64,000 nucleotides of DNA from contig JAHJIN010000484.1 of NCBI GenBank assembly GCA_018823415.1, forward strand, positions 1-64,000, in the 5' to 3' direction. A model generated the notes under the pieces. The model was not told where the DNA came from. It did no database searches and saw nothing but the letters and a program-made list of their open reading frames with translations. The stretch comes from Chloroflexota bacterium. GTDB lineage: Bacteria > Chloroflexota > JAHJIN01. Of the stretch, positions 1-64,000 are shown one piece after another (the first letter of the stretch is position 1; every line of letters starts with the position of its first letter). The position numbers were made by a program, and so were the translations under genes.

Positions 1-105
1 GATGTCAATGGGGCCTATCAAATCATCCGTAAGGCAATCCCTGACGCCAGGTGGCAGAGGGATAGAGGGTGCGTAGTTCACCCAATGCCGTTGGGCATGA
101 ACTGA
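1..105 (+). CDS. tnpB: C-terminal fragment of an IS200/IS605-type TnpB (RNA-guided endonuclease family), truncated by the window edge
   Basis: Frame 1 reads DVNGAYQIIRKAIPDARWQRDRGCVVHPMPLGMN*, which resembles the RuvC-III 'DVNGAxNIxRK...VVHP' tail of TnpB proteins. Confidence 0.72.
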   Translation, partial: DVNGAYQIIRKAIPDARWQRDRGCVVHPMPLGMN

Positions 106-137
106 AGCCAGGTCACATTTGTCTATGGTTTTAGGAA

Positions 138-178
138 CTATGAACCACCAAGACCACAAAGGTAGCTGGTATTATCCT
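138..178. repeat. Imperfect palindromic intergenic repeat (GAACCACCAAGACCACAAAGG ... CCTTTGTGGTCT)
   Basis: Inverted repeat AGACCACAAAGG/CCTTTGTGGTCT; a related 'ATGAACCACGAAGGACACCAAGAACACCAAGG...TTGTGGTCTGAAC' copy lies at ~29459-29528. Confidence 0.6.
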
Positions 179-213
179 TTGTGGTCTGGACTATCCGAGT
201 TGGGAGGTGCCAC

Positions 214-540
214 ATGAACACACACATGGTCGTGCTGGTCACAGCCGGCTCGCTGGACGAGGCTGTGTCCATCGGCCGGGCGGTGGTGGAGGAACGACTG
301 GCCGCTTGCGCCAACGTCGTGCCCGGCGTGCGAAGCATCTATCGCTGGCAGGGCACCGTCCACGATGACCCGGAGGTACTGCTGGTCATCAAGACCCGGG
401 CGGATCGTTTCGACCAATTGGCCCACCGGGTGCAAGAACTGCACTCGTACGATGTGCCCGAGATCATCGCGCTGCCACTGGCGACCGGATCGTCGCGCTA
501 CCTGGCCTGGCTGAATGAGGCGACTGCGGAGCCGTCCTGA
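214..540 (+). CDS. cutA: CutA-family divalent cation tolerance protein
   Basis: VLVTAGSLDEAVSIGRAVVEERLAACANVVPGVRSIYRWQG...EVLLVIKTRADRFDQL...YDVPEIIALPL; RBS gggaggtg upstream of ATG 214. Confidence 0.93.
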   Translation: MNTHMVVLVTAGSLDEAVSIGRAVVEERLAACANVVPGVRSIYRWQGTVHDDPEVLLVIKTRADRFDQLAHRVQELHSYDVPEIIALPLATGSSRYLAWLNEATAEPS

Positions 541-604
541 CGAGGGTTGTCAGACGCCAACTTGTGCGATATAATGGCGGCGAATCATCACGACAGAGGG
601 TAGT

Positions 605-1171
605 ATGATCGACCAGGACAAGATTCGACAAGCCGTGCAACTCGTCATCGAAGCGATTGGCGAAGACCCCAACCGTGAAGGGCTGCGGGATACGCCACGC
701 CGCATTGCCCAGATGTATGCCGAGGTGTTCGCTGGCCTGGACCAGGACCCGGCCGAGGCTCTGCAGATAGGGTTTGAAGAAGCGCACAAGGAGATGGTCA
801 TTGTGCGCGACATTCCCTTTTACTCCATGTGCGAGCACCATTTTCTGCCCTTTCATGGCGTTGTGCACGTGGGCTATATTCCCAACGGGCGTATCGTGGG
901 CCTGAGCAAGCTGGCCCGGGTCGTCGAAATCTTGTCCCATCGCCCGCAGGTGCAGGAACGGCTGACCAGCCAGATCGCGGACATCATCGACGAAACCTTG
1001 AAACCCGACGGCGTGGGGGTGGTCATTGAGGCCCAGCACTTGTGCATGACCATGCGCGGCATTCGCAAGCCCGGTTCGATTGCGGTTACGTCGGCCAACC
1101 GAGGTATCTTTCGCCGCCAACCGGTCACTCGCGCTGAGTTTATCTCGTTGATCCAGAATGGACACTCGTAG
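605..1171 (+). CDS. folE: GTP cyclohydrolase I
   Basis: [17 protein letters not shown]...[38 protein letters not shown]...[15 protein letters not shown]. Confidence 0.97.
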
Positions 1172-1186
1172 AATCGGGAGGTAAAT

Positions 1187-1711
1187 ATGGAAACGCGTCA
1201 AGTGGTTTTGGCCCTGGTCGGCGCGGCGCTGGCGCTGGTTGCGCTGGTGGTCGTGCTGTGGGGCGGATGCGTGTTTTTCAGTCTGGCCTGCGGGTGCTGC
1301 GGCATCTCGCTGGCGCAATCTGGCGACTCGGGGCCGGTGTACTATGAGCCACCGGCACGGCCTTATCGCGTGCCGGCGACACCGCAACCGATGGAGCCGG
1401 GCATGGGCCAGGCTGGCGCACTCATCACCGAGGTGGTGCCTGGCAGCCCGGCCGAGGCCGCTGGCCTGCAACCCGGCGACGTCATCGTGAGTGTGGACCG
1501 GCAGCGCCTGCAGGATGGGCAAAACCTGGCCGACATTGTCACCCAGTATCGCCCCGGTGACGAGGTGACGCTGGGCCTGTGGCGCCAGGGCCACACCGAG
1601 TTTGTGCGCGTGCGCCTGGGTGAAAACCCGGAAAGGCCCGGCGTGGGCTATCTGGGCATCTATTTCCGCGTGCTGGGTCAGGGGCCCATGGCTCCCCGCT
1701 CGGGCGACTGA
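1187..1711 (+). CDS. Membrane-anchored PDZ-domain protein
   Basis: N-terminal TM segment; PDZ core ALITEVVPGSPAEAAGLQPGDVIVSVDRQ. Confidence 0.85.
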   Translation: METRQVVLALVGAALALVALVVVLWGGCVFFSLACGCCGISLAQSGDSGPVYYEPPARPYRVPATPQPMEPGMGQAGALITEVVPGSPAEAAGLQPGDVIVSVDRQRLQDGQNLADIVTQYRPGDEVTLGLWRQGHTEFVRVRLGENPERPGVGYLGIYFRVLGQGPMAPRSGD

Positions 1712-1716
1712 ACGGG

Positions 1717-2559
1717 ATGAAGGGCCGGGGCGCGTGGTTGCTGTGCGGCGTGATCGCGTGGCTGCTGGTGGGGAGCCTGGCATCGGCCCACCAGCAAGAC
1801 CTGCGCGCCCACGTGGTGCAGCCCGGCGACACGCTGGCATCCATTGGTCTGCGCTACGGCGTGTCGCCGTGGGCCTTGCGCGAGGCCAATGGTGCGCTCT
1901 CGCCGTGGCACGTGTGGGCCGGCCAGCGGTTGGTCTTGCCAGCACCCACCACGGCCGGTCCATTGGCCTATCGCGTGGTCCAGGCCCGGGCCGGCGACAC
2001 TGTGAGCGCCGTCGCCCGGCGTCATGGCGTGGATGCCTGGGACCTGGCCCGGGCCAACGGGTGCTGGCAGCCCTGGCTGGCGCCGGGCCAATGGCTGCTG
2101 ATCCCCGGCGCGATAAACCGGCCCCCGCTGCCCACCGCGACAGCGACGGCAACCGCCACCGCGACGCCGGCTGCCACTCCGACGAGTCGGCTGCGACCCA
2201 CGCGGACCCCGGCCGCCAGCCCTACACCCACGTGGCAGTATACGCCGGACGGTCCCATCTCGTACGAGTCCAACGCGGGCCTCACCCGCATTCTGGGCGT
2301 CATCCATGACGACGCCGGCAATACGGTGGATGGCGTGCTGGTGCAATGCTGCACCAACCAGTGCTGGACCTCCAAGCCCTCCGGGTCGTGCGGGCCGGGC
2401 TGCTATGATTTCGCGTTGGGCGACTGGTCGCGCAACTGCAAGTGGCTGGTCACCATCGTGGACCAGGACGGCAACGCCCTGTCTCCCACCGTCATGGTCG
2501 AAACCACGGACGTGGGCTGGATGTCTATCGCCACGCTGAACTGGCGCAAGCATTGGTAA
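1717..2559 (+). CDS. Secreted protein with two LysM domains and a Thr/Pro/Ala linker
   Basis: Signal peptide; [28 protein letters not shown] and [47 protein letters not shown] linker. Confidence 0.85.
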
Positions 2560-2590
2560 CACGCTGCCCGCAAGTGGACAGCTATACAAA

Positions 2591-2624
2591 AACGAGGTTG
2601 CCGGTTGTTGCCGACGACCTCGTT
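2591..2624 (-). terminator. Rho-independent terminator of the tRNA-Sec gene (possibly bidirectional)
   Basis: AACGAGGT...ACCTCGTT hairpin with T5 on the minus-strand 3' side, directly downstream of the tRNA. Confidence 0.75.
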
Positions 2625-2632
2625 TCATCCTG

Positions 2633-2732
2633 TGGCGGGAGTGCGTGGGAGTCGAACCCACCTTGGACATCTTTGACATGCCCAACATACGGGTTTGAAG
2701 CCCGCGGGACCCACCGGGACCCATCCACCCCC
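2633..2732 (-). tRNA. selC: tRNA-Sec (anticodon TCA), CCA encoded
   Basis: Minus strand GGGGGTGGATGGGTCCCGGTGGGTCCCGCGGGCTTCAAACCCGTATGTTGGGCATGTCAAAGATGTCCAAGGTGGGTTCGACTCCCACGCACTCCCGCCA; 8-bp variable arm TTGGGCAT/ATGTCCAA; T-arm GTGGG-TTCGACT-CCCAC; CTTCAAA anticodon loop. One acceptor-stem position (pair 8) looks like G-G. Confidence 0.9.
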
Positions 2733-2739
2733 ACGGCTG

Positions 2740-2745
2740 ATTATA
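2740..2745 (-). promoter_or_regulatory. -10 box (TATAAT) of tRNA-Sec
   Basis: Minus-strand TATAAT 7 nt upstream of the mature tRNA 5' end. Confidence 0.6.
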
Positions 2746-2846
2746 CATCATTGCCCCCTGATGCGCAAGGTCACCAAGCCTGCGCGCGCCATCATGCCTC
2801 CGCTCTACCGCTCATGTGGTATAATAGAGCCAGGAGGAGGTGCATC

Positions 2847-5837
2847 ATGAGCACGACCATCACCAGACAAGAGTTCAAGCGCGTCAAGGAACACGTGTAC
2901 GAGTTGCCGGCCGGGACACGACCGCACATGCGCGTGCCGGCGCGCATCTATGCCGACGACGTCATCCTGCAAGATGCCCTGGGCGACCAGTCTGTGATCC
3001 AGTTGAGCAACACGGCCAGCTTGCCGGGCATCGTGCGCTATGCCCTGGCCATGCCTGACATCCATCAGGGCTATGGTTTTCCCATCGGCGGGGTGGCGGC
3101 TACGGAACTGCCGTCTGGGGTCATTTCGCCCGGGGGGATAGGGTATGATATCAATTGCCTTGCCGGGGCAAGCCTGATACTGCACCAGTTTGGCTATCAC
3201 CGCCGCATTGATGAAATGGAGGATGACTGGTCGCAAACGCAGTTAGCAGCCCAAGACTGGGTGGCGAATACCACCACAAAAGTGCACATAGTAAACTATA
3301 TGCGGCGGCCTCCCCAAGCGCCGGTCCTGGAGGTCACGACAGAGACCGGCGACCAGATTCGCGCCACGGCCGATCATCCTTTCTGGACACCAGATGGCAT
3401 GAAGCCGCTGGCCGAGCTAAGGCCGGGCGACCGGGTGGCGCAGATGCCTTTTCAGGGAGTAGCCTACGAGCCGCCATCGGACGCGGTGATCGTGTCGGAA
3501 GATGATCTACGTGCGCAATTGGGCCAGTTTGGCAAGGGCGCCAGCGGCCACAGCACCAAGCAGATCATCAGCTTTTTGACATCGCGTGGCCTGCTGCCCT
3601 TGCGCTACTCGTCGCCGGTGTTGCCTTGGCTTTGCAAGGTGCTGGGCTTTTTGCTTGGCGATGGCACGATGCGCATTGACCCGAAATCTGGCAAGGGGTT
3701 GCTCTCGTTCTATGGTAAAGCGCCAGATTTGGAACGCCTGCGCACCGATCTCGAGGCCATCGACGTCACGCCATCTCGCATCTATGCTCGGAACCGGGAG
3801 CATACTATCCAGACCCCCTATGCCGAATACTCGTTTGAACATTTCGAGACCCACGTAAACGTCAGCAGCTCTGCACTGGTGGCACTGCTGACTTGTCTCG
3901 GCGCACCTCTGGGAAACAAGGCCCAGCAGGATTACAGCGCGCCGGCGTGGCTGGAGGCGGCTCCCCTATGGCAAAAACGACTCTTTCTGGCCGCCTTGTT
4001 CGGTGCCGAGCTTATGGCTCCCACCACCATGACCGGGCACGGTGCCACTTTTGCCGCGCCGGTGCTTTCTATGAACAAACGCGAGCAGTACGTCGCCAGC
4101 GGCCTCGAATTCCTACGCCAACTCTCGGCCTGGCTAGACCAGTTCGGAGTCGAGACGCAATCCATCGCCTCTCGCGCGGAACAAGTGAACGCAGACGGCG
4201 AACAATCCATACGACTGCGGCTCGTCCTGTCCAACAAAACCGAAAGCCTGATCAACCTGTGGTCTAGGGTGGGCTATGAATACAGCCATGAGCGGGCCAG
4301 CAGAGCTGCGCTGGCAGTGCAATATCTCAAGTACAAGTGGCAGGTGGTGGCCCAGCGTGAACAAGCAGCGCAAGCGGCGGTGGCCCTGGCTGAGCAAGGC
4401 GTGCCGCCTCGCGAGATTTTTGCCCAGCTTGTCGGACCGCATGTCAACAAACGGTTCCTGGAGCGTTCTTTGTATGGTGGTCGCAAGACATCGCCCCGAA
4501 TAGGGAAACGCTTTGATCCCTTTGACCAGTTTTGTGCCCATTCCGGAGTCGAGACAAGAACAGAGGGAATGGTCTGGGCACGCATTGCCCGTATCGAGCC
4601 GATAATACATGATGGCGATGTGTATGATTTGACCGTGAACCATCCCGATCACAACTTTATCGCCAATGGCTTTGTCGTTTCCAATTGTGGTGTTAGATTG
4701 GCCCTATCACAGGTGACCGTGGAAGAAGTCCAACCACTCATGAAACGCTTGGTGGACATGCTGTTCAATACCGTGCCCACCGGCGTGGGCAAAGGCGGCG
4801 AGGTTTACCTGAATGACCGGGACATGGACGCGGTGCTGGAGCGCGGGTCCGAGTGGGCCGTGCGCCAGGGCTACGGGCACAAGGCGGATCTGGAGCACAC
4901 CGAAGAGCGCGGGTCTATGAACGATGCCGACGCCGGGGCTGTGTCGCCCCGGGCCAAAAAGCGCGGACAGGGGCAACTGGGCACGTTGGGCAGCGGCAAC
5001 CACTTTATCGAGGTCGAGGTGGTGGATCAGATATTCGACGTCGAGGCGGCTCAGGCCTTGGGGCTGCGGGAAGGCCAGATTGCCGTGCTCATCCATTCTG
5101 GCTCCCGCGGCCTGGGGCACCAGGTTTGCACCGACTATGTGCGAGATCTCCAACGCGCCGTCCAAAAGTACGGCATCTATATCCCCGATAGAGAGCTGGT
5201 CTGCGCGCCGCTGGATTCGCCAGAGGGCCGGGCCTATTTTGGGGCGATGGCGGCCGCGGCCAACTATGCCTGGGCCAATCGCCAGTGCCTCTTGCACCTT
5301 ACCCGCCAGGCCTTTGAAAAGGCGCTCAAAGGGCAGGTCCGGGACACCCGGTTGACGCTCTTGTACGACGTGGCCCACAACATTGGCAAGATCGAGACGC
5401 ACGTGGTGGGCGGGCGCGAGATGGCCGTGTGCGTGCATCGCAAGGGGGCCACGCGGGCCTTTGGGCCGGGCCGGCCCGAGTTGCCCCGCGAGTATCGGGC
5501 CGTGGGGCAGCCGGTGCTCATCCCCGGCGACATGGGCTCTGGCTCCTGGGTGCTGGTGGGCACGCAGCAGGCCATGGACGACACGTTTGGGTCCACCTGT
5601 CACGGGGCCGGGCGTGTGCTTTCGCGCGCGGCCGCCAAGCGCCAGGCCCGGGGCGAAGATGTGGTGACCGAGTTGCGCAAAAAGGGCATCATCGTGCGCG
5701 GTGCGACCATGAAGGGCATCGCCGAAGAGGCCCCGGCGGCCTACAAGGACGTGGATCGCGTGGTGAACGTGGTGCATCAGGCCGGTATTGCCCGCAAGGT
5801 CGCGCGGCTGCGGTCGTTGGGGGTGATCAAGGGGTAG
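2847..5837 (+). CDS. rtcB: RtcB RNA-splicing ligase precursor containing an intein
   Basis: N-extein ...[17 protein letters not shown]...[11 protein letters not shown]-extein CGVRLALSQ...[12 protein letters not shown]...[11 protein letters not shown]...DVAHNIGK...GVIKG; 996 aa. Confidence 0.97.
3156..4685 (+). mobile_element. RtcB intein with LAGLIDADG-type homing endonuclease domain (510 aa)
   Basis: Starts [13 protein letters not shown]; block B-like [14 protein letters not shown]; block C-like [10 protein letters not shown]; ends [22 protein letters not shown] followed by Cys +1. Confidence 0.95.
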
Positions 5838-5861
5838 GCCAACCGGCCCAATCACAAGCTA

Positions 5862-5888
5862 CAGGCCGCCGGGCGCACCGGCGGCCTG
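5862..5888. terminator. Rho-independent terminator between convergent genes
   Basis: CAGGCCGCCGG-gcgca-CCGGCGGCCTG followed by TTTATT. Confidence 0.85.
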
Positions 5889-5897
5889 TTTATTCGC

Positions 5898-7214
5898 TCA
5901 CATGCCCAGGACCAGCAGACCCACAAGATAGATGCACAGGCTGGCGGCCTGCAGGACGAACAACCACAGGGCCGCTGCCATCCACAGAACTGCCTGTCCC
6001 GGGCGTGTGCTTGTCACGTGGCCCAGTCCTAGCACCAGCAGCGTGCCAATGGGAACCAGCGCGGTAAACAGATACCGGCCCTGGGGCTGAAAGTCCTGGT
6101 AAAAGCTGTTCAGGAACGATGCCGCGACGATCAAGATGACGACAGCGGCAAAGAGCAGCAGCGTCTGAAACCGCCACGAGCGTCCCAAGCCCGGCTGTGC
6201 TCGCACATGGCGCGCCAGTCCTCGCACCAGCCCAACCACGGCGAGCAGGCAAAAGCCCAGGATCACGGCATAGTACCACGGGCTCAAGGGCACGAGCAGG
6301 TAACCCAGTCGTCCCCAAAAGCTCGTGAATCCCCAATCCAGCCAGGGCGTTTCCAGCAGGAACGTCAGCCAGTTATAGCCCTGGGCAGCATAGGAGACCA
6401 GGTGCGGCCGGTCCTGCGCCCACGCCTGGTTGAACACCTGCGCGGCCAGGGGGTCACCATACACGGCCACATTGTATGCAAACCAGATGCCAAACACGCC
6501 GGCCGGGATCAGGAACACCAGGACCAGTCGCGCCAGAAAATACCGCCAATTGCCGCGCCAGGATAGCAACACCAGCGCCAGGCTGACGGGATACACCACG
6601 ATCCAGCAGTTCATACGCGCCAGGGCCGACAGCCCCAGGCTCAAGCCCAGGAACAGGCTGGTGCGCCCGGTAAAGCCGTTGCGCAGCCCCAGGACCCAGG
6701 CATAGCACACTAGGGTGGTACATAGCACCGAGAACATGTCGGCGTTAAAATAGGCGGATACGTAGGTAAACTGGGGGATACACGCGATGAGCAGGGGCAC
6801 GCCCAGGCGCAAGTCGGCCCGGCTGGGAAAGAGTTGCCTGGCGATGAGATAGGCCAAATAGACGACCAGCACCCCCATCAAGACGGAGGACAGGCGCGCG
6901 CCATAGATGGTGCCGGCCAGCGACGTCCAGCCGACGGCAAACATGGTGGCTGCGCCAAACAGGTACGCGCCCCAGGGGTTGGTGGCATACCAGCCATAGA
7001 CGCGATGATAGATGTCATCAGGCAGGCCGGGCGGCACGCGGATGTACAGATCGCGTCCCACGCCAAAGACGGGGTATCGCTGGTGCGCGAACGCATAGTG
7101 CGGCACCTCGAAATGGTGAATCTCGTCTGGCGCGCCATAGGGGTCGCCGGCAAAGGGCACCACGGCCGACCAGAGCAGGTTGTTGGTCAGAACAAAGAAC
7201 AGCAGCAAAGCCAT
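5898..7214 (-). CDS. Polytopic membrane protein, DUF2142/GT-C glycosyltransferase-like
   Basis: Multiple TM segments; APDEIHHFEVPHYAF early acidic motif. The ORF track starts at 7349, but that N-terminus reads through a terminator hairpin, so the Met at 7214 is preferred. Confidence 0.7.
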   Translation of the reverse strand: MALLLFFVLTNNLLWSAVVPFAGDPYGAPDEIHHFEVPHYAFAHQRYPVFGVGRDLYIRVPPGLPDDIYHRVYGWYATNPWGAYLFGAATMFAVGWTSLAGTIYGARLSSVLMGVLVVYLAYLIARQLFPSRADLRLGVPLLIACIPQFTYVSAYFNADMFSVLCTTLVCYAWVLGLRNGFTGRTSLFLGLSLGLSALARMNCWIVVYPVSLALVLLSWRGNWRYFLARLVLVFLIPAGVFGIWFAYNVAVYGDPLAAQVFNQAWAQDRPHLVSYAAQGYNWLTFLLETPWLDWGFTSFWGRLGYLLVPLSPWYYAVILGFCLLAVVGLVRGLARHVRAQPGLGRSWRFQTLLLFAAVVILIVAASFLNSFYQDFQPQGRYLFTALVPIGTLLVLGLGHVTSTRPGQAVLWMAAALWLFVLQAASLCIYLVGLLVLGM

Positions 7215-7301
7215 AATGATGTGTTCCGAGCTTGCTTTGTTCGACGGATTTAACACCCTGCGCACTCCTTGCCAGAAAGGGGATGACACGGCGCAAAAAG
7301 C

Positions 7302-7330
7302 GAGACCATGAGTCTGTTCATGGTCTCGCT
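7302..7330. terminator. Terminator hairpin
   Basis: GCGAGACCATGA-gtctgt-TCATGGTCTCGC perfect stem, flanked by A-run and T-run. Confidence 0.85.
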
Positions 7331-7379
7331 CTTTTTGCTTATCCGGCACGTGCCTTGGCCGGATCTCAGGTTGCCGATT

Positions 7380-8828
7380 CTACTTGAATGGTACGTATGC
7401 CATTGCAGCGTCGCCAGCGTTCACGGCGCCCTGGCCTACGTAGCAGACAAAATCACCGCCGCTCAAGCTCTCTACCACCGCCGAACCAATAAAGGTGGTT
7501 TGCCCATCCAGGCCGGACTGACCGGTCTGTAGTGGGTCAAAGGAACCAAACTGATTGGCACCCACGGACTTGGTGAAGGTTATCGCCGCACCGCCGCCCG
7601 AGGGATAGTAGGTGACCTTGATGCTGTTGCTGGCGCCACTCACGTCCATAACCTGCAATGCCGTGCTCCAGGTGTTGGGCGGGTCCGAGATTTGTTTCAA
7701 AAAGATGGGGCAGCGCCACGTTTGCGCACCGTCGTTGCCGCCAAAGCCGGGGTAAGAAAAGGCGCGCGTATACACGCCGCCAGAGGTGCCACCCTGGCTC
7801 ACGATGCCGACCAGCGCGTTGCTAGCGCCGGACACCCGTACCACCTCACCAGAACCAACAAAGCCGTTGGCGATGCCAGTATCCTGAGTCTGGTCAAAGG
7901 AAGCCAAAGCACCCGGGGCAATCGTCACATTAGACCCGGTGATAGCCGCACCACCACCCGCTGGGTGATATACGATGTGGGCCACCACGTTGGTGGTCTC
8001 AATGTTCATGACCTGAATGGCCGTGCTGTAGTAATAGCCCTGGTCAAGCACTTCCTTCAGGAGCAGGGGAGCGCGCACGCTGTCCGAGCCAGTGGTAAAG
8101 CCAGTGTACAACTGGAGCGTGCGGCCGGTGCCGGTTTTTTCACCTTGCTGCATCACAGTCACGGCAACGGGGCCACCCGTGGTCGCGACTACCTTGGCTG
8201 ACCCAATAAAGCTGGTACCCAGGCCCGCATCAGTCTTTTGCTCAAAGACCACCGCCGCGCCGGGCTGCAGGGGGCCAAAGTTCTCTACAACATCTGTGCC
8301 ACCACCCAACGGGGAGAAAGTCACGGTACCGCTGGTAGCGGCGGAGCCGGTGTTCTGGATGGAGAACTGGGTATAAAAGGTCAAACCCTTGTCCGATATG
8401 TTCTTGAGGATAAAAGGCAATCGCATCGTGTTGGCTGTCTCGGCGCTAGGGAAGCCGCGATAGGCCTCTGACACATAAGTCCCCGAGTCCGAGTTGCCCA
8501 TGCCCACGATGGCACCCAGCGGCTGATCTGAGCTGATGACTACAGAACCGCGCCAATTATTCGGCAGGTCGCTAGGCACATTCTGGCTTGCGTCATAAGA
8601 CTTGAACTGGTTGGCAGTGAGGGTATCATTGATCCCCACTGAGGCTGCTGTACCGTCTGGGTTATAGTACGCGAGATTGATGTTCGCGCTGGCGGTGTTG
8701 CTCAGGTTCATCACCTGAATAGCAGTGTATAGCGTGGGCGGATCCTCCGCAAACACGCCACTCGTGAGCAACAAGCTCATTACCATCACGATGGCCAGTA
8801 CTCCCGACAACTTGGCAAATTTCCGCAT
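7380..8828 (-). CDS. Secreted protein of about four tandem ~110-aa beta-rich repeats
   Basis: Signal peptide; repeated '(Y/W)STA(I/L)QVMN...YYPxGGGAAIT...ASFDQTQ...FVGSGEVV...P(I/L)FLK'. Confidence 0.8.
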   Translation of the reverse strand: MRKFAKLSGVLAIVMVMSLLLTSGVFAEDPPTLYTAIQVMNLSNTASANINLAYYNPDGTAASVGINDTLTANQFKSYDASQNVPSDLPNNWRGSVVISSDQPLGAIVGMGNSDSGTYVSEAYRGFPSAETANTMRLPFILKNISDKGLTFYTQFSIQNTGSAATSGTVTFSPLGGGTDVVENFGPLQPGAAVVFEQKTDAGLGTSFIGSAKVVATTGGPVAVTVMQQGEKTGTGRTLQLYTGFTTGSDSVRAPLLLKEVLDQGYYYSTAIQVMNIETTNVVAHIVYHPAGGGAAITGSNVTIAPGALASFDQTQDTGIANGFVGSGEVVRVSGASNALVGIVSQGGTSGGVYTRAFSYPGFGGNDGAQTWRCPIFLKQISDPPNTWSTALQVMDVSGASNSIKVTYYPSGGGAAITFTKSVGANQFGSFDPLQTGQSGLDGQTTFIGSAVVESLSGGDFVCYVGQGAVNAGDAAMAYVPFK

Positions 8829-9016
8829 GTTCCTACCTCCTTGAAATTGGTTGATATGGAAATGCCTTTGCGGTGCAGTTTGCTTACCCGCTTTCCATCG
8901 AGTCTAAATTTACCATATCTGGTACGCCGGAACAATAACTCATTGGGGTAATTGTTGCTCAGTTCGGTCGTTTGGGTACATTTGTGACCTACTACTTTGG
9001 GGTTAAGCGCGCTGCG

Positions 9017-10030
9017 TCAAACCTGATGCCACCATGAATGATCGGCAGTGCAGTCTTTGCATAGGGGATGCCGATCGTATTGGCCGGCCTGGTGCCAATC
9101 CCGCACTGCACGGAAGGCCGACTCGGTCCAGATCTCGCGGATGGATGACTTGTTTAGGTCTCCCATTATAGACGCGCCATCAAAGTCCACACAACAAAGC
9201 CCCACGGTCCCGTCCCAGTAGATGGTCAGGCCGGTCCAAAGATGATAGCACGGATACTGGCGCGGCGAACCAACAGCCGGGCCGAGCGCGGTTATTTTGT
9301 CTACGCCGCCCATGTTGTGTAGGGCTGTCACAAAAACGTAATCGGCCAACTCTTGCCAGCGATCCATGAATGCTCCTGTCTCGGCCATGTTATCGTGCTG
9401 TTGCACCATGTTCATATAGATAATGGGCAGCGTTTGGCCTCGTTGATCGCGCAATGTCCGAAAGCGTGTGATATTCTCTACCACCTGGTTGTAGCTCAAA
9501 CCTCGCCGGATATGCTCGTATACCTGACGAGTGGCTCCGTCAAAGCTGAAAGTGATGGCATCTAGGGGTACTGATAACAAGCTATGCGCACGATCCTCAT
9601 CTAGCAACGCTCCGTTGGTAAAAGTGCTGACCCGTGGTAGACCCTGTTCCTTGGCATATGTGATACGCTCCTCCAGGTGTGGGTCCAGCAGCGGTTCGCC
9701 ATAGCCGCTGAGGATCACCTCGTGGGTGCCGCCAGCCGCGCACTGGTCGATGATATTGGCAGACAGGCTGCGGGGCATGACGCCCAGGGGTCGGCGCAAG
9801 CGATCTCGAGGACACATGAGACAACGCGCATTACAGCGGTTGGTCACCTCGATCTGCACGCGCAGGGGAAAAGGTTCTCCCTGCGACATGATCTTTTGGA
9901 TGCGACGATGGTATATGCGGTGGTACAGAGGGTTTGTCTGTATGGCTGGCCTGGTCAGGATCCGTTGGACGTTCTGACGCAAAAGTTGATGGCGGCGTAG
10001 CCAGTGATAAGTACGCTGATAGAGGGTCAT
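9017..10030 (-). CDS. Radical SAM/SPASM-domain protein
   Basis: QIEVTNRCNARCLMCPRD (CxxxCxxC); C-terminal CYHLWTGLTIYWDGTVGLCCVDFDG...CKDC SPASM-like cysteines. Confidence 0.92.
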   Translation of the reverse strand: MTLYQRTYHWLRRHQLLRQNVQRILTRPAIQTNPLYHRIYHRRIQKIMSQGEPFPLRVQIEVTNRCNARCLMCPRDRLRRPLGVMPRSLSANIIDQCAAGGTHEVILSGYGEPLLDPHLEERITYAKEQGLPRVSTFTNGALLDEDRAHSLLSVPLDAITFSFDGATRQVYEHIRRGLSYNQVVENITRFRTLRDQRGQTLPIIYMNMVQQHDNMAETGAFMDRWQELADYVFVTALHNMGGVDKITALGPAVGSPRQYPCYHLWTGLTIYWDGTVGLCCVDFDGASIMGDLNKSSIREIWTESAFRAVRDWHQAGQYDRHPLCKDCTADHSWWHQV

Positions 10031-11070
10031 GGTTTGTCATCTCCCGTGGAATGATTCGCTGGCGACTGGCGTGACCAGGGACGTATCCCCAACTTGAACA
10101 GCCCGATGCCCCCCATGAACAAGGAGAATGCCGATGAGAGCACTCGCCGAAGGATGGTATACGACAGCGCTGGTCCCTGGGGTATTCCAAAGGCCATGAT
10201 CAGGATCACCCACAAGCTATCTAGCGTTCCGATGCCTCCCACGCTGTGGATGGGCAGCACGCCAAAGAAATACATCAAGCTGATGAGCAAGGTCAATGCC
10301 CACGGCTTCAGGATCAGACCCATTCCCTGGTAGATGATAGCGGTGCCTCCCAGGGTGACAAGCCACAGCAAGACGGTGAGCGCTCCACTCATCACTAGCG
10401 TACGCGCCGAGGTGATGGTCAGCATGACCCGCAACGTACGATCCGTCAGGTCCAGCACAGCCCCAGCTCTTGGACCAGCCGCGGGCCGCTGCCTGGTGGC
10501 CCATCGATCCCAGGTTGTCAGAACCGAGCGGCGGAGTACCCACAGGATTCCAACTGCTCCTAGCATCGCCACCAGCATCAGGTTGATTACGCTGGCTATC
10601 TGCATCAACCAGGGGATGTCTGTTGCGATATTCGGCAGCGCAACCACAAAGAAAATACCCAGAGTGAGCAGGTCCAGGATGTGAACCACCATCAGGCTAC
10701 TCACACTCTCTGTCAAGGGAATGTCACGCTGGGTCCTGAGAAAGCCGGGGTAGAATACCTCGCCCAGGCCCAGTGGTAGCACATCGCAGGCAAAGCTGTG
10801 AACCAGGGTGATGTAAAATAGGTCCGGGAACGGTAGGTGTTGAGACAGTAATATCTGAAAGCGCCAGGCTCGCAGCATGTAGGAGACCACTAGCAGGGCA
10901 AATCCGACAATGATCCAGGGCAGCGAGACCTGCGTGAACGCTGCCAGTACCTCGGCTGGGTTGACCTGGAGCGCCAAGATTACTAGAAATAGCACCCCAC
11001 TCACCAATGCCAGGCGGCGAGTCAACGACAAGAGCCGGTTTGGATGACTCAGACCAGTTTCGAGGGGCAT
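10027..11070 (-). CDS. Lysylphosphatidylglycerol synthase-TM/UPF0104-type flippase-like membrane protein
   Basis: Polytopic; FYITLVHSFACDVLPLGLGEVFYPGFLRTQRDIPLTESVSSLMVVHILDLL; overlaps the neighbouring gene by 4 bp. Confidence 0.8.
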   Translation of the reverse strand: MPLETGLSHPNRLLSLTRRLALVSGVLFLVILALQVNPAEVLAAFTQVSLPWIIVGFALLVVSYMLRAWRFQILLSQHLPFPDLFYITLVHSFACDVLPLGLGEVFYPGFLRTQRDIPLTESVSSLMVVHILDLLTLGIFFVVALPNIATDIPWLMQIASVINLMLVAMLGAVGILWVLRRSVLTTWDRWATRQRPAAGPRAGAVLDLTDRTLRVMLTITSARTLVMSGALTVLLWLVTLGGTAIIYQGMGLILKPWALTLLISLMYFFGVLPIHSVGGIGTLDSLWVILIMAFGIPQGPALSYTILRRVLSSAFSLFMGGIGLFKLGIRPWSRQSPANHSTGDDKP

Positions 11071-11072
11071 GG

Positions 11073-12275
11073 CTACCTCTTGTAAGCGGTCAATACTTTG
11101 CGCACGGCCGATATCACGTCATCTGCGTCGGAAGGGGTCATGGTGGGCACCAGTGGCAGACTCAGAATGTGTTCTGAAACGTGCTCGGCAACCGGACAAT
11201 CACCGCGGCGGTAGCCCAGGTGCTGGTAATAGTCCAGCAGGTGTACGGCGGTATAGTGCAGAGTAGCCCCAATGTTCTCGGCCCGCAGGGCCATGATGAC
11301 CTTGTTGCGAGGGGCGGTCAGTTGGTCTGTGTCCACGATCAGCACATACAGGTGTAGTGCATGGCGGTCGCCGGCAGAGGTGGGACGGAACTGCCGCTGC
11401 ACCGAGGATAACTCGTCAAACGCCGCGTCATACTGGGCCGCCAATTGCTCTCGTGCGTCCTGGAAACTGGGCAGTTTGCGCAACTGGTGGATCCCCAGCG
11501 ATGCCTGCAGGTCTGTCAGATTGTATTTGTAACCGGGGGCTACAAAGTCACAAAAGTCTTTTTGCCTGACCTGGAACCGTTGCCAGGCATCACGGTCCAT
11601 ACCGTGCTGGCGGTATACTAGCAGTTTACCCGCTGCAACCGGGTCCTCAGTGGTAATCATGCCTCCTTCTGCGGTAGTGATGTTCTTGTTGGCGTAAAAG
11701 CTAAAGCTGGCCAGGGAACCGGGTGTGGCGCCCACCAGTTGTCCGTGATAGCGCGTTCCTACAGCGTGGGCCGCATCTTCGATAACGATCAGGTTATGGC
11801 GCCGGGCAACATCCATGATAGCGTCCATGTCGCAGGACAGGCCCCCAAAGTGAACCGGGATGATAGCCCGGGTCCGCGGCGTGATAGCGGCCTCGATACG
11901 GTTTGGGTCTATGTTCAGAGTATGTGGGTCAATGTCCACAAAGATTGGGCGCGCCCCCTGGTGCAGAATCACGTTGGCTGTAGCGACAAAGGTCAGCGGG
12001 CTAGTGATAACCTCGTCGCCAGGGCCGATGTTGTGGACGACGAGGCACAGGTGCAGGCCGGCAGTACATGAACTCACCGCCACAGCGTGGGAACAGCCAA
12101 TATAGTCACGAAACTGTTCTTCAAAGCGTGCGACCTTGGGTCCCATACCGATCCAGCCGGATCGCAGGGTGTCTACCACCTCGGCGATTTCCTCGTCGCC
12201 CAGCGTGGGGGTGCCAAAGACCAGGAATTTGTCGCGGACCGGCGTGCCGCCATCGATGGCAAGTTTCTCATTCAT
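11073..12275 (-). CDS. DegT/DnrJ/EryC1/StrS-family PLP aminotransferase
   Basis: CTAGLHLCLVV...DEVITSPLTFVATANVI...VIEDAAHAVGT...SFSFYANKNITTAEGGMI. Confidence 0.96.
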   Translation of the reverse strand: MNEKLAIDGGTPVRDKFLVFGTPTLGDEEIAEVVDTLRSGWIGMGPKVARFEEQFRDYIGCSHAVAVSSCTAGLHLCLVVHNIGPGDEVITSPLTFVATANVILHQGARPIFVDIDPHTLNIDPNRIEAAITPRTRAIIPVHFGGLSCDMDAIMDVARRHNLIVIEDAAHAVGTRYHGQLVGATPGSLASFSFYANKNITTAEGGMITTEDPVAAGKLLVYRQHGMDRDAWQRFQVRQKDFCDFVAPGYKYNLTDLQASLGIHQLRKLPSFQDAREQLAAQYDAAFDELSSVQRQFRPTSAGDRHALHLYVLIVDTDQLTAPRNKVIMALRAENIGATLHYTAVHLLDYYQHLGYRRGDCPVAEHVSEHILSLPLVPTMTPSDADDVISAVRKVLTAYKR

Positions 12276-13257
12276 GCGTTTTCTCCGTCCAATGGTGTAA
12301 TGTGACCCGGGGAACCCGGACCTGAAAACCCAGTTCGGTCAATAGGTTGAACATGGGAGCATTGCGCGTGATCACGGCCCCCTCAATGATGTCGGCCTTT
12401 TCCAGGAGCCAAGCCACGGTGTTACGGGTCAGGTCAAAGCCAATGCCCTGGCCGCGCAGCGTGGGGTCGATGGCGGCCAAGATCATGCGCCCCACGCGCA
12501 GGCCCATGCGTTCGGTCAGATCGTCTACCCGCGAGATGTAAAAGCCCACGGTCCGGCCGTCTATTTCCATTACATAGGCGGTGTCTGGCAGGTCGTGACA
12601 CATGTTGCGCATCCACCGCTCATAGAAATCCACAGCCTGGTCGCGGGGAAAGCGGGTGTCGGCCATAAAGCGGGCAAAGGAAAAGGAGGCTCGAGCATAG
12701 GGCACGACGACCTGGACATCGGTTGGCTGGATCTGGCGATAGACGTAGACGGTGCGCCGTGGGGGCAACATCCGGCCCCTTCGGCAATCACGGAACAAAA
12801 AGGTCAGCGACTCGACGTAGCGAAAGCCCTCGTCTTCCAGGGCGCCGATGGCTACCAGGTCTGCCGAAGGCAGTTTGGCGGCGACGAAATCTAGACCCTG
12901 GGCGCGGTGCCACTGGCGGTATGCCAGCAGTAGCGCGTCTACAGTGGTGCGCTGGCGCTGAGGATCACCGATCACGGTCAGCAGATGTTCGATGTTGGCT
13001 GCCCGAATGCCAAAGTGGCGTGATTCCCACGGCGCCAGGGCTGCGCCCAGCAGACCGCACAGCCCTCGCTCATCGCGGGCCACCCACGTGCTGTCTGGGT
13101 GAGCGGCGACAAAGTCCCGCAGGTCGGCAGCGATGGCCCGAGTCCGATCTCGGTCGCTTAGCACGAGTTCCGGCGTGGTGCGGAGGTGGGGATAATGGGC
13201 GACCAGTGTTTCCCATTCCTCATCCCCACGCAGCGGCGTGACCGCAATGGGATTCAT
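12268..13257 (-). CDS. GNAT-family N-acetyltransferase
   Basis: GRMILAAIDPTLRGQGIGFDLTRNTVAWLLEKAD acetyl-CoA binding region. Confidence 0.8.
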   Translation of the reverse strand: MNPIAVTPLRGDEEWETLVAHYPHLRTTPELVLSDRDRTRAIAADLRDFVAAHPDSTWVARDERGLCGLLGAALAPWESRHFGIRAANIEHLLTVIGDPQRQRTTVDALLLAYRQWHRAQGLDFVAAKLPSADLVAIGALEDEGFRYVESLTFLFRDCRRGRMLPPRRTVYVYRQIQPTDVQVVVPYARASFSFARFMADTRFPRDQAVDFYERWMRNMCHDLPDTAYVMEIDGRTVGFYISRVDDLTERMGLRVGRMILAAIDPTLRGQGIGFDLTRNTVAWLLEKADIIEGAVITRNAPMFNLLTELGFQVRVPRVTLHHWTEKTHE

Positions 13258-14375
13258 GTTTTCTCCTGGATCAGGTCTGCGTACAGGCGCTCGTGTTCAG
13301 CCACCATGTGAGGCACCGAGTATTCACGCTGGATCAAGGAACGAGCCGCAGTCCCCAACTGCTGCCGGCGTTCGCCGTCGCGCAGCAAGGCCACCAGGGC
13401 ATCGGCCAGGGCCACCGGGTCGTCTGGGGGCACTAGGAGGCCGGTTTCGGCGTGTCGAATCACTTCTGACACCCCACCCACATTGCTGGCTACCACCGGC
13501 CGGCCCAGGGCCATTGCTTCCACCGTGGTCAACCCAATCCCCTCGCGTTGGCTGGAGATGACCACCACATCGCTGGCCAGGTACAGGTCGCAGAGGGCCA
13601 ATCGAAATCCCAGGAACCGCACCACGCCCTCCAGCCCCAGGTTGGCAACCTGATAGTGCAGTTTGGTTTCCAGCGGCCCATCGCCCACGATGAGCAGTTG
13701 GACGTTGGGGATTTCCTGGACCACGCGCGGCATAGCATCGATGAGTAGGCCATGACCTTTTTGTGGGTGCAGCCGTGCGACGCGCAACAGGACCGGCGTA
13801 TCTGCCGCCAATCCTTCGGCCCGGCGAGCAGCCGCGCGCCGGGCCGCACCATCTGGCAGATCGCCGGCCAGCTCGGTAGCCAGCAGCGAGATAAAGCGCA
13901 GCTTGCTGGGTGGAAACCCGGCCGCCAGCAATTCGCGCTCCAGTGCCCGACCGCCTACGACATAAGCACCGATCCAACAGGACATGGTCCGCAGTAGGGG
14001 GAACACCCAGGCCGGGTACTGGTTGCGCAGGCCATAGATGCTCACGGCTGTCCGCGCGCCGGTCATGGCCCGGGCCAGCGGCGCCCCCAGAAACGTGGAT
14101 GTCTCCAGGTGCAGGTGTACCAGGTGCGGCTGCACGGTGTGCAGCATTTGGGCCAACCGCCACAAGACGCGCGGATCCCCGCGCCGCCCCAGGCTATGCA
14201 CCGTCACTCCCTGGTCTTGTAGTTGGCCGACATATGGGCCATTGCCATGGAGGCAGCACACGATGGGCGCCCAGCATTCCCGATCCATGCCGGTCAACAA
14301 TCGCAGCAGGATCACCTGTGCACCCCCGGTGTTCAGGTGATCGATGATGTGGAGGACCCGGTGTGGGGTGTTCAC
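13254..14375 (-). CDS. Glycosyltransferase family 4
   Basis: VLHIIDHLNTGGAQVILLRLL...LLRVARLHPQKGHGLLIDAMPRV...SSQREGIGLTTVEAMALGRPVVASNVGGVSEVI; GTG start in a GTGA overlap with the upstream stop. Confidence 0.93.
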   Translation of the reverse strand: MNTPHRVLHIIDHLNTGGAQVILLRLLTGMDRECWAPIVCCLHGNGPYVGQLQDQGVTVHSLGRRGDPRVLWRLAQMLHTVQPHLVHLHLETSTFLGAPLARAMTGARTAVSIYGLRNQYPAWVFPLLRTMSCWIGAYVVGGRALERELLAAGFPPSKLRFISLLATELAGDLPDGAARRAAARRAEGLAADTPVLLRVARLHPQKGHGLLIDAMPRVVQEIPNVQLLIVGDGPLETKLHYQVANLGLEGVVRFLGFRLALCDLYLASDVVVISSQREGIGLTTVEAMALGRPVVASNVGGVSEVIRHAETGLLVPPDDPVALADALVALLRDGERRQQLGTAARSLIQREYSVPHMVAEHERLYADLIQEKT

Positions 14376-15898
14376 TGATCTGCCTGGAACTCGATGTGCC
14401 CCCGCCAACCTGCCGGCGGGGTGAGATTCAGTCCCGCGTCCGGGGCCTGCCAGAGACATTGCCACCGTGGGCTATTGCTGGCGATAGGTATCTGCCCCGG
14501 CTGAAGCTGGCCCAGGGGTAGCCAATCCCTTTCAGCAGCTCGGCGAATCAGGGGGATTTGCTGCGCATCGAACCCCATGAGCCGGGTACAGACCAGATCG
14601 ACCGCCACCGGGTTATAGCCGCCCACCACCACCCCGGTTTGGACCGGGCACGGTCTAAGCGGACCTTCTTCCATGCCGCCGATGATACCGTCGATAACTG
14701 ACAGATAGCGCCGTTGCGGGGTCTCGCATAGTACCCCCTGGTCGTTGGCGTAGAATAGCAGGGTGTTCAGGTCCAGCACCATGCGCCAGACGGTATCATT
14801 GCCATACCAATCGCCGTCCTCCACCTGGTGCAGCGCCGCTGACCGGTCCCGGCGATCCAACATCGGCCGGGCGGCTCGTAGGTACAGCTTGTGGAGAGGT
14901 ACTCCCAGGTAATGCGCGGCCCAACGGCCCCAGGCGTGAGTGATGAGCACATCCTTGGCCCGCTCCTGGATCTTGACATCTAGTCGCGTGCTGTCGGCAT
15001 ATAGGTCGCCGCCATGACCGGGACTGCCCACGCGATGGTGCGGCAGCCAGCGTTTTTCATTGGTAATACCTACCATATTCTTGAGACTCAACGTGACACC
15101 GGCCTTGCGATGGGTCTTGAGTTTGGCCAGACTGATAATCGCGTCAGCCTGGAGGATACAGTCGGGCAAGCTATACAGGTTATGCTGGCGGTTGTGGGCT
15201 TGCCGGATGGCATTTTCGTACATGGCGGCGGTGCTGCGATAGCGATCTGCGTATTGAGCGATCTCGGCGAGCATGCTGTGTTGGCCCAGATCGATGACGT
15301 GATAGCCGCCCGGATCCCCGGCCAGGCGCTGGCTGTCTACCATGATCTGGTCCTTGTCGCGGCTGACCTGTACGTCGCGCAGGTCTATTAACTCTATTCC
15401 CAGGTCATAACGTTCGTTTAGGCAGCTGATGGCTGGTCCGATGCCGGTGAGATCCAGGATGCGGGCGAAATCCACTTCCTTTATGGGCGAGTCGGCCACG
15501 GTAATGCGTCCGAGGCCCCGGTTGGCGATGAACACATAGTCCAGCAGCGCCCGCACCAACGAACCGTGTACTACGGCCGCCTGAATGCCGGGCAGCCCGT
15601 CTGGGTGTTCGCTGATGACCAGGTTGGGTTTGAGCACCACATTGTCGCCGGGCCGCACAATGTCTCCCAGCGGGTTCCACGCTGGTGTACCATAATGTTC
15701 AGTGTCCAGGCCCAGCAACACAAACAGTTCCCGTACTGCGTGATAGACGTGGTTGCTAGCGTCGATTTCATGCTTGTCAAAGGGATACTCCGGGTAGGGC
15801 GCCGGCGGGTTAAAAGGCGGTCGTGTTGGATAAGCCGCGCGTTGGACATCATACACGGCAACGCGGGGATCGAACATGGGATGGGGCGATACGGTCAT
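14372..15898 (-). CDS. DUF362-domain protein
   Basis: PGDNVVLKPNLVISEHPDGLPG...ISLAKLKTHRKAGVTLSLKNMVGI...GYNPVAVDLVCTRLMGFD. Confidence 0.85.
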   Translation of the reverse strand: MTVSPHPMFDPRVAVYDVQRAAYPTRPPFNPPAPYPEYPFDKHEIDASNHVYHAVRELFVLLGLDTEHYGTPAWNPLGDIVRPGDNVVLKPNLVISEHPDGLPGIQAAVVHGSLVRALLDYVFIANRGLGRITVADSPIKEVDFARILDLTGIGPAISCLNERYDLGIELIDLRDVQVSRDKDQIMVDSQRLAGDPGGYHVIDLGQHSMLAEIAQYADRYRSTAAMYENAIRQAHNRQHNLYSLPDCILQADAIISLAKLKTHRKAGVTLSLKNMVGITNEKRWLPHHRVGSPGHGGDLYADSTRLDVKIQERAKDVLITHAWGRWAAHYLGVPLHKLYLRAARPMLDRRDRSAALHQVEDGDWYGNDTVWRMVLDLNTLLFYANDQGVLCETPQRRYLSVIDGIIGGMEEGPLRPCPVQTGVVVGGYNPVAVDLVCTRLMGFDAQQIPLIRRAAERDWLPLGQLQPGQIPIASNSPRWQCLWQAPDAGLNLTPPAGWRGHIEFQADQ

Positions 15899-15909
15899 TT
15901 TCGGTCCTG

Positions 15910-17277
15910 TTAAAGATGTGGTACACGCGAAATGGTAAACTGATACTTGCCAGACGCACTCGGGGCTAGGTGCTCGTGCAACTCGAAACGGACTCGAAAG
16001 GCCGGGTCTCCATGTTGCTGGATACCTTGTTCCACCAGGTTGCAGGTTGTCGCCTGATCAAACCCTGGTCCCGGCACCAATTCTATCAGCAGATCGTGAC
16101 GGGTTTCCTGAATCACGCGAAACTGGCGCACCCCCCGGGTTTTGTAGAACAGATGCGTGAAAAATTCGCCGTGCAAGAGCCGGCCAGACGGTGAGGTGAT
16201 GAGGTCGCTCACACGCCCCACCACGGATTCAAGGAGCGGCAACCCGCGCCCGCAGGTGCATGGTTGGGCTGACGCCACTGCCATGTCGCCGGTCTCGTAA
16301 CGGATGAGTGGCATGGCGTGGTTGTTCAAGTTGGTCACCACGACGCGACCGGGCTGGCCCGGGGGCACCGGCTGGTCGGCCTCGTCCAGCAGTTCTAGTA
16401 GATTGTTTTCTGCCAAGACGTGCAAGCCCTGATGAGCACTGCACTCGTGGGCGATATTGCCTACCTCGCGGCAGCCATAGCGATCGAATATTGGACAGCC
16501 AAAAGCCTCTTCCAGCAAACGGCGGTCGTCTGGTGTGAGCACCTCGGCAGAGGTCTGAATAGCATGAGGGAGAACGTTGACAATGCCGCGTTCTTGCACG
16601 AGCCGGGCCAAGAGCACAGCCGACGAGACATAGGCCACCAGGATTCTGGGTCGCCAGCGGGCCAATTGTCGCGCTGCCGCGGCCAGCATTTCTACGTCCA
16701 GGTCAAAAGTGTCGATCCACAGCGTGTTGTAGACCAGCCGGTCTGCCAACTGCCCCCTGTGTCCTTTGTGGGCCTGTGCGTCGTAATCCGAACCCCATAG
16801 AAAGGCCCAGCGCTGGCCTAATCGATAGCCGGCGAGTCGATAGCAGCGCAGCTTGTCCGCGTTGCACCATGCCGTGTAGCCGGCGTCCTGGTAAAAGGCT
16901 AGAGGATGGCCGGTGGAGCCGCCAGTGTGGTCTTGATGCAAGCGCCGCCGATCGACATTCCGCGCCAGTAGATTCTCCCCGTGATCCTGGATCTCGGCTT
17001 TGGTCAGAACCGGCAGCCCTATCAGGTCGGCCGGTGCATGAACGGCGGCCGGGCATAGTCCCACCTCATCAAAGCGTTGCCGGTAAAAGGGTATGTTTGC
17101 ATAGGCCTGCGTCAGCAGGGCCCGCAGCTTGGCGGTCTGGTACTCTTCAAGTTGAGGCCAGGGCCACCACTGGGAGCGTTCCAGGAAAGCCGTGTGGCGT
17201 CCATAGGGTTGCCAGCCGTACCACAGGGCGAACCCGGTGCGAATGGCGGCACCATGGATCCGGTCCAGGAGGGACAC
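15910..17277 (-). CDS. Phenylacetate-CoA ligase-like (PaaK/CapK) adenylate-forming protein
   Basis: LTKAEIQDHGENLLA...HQDHTGGSTGHPLAFYQD...FGCPIFDRYGCREVGNIAHEC...RYETGDMAV. Confidence 0.9.
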   Translation of the reverse strand: MSLLDRIHGAAIRTGFALWYGWQPYGRHTAFLERSQWWPWPQLEEYQTAKLRALLTQAYANIPFYRQRFDEVGLCPAAVHAPADLIGLPVLTKAEIQDHGENLLARNVDRRRLHQDHTGGSTGHPLAFYQDAGYTAWCNADKLRCYRLAGYRLGQRWAFLWGSDYDAQAHKGHRGQLADRLVYNTLWIDTFDLDVEMLAAAARQLARWRPRILVAYVSSAVLLARLVQERGIVNVLPHAIQTSAEVLTPDDRRLLEEAFGCPIFDRYGCREVGNIAHECSAHQGLHVLAENNLLELLDEADQPVPPGQPGRVVVTNLNNHAMPLIRYETGDMAVASAQPCTCGRGLPLLESVVGRVSDLITSPSGRLLHGEFFTHLFYKTRGVRQFRVIQETRHDLLIELVPGPGFDQATTCNLVEQGIQQHGDPAFRVRFELHEHLAPSASGKYQFTISRVPHL

Positions 17278-17278
17278 G

Positions 17279-18433
17279 CTACCGGGCCTCCCCAGAAGCC
17301 AGGATGCGCTGGTACAATGCCTGATAACGGTCAGCCACAAACTCCCAACCCAGCGATTCAGCAATCTGGCGACTGCGCAACCCCATGCTGGTCCGCAGAG
17401 CGGCGTCGTCCAAGAGTTCGGTGAGAGCCTGGGCAATGGCCCCGGGGGCGCGCGTCGGGACGATGATGCCATTACCCCGGATCAGCTCGCTGGTGCCACC
17501 GGTATACGTGGTGATGATGGGCAGGCCGGCTGCCATTGCCTCCAGCACGGCATTGGGCATCCCCTCGTTTAGTGATGGTAGAACAAAAAGGTCCGCCTGG
17601 GTGTAGATGCGGGGGATGTCAAAATGCTGAATATAGCCCACGAATTCGACCACGTCTTCCAATCCCAGTTCGACGCACCGTTGATGCAGCGGCTCGGCAT
17701 GGCTGCCGGTGCCCACCAATCGCACCCGAAACCGCTGGCCGGCAGCTTTTATCTGGGCTACTGCTTCCAACAAGTCACCGATGCCCTTGCGTTCCACCAA
17801 ACGAGCTACACAGAGTATTAAAAGTGGGTCATTGTCGCCAGCATCAGCCGGCCGAGTCTGGAAACTGGCCGCATCAATGCCGTTGGGGATCACTTCGATA
17901 GGTAACCTGGGTGCGGTACGCAGAGCTAGCTGCCTGAGTTCCCAGCTATTGGCTGTGGCTGCTGCCGCGCTGGTCCAGATGGCCCGGATGATTGGCGTGA
18001 TAAAAGGGTAGAGCCAGCGGTAGCGGACATCGTAACCGGGGACATCGGAGCCGCGCATGCAGACCACGTAGGGCAGGCCATGTGCGTGTTGGAGCAGGCC
18101 AGCCGCCAATCCGGCGGGGACCGTGCTCCAGGCGTGGCACAGGTCATAGTGCCGATCACGCATCAATTCACGGACCTTGAGCAAGGCCCGAACCATATAG
18201 GTAAGCAGTTCTCTTTCGGTCTGATAGTGCAGATTGCGGTTGGCAATGGGCACACGATAGATGGTGACAGTCTCGTTTACGTATTCGACCTCGTGCTGAG
18301 AACGGCTGGGGGTGGACGTGACCAGATCCACTGTCAAACCGCGCCTGGCAAACTCGCGTACCAGGTAATAGTTGGCTGTGGCCGTACCTCCGCCAATGGG
18401 AGGGTACTCGTTATTGAGCATCAACAGCCGCAT
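17279..18433 (-). CDS. Glycosyltransferase family 4
   Basis: MLNNEYPPIGGGTATANYYLVREFARRG...VARLVERKGIGDLLEAVAQIK...LPSLNEGMPNAVLEAMAAGLPIITTYTGG. Confidence 0.95.
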   Translation of the reverse strand: MRLLMLNNEYPPIGGGTATANYYLVREFARRGLTVDLVTSTPSRSQHEVEYVNETVTIYRVPIANRNLHYQTERELLTYMVRALLKVRELMRDRHYDLCHAWSTVPAGLAAGLLQHAHGLPYVVCMRGSDVPGYDVRYRWLYPFITPIIRAIWTSAAAATANSWELRQLALRTAPRLPIEVIPNGIDAASFQTRPADAGDNDPLLILCVARLVERKGIGDLLEAVAQIKAAGQRFRVRLVGTGSHAEPLHQRCVELGLEDVVEFVGYIQHFDIPRIYTQADLFVLPSLNEGMPNAVLEAMAAGLPIITTYTGGTSELIRGNGIIVPTRAPGAIAQALTELLDDAALRTSMGLRSRQIAESLGWEFVADRYQALYQRILASGEAR

Positions 18434-18933
18434 GGAAACCTCGCGTGCTGGCTAGGGCCTAACCAGTGAAATTCTTGTGCAATGAGCAAGAATTCCCACA
18501 AGCATGAATCTGCTTGACCCCGGCTCGTCAGGTTAGGGGATCATGAGTAGAGCACGTGGTCTGGTACTGGTGTGCTGACTGCCGTTTTATCCTGGACCTG
18601 CCCACCGGTTCCCAGACGTGTTACGCCCTGCGATGCACGCAGGGCGCTGTGTGGCTGCTTTACTGGCTAGATCAGGCATATCAGAGGGCTAGATTGAATA
18701 GCAGTTTCCATCGGTTTGCTGCGTGACCCGATCGGCGGGGATGTATTTGAACACGCACTGTGCCCACCGCATGGCTAGTGAATGACATCCTGTGCTCTGG
18801 CAACGAGTTACTCGGGGCACAAGCGGCGATGTGGCCTGCTGACTGGCTCATGCGACTCGACTGGCGGCAGCGGCGATAACCTGTACCAGGTTTCCAGCGT
18901 GATTGTGAACGCAATCTGAACGTTGGCCTGACT

Positions 18934-19350
18934 CTATTTGTATGTGGAGGCCAAGTACCCGATCAAGATCGTTGCCTCGACGTTGCTCAGTTGCGCACCC
19001 TTTTCGCGCATGAGTGTGACGGTGATCCGCCACTCCTCGGCCGTCTTTTTGGCTCCCTGCACACGCTCGAGTGTGTGACACTGTGTACAGCGATCCTTTA
19101 GCAGTTCTTCGCCTTTCAAGCCAGCTCCTGGTGTATCGGCCGGGTATGCTTCTGGCGAAGGAGTTGGCGGCGCGAGTATCTCGGCAGTGCTGGCGGGATA
19201 AGATTCCGGTTCGGCCGTTCCTGCTGAGCCTGGATAGGCGCTAACTGATGCTGTAGGCATAGGAGCCGGTTCGCCATCGCACTGGACGGCCATCAGCATC
19301 AGGCCAGACAAGGCCATCAAGCAAACCACGATCCTTATTATATTGTTCAT
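18934..19350 (-). CDS. Small secreted mono-heme c-type cytochrome
   Basis: Signal sequence, Pro/Thr/Ser linker, KDRCTQCHTLERV (CxxCH), C-terminal helix. Confidence 0.82.
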   Translation of the reverse strand: MNNIIRIVVCLMALSGLMLMAVQCDGEPAPMPTASVSAYPGSAGTAEPESYPASTAEILAPPTPSPEAYPADTPGAGLKGEELLKDRCTQCHTLERVQGAKKTAEEWRITVTLMREKGAQLSNVEATILIGYLASTYK

Positions 19351-19590
19351 CGTAGACTCCTTGCTTTCACAGCCACTACTCTTTGCATATCAGCAGCGGC
19401 AAAATCCTCTCAGGATAATGGACGTGGTCTATTTTACCACAGGCCAGCGAGAATGTAAATCGTGAGCAAGGGCGTCTGATGATCGCCGCGCCGGGGCGCC
19501 ACGCTGCTTGGGTCCCGAGACGTGCCTTGTCCAGAAAACAGTTTCAGTGTATAATGAGCCTGTCTTGAAGCTGTGACCGAGGGCTGAACC

Positions 19591-20085
19591 ATGAACGCAG
19601 AAAACCCCAACCGCGCCTGGGTGTACCTGGTGTTTGGCTGCTTGGCGGTGGTGGTGGTGCTGGGCTGCTGCCTGGTGGTGCCGTGCGTGGGCCTGTGCGG
19701 ATTCTCCACGTACATTGGCAACAACCAGTCGGCGGACGTGCAGATCCAGGCGACGGCGCCGACCACGGTTCGTTCCGGCCAACCCTTTGACCTGACCGTT
19801 ACGGTGGCCAACAACTCGAATCAGAATGACATGCTGATCCTGGTGATTCAACCCCTGAGTGGGGGCAGCCTGGAACTCGTTTCCGCGCGGCCGGCGCCGG
19901 CTGTGAATCAATCCAATGCGTTCCAGATCAACCTGAGTTACATGCAGCTCGCGGCCGGCCAATCGCGAACTGTCGTGCTGCGGCTACGCGCCACGGGCCA
20001 GGGCGACATGCCCATCATGGTGCGTGGCAACGTGGGAATTCTTAAAGGTCGTTCCACTACCGTTGATCTCACAATTGAGCCCTGA
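19591..20085 (+). CDS. Membrane-anchored CARDB/DUF11-like beta-domain protein
   Basis: N-terminal TM; TAPTTVRSGQPFDLTVTVANNSNQND...LAAGQSRTVVLRLRATGQGD. Confidence 0.65.
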   Translation: MNAENPNRAWVYLVFGCLAVVVVLGCCLVVPCVGLCGFSTYIGNNQSADVQIQATAPTTVRSGQPFDLTVTVANNSNQNDMLILVIQPLSGGSLELVSARPAPAVNQSNAFQINLSYMQLAAGQSRTVVLRLRATGQGDMPIMVRGNVGILKGRSTTVDLTIEP

Positions 20086-20152
20086 GCAGGGCTCGGCGTC
20101 GATTTTACCGTATCTGTTGCGTCAGTCAATTATCAATCAAGGAGGAAACGTG

Positions 20153-20893
20153 ATGAGTCGCAAATGGCAATTGATTATTCTAGGTGTGGTGACCGTGCTG
20201 GTCGTGGGCGGTGGGGTAGCTTGTGCTTGCTCCCCCTTTGCTACAACCTCTGGCGTCTCGGTCTCGACACCCCAGGCCCAGGTCCCAACAACGGCCCCGG
20301 GGCAGCCCACCACCAAACCGGCGGTCCAGCCCACGCAGCCATCGGTGGATAACCCCAATCCGCCGCCGCTAGGCTCCACCGCCATCACCTCGTTGCGCTT
20401 TATGTTCGAGTCCAAGTCGTCCACCGGGGAGACCATGCAGGTGGAAGGCGCGCAAACGGCTTCGGCCATGTATATGAAGATGACTCAGATCAACAGTGAT
20501 GGCACTTCCGAGTCGCAGGCGCTCTATTATGTGGGCGAGTTCATGTATTATCAAGAAGGTGAAGAGTGGCAAAAGATCGAGGTGGGCGCAACGCCGACTT
20601 TTTCGATCGATGATTTTGACTTTAACAAGACGCTGAAAGAAGCGCAGGACAATGGCACGCTGCAACTCAAACCGGCGGGAGTCGGCACTGTTCGCGGCGT
20701 GGCCTGTGCCAAATACGACTTTGTGAGCACCGAGGGCGAGACGACGGGCACCGGGTCTATCTACCAGGGCATCACGGATGGGTTGCTTTATCGCATGGAA
20801 GGCGAGAGCAAAGGCACGGATGGGACGACCAGCCAGGTCGTGGCCGAGTTCTGGGATTACAACCAGAACTTCTCTATCGAGCCGCCGATCTAG
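20153..20893 (+). CDS. LppX/LprG- or LolA-like lipoprotein, paralog 1
   Basis: Lipobox-like GGVACAC; SLRFMFESKSSTGE...YYVGEFMYYQ...GVACAKYDFVS...DGLLYRMEGESKG...FWDYNQNFSIEPPI. Confidence 0.65.
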   Translation: MSRKWQLIILGVVTVLVVGGGVACACSPFATTSGVSVSTPQAQVPTTAPGQPTTKPAVQPTQPSVDNPNPPPLGSTAITSLRFMFESKSSTGETMQVEGAQTASAMYMKMTQINSDGTSESQALYYVGEFMYYQEGEEWQKIEVGATPTFSIDDFDFNKTLKEAQDNGTLQLKPAGVGTVRGVACAKYDFVSTEGETTGTGSIYQGITDGLLYRMEGESKGTDGTTSQVVAEFWDYNQNFSIEPPI

Positions 20894-21009
20894 GCTGATT
20901 GGTCCGGGATTGACCAAATATCTATGGCGGTATGCTGGCGCAACCGGCATACCGCCCTTTTGTCGAACCAGCGTGCGTTCCAGCTAGAAAACGTAGGGAG
21001 GAAAGAATC

Positions 21010-21771
21010 GTGACTCGCAAGCAAAGCTATATCTTGCTGTTGGTTGCTGTATTGGCCCTGAGTGGAACAGTAGCCTGTGGGTTTGCCAATCCGTGTAATC
21101 TAGGGGGCGGTGGCGCGGCTTCACCGGTGGCCGGCCAGCCCGGTGCTCAGCCAACGCAAGCGGCCGGCCAACCTGCCCAGCCCGGGGCTCAAGTGACGCA
21201 ACCGGCCGGTCAACCCGGCGGCCAGGCACCGTCCGTGGGCTCCACAGAGGTCAAGTCTTTTCGCTTTTCGTTCGCTGCCCAGGGCCTGGGCAGCGAGGAA
21301 GAAGGCGGCATCGAGATGGGGGGTGAATGGACCACCGAGGGTATGCATATGGTCACAACCATGCGCATGGGAGACCAAGAAGTACAGACCGACATCTATT
21401 ATGTTGGCGGTTACGAGTATGTCAAGGACCCCACCGGGCAATGGCACAAGACGGAAATGGAGGATGATTTCGCCGAGTTCTTGCAGAATAGCAATCCCAA
21501 CTCTTCTTTTGCCGAAACCATGCCCGACATGACTCCGGTGGGCCTGGAAACGATCCACGGCGTGCCTTGCACCAAGTACCAGACCACGGTTACCGTGCCG
21601 GGCGGTGAGGGCGTGGGCACCATCCAGGGTGTTGGCACCCTATATCTGGGTGTTGCTGATGGCCTGGTGTACCGCTGGGAAGGTGAAAACTCGGCTCAGG
21701 GTACTGGGGTCAAGATCATCATGGACTATTGGGACTATAACACGTCTATTGTCATCGAACCGCCTATCTAG
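21010..21771 (+). CDS. LppX/LprG- or LolA-like lipoprotein, paralog 2
   Basis: GTG start after AGGAGG-like RBS; lipobox-like SGTVAC; ...YYVGGYEYVKDPTGQWHK...GVPCTKYQTTV...DGLVYRWEGEN...YWDYNTSIVIEPPI. Confidence 0.65.
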   Translation: MTRKQSYILLLVAVLALSGTVACGFANPCNLGGGGAASPVAGQPGAQPTQAAGQPAQPGAQVTQPAGQPGGQAPSVGSTEVKSFRFSFAAQGLGSEEEGGIEMGGEWTTEGMHMVTTMRMGDQEVQTDIYYVGGYEYVKDPTGQWHKTEMEDDFAEFLQNSNPNSSFAETMPDMTPVGLETIHGVPCTKYQTTVTVPGGEGVGTIQGVGTLYLGVADGLVYRWEGENSAQGTGVKIIMDYWDYNTSIVIEPPI

Positions 21772-21827
21772 ACGCAGTGCGGGACTGAAACGCGAACTGT
21801 TGGGGTGCTGGAGCCCCGGGGATAAGC

Positions 21828-22619
21828 ATGCAGAGCGACGTCCATAGGCACGGCAAGTCCGTGTTGGCCGGGGTGCTGGTGGGCGGTGCGTTGCTGGTGG
21901 GCGCGTATGGGGCCGGCAGTCTGCCGGCCAACTCGCAGGCGGTGCCGGTGGCGGTGCTGACGTCCACATCCCCGGCGCGCACGCCCGGCCCGAGCCCATC
22001 GCCACCTCCGGCGGTGACGCCATCGCCAACGCGGTCTAGTGCGCCGGTCAGCACCCCTACCACGCCGGCAGCGTCGCCCACGGTGGCGCTGCCCCGGTCT
22101 ATCCCGGTGCGTGCGTATCGCTTTGCCGTCCAGACCACGCGGCTTGACGGCAGCGACCCGCAAACCATGACCGTGCAAGGGGCCTGGACCGGCGAGTCTT
22201 TGCATACGATCACCACGGTCGTGTTGGCCGACGGCAACCGCGAGGAAACCGAGGTCTATGTGGTGGACGGTCGCACGGTCTGGCGGACCGGGGCTGGCCC
22301 GTGGCAAACAGTCCAGAACGACACGGTCCCACCGGACAAGCTCGACATCAATCGTCTCCTGGTCCAGGCGCGGGCCGGTGCGGGCCTGGACCTCGAGTTC
22401 GTCGAAACGGTCATCGTGCGCGGCGTCGTCTGTCAGAAGTATCAGTACCGCACTCTTGATGGCTCTGACCGCGAGCAAGGATTTGTCTATGTGAGCGTTG
22501 CCAGTGGGCTGATTCATCGCCTGGAGGGTGAGATCATCGGCCCAACCGGTCCCACTGCCCGGCTGCTTTTGGAGCAATGGGATTACAACACAGACATTGT
22601 GATACAACTCCCTGTATAA
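21828..22619 (+). CDS. Paralog 3 of the same family (signal/anchor sequence, no clear lipobox)
   Basis: YRFAVQTTRLDGSDPQTMTVQGAWTGESLHTITTV...GVVCQKYQYRT...SGLIHRLEGE...QWDYNTDIVIQLPV. Confidence 0.65.
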   Translation: MQSDVHRHGKSVLAGVLVGGALLVGAYGAGSLPANSQAVPVAVLTSTSPARTPGPSPSPPPAVTPSPTRSSAPVSTPTTPAASPTVALPRSIPVRAYRFAVQTTRLDGSDPQTMTVQGAWTGESLHTITTVVLADGNREETEVYVVDGRTVWRTGAGPWQTVQNDTVPPDKLDINRLLVQARAGAGLDLEFVETVIVRGVVCQKYQYRTLDGSDREQGFVYVSVASGLIHRLEGEIIGPTGPTARLLLEQWDYNTDIVIQLPV

Positions 22620-22645
22620 TGGGTGGTTACCCTGGAGAGAAATGT

Positions 22646-23383
22646 ATGACCCGCTACAAATCCGCCATGATCTGGCTTTTCGTCGCGTCACTGCTGGTGT
22701 TGGGTCTGGCTGCCTGCGATGCAATGGCGACGCCGATGCACCAGCTTCCGCCGTCCCCACCCCCGGCCACGGCGATTCAGCCGCCCGGTCCCACCTCCAC
22801 GCCCCTGGCGACCGTCGCCGGGCCGCTGCCTACCGCCGTGCCGCTGGGCGGTCAGTCGGTCGAGAGCTTTCGGTTTGTGCTGGTCATCACCGATACCCTG
22901 GCATCAGGCATCGACATCACCCGCCAGGAAGGGGAATGGACCACCACGGCCCAGCACATGCTGACCACCATCTCGACCGCCGAGGGCGAGCAAAAGACCG
23001 AGAGCTATATCGTGGGCAATCAGGCCTATTTCCAGGACCCCCAGGGCAAGTGGCAGGTGGCCGAGAGCGTGAACCCCGAGTTTCACACGCTGATGAACCC
23101 CTCTCTGGTGCTCAAACAGGTCCAGGAAAAGGGTGACCTGGTTCTGACGCCATTGGGTACCAGCATGGTGAATGGCGTGGCCTGCGCCGCGTATCAGGCT
23201 GCCACCAAAGGCGAGGATGAAAACGTGGGCTCCATGTTTACCCAGGGGATCGTGCATATCGGGCTACACGATGGTTGGGTCTATCGCTTCGAGTTCGAGC
23301 GTGCAGCCCTGGACCTGAATTCGCGGGGCGTGATGCTGTGCTCTGACTATAACACGGGGATCGTCATCAAGGCCCCCATGTAG
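22646..23383 (+). CDS. LppX/LprG- or LolA-like lipoprotein, paralog 4
   Basis: Lipobox-like LGLAAC; RFVLVITDTLASGIDITRQEGEWTTTAQHMLTTI...GVACAAYQAAT...DGWVYRFEFER...DYNTGIVIKAPM. Confidence 0.65.
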   Translation: MTRYKSAMIWLFVASLLVLGLAACDAMATPMHQLPPSPPPATAIQPPGPTSTPLATVAGPLPTAVPLGGQSVESFRFVLVITDTLASGIDITRQEGEWTTTAQHMLTTISTAEGEQKTESYIVGNQAYFQDPQGKWQVAESVNPEFHTLMNPSLVLKQVQEKGDLVLTPLGTSMVNGVACAAYQAATKGEDENVGSMFTQGIVHIGLHDGWVYRFEFERAALDLNSRGVMLCSDYNTGIVIKAPM

Positions 23384-23517
23384 CGTGCTGCGCCACAGGC
23401 GACTCCAGGGACCCGTTGCTGGCACCGATTGGTGTGGGCAACGGGTCCCTGACTTTCGCCGGGGGGCCGGGTCTGGTATAATAGACCGCGCCACGAAACC
23501 ATTTCTCAAGGAGCATC

Positions 23518-24300
23518 ATGACTCAGAAAACGAGCAACCGACCTGCCCACAAGCTCATTGAGGTCCGCAACCCGGAAGACGAGCATTGGTGGTTCGCCAG
23601 CCGCACCTGGGCGCTGCTGGGCATGCTGGACCGCTGTGTGACGACGGATGACCGGCGCGTGCTGGACGCGGGCTGCGGGGCCGGGAACATGATCCATCAT
23701 CTGGCGCGCTATGGCCCGGTGGTGGGCCTGGACAACAATTACAAACCGTTGATGGTGGCGCGGGGCCGGGGCTATGATGTGAGCCAGGGCTCGGGCGAGG
23801 CGGTGCCGTTCCCTGATGGCGCATTCGACATCGTGGCGGCGTTGGACACCATCGAGCACATCGAGGACGAGGACGCCGTGTTGCGCGAGTGTGCCCGGGC
23901 CATTCGGCCGGGCGGCCTGTTGGTGCTCACCGGGCCGGCGTTCATGTTCCTGTGGAGCCAGAACGACGAGGTGAATCACCACTATCGCCGCTATACCGTG
24001 GGCGAACTGAAGAAAAAGCTCGCCCGGCACGGGTTTCGGGTGCGGCGGGCCGGCTATAATAACTTTTTCCTGTTCCCGCTGGCCGCGGCCCTCATCCTGC
24101 TGCGCCGCTGGAGCGGCAAGGCCCCCGAGTTGGCGGCCCCAGACACCGACAAGGATGCCTACCAGGTGGAGATGGAGCCAGCCTCGCCGCTGATGAACAC
24201 GGTATTGTCGGTGGTGGGCCGGGTCGAAGCGGCCATCCTGCGGCACGTGGGCCTGCCCTGGGGCACCGGGTTCCTGCTCATCGCGGAAAAAGCGGCGTGA
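23518..24300 (+). CDS. SAM-dependent class I methyltransferase
   Basis: VLDAGCGAGNMIHHLARYGPVVGLDNN...VPFPDGAFDIVAALDTIEHIEDEDAVLRE. Confidence 0.92.
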   Translation: MTQKTSNRPAHKLIEVRNPEDEHWWFASRTWALLGMLDRCVTTDDRRVLDAGCGAGNMIHHLARYGPVVGLDNNYKPLMVARGRGYDVSQGSGEAVPFPDGAFDIVAALDTIEHIEDEDAVLRECARAIRPGGLLVLTGPAFMFLWSQNDEVNHHYRRYTVGELKKKLARHGFRVRRAGYNNFFLFPLAAALILLRRWSGKAPELAAPDTDKDAYQVEMEPASPLMNTVLSVVGRVEAAILRHVGLPWGTGFLLIAEKAA

Positions 24301-25493
24301 AGATCCTCGTCGTCCACCGGGCCATCCAGCGCGAAGGCGGCGCCGAGAACCAGATCGCCCGGCTCACGGAGCAATACGTGGCCCGGGGGCATCACGTCAC
24401 TATCGTGGCGGCCGAGCTGAACCCGGCCCTGTGGTACAAGGACCACTATGCGCGGCTGGGCGTGCCGGTCATCGAGACCGGGCTGCCCCGGCCGTCGGTC
24501 CCCATCTTCAAGGGGTTCTGGTCCATGCGCCGCGCGCTGCGCCGGTTTCCCTTTCACGAGTACGATGTGGTCAATTTCCACAACTATCCGTCTTACTGGC
24601 ACGCCACCCTCGTCGACAAGGCGCGGCCGGACGCGCCGGTCGTCACCTGGACCTGTAACGAAGCGGCCCCCGAGATCTGGTACTATTCCGACTATGCCGT
24701 CACTCGCTCGGTGCGCACAACCCTGCGCCGGGCCTTGTGGCGCGGGTTCTGGCTCACCGCCGTGCGGCCGTTCGAGCGACAGGCCATGAGGGCGATGGAC
24801 CGCATCTATGTGCTGTCGCCGGCCGAGGCCGAGTTCCTCAAGCATGACTATGGCTTTGACGCCGTGCCGATGGGCAGTGGGGTGGATGTGGCCGAGTTCC
24901 GCGGGACCGATGCCGACATCCGCGCCCGGTACGGCATCCAGGCCGACCAGTTCAACCTGCTGTGCGCGCCGCTGGATCTGCCGGTGGCGGCGGACATGCT
25001 GCGGGAACTCTTGCCCCGCTCTGGGGGGGGAGTGGCCGATTGGCGCCTGCACGTGCTGGGCCGGACCTCACCGGCCATGATGCGCCGGGCGCAGGCCATG
25101 CTGGGCGACCGGGTGCAGTTTCTGGGTCACGTGCCGCTGGAGGATTTACCCGGCATCTATGCGGCGGTGGACCTGGGACTGTTTACGCGACAATACTATC
25201 CCTGGGGCCTGGTGGTCATCGAGATGATGGCCTGCGAGACGCCGGTGCTGGCGTTCAACACCGGCGCGCGCCGTTACATGATCCAGGACGGCGTGACCGG
25301 CTTTTTGGCCGACACGCGGGCCGAGTACGGGGCGCGCCTGCTGGATCTGGTCCAGGATCCGACGCCGCTGCAAGCCATCGGCCGGCAGGCCCGGACCTGG
25401 GTGCAGGCTCATTACACCTGGGACCGGGTGGCGGAGCATTATTTGGCCGATTTCGCGGCCCTGGTGGCCCGCAAACGTGGAGGAGCGACATGA
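24297..25493 (+). CDS. Glycosyltransferase family 4
   Basis: [32 protein letters not shown]...[48 protein letters not shown] start overlapping the previous stop. Confidence 0.92.
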
Positions 25494-26797
25494 CACAGAT
25501 GCTTACTGTCGTGGGGGGCGGGCTGGCCGGGAGCGAGGCGGCCTGGCAGGCGGCGCAGCGCGGCCTGGATGTGGCACTGGTCGAAATGCGGCCGGCGCTC
25601 ATGACACCGGCCCACGTTACGGACCAACTGGCCGAGCTGGTGTGCTCCAACTCGCTGGGGTCGCAACTGGTGGACCGGGCCTCGGGTCTGCTCAAGGAAG
25701 AACTGCGGCGGCTGGGTTCCGTGGTGGTGGCCTGCGCCGATGAGACGGCAGTGCCGGCCGGGGGCGCGCTGGCCGTGGACCGGGAGCGGTTTGCCCAGCT
25801 CGTGACCGAACGCGTGACCAGCCACCCGCGCATCGCCCTGGTGCGCGCCGAGGTGCAGCAGGTGCCAGATGGCCCGGCCGTCATCGCCACCGGCCCCCTC
25901 ACCTCTCCGGCCCTGGCCGAGGACATTGCCCGGCTGGCCGGCCAGGAATATCTCTATTTCTACGACGCCATGGCACCTATCGTCACCCGGGAATCGGTGG
26001 ACATGACGGTGGCCTATCTGGCGTCGCGCTACGAGCACGGCGAGGCCGCGTACCTGAACTGTCCCCTGACCGAGGCCGAGTACGACCGCTTTGTGACCGA
26101 GTTGGTGGCGGCCGAGCAGGCCCCCTTGCGCGATTTCGAGCGCGAGGACGCCCAGTTTTTTGAGGCGTGCCTGCCGGTAGAAGAGATTGCCCGGCGCGGC
26201 CGCGACGCGCTGCGCTATGGGCCACTCAAGCCGCTGGGCCTGCCAGACCCGCGCACCGGCGACATTCCCTTTGGGGTGGTGCAACTGCGGCAGGACAACG
26301 CGGCGGCCACGCTGTACAACCTGGTGGGCTTTCAGACCAATTTGAAGTGGGGCGAGCAGGCCCGGGTATTCCAGCTCATCCCCGGTTTGGAGCAGGCCGA
26401 GTTTGTGCGCTATGGCGTGATGCACCGGAACACGTTCATCAACGCGCCCACGCTACTCCTGCCCACCATGCAGTTTCGCGCCCGGGCCGAACTGTTCTTT
26501 GGCGGTCAGATCACCGGCACCGAAGGGTATATGGAATCGACGGCCAGCGGGTGCCTGGCCGGCATCAATGCCGCGCGCCATCTGCTGGGCCAGCCCTTGC
26601 TCGAGCTGCCCGAGGCCACGATGATCGGGGCCTTGTGTCACTATGTCGCCACCGCCGAACCCAAACGCTTTCAGCCCATGAAGGCCAACTTTGGCATCTT
26701 GCCGCCGCTGGAAAAACGCCTGGACAAGCGCCGCCGCTATGCCGCATACAGCCAGCGCGCCCTGCTGGCCCTGGACGAGTACATCGCTAGTAACTAA
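25490..26797 (+). CDS. trmFO: Methylenetetrahydrofolate--tRNA-(uracil-5-)-methyltransferase TrmFO
   Basis: [19 protein letters not shown]...VCSNSLGS...[12 protein letters not shown]...[21 protein letters not shown]...[12 protein letters not shown]...[11 protein letters not shown]. Confidence 0.96.
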
Positions 26798-26875
26798 TGG
26801 TGCTAGTTGAGGCTTGACGAAGTCACGAGATTGCCTTATTGTAGCCCCCGAAAAACACGACCCAGGAGGCTACCC

Positions 26876-27718
26876 GTGACTACCGAGGATTTCATCTACG
26901 AATTGTTCTGTCGGATTGATGATGCGATGCCCGAGGTGCCTAAGCACCCCCAGGCGTCGTTATATCCCAGCGAGATTGTGACCTTGGCCTTTCTCTTTGC
27001 CCTCAAAGGCGTGGGCAACCGCGCGTTCTATCGCTGGGTCGAGCGGGATTGGCTCCCCCTGTTCCCGCACCTGCCCGAACGCACCCGTTTGTTCCGCCTG
27101 TTCAAAACGCACCAGGATTGGACGGCCCGGTTCTTGGCCGAGCCCACCGTCCTGGGCGTGATCGATACCTACGGTGTGGAACTGATCCACCCGATTCGGG
27201 AGGGTCGTAGCCCCGCGCAAATTGGCCAGAAAGGGCTATCCAACCACCGCTGGATCGTGGGCGGCAAGTTGTGCCTGGTACTGAACCAATGGGGACTGGT
27301 GGTAGCGTGGGACTGTGACACGGCCAACGTCGCTGATAACACCTTCCAGCCCGTGATCCAACAGTTCGAAGAGACGATGATCATCTTTGGTGATACGGGC
27401 ATGCACGCCAAGGCCGGCGATCCGGCCAACCTGCGGGTGTGTCGGCGCGGGGAATGGAACGACCGCATGCTGGTCGAGACCGTGCTGTCGATGTTGACCT
27501 TGATCAGCCATTTCAAGAAAGTCATGCACCGCGTGTGGGCGTATTTCCAGGCGCGCTTGGCCTTCACCATGGCTCTATTCAACGTCCTGGTGCAGTGGTA
27601 CGGTCTGCCTATTGATGAGGATGGCATCGTGCATCTCTCTATCGCCGAGTTTAGGCGTCGTCCAAAAACAACTTCGGACTTTTACCACCTGTTTCCCAGG
27701 CGGGAACTACAAACTTGA
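26876..27718 (+). CDS. IS transposase (DDE type), C-terminus derived from an inserted inverted repeat
   Basis: GTG start after caggagg; VIDTYGVELIHPIREG...IIFGDTGMHAKAGDP...WNDRMLVETVLSMLTLISHFKKVMHRVWAYFQARLAF. Confidence 0.8.
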   Translation: MTTEDFIYELFCRIDDAMPEVPKHPQASLYPSEIVTLAFLFALKGVGNRAFYRWVERDWLPLFPHLPERTRLFRLFKTHQDWTARFLAEPTVLGVIDTYGVELIHPIREGRSPAQIGQKGLSNHRWIVGGKLCLVLNQWGLVVAWDCDTANVADNTFQPVIQQFEETMIIFGDTGMHAKAGDPANLRVCRRGEWNDRMLVETVLSMLTLISHFKKVMHRVWAYFQARLAFTMALFNVLVQWYGLPIDEDGIVHLSIAEFRRRPKTTSDFYHLFPRRELQT

Positions 27719-27733
27719 AAATGGACGACGCCT
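27653..27733. repeat. 81-bp element with 12-bp perfect terminal inverted repeats (AGGCGTCGTCCA ... TGGACGACGCCT)
   Basis: Direct reading; overlaps the 3' end of the transposase ORF. Confidence 0.7.
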
Positions 27734-27849
27734 TAGTCTGTGAACTAGCACCAAAGGTTAGTAAGGGGGTGGTGGTGCCGGTCCGGCCCGCGCTTGACAT
27801 TCCCCAATAGATATGATATGCTCTTGCCACATTTCGGCGCGCATGGTCT

Positions 27850-28122
27850 TGACGGAAACGAGTACGCGAGAGCGCCGCGCAGCGAGCCAGGGACCGGTGC
27901 AAGCCTGGTGCGGTCAACTTGCCGAAAATCCTTCCCGAGCCGCCCACTGAACGGGAAAACCCCAGTAAGCCGGGCCGGGTTCGTCGTTCGTTATCACGAC
28001 GGGGGTCTTTGCCGCACGCAGGCGGCACGCACCTCAACCGAGTGGGCGGCTGCCTGGCCGTCAAGCGGGGTGGTACCACGGGAGTACATGCTCTCGTCCC
28101 GGTCTGGGATGAGAGCGTTTTT
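27850..28122 (+). promoter_or_regulatory. T-box leader with intrinsic terminator
   Basis: T-box motif GCGGGGTGGTACCACGGGAG; Stem I AGTA...GCGAGAGCGC elements; terminator CTCTCGTCCC-ggtct-GGGATGAGAG-cgTTTTT at 28091-28122. Confidence 0.92.
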
Positions 28123-28136
28123 GTTGGGGGCGATAA

Positions 28137-28619
28137 ATGGCGTCGATTACCATTCGGCCGGCCCGGCGGGGCGACCTGGATGAGATCATGCGGCTCTACC
28201 GGCAACTGATGCTCTTTCACGCGGACCTGGACGCCCGGCTGGCCCTGGATCTGGATGGGATCGAGTCGTTCCGGGGCTATGTGGAAAACGTGCTCCACAG
28301 CGAATTTGACCGGGTGCTGGTGGCCGAAGACGAGGGGCCGGGCCTGGCCGGGTTCATCATGGGGCGTGTGGCGCAGAATCCGCCCATGTTTCAGCAGCCC
28401 TATTTCGGCTATGTCACCGATATATGCGTGGACGAAAAGCACCGCCAGCAGGGCATTGGTCGGGCGCTGTTCCAGTCGTTGCGCCAGTGGTTCAGCCAAC
28501 AGGGGTTGATCACCATGCAGGTCAATGTGGCAGCTCGCAATCCCACATCGCAGGCGTTCTGGCGGGCGATGGGGTTTGCAGACCTGCTGACGCGGTTGTG
28601 GCAGCCGGTGGGCGAGTGA
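28137..28619 (+). CDS. GNAT-family acetyltransferase (RimI-like)
   Basis: YVTDICVDEKHRQQGIGRALFQSLRQW...VNVAARNPTSQAFWRAMGF. Confidence 0.92.
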   Translation: MASITIRPARRGDLDEIMRLYRQLMLFHADLDARLALDLDGIESFRGYVENVLHSEFDRVLVAEDEGPGLAGFIMGRVAQNPPMFQQPYFGYVTDICVDEKHRQQGIGRALFQSLRQWFSQQGLITMQVNVAARNPTSQAFWRAMGFADLLTRLWQPVGE

Positions 28620-28649
28620 CCCGCAAAACGAGTCGCGTAGGAGAGGCAC

Positions 28650-29360
28650 ATGACCGAGTTACTGTATCAGACGGATAGCTATTTGCGCGAGTTTACGGCG
28701 GTGGTGACGGCCGTGGAGGGGCCAGCCGTGGTCCTGGACCGCACGGCGTTCTATCCGGGCGGTGGCGGTCAGCCAGCCGATACCGGCACGCTGGCCTGGG
28801 CTGACGCGGTGGTCCGCGTGGTCAAGGTGAAAAAGACCGGCGACGACGTGTGGCACACGTTGGACGGCGCGCTGCCGCCGGTGGGGACAACTGTGACCGG
28901 CCAGCTCGACTGGGAGCCGCGCTATCGCCTCATGCGCACTCACACGGCGCTCCACATTCTGTGTGGGCTCATCTTTCGCGACTATGGCGCGCTGGTCACT
29001 GGCGGCAACATGTCGCTCGACGGTGCACGCATGGACTTTGAGCTGGAGCAGATGAGCGCCACGTTTGCGGCCGAGGTGGAGGAAAAGGTAAACGCCGAGG
29101 TGGCAGCGGCCCGGCCGGTCCAGGTGCGTATCGTGCCGCGTGAGGAAGCGTTCCAGATCCCGGACCTCATCCGCACCAAGATCAACCTGCTACCGCCGGC
29201 TATCACCCAGGTGCGCGTGGTGAACATCGAGGGACTGGATTTGCAGGCCGATGGTGGCACCCACGTCGCCAACACGCGCGAGGTGGGCCGTATCCGCGTG
29301 GTCGGCCACGAGAGCAAGGGCCGCATCAACAAGCGGCTCCGCATCGCGTTGGATAATTAG
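28650..29360 (+). CDS. AlaX-type alanyl-tRNA editing protein
   Basis: DRTAFYPGGGGQPADTGTL...MRTHTALHILCGLI...GLDLQADGGTHVANTREVGRIR. Confidence 0.94.
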   Translation: MTELLYQTDSYLREFTAVVTAVEGPAVVLDRTAFYPGGGGQPADTGTLAWADAVVRVVKVKKTGDDVWHTLDGALPPVGTTVTGQLDWEPRYRLMRTHTALHILCGLIFRDYGALVTGGNMSLDGARMDFELEQMSATFAAEVEEKVNAEVAAARPVQVRIVPREEAFQIPDLIRTKINLLPPAITQVRVVNIEGLDLQADGGTHVANTREVGRIRVVGHESKGRINKRLRIALDN

Positions 29361-29390
29361 CCGCGAATTACACGAATCTACACCGATCTT
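29361..29390. repeat. Short intergenic repeat of the 'CGCGAATTACACGAATCTACACCGAT' type
   Basis: Quasi-periodic ACGAAT-like units directly after the AlaX stop. Confidence 0.4.
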
Positions 29391-29430
29391 GCGTACTTGC
29401 AATTCATGGCGAAAATTGGTACGTTACCCG

Positions 29431-29457
29431 TGATATTCTTGCCCATTGAGCAAGAAT
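29431..29457. repeat. Hairpin ATATTCTTG-cccattgag-CAAGAATAT
   Basis: Perfect 9-bp stem; a related hairpin AATTCTTG-tgcaatgag-CAAGAATT is at ~18472-18496. Confidence 0.6.
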
Positions 29458-29564
29458 ATGAACCACGAAGGACACCAAGAACACCAAGGCAGACAGCATA
29501 GTGCTCTTTGTGACCCTTGTGGTCTGAACTTTCGGTTCTGATTTATCCAGGTTAGGAGGGTTTC

Positions 29565-30278
29565 ATGCAAGCAATCATATTGGCCGGGGGCAAGGGCGAG
29601 CGATTGCGCCCATATACCAACGACCGGCCCAAACCCATGGTCGAGATCATGAACGTGCCCATCATGGGCTATCAGGTACAATGGCTGGCGAGCCAGGGCG
29701 TGCGCGACGTAGTGGTGTCCTGCGGCTATCGCTACGAGGTTATCCAGGACTATTTTGGCGACGGTCAAAAGTGGGGCGTGCGCATGCGTTATGCCGTGGA
29801 AGAAGAACCGCTGGGCCGGGGCGGCGGCCTCAAGTACGCCTTTCAACACCTGCCGCCCAGCGAGGAACTGGTCATCGCCACCAACGGCGACGTGATCACC
29901 AACCTCTCGCTGACGTCGATGGTCGAATTGCACGAGAGCACCGGGGCCGTGGCGACGGTATTGCTGGTGCCGTATTTCAGCCAGTACGGCATTGTAGAAG
30001 TGGCGGATGACGGCCGGGTGCTGGGCTTTCAGGAAAAGCCCGAACTGCCCTACTGGATCAATGGCGGCGTGTATATTTTCAGTCGTGAGATGGCCCGGCT
30101 CTTGCCAGACCGGGGCGACCACGAAAACACCACGTTCCCGGACCTGGTGCAGCAGGGCAAGCTCATGGCCTATACCACCCGCTCCTTCTGGAAGTCGGTG
30201 GACACGGTCAAAGACATGTCCGAGATCACCAAAGAACTGGAGCGCCGGCTCATGAGCACGTTCTTGAACGGCGCGTAG
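29565..30278 (+). CDS. Sugar-phosphate nucleotidyltransferase
   Basis: MQAIILAGGKGERLRPYTNDRPKPMVEIMNVPIMGYQVQWL...VIATNGDVITN...WINGGVYIF. Confidence 0.95.
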   Translation: MQAIILAGGKGERLRPYTNDRPKPMVEIMNVPIMGYQVQWLASQGVRDVVVSCGYRYEVIQDYFGDGQKWGVRMRYAVEEEPLGRGGGLKYAFQHLPPSEELVIATNGDVITNLSLTSMVELHESTGAVATVLLVPYFSQYGIVEVADDGRVLGFQEKPELPYWINGGVYIFSREMARLLPDRGDHENTTFPDLVQQGKLMAYTTRSFWKSVDTVKDMSEITKELERRLMSTFLNGA

Positions 30279-30299
30279 GACAAGTTGACAACTTGTCCT
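30278..30299. terminator. Palindromic hairpin AGGACAAGTT-ga/c-AACTTGTCCT
   Basis: 10-bp stem between the nucleotidyltransferase and the ileS leader. Confidence 0.5.
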
Positions 30300-30325
30300 C
30301 CTTGAGCCAAAGGGGAGGTGATACC

Positions 30326-30400
30326 ATGAGTGCGAACCCGTTTCGCGCTCACGTCATCGGGATAGACCTGCACGTGCGAATTGTGCCATCGCTGGTGTGA
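30326..30400 (+). promoter_or_regulatory. Candidate 24-aa leader peptide MSANPFRAHVIGIDLHVRIVPSLV* upstream of ileS, overlapping a leader hairpin
   Basis: RBS aggggaggtg; three Ile codons (ATC, ATA, ATT); CGGGATAGA (30358-30366) pairs with TCTATCCCG (30404-30412) directly before the ileS SD. Confidence 0.5.
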
Positions 30401-30423
30401 GATTCTATCCCGAGAGGTGAAAC

Positions 30424-33400
30424 ATGTATCAAGAAGTACCTAGCAAGGTCGATTTTCCGGCCCTGGAGCGCGACATCATGGCGTTCTGGGCCGAGGTCAA
30501 GGCGTTCGAAACCCGGCGCGCCCTCAATGCCGGCCACGAGCCCTGGTCGTTCATCGACGGGCCGATCACGGCCAACAACCCCATGGCCGTCCATCATGCC
30601 TGGGGCCGCACGTACAAAGACCTCTTTCATCGCTTCAAGGCCATGCAGGGCTATGACACTCGCTACCAGAACGGGTTCGACTGTCAGGGCCTCTGGGTAG
30701 AGGTCGAAGTCGAGAAAGAGATGGGTTTCAAGACCAAGCGCGACATCGAGGCCTATGGTCTGGCCGACTTTGTGCTGCGCTGCAAAGAGCGCGTGCTGCG
30801 CTACTCGGCCGTCCAGACTGAGCAGTCTGTCCGGCTGGGCTATTGGATGGACTGGAACGACCCGGACACCTTGCGGTTCCTGGCCGACAAGCTGGCAAAA
30901 GACCCAGACCAGGTCATCACGGTGGACGGCCCCAACGGCCCGGTGACCAACACCGTCGAATACATCGTGGGACACCTGGGCATGCCCGAGATGGGCGGGT
31001 CCTACTATACCTTTGCCGACGAGAACAATTATACTATCTGGTCCATGCTCAAGACCTGCCACGAGCGTGGCTGGGTCTACCAGGGCACCGACGTGATGCC
31101 CTGGTGTCCGCGCTGCGGCACCGGCATCTCGCAGCACGAGATCGTCACCGATGGCTATCGCGAACTGACCCACGCCAGCGTGACCCTGCGCTTTCCGCTG
31201 CGCGAGCGGTCCGACGACACGGTCAGGCGTCAGCGTGAGTCGCTGCTGGTGTGGACCACCACGCCCTGGACTCTCACCTCCAACGTGGCGGCGGCCGTTC
31301 ACCCGGACCTGCCCTATGTTCAGGTGCGCCAGGGCGAGCACGTGCTGTATCTGTCCAAGGGCACGTTGCCGGTCCTGCAAGGCCCCTACGAGGTGCTGGG
31401 CGAGTTGCCCGGCCGCGAGATGGAGGGCTGGACCTATGACGGCCCCTTTGACGAGCTATCCATCCAGCAGAGCACCGGCTCGGCGGCGGCGCACCGGGTC
31501 ATCCTGTGGGACGAGGTGAGCGAAGAAGAGGGCACCGGCATCGTGCACATCGCGCCGGGCTGCGGCGCCGAGGACTTCCTCCTAGGCAAGGAGTTTGGCT
31601 TGCCGGCCCTGGCGCCCCTGGATGAAGCCGGCATCTTTGGGGCTGGCTATGACTGGCTCACCGGCATGAACGTGAGCGATGTGGCCCAGCCCATCTTTGC
31701 CAACCTGCGCGAAAAAGGCGTCCTGTACGACGTGTCCGACTATACGCACCGCTACCCGGTGTGCTGGCGCTGCGAGACCGAGCTGGTCTTTCGGCTGGTG
31801 GACGAGTGGTTCATCAGTATGGGTGCCCAACTCGACAAGCCGTTGGAAGAGGTGACGCCGCAGGAAAAGGTGACCAACCTGCGCTACCAGATCATGGACG
31901 TGGTCAAGGACATCCGCTGGGTGCCGGACTTTGGGCAGGCCCGCGAGATGGACTGGCTGCGCAACATGCACGACTGGATGATCTCCAAAAAGCGCTTCTG
32001 GGGCCTGGCGCTGCCCATCTGGGCCTGTGAGTGCGGCTGGTTCGACGTCATCGGCAGCCAGGAAGAGCTGCGTGAGCGCGCCGTGGAGGGCTGGGACGCC
32101 TTCGAGGGACACACCCCGCACCGGCCCTACATCGACGCGGTCAAGGTGCGCTGCTCTCAATGCGGCCGGCTCGTCAGCCGCATCGCCGATGTAGGCAATC
32201 CCTGGCTCGATGCCGGCATCGTGGCCCTGAGCACTGTGCGCTACAACAGCGACCGGGCCTACTGGGAAAAATGGTTCCCGGCCGACCTGATCTCGGAGAC
32301 GTTCCTGCTCCAGTTTCGCAACTGGTTTTATAGCCTGCTCACCATGAGCGTGGTCATGACCGGCAAAGCACCGTTCGAAAGTGTCTTTACCTACGCGGTG
32401 CTCCTGGCTGAGGACGGCCGGCAGATGCACAAGAGCTGGGGTAATGCCATCTGGTTCGAGGATGCAGCAGAAAAGATGGGCGTGGACGTGATGCGCTGGC
32501 TCTTTTGCGCCCACAAAGAAGAGCACAACCTGATGTTTGGCTACGGCCGGGCCGACGAGACCCGCCGGCGCTTTATCCTGCCCCTGTGGAACGTCTACTC
32601 GTTCTTTGTGACCTATGCGCGGCTGGACGAATGGACCCCGGCGCAGACAGCCGGCCAGCCAGTCGAGTTGACCGAGCTAGACCGCTGGGTCCTGTCACGC
32701 TTGCAGGTATTGATACGTGATGTGACGGCCTGCCTGGACGAACTGAACCCTTACGCCGCCACCGGGCACGCCGAGCGATTTGTGGATGACCTGAGCAACT
32801 GGTACGTCCGGCGCAGCCGCCGCCGGTTCTGGAAGTCCGAAAGCGACGCCGACAAGCTGGCTGCCTATGCCACCCTGCATCGCGTGCTGCTGACGCTGGC
32901 CGAACTGCTGGCCCCGTTCATCCCGTTTCTTACCGAGGCCATGTACCAGAACCTGGTGCGCAGCGTGGACGAGACCGCGCCGGTGAGCGTTCACCATCGC
33001 GACTGGCCCACGCCAGACGAGGCCCTCATCGACGAGGACCTGATGCAGGCGATGGACCTGGCGCTCAAGGCCGTCTCGCTGGGCCACTCGGCGCGCAACA
33101 CTGCCGGCCTCAAGCTGCGGCAGCCGCTGGCCGAAGCGGTGGTGTTTGCCAAGAGCGACGCCGACCGCGCGGCCCTGGCGCGCATGGCTGACGTGATCCA
33201 GGACGAGTTGAACGTCAAGGCTCTGCGCTGGGCCGAGAGCCCAGACGAACTGGTGAGTTATGTGGTGCGCCCGGTCTTGCCCAAGCTGGGTCCCAAATAC
33301 GGCAAGCGCGTGCCGGCCATCCGCGCCACGCTGGAAGCACTGGACCCGGCCGACGTGGCCCGGCGCGTGGGGGCCGGCGTGCCGGTCGAGCTGGATGTGA

Positions 33401-33810
33401 CGGGCGGAGTGGTCACGCTAGAGCCGGACGAAGTCGAGGTCAGCACCGTCCAGCGCGAGGGCTATGCCGTCGCCACCGAAGGCGACCCTTCGACAGGCTC
33501 AGGGCAGGCCCTGACGGTGGGCGTGGACACGGTGCTCACCGAGGCGTTGCAGTTGGAGGGCCTGGCCCGGGACCTGGTGCGTGCCATCCAGGAGATGCGC
33601 AAAGCGGCCGGGTTTGACATCGCCGACCGCATCGTGGCGCACTATCAGGGTGGCGAGATGCTGGCCCGCGTCATTGCCGCACAAGGCGATTACATCGCCG
33701 CCGAAACCCTGGCGGTGGAACTGCGGCCCGGCTTGCCTGACGATGGCTATCGACAGGATACCCAGTTGGGCGGCGAGCCGGTGACACTGGTCGTGGTCAA
33801 GGCAGTCTAG
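30424..33810 (+). CDS. ileS: Isoleucyl-tRNA synthetase
   Basis: NNPMAVHHAWGRTYKDLFHRFKAMQGYDTRYQNGFDCQGLWVEVEVEKE...WTTTPWTLTSNVAAAVHPDL...DGRQMHKSWGNAIWFE. Confidence 0.97.
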   Translation: MYQEVPSKVDFPALERDIMAFWAEVKAFETRRALNAGHEPWSFIDGPITANNPMAVHHAWGRTYKDLFHRFKAMQGYDTRYQNGFDCQGLWVEVEVEKEMGFKTKRDIEAYGLADFVLRCKERVLRYSAVQTEQSVRLGYWMDWNDPDTLRFLADKLAKDPDQVITVDGPNGPVTNTVEYIVGHLGMPEMGGSYYTFADENNYTIWSMLKTCHERGWVYQGTDVMPWCPRCGTGISQHEIVTDGYRELTHASVTLRFPLRERSDDTVRRQRESLLVWTTTPWTLTSNVAAAVHPDLPYVQVRQGEHVLYLSKGTLPVLQGPYEVLGELPGREMEGWTYDGPFDELSIQQSTGSAAAHRVILWDEVSEEEGTGIVHIAPGCGAEDFLLGKEFGLPALAPLDEAGIFGAGYDWLTGMNVSDVAQPIFANLREKGVLYDVSDYTHRYPVCWRCETELVFRLVDEWFISMGAQLDKPLEEVTPQEKVTNLRYQIMDVVKDIRWVPDFGQAREMDWLRNMHDWMISKKRFWGLALPIWACECGWFDVIGSQEELRERAVEGWDAFEGHTPHRPYIDAVKVRCSQCGRLVSRIADVGNPWLDAGIVALSTVRYNSDRAYWEKWFPADLISETFLLQFRNWFYSLLTMSVVMTGKAPFESVFTYAVLLAEDGRQMHKSWGNAIWFEDAAEKMGVDVMRWLFCAHKEEHNLMFGYGRADETRRRFILPLWNVYSFFVTYARLDEWTPAQTAGQPVELTELDRWVLSRLQVLIRDVTACLDELNPYAATGHAERFVDDLSNWYVRRSRRRFWKSESDADKLAAYATLHRVLLTLAELLAPFIPFLTEAMYQNLVRSVDETAPVSVHHRDWPTPDEALIDEDLMQAMDLALKAVSLGHSARNTAGLKLRQPLAEAVVFAKSDADRAALARMADVIQDELNVKALRWAESPDELVSYVVRPVLPKLGPKYGKRVPAIRATLEALDPADVARRVGAGVPVELDVTGGVVTLEPDEVEVSTVQREGYAVATEGDPSTGSGQALTVGVDTVLTEALQLEGLARDLVRAIQEMRKAAGFDIADRIVAHYQGGEMLARVIAAQGDYIAAETLAVELRPGLPDDGYRQDTQLGGEPVTLVVVKAV
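33486..33514. repeat. Dispersed 'CCCTTCGACAGGCTCAGGGCAGG'-type repeat inserted in frame in ileS (encodes DPSTGSGQA)
   Basis: cccttcgacaggctcagggcaggccctga with internal TCAGGGC-AG-GCCCTGA palindrome. Confidence 0.75.
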
Positions 33811-33860
33811 CCCGCTGCCCGGCATGCTTGCTGGGCTGTGAAAAACGTCGAGTTCGACAA

Positions 33861-33892
33861 AAAGGGCCGGGTCTACCAAGACCCGGCCCTTT
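33861..33892. terminator. Bidirectional terminator
   Basis: AAAGGGCCGGGTCT-acca-AGACCCGGCCCTTT perfect stem between convergent genes. Confidence 0.92.
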
Positions 33893-33931
33893 GGCGTTCA
33901 GGTTCGACAGGTCCCGGACCTGCCCGGTTCG

Positions 33932-35659
33932 CTATATGACCAGATCATCTTCCGGCGTATTGCCAAAATCTTGCAGGTTAGAGCCGCCGATAAACTCGCG
34001 CAGGATCGAGTTGTCGGGCACCCGGCTGGAATCATAGGGCAAAAACCAGTCCAGGAATGCCAGTAGGCGCTTGGCCTCCACGTATTCCAACGTCCCCGGG
34101 TCGACCTCGCGCAGCAGCGGCTCGGCCAGCGGTTTCAACACTGCCAACTCGTACACCAGCGCCGAGTTGAACATCACGTCCGCGTTCTCCTGGTATGGAA
34201 AGATCCAGCGCGCCTCGCCCCGGCGCACGCTGGCCCACCGGGCGATGGTCTCCTGGGCCGTATAGCCCCGGAACTGGTCGTCGCGGACGATGCGTCGCAG
34301 CAGGCGCGTATCGGCCGTGGGGATGCGGTTGTGGTGGTCGATGTTCAACTGGGTCAGCGCGCTGGCATAGATGCGAAAGCTCGCTGCCGAGGGGATATTG
34401 GGGATGAGGGCCGGGTTCAGGCCGTGCATGCCCTCGGTCAGGATCAGGCTAGCGGGCTCGACCGATATTGTCTCGCCCTCGGTGCGCATCCCGGTGAGAA
34501 AGTCATAGCGCGGCCGGGTCACCTCCTGGCCGGCCATCAGCTCGAGCAATTGCAGGTTGAGCAGCGGCAGGTCCAGCGCCTCCAGTGCCTCAAAGTCATA
34601 CTCGCCAAACTCGTCGCGTGGCGTCAGGTCGCGGTCCACGAAATAATCGTCCAGGCTCAACGAGATAGGCCGGATACCGTGGGTCAAAAGCTGGACCATG
34701 AGCCGCTTGGCAAAGGTGGTCTTGCCCGATGACGACGGTCCGGCAATGAGCACCAGTCGAATCTGGCCGTGCTGTTCGGCGATGCGCTGGGCAATGTCGC
34801 TGATGCGCTGCTCGTGCAGCGCTTCGGCTACCAGGATCACCTCTTCGATGCGCCCGGTCTTGATGGCCTGATTGAGCGAGCCCACGTCCGTGATGCCCAT
34901 CACCTGCATCCACTGGGTATACTGCCGAAAGATGCTGGACAGCTTGGGGCTGTCGTGAAAAGGCGGCAAGTCGGTGGGCTGGGCCGGCGTCGGAAAGCGC
35001 AGGATAAACCCTGGTGGGTAGCTTTGCAGGCCGAATTGTTGCAGATACCCGGTCGATGGCACCATATAGCCGTATAAATAGTCCTGCATGCCGCGCAGGG
35101 TGTAAATCGATACGTGGTCCTTTTGCCGAAAGCTCAACAGGCGCACCTTGTCTTCATAGCCCAGTTGGGCAAAGAGCGCCTGAGCTTCGGTCACCGGCAT
35201 CTGGCATTTGGAGATGGGCGCGTCCAGGTCTACGATCTCGCGCATGCGCGTCTCGATATCCTGCAACTCGGCCACGGTGAACGGCTCGCGGCCTTCGACC
35301 TGGCAATAGAACCCCTCCGTCAGTGAGTGGTCGATGGTGATGCGCGCTTGCGGGAACAGTTCGTGGGCCGCCGTGATGAGCAAGAACGACAGGGACCGCT
35401 GGTAGACACGCAGGCCGTCGCTGGTATCCATGAAAATGGGCTGGACGGTGGCGTCGCCGTCGAGCTTGTAACGCAGCTCGCGCAGCGTGCCGTTGACCAG
35501 GGCTGCCACCACCGGGTTGGACTGGTCGGGGTACGCGGTCTTGGTAAAGGTTTCCAGCGGTGTTTTCAGGGGCCCGCCCAAGACCCTGCTATCGGGAAAA
35601 CGCACGCGCACGTCGCGTCGCTTGTGGGACGGGCGAACTAGGTCTTGCTTTTTCTTCAT
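33932..35659 (-). CDS. Uridine kinase-family P-loop protein with N-terminal ThrRS/TGS-like region
   Basis: IDHSLTEGFYCQVEG...VLIAGPSSSGKTTFAKRLMVQLLTHGIRPISLSLDDYFVDRDLTPRDEFGEYDFEALEALD. Confidence 0.9.
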   Translation of the reverse strand: MKKKQDLVRPSHKRRDVRVRFPDSRVLGGPLKTPLETFTKTAYPDQSNPVVAALVNGTLRELRYKLDGDATVQPIFMDTSDGLRVYQRSLSFLLITAAHELFPQARITIDHSLTEGFYCQVEGREPFTVAELQDIETRMREIVDLDAPISKCQMPVTEAQALFAQLGYEDKVRLLSFRQKDHVSIYTLRGMQDYLYGYMVPSTGYLQQFGLQSYPPGFILRFPTPAQPTDLPPFHDSPKLSSIFRQYTQWMQVMGITDVGSLNQAIKTGRIEEVILVAEALHEQRISDIAQRIAEQHGQIRLVLIAGPSSSGKTTFAKRLMVQLLTHGIRPISLSLDDYFVDRDLTPRDEFGEYDFEALEALDLPLLNLQLLELMAGQEVTRPRYDFLTGMRTEGETISVEPASLILTEGMHGLNPALIPNIPSAASFRIYASALTQLNIDHHNRIPTADTRLLRRIVRDDQFRGYTAQETIARWASVRRGEARWIFPYQENADVMFNSALVYELAVLKPLAEPLLREVDPGTLEYVEAKRLLAFLDWFLPYDSSRVPDNSILREFIGGSNLQDFGNTPEDDLVI

Positions 35660-35731
35660 ATGTCTATCCTCATTGGCTATTGGTTCAAATGACCCACCGT
35701 GGTACAATAGAGAAAACCACGGAGGGGATCG

Positions 35732-36532
35732 ATGGAACAAAGCGCGATCGCACGTTTGATGGCCAAGTCGCCCGAAGAGGCGATCATTGACCAAATCTGT
35801 CGGGACTTCAACCTGGCGCCCTTCATGGCCCGCACCTATTTCGAGCAGATGCAGCGCTACTTCGAGCGGTATCTGCACCTGGAGCGGGACGTCGGCCAGA
35901 TGACCTTTCTGGCGTTGAGCGCCACCAATCCGCCGGGGCGCGCCGTGGCCGAGTGCGAACGGCTAGCCATTACCTTGACCCTCGACCAGGCAGACGATCT
36001 GGTGGCCCTGGAGCAGGGTCTAGCCGCGCTGCGGCGCAGCAAGATCCAGCGTCTGACTGGTGAGGCCCAGGACCAGGGGGCCCTACTGACCCAGGAAGAC
36101 CTGGCCCGGTTGCTATGTACCAGCCGCTCCACCATCAAACGGGACATCGCCCACCTGCGCGCCGCGGGGACGGCCGTGCCTACACGCGGTCAGGTCAAGG
36201 ACATTGGCCGGGGCGTGAGCCACAAGACGCAGATTGTCGGCGACTGGCTGGCGGGTTACACCTTCAGCCAGATCAAGCGGCGGCGCTGGCATACGGTGGG
36301 CTCGATTGCCCGGTATTGTAGTGATTTTCAGCGCGTGGTGCGGCTCCATGTGCGCGGCCTGGACGTCGCCGAGATTCGGCGCGGTGCGGGCCTGTCCGAG
36401 CGGCTGATTGGTGAGTACCTGGCGCTCTACGAGACGGTGGGACCAGACAACGAGCGTCTGAACCAACTGCTCAGTGAACCAGCGGCGACCACAGCCCAGC
36501 CAGCAGAGGTAAAAAGGGGGGCTTGGTTGTGA
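35732..36532 (+). CDS. DUF1670-like protein with HTH, first of an overlapping pair
   Basis: LLTQEDLARLLCTSRSTIKRDIAHLRAAGTAVPTRGQVKDIGRGVSHKTQIVGDWLAGYTFSQIKRRRWHTVGSIARYCSDFQRVVRL. Confidence 0.7.
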   Translation: MEQSAIARLMAKSPEEAIIDQICRDFNLAPFMARTYFEQMQRYFERYLHLERDVGQMTFLALSATNPPGRAVAECERLAITLTLDQADDLVALEQGLAALRRSKIQRLTGEAQDQGALLTQEDLARLLCTSRSTIKRDIAHLRAAGTAVPTRGQVKDIGRGVSHKTQIVGDWLAGYTFSQIKRRRWHTVGSIARYCSDFQRVVRLHVRGLDVAEIRRGAGLSERLIGEYLALYETVGPDNERLNQLLSEPAATTAQPAEVKRGAWL

Positions 36533-37368
36533 TGAATACGCCGCCCAACTATACCGCAACGCGCATCCAGAAGCGCAATCTGCCCGATTTGCTAGTGCAC
36601 AAGTTCCTGACCGAGTATGGCTACGCTCACGGCCCAGTGATTGCGCGGGCCATCGTCGACGACATCCTGGTGACCATCCAGCAATGCTATCCCGAGCGCG
36701 TGCCCCCCAAGACCGTGGTCTGGCTGGCGGTACGGCGCGAGAGCCGCGGGCAACGCAAGGGCTTGGCCGTCAGCGACCTGACTCCAGTGCAACTCGCCGT
36801 GATCACCGATGCGGAAATCCAGATTCTGACGGACCCCAGCCTGGGTAACACCCGGCGGCACCAAGCTCGTTATGCCTTCAATCAGGCGCGCTATGTCCGC
36901 TGGTGCCACGAGGCCTATGAGCAGGGCGGAGTCTTGACTCATCTGGATCTCAGCCTCTTGAGTGGCCAATCGACCGGCTACATCGGGCGGACGCTGCGGC
37001 GATATGAAGCCGAAACGGATCAGATAGTGCCGACCCGCGGCACCGTGCATGATATTGGCCCCTCAGTCACACACAAGGCCGAGGTCATCCGCCGCTGGCT
37101 GCGCCACGAGTCGCCAGTGCAGATTGCGCGCGCCTTGAATCACGCCCAGGAGTCGGTCGATCGCTATATCGCTGACTATCAGAAAGTGCGGACCCTGGCC
37201 CAGAAATTCACGGCCGCCGAGTTACCGGCGCTCACGGGGTTGACCCCCAGCGTAGTCCAGCAATACCTGACCCTGCTCCGGGAGTATGAACCGGGGCTGG
37301 TACTGTACCCGCCCTCACCTGGGGAGCCAACTGCCCAGGAAGAGCCGCCGCCGTCGGCCTGTGGATAG
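36532..37368 (+). CDS. DUF1670-like protein with HTH, second of the pair
   Basis: VLTHLDLSLLSGQSTGYIGRTLRRYEAETDQIVPTRGTVHDIGPSVTHKAEVIRRWLRHESPVQIARALNHAQESVDRYIADYQKVRTL; start overlaps the previous stop (TGATG). Confidence 0.7.
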   Translation: MNTPPNYTATRIQKRNLPDLLVHKFLTEYGYAHGPVIARAIVDDILVTIQQCYPERVPPKTVVWLAVRRESRGQRKGLAVSDLTPVQLAVITDAEIQILTDPSLGNTRRHQARYAFNQARYVRWCHEAYEQGGVLTHLDLSLLSGQSTGYIGRTLRRYEAETDQIVPTRGTVHDIGPSVTHKAEVIRRWLRHESPVQIARALNHAQESVDRYIADYQKVRTLAQKFTAAELPALTGLTPSVVQQYLTLLREYEPGLVLYPPSPGEPTAQEEPPPSACG

Positions 37369-37411
37369 TGTGGGCAGGCGCGCTTTTCGGCTGTCCACAC
37401 TATCCACAGGC
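37357..37411. repeat. Long hairpin GCCTGTGGATAGTGTGG(G/A)CAG...CTGTCCACACTATCCACAGGC
   Basis: 17-bp perfect plus 4-bp near-perfect stem overlapping the DUF1670 stop codon. Confidence 0.85.
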
Positions 37412-37468
37412 ACCCACCTTGCCTATCGGTGGGTCATTAGGACTTATTGGCTGTTTGACAGGCAACAC

Positions 37469-37492
37469 AGCCCCACGCCGAGGCGCGGGGCT
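37469..37492. terminator. Hairpin AGCCCCaCGCC-ga-GGCGcGGGGCT
   Basis: 11-bp stem with one mismatch in the convergent intergenic region. Confidence 0.6.
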
Positions 37493-37545
37493 TGCGTATG
37501 CTATTATACACAACTTGATCGCGACTGGCAAGGCTGGTAGCCAAC

Positions 37546-39495
37546 CTATCGCTGGGCGATGAGCCGGTCGATTTCTGCTGCGGCCTGGGCTGCCTGCTCG
37601 CGGGCCGTGGCTGCTTCTGCCGACCGGCCTAACGCCTCGTAGGTCAGCGCCAGGTATGTGTAGGCGGTGGCGTTGAGCGGGTCCAGAGCCACCGCGGCCT
37701 GATACCGGGCCACTGCCTCGTTCGGCCGGCCCCGGGCGGCCTGCACCTGACCCAAGCGCACCAGGGGTTCTGGGTCGGTGGGCGACAAGCGCCGGGCCTC
37801 CTCATAGGCCGTGGCGGCCCGGTCCAGCAGGCGCGCGTCGCCGGTCGCTTCCCACCAGTAGCGCCGCACGTCGCCCAGCCCCAGCCAATGCGCCTCGTCG
37901 ATGGGCATGATCTGGAGCGCTTGCTCCTGGGCAGCCTCGGCTCGGGCAAATGACGCCGGGTCGCCGGTGACGGCCTGGGCCAGGTGCGCCTGGGCCAGCA
38001 GCGCGTGATAGCGGTCCTGCGTGGGCTGCAGGGCGATGGCCTGCTCGTAGGCGCGGATGGCGGCCGGCCAGTCGCTCCGGGTCATGGCGTGCAGCCCGGT
38101 GCGAGCGTGCTCGTCGGCTTGCAGTGGCACCAGGTTGGCGATGCCAGCCCCGGCCATTACCAGACCCACCAGCCCGGCCCCGGCCAGTACCTTCCAGCGT
38201 GCCACCGGCCGGTCGTTCTGCGTGGTGGCCCGGTCATGGTGGGGGGGCAATCCGGCCAGCAGGCCCAGGCTGATCCACAACAGGCTGAGCGTTGCCGCCG
38301 TGCCAAAGCTGAACTGGTTCGCCGCCAGATAGGTCGCCACGCCGGCGATCAGGGCGGCTGCCAGTTGCCTGGCGTCGCCGGCCGCACACCAGCCGCGCCA
38401 ACACACCGCCAGCACCAGCCCCAGGTATGCCGCCAGCCCGGCCACGCCGACGCTGGCTGCCCAGTCCAGGACGTCGTTGTGCGCCCGGCCGCCTATGGCG
38501 CCGATGCCGCCATAGGCGGTGAGCGCCGGGGGATACACGGCCTGCAAGGCCCAGCCCAGGGTCTCTGGCCCTGCGCCCAGCAGCGGACGCGCTGTCACCA
38601 GCCGCAGCACTGCCTCCCACTCGATGGCCCGGATGGTCGCGGTGGCAGATTGGCCCTGCAGCAGGTTATAGACCGGCGCCAGCGGTTCGGCGCCTAGGCC
38701 GGCCAGTAGCGCCGCGACCAGCGCTGTGCCCCCCAGCCCGGCGAGAATCCAGCGCCGGCGCAGTCCTATCAGCAGCCAGAACACTGCCCCGCCGACGGCT
38801 GCCCCCACCCATGCGCTGCGCGAGAACGTCGCCAGCAGGCATGCGGCCTGGAGCATCAGCAGCACAGCGTAGACGGTGCGCTTTTGCCAACCGCGCGCGG
38901 TTAGCAGGCGTGTGGCCGCCAATGGCATGGTCATCGCCACGTACAGTCCCAGAAAATTGGGGTGGCCCACGGTGGCAAAGGCCCGGTCCACCGGGCGCTC
39001 CCAGGGAACCGGGTCCAGCCCGGCGATCTGGAACAGCCCATAGGCGCTCACCAGTCCGCTGGCAAGCAGGGTGGCGCCGACGAGGCGCGTGCGTTGGGCC
39101 GGCGCGCGTGCCTGGTCGGCCACCAGCACGAACGAGGCCAGCAGGGCCAGGAACGTGAGCGTGCCCTGCCGCCACTGGTAGCTGCCCCACAGGCTCGTGG
39201 CCGGCGCGATGGAGCAGGCCGTGGCTGCCGCATAGAGCACGACCAATAGCGCTGCCAGGATGGCGATAGGCTGGCGGGCGAGGCGCCGCAGCGACAGCGT
39301 CCGGCGGGTGAGCGCCGCGTGTAACAGCCATACGCTGGCCATGCCGGCGACGATCGTACGCAGCAGGGCTATCTTGGCCGGCTCAAAGGGATACTCGCCG
39401 GCCGGGGCCACGGCCAGGGGCATCGCCAACGCCAGCAGCAGCCAGCCGCCTTCGATGGCTTGTTGGCACCAGCGTGTCAGCGTTGCGGCGCGCAC
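37546..39495 (-). CDS. O-antigen ligase-family polytopic protein with C-terminal TPRs
   Basis: VGHPNFLGLYVAMTMPLAATRLL...RPLLGAGPETLGWALQAVYP...RAHNDVLDWAASVG; TPR-like YHALLAQAHLAQAV...AYTYLALTYEALGR. GTG start inferred. Confidence 0.85.
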   Translation of the reverse strand: MRAATLTRWCQQAIEGGWLLLALAMPLAVAPAGEYPFEPAKIALLRTIVAGMASVWLLHAALTRRTLSLRRLARQPIAILAALLVVLYAAATACSIAPATSLWGSYQWRQGTLTFLALLASFVLVADQARAPAQRTRLVGATLLASGLVSAYGLFQIAGLDPVPWERPVDRAFATVGHPNFLGLYVAMTMPLAATRLLTARGWQKRTVYAVLLMLQAACLLATFSRSAWVGAAVGGAVFWLLIGLRRRWILAGLGGTALVAALLAGLGAEPLAPVYNLLQGQSATATIRAIEWEAVLRLVTARPLLGAGPETLGWALQAVYPPALTAYGGIGAIGGRAHNDVLDWAASVGVAGLAAYLGLVLAVCWRGWCAAGDARQLAAALIAGVATYLAANQFSFGTAATLSLLWISLGLLAGLPPHHDRATTQNDRPVARWKVLAGAGLVGLVMAGAGIANLVPLQADEHARTGLHAMTRSDWPAAIRAYEQAIALQPTQDRYHALLAQAHLAQAVTGDPASFARAEAAQEQALQIMPIDEAHWLGLGDVRRYWWEATGDARLLDRAATAYEEARRLSPTDPEPLVRLGQVQAARGRPNEAVARYQAAVALDPLNATAYTYLALTYEALGRSAEAATAREQAAQAAAEIDRLIAQR

Positions 39496-39571
39496 GGGTC
39501 CTCCCGACAGAACGGGGGCGGCACGCGGCCAGCCCCCGATTGAACGCGTTATCCAGCGCGGGTGTGGCGGT

Positions 39572-40711
39572 CTAGTAGTACGGCGACACCCACAGGGTAA
39601 TGTAGCGGTGCTGGTCGCCGGCGGGTGTGACAATACGCAGGTGGTACGTCGTGTCCGTGGCCGGGCACACCCAGCGCTTGTCGTGGCCGGCCACGCCGTG
39701 CTCGGGGCCGCCGTTTTCCTGCAAATAGACGGCGATGACGTATTCCACGTCCCAGTGAATCCAGGTGCACTGGCCCGGGTGGAGCGTGGTGTCGTCGGCC
39801 CAGAAATTGATGACCGGGACGGGCGTGGGCGGCGGCACCTGGGTGGGGCCGGGCCCGGGCTGGGGCACGATGATGCGCATCATGGTCCGATGCCCCATCA
39901 GGTCGCCGTTGGGGTCGCGCAATTGCCAGTAGCTGGTGTAGGTGCCCGGCTGCTGGGGTGCGGTAAAGACCACCTGCAAATCGGCGGTCTGACCGGGTTC
40001 GGTATAGGGCACGGCCACCGATTCTGGCGCGTTCATCTGCGCGCCCCGCACAAAGGCCCAGCGATAGCCGGCGCCCCAGGTACAGGTGCCGGTGTTTTTC
40101 ATACGCCAGATCTTGTCGATGCGGGCGCCCGGCGACCACACCGAGTCGTCGGGCACGGTGACGTCGGCCAAAAACGCCGAATCGTCCACGCAACCCGCCG
40201 CCGTGGGCGCCGGCGGGACGGTGGGCAGCACCGCGGTCGGTTGGCCCGGCGGGGTGGTGGGCAGCACGGCCGTGGGTTCGCCGCCACCGGTCACCTGCAC
40301 GTTCACCACGGCCGGGTCGCTCGCCTGGCCGGCGGCATTGGTGGCCTGGGCCATGATGATGTGCGTGCCGGGCTGGGTGAACGTCCACGGTTGGGCGGCC
40401 ACCAGGGCCGGTTCGCCCTGGGCGACGGCGCTTTGCGCCGTGCCCACCAGGTTGCCGTCTACCTTGATCTCGATACGCGCCACACCCTGGGTATCTGTGG
40501 CCTGAACCTGGATGCTCACTTCCTGGCCCACCGTGAGCCGACTGCCGCTGGCCGGCGCGGTGATGTTGACCCAGGGCCTGGCGCCGCCGCTGCCGGACTG
40601 GGGCGGAGTGCATGAGGCCGACGCGAGCAGCCCCACCGCCAGAACCAGGCCGATCCACATCTGCATACGTGCGTGATATCTCATCTGCTCCTCCCGCCCT
40701 TTTGGGCTCAT
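39572..40711 (-). CDS. Secreted lipoprotein with bacterial Ig-like and NBR1 FW-like (four-Trp) domains
   Basis: Lipobox-like LLASASC; VNITAPASGSRLTVGQEVSIQVQATDTQGVARIEIKVDG; FLADVTVPDDSVWSPGARIDKIWRMKNTGTCTWGAGYRWAFV. Confidence 0.8.
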   Translation of the reverse strand: MSPKGREEQMRYHARMQMWIGLVLAVGLLASASCTPPQSGSGGARPWVNITAPASGSRLTVGQEVSIQVQATDTQGVARIEIKVDGNLVGTAQSAVAQGEPALVAAQPWTFTQPGTHIIMAQATNAAGQASDPAVVNVQVTGGGEPTAVLPTTPPGQPTAVLPTVPPAPTAAGCVDDSAFLADVTVPDDSVWSPGARIDKIWRMKNTGTCTWGAGYRWAFVRGAQMNAPESVAVPYTEPGQTADLQVVFTAPQQPGTYTSYWQLRDPNGDLMGHRTMMRIIVPQPGPGPTQVPPPTPVPVINFWADDTTLHPGQCTWIHWDVEYVIAVYLQENGGPEHGVAGHDKRWVCPATDTTYHLRIVTPAGDQHRYITLWVSPYY

Positions 40712-42099
40712 TGGACTTTGATGGTCACTTTGTAATATTCGCTCTCGTTATTATATTTGACAATGCGCAACACATACTCGGTGGTGGCAGACGGGCAGAC
40801 TTTTTTGACCTTGTGGCCGACCTCGGGATACTCGGGGTCGCCGCCTTCTTTTAGCCATACCTCCCGCACATAGTCCACGTCCCAACGCAGGTTGGTACAC
40901 TCGCCCGGCGCAATCTTTTTCTTGTCAGCCGTAAAGCTGACCACCGGCCCCGGCGTGGGCGAGATGGTGGGGGTGCGTGTGGCCGTGGGCTGGGGTGTGA
41001 CCGTGGGCGTGACCGGCCGCACCACGATGCTCAACGTCGCCTCGGTCCCAAACGGAGTGCCGTTGGGGTCCTGGAGTTGCCAGCGCGAGATATAGGTGCC
41101 GGTGGCCTGGGGCGCGGTGAACACCACGCGCAGGTCGGCTTCCTGGCCGGCGGCCGTGAGCGGGACGGCCGCCGAATCGGGGGCGCCCATCTGCTCGCCA
41201 GCCACAAAGGCCCAGCGATAGCCGGCGCCCCATTCGCAGGTGCCCGTGTTCTGGAGCCGCCACACTTTGTCTACCCGGGCACCCGGCTCGACGCGCGTGC
41301 CGTCGGGCACGGTCACGTCGCTGATAAAGGCACTGTTGTTGCTGCAGGGTGAAGGCGACACGGAGCTGGTGGGAGTGACGGTGGGGCCGGCCGGCCCAGA
41401 CACGGTGACGGCGACGAGCGGCGACGTGCCTTCGGCGTTGGCCCGGTTGCGGGCGCGCACCTGGATGGTATGCGAGCCAGGCTGGTCGAACGTCCACGAT
41501 TGTGCCGCCGTCAGCACCGGCTGCCCGTTGGCGTCGGGACTCACCTGCACATCGCCCAGGGTGCCATCTACCCATAGCTCGATGCGGGTGACGCCCTGCG
41601 TGTCGGTGGCGGTGCTCTGGACCACGAACGGCTGGTTGGTCTGGAGCTGCGTGCCGTTGCTGGGCGACTGCACCTGCACCGTGGGACCGGTGGTGCCGGG
41701 CGTGGAACCACCGGCCGCGCCCACCCCGATGACGATGGCTGCGGCGATGAGGCCCAGCAGGCACAGCGCCACCGCCGCCAGCCCGACAATACCCAACATC
41801 AACCAGTTGGGGCCGCCTTCTTCGGCGGCGTATGGTGGGGGGGGCGATTGGCCGGGCGCCACGGCCTGGGTGGTGGGCAACTGGGCCTGGCCGGGGGCCT
41901 CTGCCCATGTGCGGCCGTCAAAGTACAGCCAGTGGCCGGTGCGCGGGTCCAGGGTCCAGTAGCGGCCCTGGGCATCGTGGACCATGATCTGGGCCACGGC
42001 CTGTACAAACTCGGCTCGACTGATGGTGCCATCGCGCAACTGGTCACGCAGGTGGTTGAATCGCGCTTGAGCTTGATGAAAATCCACAGCGTCCTCCAT
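40708..42099 (-). CDS. Paralogous TM-anchored Ig/NBR1-FW-like protein with N-terminal SHOCT-like segment
   Basis: HLRDQLRDGTISRAEFVQAV; TM; VQVQSPSNGTQLQTNQPFVVQSTATDTQGVTRIELWVDG; FISDVTVPDGTRVEPGARVDKVWRLQNTGTCEWGAGYRWAFV. Confidence 0.8.
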   Translation of the reverse strand: MEDAVDFHQAQARFNHLRDQLRDGTISRAEFVQAVAQIMVHDAQGRYWTLDPRTGHWLYFDGRTWAEAPGQAQLPTTQAVAPGQSPPPPYAAEEGGPNWLMLGIVGLAAVALCLLGLIAAAIVIGVGAAGGSTPGTTGPTVQVQSPSNGTQLQTNQPFVVQSTATDTQGVTRIELWVDGTLGDVQVSPDANGQPVLTAAQSWTFDQPGSHTIQVRARNRANAEGTSPLVAVTVSGPAGPTVTPTSSVSPSPCSNNSAFISDVTVPDGTRVEPGARVDKVWRLQNTGTCEWGAGYRWAFVAGEQMGAPDSAAVPLTAAGQEADLRVVFTAPQATGTYISRWQLQDPNGTPFGTEATLSIVVRPVTPTVTPQPTATRTPTISPTPGPVVSFTADKKKIAPGECTNLRWDVDYVREVWLKEGGDPEYPEVGHKVKKVCPSATTEYVLRIVKYNNESEYYKVTIKVQ

Positions 42100-42167
42100 G
42101 GGTAACGGTCTGGCTGGCGCTCGTTATTTCGCCAATGATCTCTCGTAGGTCGGATCGACGATCCGGC

Positions 42168-42716
42168 CTACAACGGCATGATCTGGCCGTGAATCCGGTC
42201 GTCGTCGATGTCCAGGATACCCAGGGTACCGGGGCGGTCTTTGCGGGGGATGACGGTGCCCGGGTTAAAGTACAGGACGCCGCCATGCACCCGGTTGTAA
42301 GGTACGTGGGAATGGCCAAAGGCGATGACATCGACCTTGGGTTCGTCGTCTCGAAATGCCTCGTACACGTGGGGCAAGATGGTTTCGTTCTTGTCCAGGC
42401 CGCCAGATAGCCAGCGGCTCAGGCGCTCCAGAAAACGACGCGGCTCCTTGTCGCCGTGGATCAGGCCGACGCGCCGCGTTTCGCCCACCTGCACGTGCGT
42501 CTTGCGGGGCAGGTATTGCTGCACAAAGGGCGGGTCTACGTGCCCCGAGATGGCGATGGTGATGGTGATGTCTTCTAGCTCGTGTAACGTGTCCAGGGTG
42601 GTAATGTCACCCAGGTGCAGGATGATGGCGACATCGGCCAGCAACTCGCGCACGCGCGGCGGCAGCGCGGGCATGGCTTCGGGAATGTGGGTGTCCGAGA
42701 TGACCCCGATACGCAT
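42168..42716 (-). CDS. MJ0936/YfcE-type metallophosphoesterase
   Basis: MRIGVISDTHIPEAMPALPPRV...LHLGDITTLDTLHEL...AISGHVD...FGHSHVPYNRVHGGVLYFNPGT. Confidence 0.95.
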   Translation of the reverse strand: MRIGVISDTHIPEAMPALPPRVRELLADVAIILHLGDITTLDTLHELEDITITIAISGHVDPPFVQQYLPRKTHVQVGETRRVGLIHGDKEPRRFLERLSRWLSGGLDKNETILPHVYEAFRDDEPKVDVIAFGHSHVPYNRVHGGVLYFNPGTVIPRKDRPGTLGILDIDDDRIHGQIMPL

Positions 42717-42747
42717 CCTCAACCTCCAATATAGACGTTGCCAGTTG

Positions 42748-43770
42748 TCAACTGGCCGAGGCCAGTCCCACACCGATGGCCGCTGCCAGCATGCCAATGA
42801 CCACAAAGGGCTGGGTCTGGCGCAAATACCACGAGCGGCGTCCTTCCCAGAACAAAAAGGGCTGCAAGAGCACCTGGGGCACCAGCAGCAGGCCCACCAG
42901 GCCGGCGAACAGGGGCTGGCCCAGCGACACCAGCAGCGTGGCGGCCAGGAGTTGCATGCTATCCAGCGCCAGGATGGCTCGACCCAGCGCCCGCTCGCCT
43001 TCGTGCAGGCGCAGGCACCAGCGATAGACCTCGGCGTACAGGAGCGCAGCGAGCAGGGCGGCCCACGGCACATAGCTCAGCAGCGTGTCCAACTCGCCGG
43101 GCTGGGGCCAGCGCCATTCGCCGGTGGCCGTGAGCCGGGCCGCCAGCGCGTTCCATTGATAGAGCACCGGCAGCAGCGCGCCCTGGGCCACCAGCCCCAG
43201 CAGCCAGGGCAGCAGCACGGCGTACAGGGCCGTCAACGTGGCGCGCTCGCCCGGCACCCCGCGACTGCCACCGATGGTGCGGAACAGCCATTGCAGCATG
43301 GCCAGCGCCAGCGCCAGCGCCGTGAGGCCCAGGGCCAGCGGTCCCAGGATGGCGGCGACGCACAGGGCCAGGGCATAGACCACCACCACGCTGAGGATCG
43401 ACGAGCCGAGCCAGGGCCACAGCACGGTGATGAGCCAGTCCAGCGCCCGGTCCAGCCAGCGTATCAGGCGCTCGCCGGGCGAGCCGGGCGTCGTGTAGGG
43501 CAAGAGCGGCAACCGGAACCCCTTGTCCCCGCGCGACGCGCCCCGGATCACAAACCAGTTGCGGTTGACGATGAGGGTCCACAGCCCGCCCCACAGCGGG
43601 TCGGCCAGCAGGAACGCCAGGACCACGGGCCAGTCCAGTTGCGGGCCGCTGCCGGCCCAGGCCCCGCCCAGGCACGCGAGCACCGGCCCCAGCCAGGTAA
43701 AGGGGGCAATGGGCCGCAGGCGCAGGTCGGTCCAGCGGGCCAGGCGTTCACGGGCGGCAAACGATTCCAA
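42748..43770 (-). CDS. Polytopic membrane protein of unknown function
   Basis: Several TM segments; TTG start proposed after gaaggag; -10 TATAAT upstream on the minus strand at ~43800. Confidence 0.55.
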   Translation of the reverse strand: MESFAARERLARWTDLRLRPIAPFTWLGPVLACLGGAWAGSGPQLDWPVVLAFLLADPLWGGLWTLIVNRNWFVIRGASRGDKGFRLPLLPYTTPGSPGERLIRWLDRALDWLITVLWPWLGSSILSVVVVYALALCVAAILGPLALGLTALALALAMLQWLFRTIGGSRGVPGERATLTALYAVLLPWLLGLVAQGALLPVLYQWNALAARLTATGEWRWPQPGELDTLLSYVPWAALLAALLYAEVYRWCLRLHEGERALGRAILALDSMQLLAATLLVSLGQPLFAGLVGLLLVPQVLLQPFLFWEGRRSWYLRQTQPFVVIGMLAAAIGVGLASAS

Positions 43771-43934
43771 CGGCGATAGCTCCTTCTCGCTACAGGTTTT
43801 ATTATACCATATCCCCGCAAGATAGAAAGGGTGTGCCGGGCTCAGGATCAGAACTGCCCGGGCGATGCCTGCCCGTCGTCCATCAATTTGTCTTGACCCT
43901 GTGGGGGCCGTATAGTATAATGACCTGTGGGCAA

Positions 43935-43967
43935 ACCTTTCCACAAGCTCCAAGCTTGCGGAAAGGT
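43935..43967. repeat. REP-like palindrome 1: ACCTTTCCaCAAGCT-cca-AGCTTGcGGAAAGGT
   Basis: 15-bp stem with one mismatch. Confidence 0.75.
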
Positions 43968-43999
43968 AGGAGATGCAATCATCGGGCAACATTCAGTCG

Positions 44000-44054
44000 C
44001 ACCTTCCCGAAAGCGGCCCTTTGCTCCGCTCAGGGCATGGCTTTCGGGAAGGTG
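44000..44054. repeat. REP-like palindrome 2: CACCTTCCCGAAAGC ... GCTTTCGGGAAGGTG
   Basis: 15-bp perfect stem, 25-nt loop, directly upstream of the RBS of the STAND gene. Confidence 0.85.
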
Positions 44055-44074
44055 GCGGGAGGAGAAGACACACG

Positions 44075-46161
44075 ATGGATGACCAGACCACCCTGGATGC
44101 CAGCCGCCACGACCGGCACGACGAGCATATCCAGGCCGGGGGCGATGTGGCCTATGCCCCCTACGGTACCGTTCACATCACGACGGGTCCGGCTGCTGGG
44201 GGCACCCCGGCTCCACCCTGCCGTTCCACCCTCCCGCACCAGCCCTTTTTCTTTGGCCGCGACAAGGAGCTGGATACCATCGCCGAGGCCATCGTGCCAG
44301 AGGCCCGCACCTGGGGCGCGCTCATCGACGGCCCCGGCGGCATTGGCAAGACGGCCCTGGCCGTGCGCGCCGGGCACCTGGCCCCGGCCCACCAGTTCCC
44401 GCGCAAGGTCTTTCTCTCGGCCAAGGCCCGCGAGCTGACCCCGGCCGGCGAGCGGCCGCTGGCTGATTTCATGCTGCCCAATTATATGGCGCTACTGAAC
44501 GAGCTGGCCCGCGAGCTGGACCAGGAGGGCGTCCTCCGGCTCGACCCCAGCGAGCGCGCCGCCGCCGTGCGCCGCGCCCTGGCCGACACCCACGCGCTCC
44601 TCATCATCGACAACGTCGAATCGCTGGACGAGCCGGAGCGCGTCCGGCTCTACCAGTTCCTCAGCCGCCTGCCCCTCACCTGCAAGGCCATCGTCACCAG
44701 CCGCCGCCGCACCGACATTGACGCCCGCGTGGTCCGGCTGGACCGGCTGCTGCCGGCGGACGCCCTGGACCTCATCGCCGAGCTGGCCCAGACCAACCGC
44801 CACCTGGCCCGCGCTGACGAGCAGGCGCGCACCGAGCTGTACGAGCTGACCAACGGCAACCCCCTGCTCATCCGCTGGGTGGCCGGGCAACTGGGCCGGC
44901 CCGGCTCCCACTGCCGCACCATCCCCCAGGCGTGCGCGTACATGAAAAATGCCCCGCCGGGCAACGACCCGCTGGAATTTGTCTTTGGCGACCTGCTGGA
45001 CACCTTTACCGAGAGCGAGAGCCAGGTCCTGGCCGCGCTGACGCATTTTACCCAGCCGGCCAAAGTAGAGTGGATCGCTGAGCTGGCCGAGCTGGCCCCG
45101 CCCGCCGCGCAGACCACCCTGGAAGACCTGGCCGACCGCGCCCTGCTGGTGAGCGACGAGGCAGCGGAAGCCTTCCTGCTGCCCCCGCTGTCCGCGACGT
45201 TCCTGCGCCGCCAGCGGCCCGAGGCCGTGGCCCAGGCCGGGAGCCGCCTGACCAGCAGCGCCCTGGCCCTGGTACTGGAGAACGGCTGGGACCACTATGA
45301 GCGGTTCCCGACGTTGGAGGCCGCCTGGCTCCAGGTGGCCGCGGCCCTGCCGCTGTTCCTGGCCGGCGACAATGCCCGCCTGCAGCGCCTATGCAATGCG
45401 CTCTACTATTTTCTTGAGTTCTCCGGACGGTGGGATGAGTGGCGGATCCTCTTCCAGCAGGCCGAGGAGAAAGCCATAGCCGCCGGAGATTCGTACAATG
45501 CGGGTTGGCGGCGTACCAGGCGGGAAGGGGGTACTATTTGCGCGGGCAAGCGGCGGAAGTGCTGGCCTGCGCCGACCGCTGCGCGGTCCATTGGGAGCGC
45601 GCCGGGGCGCGGGCGCGGGCATTTGCCATTCGACTGCGCGGCCTGGGCCACTGGCTGGGGAAAAACTACCCCGCCGCGATTACGGCGTACCAGGAGGCGC
45701 TGGCCCTGTGGCGCGCCATCGCGCCGGAGAGCGAGGACGTAGCGATCGGACTGTACGACTTGGCTAGGGCGGAACAGGCGTCCGGCGGCCACGCCGCCGC
45801 TGAGCGCGATTATCGCGAGGCGCTGCGCATCGCGAACAAGGTCGACTACCGCGCGGGGGTGGCGGGGTTCACCGGCAACCTGGCCGCGCTGGCCCTGGAC
45901 CGGGAGGACTGGCCCGCGGCCGAGGCCCTGGCGCGGGAGGCGCTGCCGCTGGCGGAGGCGGTGGGTAAGCAGGAGTCAATCGCTCATCAATGCCGGCGTC
46001 TCGCCCTGGCCCTGGCCCGGCAGGGGCGCGGGGCGGAGGGGCTGCCCTTTGCCCGCCGCGCCGTGGCGATATTCGCCCGGCTGCGCCACCCAGACCTGGA
46101 AAAGGCGCAGGCGGCCCTGCAGGCGTGTGAAGACCTTCCCGAAAGCTCAAGCGAACCGTAG
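44075..46161 (+). pseudogene. STAND/NB-ARC-type NTPase with C-terminal TPRs, interrupted by one frameshift near 45505
   Basis: FFFGRDKELDTIAEAI...LIDGPGGIGKTALAVRAGHL (Walker A)...ALLIIDNVESLDEPE (Walker B)...TNGNPLLIRWVAGQL; TPR region continues in another frame ([25 protein letters not shown]...). Confidence 0.8.
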
Positions 46162-46182
46162 GTTCGCCGCTTTCGGGAGGGT
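46133..46182. repeat. REP-like palindrome 3: ACCTTCCCGAAAGC ... GCTTTCGGGAgGGT with inner hairpin GCGAACC-gta-GGTTCGC
   Basis: Nested inverted repeat covering the STAND stop codon. Confidence 0.85.
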
Positions 46183-46208
46183 AAGAGGGAAGGTAGAAGG
46201 GATCTCTC

Positions 46209-46786
46209 ATGCCGTACCGCCAGCATGCTTTTGCCCCGGGCCACATCTACCACGTGTACAACCGGGGCGTCGACGGCATGCCTATCTTTGCCAGCCCAGA
46301 CAACTATCTATCTGTTGCACAAGCTCAAACGGCTCCGGGATGAGCTGTCCATCGCGATCCTGGCATATTGCCTGATGCCCAACCACTATCACCTCGTCGT
46401 ACGTCAGGACGGCGACGTGCCGGTCTCGACCCTGGTCCAGCGGGCTTTCCAGACCTACACTCAGGCGTTCAACAGGCAGCAGGTGCGCCGGGGGCCGCTG
46501 TTAGAGGGACGCTTTCGTCACGTCCATGTCGATCGGGACGAATACGCCGTCCATCTCTGCGGATATCTACACCTGAACCCGGTGGCGGCCGGGCTGGTGG
46601 CCCACCCAACCGAGTGGCCGTATAGCAACTATCGGGAGTGGATCGAGGCCCGCCCGGGCACCCCCCGTGGATCGTGCGTTCGTCAGGCAATTCTTTCCCA
46701 CGCCCGACGCCTATGCCTCCTTTGTGCAGGACCACATCGCGCCGGAACGGGCGCTTGCCCTGCAGCCGTATCTGCTCGACGCCTAG
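46209..46786 (+). pseudogene. REP-associated tyrosine transposase (RAYT, Y1/TnpA_REP family) with two frameshifts
   Basis: MPYRQHAFAPGHIYHVYNRGVDGMPIF / LHKLKRLRDELSIAILAYCLMPNHYHLVVRQDGDVPVSTLVQRAFQTYTQAFNRQQVRRGPLLEGRFRHVHVDRDEYAVHLCGYLHLNPVAAGLV / VDRAFVRQFFPTPDAYASFVQDH in three frames. Confidence 0.9.
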
Positions 46787-46817
46787 CTTCCCGAAAGCTC
46801 CTAGCTTTCGGGAAGCT
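46785..46817. repeat. REP-like palindrome 4: AGCTTCCCGAAAGCT-cct-AGCTTTCGGGAAGCT
   Basis: 15-bp perfect stem starting at the RAYT stop codon. Confidence 0.9.
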
Positions 46818-46832
46818 GCGCTGGCACGCAAA

Positions 46833-46864
46833 AGGCCCTCGCGGGATCATTCCCACGAGGGCCT
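46833..46864 (-). terminator. Rho-independent terminator of the acn-icd-acl operon
   Basis: Minus strand AGGCCCTCGTGGG-aatgat-CCCGCGAGGGCCT followed by TTTT. Confidence 0.85.
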
Positions 46865-46885
46865 CGGTTGTGACGCTGAGAAAAG

Positions 46886-48715
46886 CTACAGGTACAAAAT
46901 ATCATCCCACGGATGGCGATACAGCCCCTGCTTGAGCCGCTTCTGGTCAAAGTAGTGGCCCATCATGCCAATGCTGCGCCCCAGCACAAAGATGCCGTTC
47001 AGGTAGCCCAGGTCCACGATGTCCTGGATCTCGGCCGCGTCATAGCCGCAGCTTCGCAGCATGTCCACAAAGCAGATGCCAATGCACCCGTCCACGTTCA
47101 GGATGAGGTTGTTGCGCTTGGCCGTGGTGATCTGCTCCACCGCCAGGGCAAAGTCCAGCAGGTCCGTGGCGGAAAAGTTGGCGTGGGCAAAGTCCTTGAG
47201 CAGGGTCACGCGCATGTCGGGGTTCTGCACGCTCTTGATGCGGTGGCCGATGCCCGGGATGAGCACGCCCTTGTCCTTCATCTCGTCCACGAACTGCTGG
47301 GGCATGAGGCCCCGGTCCAGGGCGTCCTTGAAGTAGCGGGCCGCATCGTCGATGGCGCCGCCAAAGCGCGGGCCGATGGTCAGCATACCGCTCACCACCG
47401 ACGAGATGAGGTCCTTGCCGGCGCGCGCCGCCACGATGGCATTGTGCGCGCCGCTCACGGCCGGGCCGTGGTCTGCCGTGAGCATGATGCCCAGCTCGAT
47501 AAAGCGCCGGGCAAACCCGGGCAACTCGCGCTTGAACCACAGCAGCCCAATGACCCCGCCGATGCCCATCTCTTGCCCGATGACCTCGGTGATGGGTATC
47601 TTGTTGTAGGTCAACTCTTCGCCCCGGTCGTCCGAGATGCTGCTGATAAAGTTGGCCGGCTTGCGGATCAGTCCTTGCTTCATGGCCGCCGCATAGTCCG
47701 TCGGCAGCTCGGGCACCGCCGGCTCCTCAAAGGCCACGATCTGGCCCTCGGCCACCAGCTTGTCAAAGGTGGACTTGATCTTTTCGCCATAGTCGTCAAA
47801 GGACTCGGGGACGATGGCCCCGGCCTCACGCAGAGCCGCGTTCTTGGCATCGGCGGTTTCCTTGCCGGTGTCGGCCTTGGCCCCGGCGTGCCCAAACTGG
47901 ACGCTGGTGGGGAACAGCTTGGCGCAGGTGCCGCTGACCCAGACCACCAGGGGCTTGGTCAATCGCCCGCCCTTGAGCGCATCCACGATTTCGTACTCGT
48001 CCATACCGCCCAGCTCGCCCAGGCAGACCATCATCTTGATCTTGGGGTTGGCCTCAAAGCGAAGCAGGTGGTCCAGGAGCGTGGAGCCGGGGTACGCGTC
48101 GCCGCCGATGGCGATGCCCTCATAGATGCCGTCCGAGTTCTGGGCCACGATGTTGAACGTCTCATTAGAGAGGCCGCCGCTCTTGCCCACATAGCCTACG
48201 CTGCCGGGCCGGTGGAGCTTGCTGGCGATGATGCTGTCTGGCGTGCCGCCGGTGTTGCCGATCTTGAACGTGCCGGCGCCCAGGCCGCCCACGGTGGCCG
48301 GGCCGATGATCACCTTGCCCAGCTCGCGGGACTTGGCAGCCAGGATGCGGGCCTGGCGCTCGGGCACGCCCTCGGCGATGACGCCCACGGTGCGGATGGT
48401 GGGCTCGGCCAGGGCCTCCATGGTGGTGGCGAACGCCGAGCGAAAGCTGGCGAAATTCACCACCACGTCGGCGGCCGGATGCGCGTGCGCAGCTTCCGCG
48501 ACGGTGCGGTAGATGGGGATGAGGACTTCTTGCTTGCCAAAGAAGGCCCGGTGATAGCCCTCCTCGCCCGTGGGGTTGACGATAGCCGCCACCGAGGGCG
48601 TGTCGCGCTGACACAGATGGTCAAAGTCCAGCATTCGCTGGATCGCTGCCGTCTGCATCCCATAGACGATGGACGTGGTGTTGCGGTCAAACAGGTCGTA
48701 ACTAGGTTTCGTCAT
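46886..48715 (-). CDS. aclA: ATP-citrate lyase, large subunit (succinyl-CoA synthetase alpha-like plus citrate synthase-like)
   Basis: GYVGKSGGLSNETFNIVAQNSDGIYEGIAIGGDAYPGSTLLDHLLRFE...FGHAGAKA...ADHGPAVSGAHNAIVAARAGKDLISSVVSGMLTIGPRFGGA...GIGHRIKSVQNPD...RHPWDDILYL. Confidence 0.96.
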   Translation of the reverse strand: MTKPSYDLFDRNTTSIVYGMQTAAIQRMLDFDHLCQRDTPSVAAIVNPTGEEGYHRAFFGKQEVLIPIYRTVAEAAHAHPAADVVVNFASFRSAFATTMEALAEPTIRTVGVIAEGVPERQARILAAKSRELGKVIIGPATVGGLGAGTFKIGNTGGTPDSIIASKLHRPGSVGYVGKSGGLSNETFNIVAQNSDGIYEGIAIGGDAYPGSTLLDHLLRFEANPKIKMMVCLGELGGMDEYEIVDALKGGRLTKPLVVWVSGTCAKLFPTSVQFGHAGAKADTGKETADAKNAALREAGAIVPESFDDYGEKIKSTFDKLVAEGQIVAFEEPAVPELPTDYAAAMKQGLIRKPANFISSISDDRGEELTYNKIPITEVIGQEMGIGGVIGLLWFKRELPGFARRFIELGIMLTADHGPAVSGAHNAIVAARAGKDLISSVVSGMLTIGPRFGGAIDDAARYFKDALDRGLMPQQFVDEMKDKGVLIPGIGHRIKSVQNPDMRVTLLKDFAHANFSATDLLDFALAVEQITTAKRNNLILNVDGCIGICFVDMLRSCGYDAAEIQDIVDLGYLNGIFVLGRSIGMMGHYFDQKRLKQGLYRHPWDDILYL

Positions 48716-48727
48716 CGTATCTCACTC

Positions 48728-49993
48728 CTATTCCGCCAACGCCATGGACACGATGCGCGTCATGTGCGTTTCCGGGCCATAAACCTCGATGGGGATGTCC
48801 AGCTCTTTGCCCAACCGACGCATCATCGCTAGGCCCTCCTGGTAGTTGGGGCCGCCGCGCCGCACATAGATCTTGACGTGGTTCTGCTGGAGCTTGAGCT
48901 TGTACTCTCGCAACGCCTGGACGATGCCGGTAAAAGTCTTGGCCACGTCGGTAAAGTTGGCGATGCCGCCGCCGATGAGCAGGAATTTGGGCCGGCCCTG
49001 CGGGTCCGGCTCCCGGGTCATCAGGTCCAGGATGGTCCGGGCGTACTCGCGGGTCTCGTCGGTGTTGGGGTTGCCGGAGTATTCGCCGTAGCAACCCAGC
49101 TCCTTGGCAAAGCCCAGGTCGGCCACTGTGTCGGCATAGATCACGCTGGCTCCGCCGCCGGCTACCATGGGCCACACCCGGCCCTGGGGGTTCAGGATCG
49201 TCAGTTTCAGGCTGGCGCCGGTCTTTTCGTCCAGCGAGTGGATGTATTCCTCCGCCGGCGTCATGTGCGTGCCAAAGGCCGGCGGGAACGGCAGTTCGCC
49301 CCACTTGCGCCCGGCCTCAAAGGCGGCCGTGTCGTCTACCCGGGCCACAAAGTCCAGCGGCACGATCTCGTCGCCCACCAGGGCAAAGGGGTTGATCTCC
49401 AGGTACACAAAGCCCAGGTCCACAAAGAACTTGTACAGGGCTACGATGAACCGGGCCACTTGGTCCTTCCCCGGAAAGTCCGGCAGTTGCCCGGCCACGT
49501 CGATGTCGTCGATTTTGGCCAGGATGGGCACCTGGATCTGCACCACCGAGTCCCAGTTCTCCTCGATGTTGATGCCGCCCTGGAGCGAGAAATAGATCGT
49601 GTCGCCATCGCGCTCGGTGCGGATGGCCACAAACAATTCGTCCTTCTGGTCGTGGGGTACGAACGGCTCGATGAGGAACGTCGTCAGCTTGTCGGTGGTC
49701 CGGCCCACGGTAGTGGTCACGTCCATGCGCTCTCGGACCCAGTCCTGCACATCGACGAGTTCCAGGTTCAGACCCAGCAGGCCGTGCTTGCCCCGCTTGC
49801 CAAAGAGTTGGTCCGGTTTGACCACCAGGCGCTCGGTTTCCAGCCAGGGATGGTCCACCACCAACTGCTTCCAGTTGGTGTCTTCTGTCATCAACGCCAC
49901 CTGACCCGAGTACGCAAAGCCGGTCAAATAGTCCGGCAGGTACTGCGCCAGGAGTCGCTTGGCGTCGTATTCGCGAATCGCGCGTTTTGCCAT
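48728..49993 (-). CDS. aclB: ATP-citrate lyase, small subunit (ATP-grasp/succinyl-CoA synthetase beta-like)
   Basis: IREYDAKRLLAQYL...LVVKPDQLFGKRGKHGLLGLNL...FLIEPFVPHDQKDELFVAIRTERDGDTIYFSLQGGINIEENWDSV...GRVWPMVAGGGASVIYADTV...CYGEYSGNPNTDETREYA. Confidence 0.96.
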   Translation of the reverse strand: MAKRAIREYDAKRLLAQYLPDYLTGFAYSGQVALMTEDTNWKQLVVDHPWLETERLVVKPDQLFGKRGKHGLLGLNLELVDVQDWVRERMDVTTTVGRTTDKLTTFLIEPFVPHDQKDELFVAIRTERDGDTIYFSLQGGINIEENWDSVVQIQVPILAKIDDIDVAGQLPDFPGKDQVARFIVALYKFFVDLGFVYLEINPFALVGDEIVPLDFVARVDDTAAFEAGRKWGELPFPPAFGTHMTPAEEYIHSLDEKTGASLKLTILNPQGRVWPMVAGGGASVIYADTVADLGFAKELGCYGEYSGNPNTDETREYARTILDLMTREPDPQGRPKFLLIGGGIANFTDVAKTFTGIVQALREYKLKLQQNHVKIYVRRGGPNYQEGLAMMRRLGKELDIPIEVYGPETHMTRIVSMALAE

Positions 49994-50053
49994 GTCTTTC
50001 CTCTCTTCTACCTCGCCCTCCCCCTCCCGCTCGGGAACGGGGGTAGGAAAGGT

Positions 50054-51256
50054 CTATAACTTGGCCTCCAGTCGGGCCTTGACTGCGCCGATAAAACCTT
50101 CGGTCGATGCCTGGTCCGTCGGCCCCACGGCGACGCTGACCAGGTCCTTGGTCATGGTGCCGTGCTCGATGGTCTCGATGACGGCGGCTTCCAGCTTTTT
50201 GGTGAAATCCACCACGTCCGGCGTGTCATCCAGCTCGCCGCGCCGGGCCAGCGCCCCGGTCCAGGCAAAGATGGTGGCCGTCGAGTTGGTGGAGGTGCGC
50301 TCGCCCTTGAGGTGCGCGTAATAGTGCTTTTGCACCGTGCCGTGGGCCGCCTCGAATTCCATCGGCCCGTCCGGGCTCACCAGTACCGACGTCATCAGGG
50401 CCAGGCTGCCAAAGCCGGAGGCCAGCATGTCGCTCATCACGTCGCCGTCATAGTTCATACAGGCCCACAGAAACCCGCCCTCGTGCCGCATGACCCGGGC
50501 CACCGCGTCGTCGATGAGGGTATAAAAGTACACCACACCGGCCGCGTCCAGCTCGGCTTTGTATGCGTCCACCTCTTCCTGGAACGTGTCGCGGAAAAAG
50601 GCGTGATAGGTCTTGGAGATGGTATCTTTGGCCCCAAACCACAGGGGCACGCGCAGGCTGATGGCGTACATGATGCAGGCCCGGGCAAAGCTGCGGATGG
50701 ACTTTTCGGTGTTGTGGATGCCCTGGAGCACGCCGGGGCCTTTGAAATCCTGGATGGTCAGGCGCGTGGGCTCGCCGCCGTCGGCCGGGGTAAAGACCAG
50801 TTCGCCTTTGCCGGGCCCTGGGACCAATATCTCCTGGTTCTTGTACACGTCGCCGTATGCGTGACGGCCGATGATGATGGGTTTCTTCCACGTGCGTACC
50901 GTGGGCGGGACGTTCTTGACCACGATGGGCTGCCGGAACACGGTGCCGTCCAGGATGCCCCGGATGGTCCCGTTGGGGCTGGGCCATTGCTTCTTGAGGC
51001 CATACTCCTGCACGCGCGCCCCGTTGGGAGTGATGGTGGCGCATTTCACGCCCACGCCATACTGGGCGATAGCCTTGGCTGCCTCCACCGTGATCTGGTC
51101 GTCCGTATCGTCCCGGACCTTGACGTGCAGGTCATAGTAGATCGTCTCCACGTCCAGGTAGGGGAACAGCAATTCGTCCTTGACCAGTTGCCAGATGATG
51201 CGGGTCATCTCGTCCCCGTCGATCTCGACGAGGGGGTTCTTTACCTTGATTGCCAT
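50054..51256 (-). CDS. icd: NADP-type isocitrate dehydrogenase
   Basis: [60 protein letters not shown]...[40 protein letters not shown]...[19 protein letters not shown]...[24 protein letters not shown]. Confidence 0.97.
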
Positions 51257-51282
51257 GCGTTCTTTCTCCTCCTGATTTTTCG

Positions 51283-52045
51283 CTACAGCCCAAACAGGCT
51301 GTATAAACCAAACAACATCGCGAACCACATGATGGCGTGCGTCACCCAGGATGCCGCCGTGGTCCGGCCAAACTGCCGCGTCAGGCCCAGGATGAGCGCC
51401 GCCACCCCCAATTCGCCCAGGCGGGCCGCCCACTGCATGGGCGTGGCCTGGTTCACGCCGGCCCAGTACAGGTCGCTGGGCAGGTGGCGCAGGGCAAAGC
51501 ACAGGGCCGGGACCGCCAGCCCTACGGCTACGCCGTAACGCCGGGTCAGCAGCGTCTGCATATAGCCCCGGAACATGGTCTCCTCGCCTAGCGTGGTGAC
51601 CAGTAGCAGCCCAACAAGGGCTACCAGCAAGCCACAGACCAGGGCCAGCAAACCGACCAACTCGCCCAGATTCGAGGCCGACACCCCGCCGACGGAATAG
51701 CCCCCGCCGCCCCACGGAAACGGTTCGCCGAACAGGAACCGGTTCACGTGCATCCACAGGATGAGGGCCGAAGCCCAGCCCGCCCACGGCAACCGCTCGC
51801 CGCCAGGGTGGCTTGCGCCAACCCAGCGACTCACGGATGGTCTCTGCGCCCAGCAGCCGGTCTGCCGGCCAACGCCACAGGACCAGCACCGGCACCGCCA
51901 GGTTCAGGGCCATCATCGCCGCCTCAAAGACGGCGACGAACGGTTGGCCCAACTCGTAGTAGCTGACCCGGCCGGTGAGCAGCGTCACCAGGGCGTGCGG
52001 CAGAAAATTGACCGCCAGATAGGCGATGACCATGCGGCGGAGCAT
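51283..52045 (-). pseudogene. CPBP-family (CAAX protease-like) membrane protein, interrupted by one frameshift near 51760-51800
   Basis: C-terminal frame: [19 protein letters not shown]...[17 protein letters not shown]-terminal frame: [33 protein letters not shown]...[14 protein letters not shown]. Confidence 0.75.
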
Positions 52046-52062
52046 CGGCGCCGCTCGCTTTC

Positions 52063-53994
52063 CTACGACACCACGTAATTGAGCGTGCCGCCGGCCAGCA
52101 GGATGTCGCGCTGCCGGTCGGAGAAATTGTAGGCCAGCGGGATCTCGATGCCCTGGGTCTTGTCTGCCAGCACCAGATCCTCGCCGCGCTGGAGCCGGCC
52201 CCGGATGTCCGGGATCTCGACCGCATCGCCGGCCGCGATCTTTTCATAGTCTGCCTCATCCTTGAAGGTGAGGGGTACGATGCCAAAGTTGATCAGGTTG
52301 GCGATGTGGATGCGTTCAAAGCTCTTGGCGACCACGGCCTTGACACCCAGGTACATGGGGCACAGGGCTGCGTGCTCGCGACTGGAGCCCTGACCATAGC
52401 TCTCGCCGGCCACGATGAGGTTGTACTCGCCCTGGTCGCGGGTCGCCTTGGCTCGCTGATAGAACGCCGGGTCCACGTTCTCGAATACAAACTCGGCGTA
52501 CTTGGGCACGTTGGAGCGATACTTCATGCGCGCCCCGGCCGGGATGATGTGGTCCGTGGTGATCTTGTCGCCCACCTTGATGGTGATGGCGCCCACGATA
52601 TCGGCCGGCAGTGCGTCGTTGCGCGGCGGGTCGCCGATGTTGGGACCGCGATAGATCGCCACGTCCTTGTCGGCTTGCTCGGGCAAGATGAACATGCTGT
52701 CGTCGATCAAGAATGCCTCGGGCATGTCCACCTTGGGGTAGGGCATGTCCAGGTCGCGAGGGTCGGTGAACTCGCCGGTGATGACAGCCGCCGCGGCGGT
52801 CTCCGGGCTTACCAGGTACACCTGCGCGTCCTTGGTGCCGCTGCGCCCTTCAAAGTTGCGGTTGCTGGTGCGCAGGCTCACGGCGGTGGTTTGCGGGCTC
52901 TGGCTGTTGCCGATGCAAAAGCCGCAGGCGCTTTCCATGATGCGCGCGCCGGCATCCAGCAGGTCGCCCAACGCGCCTTCCCGGGCCAGCATCTGGAGCA
53001 CCTGGCGCGAGCCGGGAGCCACGGCAAAGCTCACGCTTGGGTGGGCGTGCTGTCCCTTGAGGATGTGGGCCACGGTGATCATGTCCTTGTACGACGAGTT
53101 GGTGCAGGAACCAATCTCGACCTGGTTCACCGCCATGCCGGCCAGCTCGCGCACCGGCTTGATGTTGCCCGGGCTGTGCGGGTAGGCGGCCAGCGGCTCG
53201 ATGGCCCTCAGGTCCAGGTCCACAACCTTGTCATAGGCCGCGTCCGGGTCCGGCACGATCTCGACCCACTGGTCCTCGCGGCCCTGGGCCTTGAGAAAGC
53301 GGCGCGTCTCCTCGTCCGATGGGAACACGGACGTGGTGACGCCCATCTCGGCGCCCATGTTGGTGATGGTGGCGCGCTCGGGGACGCTGAGGGTGGCGGC
53401 GCCGGGGCCGCCGTACTCCATCACCCAGCCCACGTTGCCCTTGGTGGAGAAAATCTCGAGCATTTTCAGGATCACGTCCTTGGCGCTGACCCAGGGCTGA
53501 AGCTGGCCGGTGAGCCGGACCAGACACACCTTGGGGTAGGTGACGTAGAACGGGCCGCCGCCCATTGCCACGGCCACATCCAGGCCGCCGGCGCCCACGG
53601 CGAACATGCCCACGCCGCCGCCGGTGGGCGTGTGGCTGTCGGAGCCCAGCAGGGTCTTGCCCGGCCGGCCAAAGCGTTCCAGGTGCACCTGGTGGCAGAT
53701 GCCGTTGCCGGCCCGGCTGTAGACGATGCCGTACTTGGCCGCCACGGTCTGCAAGTAGCGGTGGTCGTCGGCGTTCTCAAAGCCCACCTGGATGGTGTTG
53801 TGGTCCACATAGCTGACGGACAGCTCGGCGCGGACGGCGTCCAGCCCCATCGCCTCGAACTGCAGGTAGGCCATGGTGCCGGTGGCGTCCTGGGTGAGGG
53901 TCTGGTCGATGCGAATGGCGACTTCTTGACCGGGGATGGGTTTCCCTTCCACGATATGCGGGTCCAAGATCTTTTGGACGACATTTTTACCCAC
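52063..53994 (-). CDS. acn: Aconitate hydratase (~643 aa, Aquifex-type size)
   Basis: GTG start after [40 protein letters not shown]...[13 protein letters not shown]...[14 protein letters not shown]...[37 protein letters not shown]...[16 protein letters not shown]. Confidence 0.95.
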
Positions 53995-54396
53995 GATACA
54001 TCTCCTCCTGGTTACTGGTTGTTGATCGCGCCACGTGCCAAAGCCCGGGTTGGCGCTGGCCAATCCCGGGCCTATTCGTGCCCATGAGTATGGGGGGAAC
54101 AATAAAAAGTGCGCTGTGGGGCTGGTACTCCTCGCAGCGCAGCATGAGGTTCGAACAATATTTGTGTTGCCCTGGCGGGCCTATTTCAGTCATCAGGTTG
54201 TCGTCTCGACATCGAGTACCAAAAAACCCGGGTCGCCGTTGACCGGGTCCGGAACCATCTGGTGCGTGAGATTATACTCGATCTTGGTGCTTTTGTCCAG
54301 CGCCGCGCGAGCGGCGGGTGGCGTGCATGACAAGCCCGGCCTTTTGGGGTATAATGCGCGTGCTGCAACGAGCCATCATTGCTGGGGGGATGTGTC

Positions 54397-55350
54397 ATGC
54401 GTCTGGTTTGCTGTGCATTGTTGGGTTGTTTGGTGCTGTTGGTCGCGGCGTGTGGGGCTGGCGAGCCTGCTCCGGCGCCCACGGCGCCGCTGTCGCCATC
54501 GGTTGTCGCGTCGTCGCCGGGGGCCACGCCATCCGGCGTGCTGCCCACCACCGAGGTTGGCGAACTCGTCGTGGCCCGGGTCAACGGCGTGCCGGTGCTC
54601 AAGCGCGATTTCGACCGCCAGGTGGCCGCCGCCCACGCCTTTGCTCGCGAGCAGGGCGTGGACCCCGATACCGACAAGGGCCGCGAGATGCTCAAGGGCC
54701 TGGAAGTCCAGATTCTGGATAGTCTCATCGACCAGGAGATCGTGTCTCAGGCTGCCCGGCGCATGGGCGTGGCCGTGTCGGACGAGGAAGTGCAGCGCAA
54801 AGTAGACGAGATCGTGACGCAGCAAGGTGGTCGAGAGCAGTTTGACAAGGATCTGGCCGCCAGTGGCGTGACCTATGAGGATTTTGTGCGCGATCTGCGG
54901 GCACAGTTGGATTGGCAGCAGATGAACGCCAAGATCGGCCAGATGGTGCCAGACCACGCCGAGCAGATCCACGTGCGGCACATTCAACTGGCCGATGAGG
55001 CGGCGGCTCGGGACGTGTTGGCCAAGTTGCAGGCCGGCCAGGACTTTGTGGCGGTGGCTCGCCAGGTTTCGCAGGATGCGGGCACCAAGGACCAGGGTGG
55101 CGATCTGGGCTGGTTGCCCCGGGGTGTGCTGACGCCGGCCTTTGAGGAGGCCGCGTTCGCCCTGGCGCCGCGCCAGTTCAGCGAGCCGGTGCAGACGCCC
55201 ATTGGCTATCACATCATCCAGGTGCTGGAAAAAGAGGCGAACCGGCCCGTGGATGCCCAGTTGTTGGAAGGGCTGCGCCAGGAGGCATTCATGACCTGGC
55301 TATCGCTGGAGCGCGGGCGCGCCAAGGTGGAGCGCTATTTGAGCTTTTGA
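54397..55350 (+). CDS. SurA/PrsA-like parvulin peptidyl-prolyl isomerase lipoprotein
   Basis: Lipobox LLVAAC; IHVRHIQLADEAAARDVLAKLQAGQDFVAVARQVSQDAGTKDQGGDLGWLPRGVLTPAFEEAAFAL. Confidence 0.93.
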   Translation: MRLVCCALLGCLVLLVAACGAGEPAPAPTAPLSPSVVASSPGATPSGVLPTTEVGELVVARVNGVPVLKRDFDRQVAAAHAFAREQGVDPDTDKGREMLKGLEVQILDSLIDQEIVSQAARRMGVAVSDEEVQRKVDEIVTQQGGREQFDKDLAASGVTYEDFVRDLRAQLDWQQMNAKIGQMVPDHAEQIHVRHIQLADEAAARDVLAKLQAGQDFVAVARQVSQDAGTKDQGGDLGWLPRGVLTPAFEEAAFALAPRQFSEPVQTPIGYHIIQVLEKEANRPVDAQLLEGLRQEAFMTWLSLERGRAKVERYLSF

Positions 55351-55398
55351 TCCTGACGCCGATAAAAGTTGACCGGCCCTGACCCCAGGGCCGGTTTT

Positions 55399-56445
55399 TT
55401 ACGCCTCGTCTTCCTGCAAGGTCTGGAACCCGCGCCCCAGCACCTCCTGGGCCGGCGACACGATGACGAACGACTGAGGGGCCTCGGCTTGAACCAGGGC
55501 CTTGAGGGTGGGGATTTCGGTGATGGTGAGGGCGCACAGGAGCACGGTGTGCTCCTGGTGGGTGTACATGCCGGTACCGGGGAGTGCCGTTACGCCACGC
55601 CGCATGTCGCGCATGATGCGGTCGGCCACGGCCGGCGCACGGTCGGTGATGATCCAGGCGATGACCTGCTGGCGGCGCTGCGCCGGGCGAAACCAGGCTG
55701 CCGCAGATGATAGGCCGGGCATCTCGGATCTGCCGTAGCGAGGCAGCACTTCGCCGGTGGCCTGGTGCAATCTCTTGGTCAGCAGACCCAGTAGTAATAG
55801 TGCGCCGTTAAAGGCCAGGCCCAGCAAGAGTACCAGCCAACCGGGGATGGTGCCCAGCGCGCCTCGGCCGACAAACTCGGCCCACGACGCGGCCGGCGCC
55901 GGCAGCAGCCAGTTCTTGATCAGCCAGGCCAAGCTCAGGATCAAATAGAGCCACAAATAGTTGCGGCGAAAACGCCGGCCCAGTGCTTCCCACGATGAAA
56001 CCGCAAAATGCGGGTGCAGCAGGCTTTCGGCTAGGCTTTCTGCCCAGTCCGGGGCCGGGTGAAACGGTGGCACCAGCATGCCGGCGAAAAAGTCGGTCTC
56101 CATCAGGCGCACGCGATAGCTCCACACCTCATAGTAGCGGTAGCGGCGGGCCTCGATGTACAGGAACAGCGTGACCAGCAGCGTGCTCAGGATGATGACG
56201 CCGTGGTGGGTGGCCGAGCTAAAAGCAATGCTGATGGCTGCGCCAGTGGTAATGACGGCCCAATTGGTGGTAGTGTCCAATCGCTGCCGCCACACGTTGG
56301 CGCGCTGGACTTCGGCGCGGAACAGGTGGACCATGGCGGTGGTGAATTCGCTGGGCTGCAGGCTATAGCCGCGAAAGGTCCAGACCGGCTCGCACGTCTC
56401 GGCGGTTGGTTCAGAGGCAGAATTGGGATCAGGTGGGTCTGTCAT
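55399..56445 (-). CDS. DUF2270-like membrane protein with C-terminal DUF2179-like region
   Basis: MVHLFRAEVQRANVWRQRLDTTTNWAVITTGAAISIAF...YYEVWSYRVRLMETDFFAGML; C-terminal AWIITDRAPAVADRIMRDMRRGVTALPGTGMY. Confidence 0.75.
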   Translation of the reverse strand: MTDPPDPNSASEPTAETCEPVWTFRGYSLQPSEFTTAMVHLFRAEVQRANVWRQRLDTTTNWAVITTGAAISIAFSSATHHGVIILSTLLVTLFLYIEARRYRYYEVWSYRVRLMETDFFAGMLVPPFHPAPDWAESLAESLLHPHFAVSSWEALGRRFRRNYLWLYLILSLAWLIKNWLLPAPAASWAEFVGRGALGTIPGWLVLLLGLAFNGALLLLGLLTKRLHQATGEVLPRYGRSEMPGLSSAAAWFRPAQRRQQVIAWIITDRAPAVADRIMRDMRRGVTALPGTGMYTHQEHTVLLCALTITEIPTLKALVQAEAPQSFVIVSPAQEVLGRGFQTLQEDEA

Positions 56446-56465
56446 GTGCGGATTCTCCCAGTGTA

Positions 56466-59111
56466 CTATGGATAGCGGGCCAGTGCTTCCAGGATGATGC
56501 GGGCGATGGGGCTGGCGGTGGCCGGGGCCGGCCCGGCCTGCTCCACCAGAACGATGATGACGTAGCGCGGCTCGATGGCCGGTGTCCACCCCACGAACCA
56601 GGCATCAGGCTGGTCGCTGGCCGAGGTGGGTGCCGTTGCCAGCAGGCCGACGGCGTCCTGACCCAACAGCGCGCCCTGGTGAGCGGCGGCCTGGGTCAGT
56701 GCGTGCTGCATGGCGATCCGAGTGGCCGGGGCGATGGTGGGCGACTCGACCAGCGACGTATCGGGCAGCAGGTGCGGCTGGCCGGTCCCGCCTGCCACGA
56801 GGGCCAGGATCAGGCGCGCGGCCTGGAGCGGCGTGATAACCGGGCCATCGCCGGCCGCGGCCCGGGCCAGTGTGGCCGGGTCGGTCAGGGTGCTGGTGTG
56901 CGGCACGAGATGGCCGGCCAGCGTGGGCAGTTCAAAGGGCGGGCGTTGGCTCCAGCCTAGTTGTTCGGCCATGCGCGTCCAGCGGTCGGCGCCCACGGTC
57001 AGCCCCAGTTGCCCAAAGGTAGTGGGGCAGCCGTCGGCCAGGGCCGCGGTCAGGGTGTCGTGCTGGGTGTGCCGGGGGCACGTCAGTGTGACGCCGTCTA
57101 CTGCGAACGTGGCCGTGGTGGTAAGCGGCCGGGCCGGGTCGACGAGGCCGGCGTCCAGGGCCGCGGCCAGTGTGACGATCTGCGCCAGCGGCCCCGTGGG
57201 ATACAGGCCCTCCGCGGCACGATTGAGCATCGGTCGTTGTGGGTCCTGCCCCAGGGCGTCCCACGCGTCGCCCACCGGCAGCCGGTTGGGGTCGAACGTG
57301 GGGTGAGAGGCCAGGGCCAGCACCCGGCCGTCGTCGGCGTCCAGGATGAGCACCGCGCCGGCTCGGTCGCCCAGGGCCTCGTCGGCCAGTTGTTGCAGGT
57401 CTGGGCTCAGGACAACGGGCGTGTCATCGCCAATGACCGGGCGGCCCAGCACGCCGTCCCACCAGCGGTCCCAGTGGGTGGCCGGCCGTGCGCGGCCCAT
57501 GAGCACGTCGTCCAGGATGCGCTCCAGCCCGGCGCTGCCGTGCTGCCAACTGGCGTAACCTATGGTAGAGGCCAGCAGCGGATAGGTGTAGATACGCCGG
57601 GCCAGACCGGTTTCGTCAAACTCGGTGTAGGCTAGGGTTTGACCGTCGGGCGCCAGGATGCGGCCACGGTGGGCGCGGCGCAGCATTTCCACGCGCCGGG
57701 GGTTGTCGGGCCGGGCCAACAGACCAGGGGCGTGCCAGATCTGCCAGTAGGGCAGCGCGGCCGCCAGGACAACGAGGCCCGTGAGCAGTACGGCCGCCAG
57801 ACGGCGCACCCGCCGGTTCAACTCGGCATCGACCGGCCCCGGTATCGAACGCGCCGACAGGCGTAACAAGAGGCCAACGATCAAATAGTTAGTCAGCAGC
57901 GAGCTGCCGCCATAGCTCACAAAAGGCAGCGTGATGCCGGTGAGGGGCACGATCCGCAGCACGCCGGCCACGATGATGAGGGTTTGCAGGCCCAGGATGC
58001 TGGTGAGGCCAGCGGCCAGGAGGGCCTCAAAGACGGTGCCGGTGCGTAAGGTGATGTGTATTCCCCGGCCCACCAGCAGCACATAGAGCGCCAGCACGGC
58101 CACCAGCCCGGCCAAGCCCAGTTCTTCGCCCAGGGCGGCAAAGACAAAGTCGGTGTGCACGGCCGGGATATAGCCGGGATACCCCCGGCCCAGGCCAGTG
58201 CCAAACAGTCCGCCGGCTGCCAGAGCGATGAGGCTCTGTACCACCTGGTAGCCGGCCCCCTGGCTCTGCGCCCAGGGATTCAGCCAGATGTGAATGCGCA
58301 CGCGCACGTGGTCAAAGAGCACATAGGCCGCGCCTGCGCCGGCGACAAAGAGCAGCAACCCGCCGATGATGTAGGCCAGGCGCCCGCTGGCGACATAGAG
58401 CAGGGCCAAAAAGATGCCCAGAAACAGCAGCGCGGTGCCCAGGTCGCGCTGCCAGACGAGCAATGCCATGCTGAGGCCCCACATGACCAACAACGGTCCC
58501 ACATAGGCCAGCGGCGGCAGGCGCAGCGGTCCAACGCGAGTGCTGGCCTGGGTCAGCAGTTCTCGTCGTTCGGCCAGGTACCCGGCGAAAAAGATGACCA
58601 GGAGTACCTTGAGGAGTTCGGACGGCTGAAAGTAGAAATCACCCAGGGTCAACCAGAGGCGTGGGCCGGAACCGCTGGGGGCCACGCCCAGGATCAGCGT
58701 GAGCAGCACCAGGCTCAGTCCCAGGAGTACCCAGAGGTATTTGTACCGGCGCAGACGTGATGGCCGTTTCAAGAACACCACCACGGCCAACATGACACCC
58801 AGGCCCATGAGTGCCCAGGCGGTTTGGGGCCACAGCAGGTCCGGGGCCAGCCGGCGGGCCATTACCAGGCCCAGCGCGGTGAGTGCGGCGGCCACGGGCA
58901 GCATCAGGGGATCGACCGGCCGGCGTGACAGGCTCAGGCCGGCCTGGGCCAGCAGCAGGCCGGCGGCCAGGATGACGCCAGGCAGCAACGCGGCTGCAGA
59001 TAGGCCCTCCTGAAAGACCAGCTCGATGGCGGCCAGTCCCAGGAGGGCCAGCGTGATGGGGACCAATAGTAATCCCCAGGGCAAGGCTCTGGATATATGG
59101 CGACCCAGCAT
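56466..59111 (-). CDS. SEDS (FtsW/RodA) glycosyltransferase fused to a PBP transpeptidase-like domain with degenerate catalytic motifs
   Basis: SEDS: QRDLGTALLFLGIFLALLYVASGR...GYQVVQSLIALAAGGLFGTGLGRG...HTDFVFAALGEELG...PFVSYGGSSLLTNY; PBP-like: RGRILAPDGQTLAYT...VVLSPDLQQLADEALGDRAGAVLILDADDGRVLALASHPTFDPN...YPTGPLAQIVTLAAALDAG. Confidence 0.9.
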   Translation of the reverse strand: MLGRHISRALPWGLLLVPITLALLGLAAIELVFQEGLSAAALLPGVILAAGLLLAQAGLSLSRRPVDPLMLPVAAALTALGLVMARRLAPDLLWPQTAWALMGLGVMLAVVVFLKRPSRLRRYKYLWVLLGLSLVLLTLILGVAPSGSGPRLWLTLGDFYFQPSELLKVLLVIFFAGYLAERRELLTQASTRVGPLRLPPLAYVGPLLVMWGLSMALLVWQRDLGTALLFLGIFLALLYVASGRLAYIIGGLLLFVAGAGAAYVLFDHVRVRIHIWLNPWAQSQGAGYQVVQSLIALAAGGLFGTGLGRGYPGYIPAVHTDFVFAALGEELGLAGLVAVLALYVLLVGRGIHITLRTGTVFEALLAAGLTSILGLQTLIIVAGVLRIVPLTGITLPFVSYGGSSLLTNYLIVGLLLRLSARSIPGPVDAELNRRVRRLAAVLLTGLVVLAAALPYWQIWHAPGLLARPDNPRRVEMLRRAHRGRILAPDGQTLAYTEFDETGLARRIYTYPLLASTIGYASWQHGSAGLERILDDVLMGRARPATHWDRWWDGVLGRPVIGDDTPVVLSPDLQQLADEALGDRAGAVLILDADDGRVLALASHPTFDPNRLPVGDAWDALGQDPQRPMLNRAAEGLYPTGPLAQIVTLAAALDAGLVDPARPLTTTATFAVDGVTLTCPRHTQHDTLTAALADGCPTTFGQLGLTVGADRWTRMAEQLGWSQRPPFELPTLAGHLVPHTSTLTDPATLARAAAGDGPVITPLQAARLILALVAGGTGQPHLLPDTSLVESPTIAPATRIAMQHALTQAAAHQGALLGQDAVGLLATAPTSASDQPDAWFVGWTPAIEPRYVIIVLVEQAGPAPATASPIARIILEALARYP

Positions 59112-59180
59112 GTTGTCTGGCCTCGCGTGTCACCTCGGAAGCAGATTGCTCGGCCCGTGGCGGCCCCGCCAGCGCGGGGG

Positions 59181-60044
<864 letters not shown>

Positions 60045-60052
60045 GGGTCCTC

Positions 60053-61099
60053 CTACGATGTTTGTCTGGCGTGCTGGCTCAGGGCATATTCCAGGCCTTC
60101 CTGCAACGTCGCCAGGGTGGTGACGTGCGACAGGTCCAGGCCTAGGCCAACTAGCGTTTGGGCCACGTCGGCCCGAATGCCGGTGAGCACCGGCTCGGCG
60201 CCCAACAGCCACACGCCTTGCGCGGCCTGTAACAAGGCCCCGGCCACGGCTGTGTCGATGGTAGGCACGCCGGTAATGTCTACAATGGCTACGGTGGCCT
60301 GGTGCTCGGCGACGCCGTGCAACAGGGCCGCCGTGATCTGTTGGGCGCGCTGGCTATCAACCACCCCCACCAGCGGCAGGGCAATGACGCCCCTGGCCAC
60401 GGGCATGACCGGGCTACCCAGATTGTAGATAGTTTCGACCAGGCGTTGCTGAAGCTGATCGCGGGTCTGGAGTTCGGCCAGGAGTTGGTCTTTGCGCTCG
60501 TCGGCCAGTTGCCGGGCCATGTCGCGCTCTTGGGCCTGACCCAAAGCCCGGCGCATCTCGCGCGTCGAATAGCCAGCGGCCAGGGCCAGGCCCAGGCTGG
60601 TGGCCGCCACCGTGCCCAGGTCCACGTAAAAAGATGGGACATAGGCCGGCGCCAGCCAGCCGAACTCGTAGGCCAGTCCCACGCTGGCATAGATGGCGAT
60701 GTTGATAGCAGTCACCACCAGGCCACCGGACCCACCCAGCAACAGGTCGGCGAACACGATCCCGGCCAGGAGCAAGAGCACCGCGACGGTGTGCGGCCCT
60801 TCTATGATCAGGTAATAGGTGGGAACCAGGATCAACAGGCTGCCGATCAACAGGCCGGCGATGCGGACCTGGTCCTGGCGATTGCTCACATAGATCAGTG
60901 TCCCAACCCCGACCACGACTATTCCACCCAGGATGTCTAGCCAGGATCCCTGGTTTAGCACATAGGCAGCCACGGTGGTGCTCGTCACGAGCAGGCCCCC
61001 CAGGATAAGGATGGGGGCTATGATGCTGATCAGGCGTTGCCGCTGCTGATCCTCGACAGAGGCGGCTGATTGGGCTGGTATGGGCGGATTGGTTTCCAT
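60053..61099 (-). CDS. Membrane protein with C-terminal STAS domain (RsbR-like)
   Basis: About six N-terminal TM segments; STAS PVARGVIALPLVGVVDSQRAQQITAALLHGVAEHQATVAIVDITGVPTIDTAVAGALLQAA. Confidence 0.85.
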   Translation of the reverse strand: METNPPIPAQSAASVEDQQRQRLISIIAPILILGGLLVTSTTVAAYVLNQGSWLDILGGIVVVGVGTLIYVSNRQDQVRIAGLLIGSLLILVPTYYLIIEGPHTVAVLLLLAGIVFADLLLGGSGGLVVTAINIAIYASVGLAYEFGWLAPAYVPSFYVDLGTVAATSLGLALAAGYSTREMRRALGQAQERDMARQLADERKDQLLAELQTRDQLQQRLVETIYNLGSPVMPVARGVIALPLVGVVDSQRAQQITAALLHGVAEHQATVAIVDITGVPTIDTAVAGALLQAAQGVWLLGAEPVLTGIRADVAQTLVGLGLDLSHVTTLATLQEGLEYALSQHARQTS

Positions 61100-61100
61100 A

Positions 61101-61640
61101 TCAGTAGTCGATGCCTCGGCGGCTGGTGATGCCTTGCTGGTAAGGGTGCTTGATCATGCGCATCTCGGTCACCAGGTTGGCCACCTCGACGAGTTGAGGT
61201 GGCGCACCGCGCCCGGTAAGCACCAGTTCAACGTGCCGGGGCCGCTGGGCGATGAGGTCTAGCACCGGGTCCAACGGAATCAGTCCCCAATCCAGGGCCA
61301 CATTCACCTCATCCAGGATCACCAGGCCGTGTGCGCCGGCCTGTACCACCTGGCGGGCGTGGTCCAACGCTTCCTGGGCCATTTGCACGTCGATGGGATC
61401 GGGATCATGTGGGTCTACAAAACTGGCGCGCCCAAACTGGCGCAGCGTGATGTGGGGCTGGTGTGTCAGGGCGGTCAGTTCGCCATAGTGCGACCAGCCT
61501 TTCATGAATTGGATGATATAGACGTGGACTCCCTGCCCGGCGGCTCGCAGTGCCTGGCCCAACGCAGCGGTGGTTTTGCCCTTGCCCTCGCCGGTATAGA
61601 CCTGAACCAGGCCGATGGCTGGTTCTGGCTGGCTCATCAC
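61101..61640 (-). CDS. cobO: Cob(I)yrinic acid a,c-diamide adenosyltransferase
   Basis: VQVYTGEGKGKTTAALGQALRAAGQGVHVYIIQFMKG...GLVILDEVNVALDWGLIPLD...ELVLTGRGAPPQLVEVANLVTEM. Confidence 0.95.
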   Translation of the reverse strand: MMSQPEPAIGLVQVYTGEGKGKTTAALGQALRAAGQGVHVYIIQFMKGWSHYGELTALTHQPHITLRQFGRASFVDPHDPDPIDVQMAQEALDHARQVVQAGAHGLVILDEVNVALDWGLIPLDPVLDLIAQRPRHVELVLTGRGAPPQLVEVANLVTEMRMIKHPYQQGITSRRGIDY

Positions 61641-62401
61641 GCGCCATCCTTTGGCGTGCCATCCTTTGGCGCGCCATCCTCTGGCGTGGGCACCTGGAAC
61701 ACATAGCCCCGGCCGCGCACCGTGCAGACCAAATGCGGCTGCGATGGGTCCTCTTCGATGCTGCGCCGGATCATGCGAATGTGTACGTCCAGGGTGCGCG
61801 TGTCGCCCATCCAGTTGGTTTGCCAGATTTCTTCCATGATGGTTTGTCGGGTTACCACCTGGCCCGCGTGACGCACCAGCAAGACCAGCAGGTCATATTG
61901 CTTGGGTGTGAGCGTGACCGGTTGCCCGTTCTTGTGCACGAGTCGCCGCCCCAGGTCCAGCGTGAGGGGGCCGGCGTACAAGGGGGGCACGGCGCGGCGG
62001 TGCTGGCGCACCTGGCGAACCAATTTGCTCACAGCGTTCTTGAGATCTGTCGGAGGACAGGGCTTGACCAGGGCCACGCACAACGATAGCCCAATGGCGC
62101 TCTTGGTCAACTGCTGGGCGTGAGCTCGCGAAGCAGCAAACATGATGAGGGGCAGGGGCGGGGTCTGGTCGCGCAGGGCCGTGCAGATGGGCAAAAGGTT
62201 GTCGAGTTCCACCGTGGCATCCCACAGCACCAGGTCTGGCGGTTCTTGTTGCAAGCGTTGTAGGGCCTCTTGCTCGTCGGCTACGATGGCGACGCGATAC
62301 CAGCGGCGCGGCAATGCCTGATACGGAATGCCGGCCATGGGATCGGCGCTGCCAATGAGCAAGATGTGCTTGGGTCCAGGCATGGGAGATTCGACCTGCA
62401 C
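61637..62401 (-). CDS. OmpR-type response regulator with atypical receiver domain
   Basis: Winged helix LTPKQYDLLVLLVRHAGQVVTRQTIMEEIWQ...TRTLDVHIRMIRRSIEEDP...VRGRGYVF; receiver HILLIGSADP...DLVLWDATV...ALVKPC. Confidence 0.85.
   Translation of the reverse strand: MQVESPMPGPKHILLIGSADPMAGIPYQALPRRWYRVAIVADEQEALQRLQQEPPDLVLWDATVELDNLLPICTALRDQTPPLPLIMFAASRAHAQQLTKSAIGLSLCVALVKPCPPTDLKNAVSKLVRQVRQHRRAVPPLYAGPLTLDLGRRLVHKNGQPVTLTPKQYDLLVLLVRHAGQVVTRQTIMEEIWQTNWMGDTRTLDVHIRMIRRSIEEDPSQPHLVCTVRGRGYVFQVPTPEDGAPKDGTPKDGA
61641..61685. repeat. Three tandem 15-bp repeats (gcgccatcctttggc) encoding the response-regulator C-terminus
   Basis: gcgccatcctttggc/gtgccatcctttggc/gcgccatcctctggc. Confidence 0.9.
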
Positions 62402-62436
62402 TATCAGAGTTGTTGGAGCCGAGTGTGGGAATGAGA

Positions 62437-63303
62437 TCAGGCGATGGACGCAGTGGCATCAAGCGGGGTGCCATTGGCATCCAGAAACTCGACATCCCAG
62501 TTGGCGAAACGGGTAGCCATCACCTGGATGGCCGTCGGGTTGTTGTCGACGAGCAGAAATGGGCGGCCCAGGCGGCCGGCGGCTTCGCCAGTGGTGCCGC
62601 TGCCGGCGAAGAAATCTACTACCAGGTCCCCCGGGTTGGAAGATGCCTGCACGATGCGGGTGAGAATGCCCAATGGCTTTTGTGTGGGATAGCCGGTCTT
62701 TTCGTGCCCTGTGGGGCTGACGATGGTGTGCCACCAGGTATCGGTGGGCAGCTTGCCCCGGGCGGCCTTTTCTGGGCTGACCAGTCCCGGCGCCATGTAG
62801 GGGATCCGGTCCAGGTTGTCGGCGTTGAACACATAGTTGCTGGGGTCTTTGACGTAAAAGAGGATGTTGTCGTGTTTGGCCGGCCAACGCCGCCGAGATC
62901 GGCCGCCATAATCATAGGCCCAGATGATTTCGTTGATAAAGGACGCTCGGCCAAAGATCTGGTCCAGCAAGACCTTGGCATAGTGTACTTCGCGATAGTC
63001 CAGGTGCAGATACAAAGAGCCGTTCGGCGCCAGAACGCGATAGACCTCGCGCAGCCGGGGTTCCAAAAACTGTAAATAATCATCAAAGGCATCGGCAAAC
63101 GACTGCTGGCCGATGACGATGGAGCGATAGCGTGCCCCCTGGAACCCGGTGCGATCGCCTTCGTCGCTGCGGACGGTGGCAAGCTGGGTGCGGCTCTGGG
63201 CATGGCCGGTGTTAAAGGGCGGGTCGATATAGACGAGCGGCACCGATTCATCGGCCAGCCCACGCAGGATGTCCAGGTTGTCGCCCCAATACACCCGGTT
63301 CAT
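62437..63303 (-). CDS. Site-specific DNA methyltransferase, beta-type motif order (DPPFNTG before FAGSGTT)
   Basis: VPLVYIDPPFNTG...FLEPRLREVYRVLAPNGSLYLHLDYREVHYAKVLLD...HEKTGYPTQKPLGILTRIVQASSNPGDLVVDFFAGSGTTGEAA; -10 TATAAT just upstream. Confidence 0.93.
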   Translation of the reverse strand: MNRVYWGDNLDILRGLADESVPLVYIDPPFNTGHAQSRTQLATVRSDEGDRTGFQGARYRSIVIGQQSFADAFDDYLQFLEPRLREVYRVLAPNGSLYLHLDYREVHYAKVLLDQIFGRASFINEIIWAYDYGGRSRRRWPAKHDNILFYVKDPSNYVFNADNLDRIPYMAPGLVSPEKAARGKLPTDTWWHTIVSPTGHEKTGYPTQKPLGILTRIVQASSNPGDLVVDFFAGSGTTGEAAGRLGRPFLLVDNNPTAIQVMATRFANWDVEFLDANGTPLDATASIA

Positions 63304-63390
63304 GGCTCCCACCAACCCGGCTCCCTGCCAGGCGTTCATATTATACCTTATGCTGTCTTTGCCAGCAAGCCCATTCGCATTGGGCCGGGG

Positions 63391-63419
63391 TTGCCTCTCT
63401 GGGGCTTGCGTGCTATAAT
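63391..63419 (+). promoter_or_regulatory. Sigma70-like promoter of the YjbQ gene (TTGCCT-17-TATAAT)
   Basis: TTGCCT at 63391-63396, 17-nt spacer, TATAAT at 63414-63419. Confidence 0.6.
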
Positions 63420-63456
63420 CAGGGCTGCGTTCTACTCTTTGCCAGGAGGTGTTTAC

Positions 63457-63876
63457 ATGGCTGTGGAGACTCGAACGATTGCGCTGCGCACGCGTGGGCA
63501 TTGCGATGTGCTGGATATTACAGAGCAGGTGCAGAACGCGCTGCTCGATACTGGCTTGCAGAACGGCCTGGTTATGGTCTTTGTGCCCGGTTCCACCGGC
63601 AGCGTCACCACCGTCGAGTACGAGCCCGGGCTGGAGGCCGATCTCAAGACGGCGCTGGATCGCCTGGTGCCCGTCGGCATTCCCTATCAGCATGACCATC
63701 GCTGGGCTGATGGCAACGGGCACGCCCATGTGCGCTCGGCCCTGATGGGGCCATCGCTCACGGTGCCGTTCGTGCGCGGCAAGATGACCCTGGGCACGTG
63801 GCAGCAGATCGTGTTTCTGGATTTCGACAATTGCTCTCGGTCCCGCGAACTGGTGATCCAGGTGTTGGGCGAATAG
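63457..63876 (+). CDS. YjbQ/UPF0047-family protein
   Basis: VFVPGSTGSVTTVEYEPGLEADLKTAL...YQHDHRWADGNGHAHVRSALMGPSLTVPFVRGKMTLGTWQQIVFLDFDN. Confidence 0.95.
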   Translation: MAVETRTIALRTRGHCDVLDITEQVQNALLDTGLQNGLVMVFVPGSTGSVTTVEYEPGLEADLKTALDRLVPVGIPYQHDHRWADGNGHAHVRSALMGPSLTVPFVRGKMTLGTWQQIVFLDFDNCSRSRELVIQVLGE

Positions 63877-63879
63877 GCG

Positions 63880-64000
63880 GTGCCAGCCTTGCGCGCCCGA
63901 CTGGGGTCGCTAGGCCCGGCTTTGGTCCTGGTGCTGGCGGCTTGCACCCAGTCTGACAGCGCGCCAGCCCAGACGCCGGTCCTCGTTGTGGCATCTCCCA
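63880..64000 (+). CDS. N-terminus of a lipoprotein, truncated by the window end
   Basis: GTG-initiated VPALRARLGSLGPALVLVLAACTQSDSAPAQTP (lipobox LAAC). Confidence 0.55.
   Translation, partial: MPALRARLGSLGPALVLVLAACTQSDSAPAQTPVLVVASP

Follow-up and report, generated by a model that had tools for sequence, protein, structure and literature searches.

The window, i.e. the whole 64,000-nucleotide stretch of DNA that was analyzed, encodes at positions 56466..59111 of the minus strand a single 881-aa protein that joins a SEDS polymerase to a class B PBP (bPBP), the latter almost certainly dead as a transpeptidase, judging by its aligned motifs. The loss of catalysis across a clade, in a half of the protein that is still under selection, suggests that this half, instead of cross-linking, may now switch on or steady the polymerase. 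The reading that we favor, with a probability of about two in three, is that the fusion represents a third SEDS synthase in which the pseudo-transpeptidase half is kept as an activator or scaffold, with cross-links made in trans.

The fusion gene and its domains

The fusion gene starts with ATG and is read in one frame without an internal stop; all features given below lie on the same (minus) strand. The SEDS part consists of twelve helices (our count on the AlphaFold model), with two additional N-terminal membrane helices (residues 2–61, 58929..59108; helices 2–32 and 39–61 of the model) preceding the usual ten. The SEDS polymerase domain (residues 96–420, 57852..58826) matches PF01098 with 253.3 bits, against a cut-off of 26.4, and carries in the respective alignment columns the motifs GSGPRLWL, FQPSE, QRDLGTA and PFVSYGGSS. 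Its catalytic aspartate, D321 of HTDF (58149..58151), aligns with a column that is invariant in all proteins aligned; the role of Asp in SEDS catalysis has been described for FtsW D297 (PMC8765783). The SEDS domain is followed by the PBP membrane anchor, a helix in the AlphaFold model (residues 429–459, 57735..57827), the pedestal or PBP_dimer_2 domain (residues 482–560, 57432..57668; PF21922, 37.4 bits vs. a cut-off of 27) and a degenerate transpeptidase domain (residues 585–873, 56493..57359), which matches nearly the full PF00905 profile (80.6 bits vs. a cut-off of 22.1).

The AlphaFold model (pLDDT 88.2, pTM 0.81) comprises the SEDS helices, the anchor helix, the pedestal and a transpeptidase fold, and a Foldseek search with the PBP half returned, as the top solved structures, M. 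tuberculosis PBPA (3upp, TM 0.79) and an Eggerthella lenta transpeptidase (4mnr, TM 0.80). The single SEDS–bPBP fusion with intact SEDS motifs that the sequence-only reading had described is borne out by the open reading frame, the Pfam matches and the motif columns; its claim that the PBP fold persists despite the loss of the motifs holds as well, given the PF00905 match, the model confidence (pLDDT 88) and the structural match to PBPA.

Directly upstream of the fusion lies an MTAP-like phosphorylase gene (59181..60044, PF01048), and directly downstream a gene for a DUF2270/DUF2179 membrane protein (55399..56445, PF10028 and PF10035; the start codon is our choice). The latter gene begins about 20 bases past the fusion stop and is possibly co-transcribed with the fusion.

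Loss of the transpeptidase active site

Alignment with relatives places all three former active-site motifs in the fusion. The SxxK site reads P641-L-A-Q644 (57180..57191; S641P, K644Q), within YPTGPLAQIV at 637; the SxN site reads G694-C-P696 (57024..57032; S694G, N696P), within DGCPTTF at 693; and at the KTG site (56637..56645), L823, L824 and A825 replace K, T and G, within AVGLLATAP at 820. None of the seven catalytic residues is kept (0/7), and no intact Ser/Lys was found at another place in this alignment. The strings quoted in the sequence-only reading, which had concluded that SxxK, SxN and KTG are all gone, are thus exactly in place.

Dead and active PBPs in fused and separate genes

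Scoring of 132 SEDS/PBP pairs, some of them near duplicates, at the seven catalytic positions yielded a sharp division, whereby 64 pairs keep all seven residues, 68 keep two or fewer, and none fall in between. To judge from titles or kinship, the 68 dead proteins all belong to Chloroflexota; 61 are fused and 7 are encoded by separate genes, and the dead fusions have full-length open frames in seven families. The SxN motif of the dead proteins is either replaced, by x-C-P or a related sequence, or deleted with its region; the xCP replacement is common to most of the dead proteins that retain the region. Two separate subgroups of the dead clade (L078–L080 of f23, as well as L014 and other f6 loci) have lost the SxN region completely, and the pedestal is kept in these subgroups.

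Fused forms were seen in several families of Chloroflexota and in Coriobacteriia and Thermoleophilia. Among the 132 pairs, there are 39 active fusions, 38 of them outside Chloroflexota, all with SxxK, SxN and KTG. The remaining one, L067 (genome G140), is a Chloroflexota fusion with all motifs intact that lies outside the dead clade, i.e. a case of fusion without catalytic death. Many other sampled Chloroflexota families have the same pair as adjacent separate genes with a fully conserved active site; in some sampled families of this phylum, a search for such a PBP beside the SEDS gene found none. Fusion as a general cause of catalytic loss was rejected, given the 39 fusions with an active PBP and the 7 dead PBPs that have a gene of their own.

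Phylogeny and history of the locus

When the motif columns were excluded from a SEDS-plus-PBP tree, the dead proteins sampled (26 of its 55 rows) grouped as one clade (support 100/99.7), of which the window protein is the first branch; after removal of the whole transpeptidase, the dead clade retained a support of 97/95.6. On the latter tree, the switch between dead and active states takes one change, and the switch between fused and separate genes at least six. In a SEDS-only tree, the window protein was placed with the dead clade, albeit weakly (68/94.8), whereas a quick SEDS tree put it among active relatives with separate genes. We prefer a single loss because in the careful trees the window protein joins the dead clade, with which it shares the xCP replacement; for the same reasons, a convergent loss in the window lineage is not preferred. 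Transpeptidase catalysis thus appears to have been lost once, anciently, in Chloroflexota. The fusion had initially been treated as a single odd case, which it is not: the dead PBP is an ancient trait of a clade, and the fusion is a separate trait that has come and gone repeatedly and is found with fully active PBPs as well. A sequencing error, a frameshift or chance as the source of the altered motifs was ruled out because 67 further proteins share the loss, the sampled ones form one clade, and xCP is common among them.

Within the window, the MTAP-like gene adjoins the SEDS gene, as it also does across most of the dead clade and at the active loci L011, L012, L013, L064 and L157. This shared upstream neighbor identifies the dead fusion and the active separate genes as one locus; the fusion locus is therefore orthologous to the active separate-gene SEDS/bPBP pairs of other Chloroflexota.

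Selection on the dead half and alternative explanations

In 12 close pairs of dead fusions, dN/dS was 0.056–0.172 for the SEDS half and 0.084–0.26 for the PBP half; these pairs consist of relatives of the window protein, which is the only sampled member of its class and belongs to no pair. Purifying selection on the dead half shows that it has some function, not which one. The proposal that the PBP half is a pseudo-enzyme is strongly supported by the loss of the motifs, its clade-wide occurrence, the intact predicted fold and the purifying selection in relatives.

At matched SEDS divergence (40–55% identity), the identity of the pedestal is level (0.379 in dead proteins and 0.369 in active Chloroflexota), whereas that of the transpeptidase is lower in dead proteins (0.307 vs. 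0.433), tree structure being ignored in both comparisons. Thus, constraint has been relaxed on the catalytic domain yet maintained on the pedestal. That conservation has moved in this way fits the activator idea of the sequence-only reading, as does the published activation of RodA and FtsW through the contact between the bPBP pedestal and ECL4 (PMC6207328, PMC8078798, PMC8765783). Given that the discarding of catalysis along with the retention of the pedestal fits pedestal activation, we read the fusion as a putative SEDS polymerase that activates itself and has a pseudo-PBP as a subunit, and consider an activator role of the PBP half probable.

A dead half that serves only in structure or localization, tethering the SEDS protein to envelope proteins or binding glycan without activating the polymerase, would also account for selection on a transpeptidase fold that has lost catalysis. 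This possibility gains from the conservation of a cysteine pair, Cys678 (57078..57080) and Cys695 within GCP (57027..57029), both present in 34 of the 35 dead proteins that retain the region and putatively joined in a disulfide, as well as from the FHA-domain neighbors in many relatives, which point to a regulated complex. However, the pedestal, the known activating surface (PMC8078798), is undiminished in conservation, and there is precedent for SEDS proteins requiring their bPBP for activity, which makes a purely structural module unlikely.

Cys695 itself occurs in every dead protein with this region retained, and the residue most often seen in place of the KTG Lys is His (18/68), so that the PBP half might conceivably keep, or have gained, some other catalysis. 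We regard this as very improbable, given that Cys695 is conserved together with Cys678, in keeping with a disulfide, that Cys at this position is found also in 14 of the 64 active members, that a large group has deleted both cysteines, and that the replacing residues differ among subgroups. That the PBP half is a decaying passenger on the SEDS protein is likewise very improbable: the lower conservation of the transpeptidase compared to active relatives and the large deletions in some subgroups are what decay would produce, but the dN/dS range of the PBP half in the 12 pairs largely contradicts it, as do the full-length frames in seven families and the high model confidence, and useless dead copies in separate genes would be lost. 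The least credible alternative is a still working, penicillin-sensitive transpeptidase with a misaligned active site, for which the PF00905 score over the gathering cut-off could be cited, but the alignment of the three motifs is unambiguous across the 64 active relatives, and the 68 have them replaced.

Proposed role and comparison with known systems

Under the favored activator reading, the protein would be a third FtsW/RodA-type (SEDS) synthase that is related to the RodA-PbpA pair found in Actinobacteriota and has its orthologs in other Chloroflexota. At an early point in this lineage of Chloroflexota, its bPBP partner would have given up transpeptidase catalysis in a single event while being kept as a non-catalytic subunit. 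The anchor and pedestal would keep the SEDS polymerase in place and activate it, and the transpeptidase fold would stay as a scaffold or contact surface; polymerase and PBP are by now one polypeptide in the window protein and most of its relatives. The fusion complex would then polymerize glycan, and other PBPs would cross-link it in trans; polymerase activity, pedestal activation and trans cross-linking are the parts of this scheme that we infer.

RodA-PbpA of Mycobacterium and other Actinobacteriota resembles the fusion in that PBPA has the PBP_dimer_2 domain and is the solved structure that best matches the PBP half; however, PBPA has a gene to itself and is an active transpeptidase that can be acylated, whereas the Chloroflexota protein lacks the motifs and is fused. 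FHA-domain genes lie near the related loci of most relatives; no window ORF at 45–64 kb joined the FHA cluster. Fusion by itself is common, and it is active in Coriobacteriia, whose fusions (Eggerthellaceae, Atopobiaceae, Collinsella) show the same order, SEDS then PBP, and their PBP halves are the next-best structural matches, but, unlike the dead Chloroflexota fusion, they keep SxxK, SxN and KTG. Similarly, Atopobium transpeptidase structures bind penicillins, whereas the dead fusion is devoid of the motifs. The structures 4mnr and 4n1x are probably transpeptidase domains of such fusions, given the name 'glycosyltransferase' and the Coriobacteriia fusions found.

RodA-PBP2 and FtsW-FtsI likewise combine a SEDS protein with a class B PBP, and there the pedestal activates (PMC6207328, PMC8078798, PMC8765783). 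Their PBPs are active, however, and the Chloroflexota fusion scores below the NCBIfam equivalog cut-offs for ftsW (265.9 vs. 337.5), rodA (223.6 vs. 336.7) and pbp2_mrdA (158.9 vs. 455). An artificial RodA-PBP2 fusion is also a single chain, which works in vivo and in vitro, but it is engineered and contains an active PBP2 (PMC6207328). SEDS-bPBP synthases and active fusions were thus already known; in the searchable open-licence literature on natural SEDS-PBP fusions, pseudo-PBPs and Anaerolineae SEDS, no description of a clade-wide, catalytically dead fusion was found.

Activation of SEDS proteins by bPBPs independent of transpeptidation has been examined before with mutants; in the dead lineage, nature has in effect run this experiment. 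The lineage reveals the pedestal as the surface that remains under constraint and provides single-chain proteins for direct assay. The activator reading also predicts a polymerase complex that is beyond the reach of beta-lactams through its own PBP.

Other cell wall genes in the window genome and its relatives

A separate active bPBP, for which the sequence-only reading had proposed to look, appears to be present in two motif-complete forms: an FtsI-type protein (YEPGSVFK, SCN, KTG) whose gene shares a contig with that of an FtsW, and an MrdA-type protein (YPPGSTIK, SCD, KTG) encoded beside a RodA. The genome further encodes three class A PBPs; the class and type names of the PBPs are our reading of the sequences. 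Each of ten relatives checked has three SEDS proteins, one of them with a fourth, sub-threshold fragment.

Of the 32 genomes whose dead fusion was checked, 31 contain MecA_N, compared with 101 of 367 others, an association that is confounded by phylogeny, and no MecA_N-type bPBP was found in the window genome. A more far-reaching scheme, conceivable but doubtful, is that the Chloroflexota synthase uncouples polymerization from cross-linking by means of a built-in, beta-lactam-blind pseudo-PBP activator, and that a free MecA-type bPBP probably carries out the cross-linking in trans for the greater part of the clade.

Seven dead-clade genomes examined (G005, G111, G341, G103, G191, G375 and G199; loci L185–L191) encode a motif-complete MecA-type bPBP, several of these with a lipoprotein-like signal. 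Apart from cell wall genes, the window contains a selenocysteine tRNA gene (2637–2732, minus strand; Rfam 68.6 bits, in agreement with ARAGORN), so that the organism probably makes selenoproteins.
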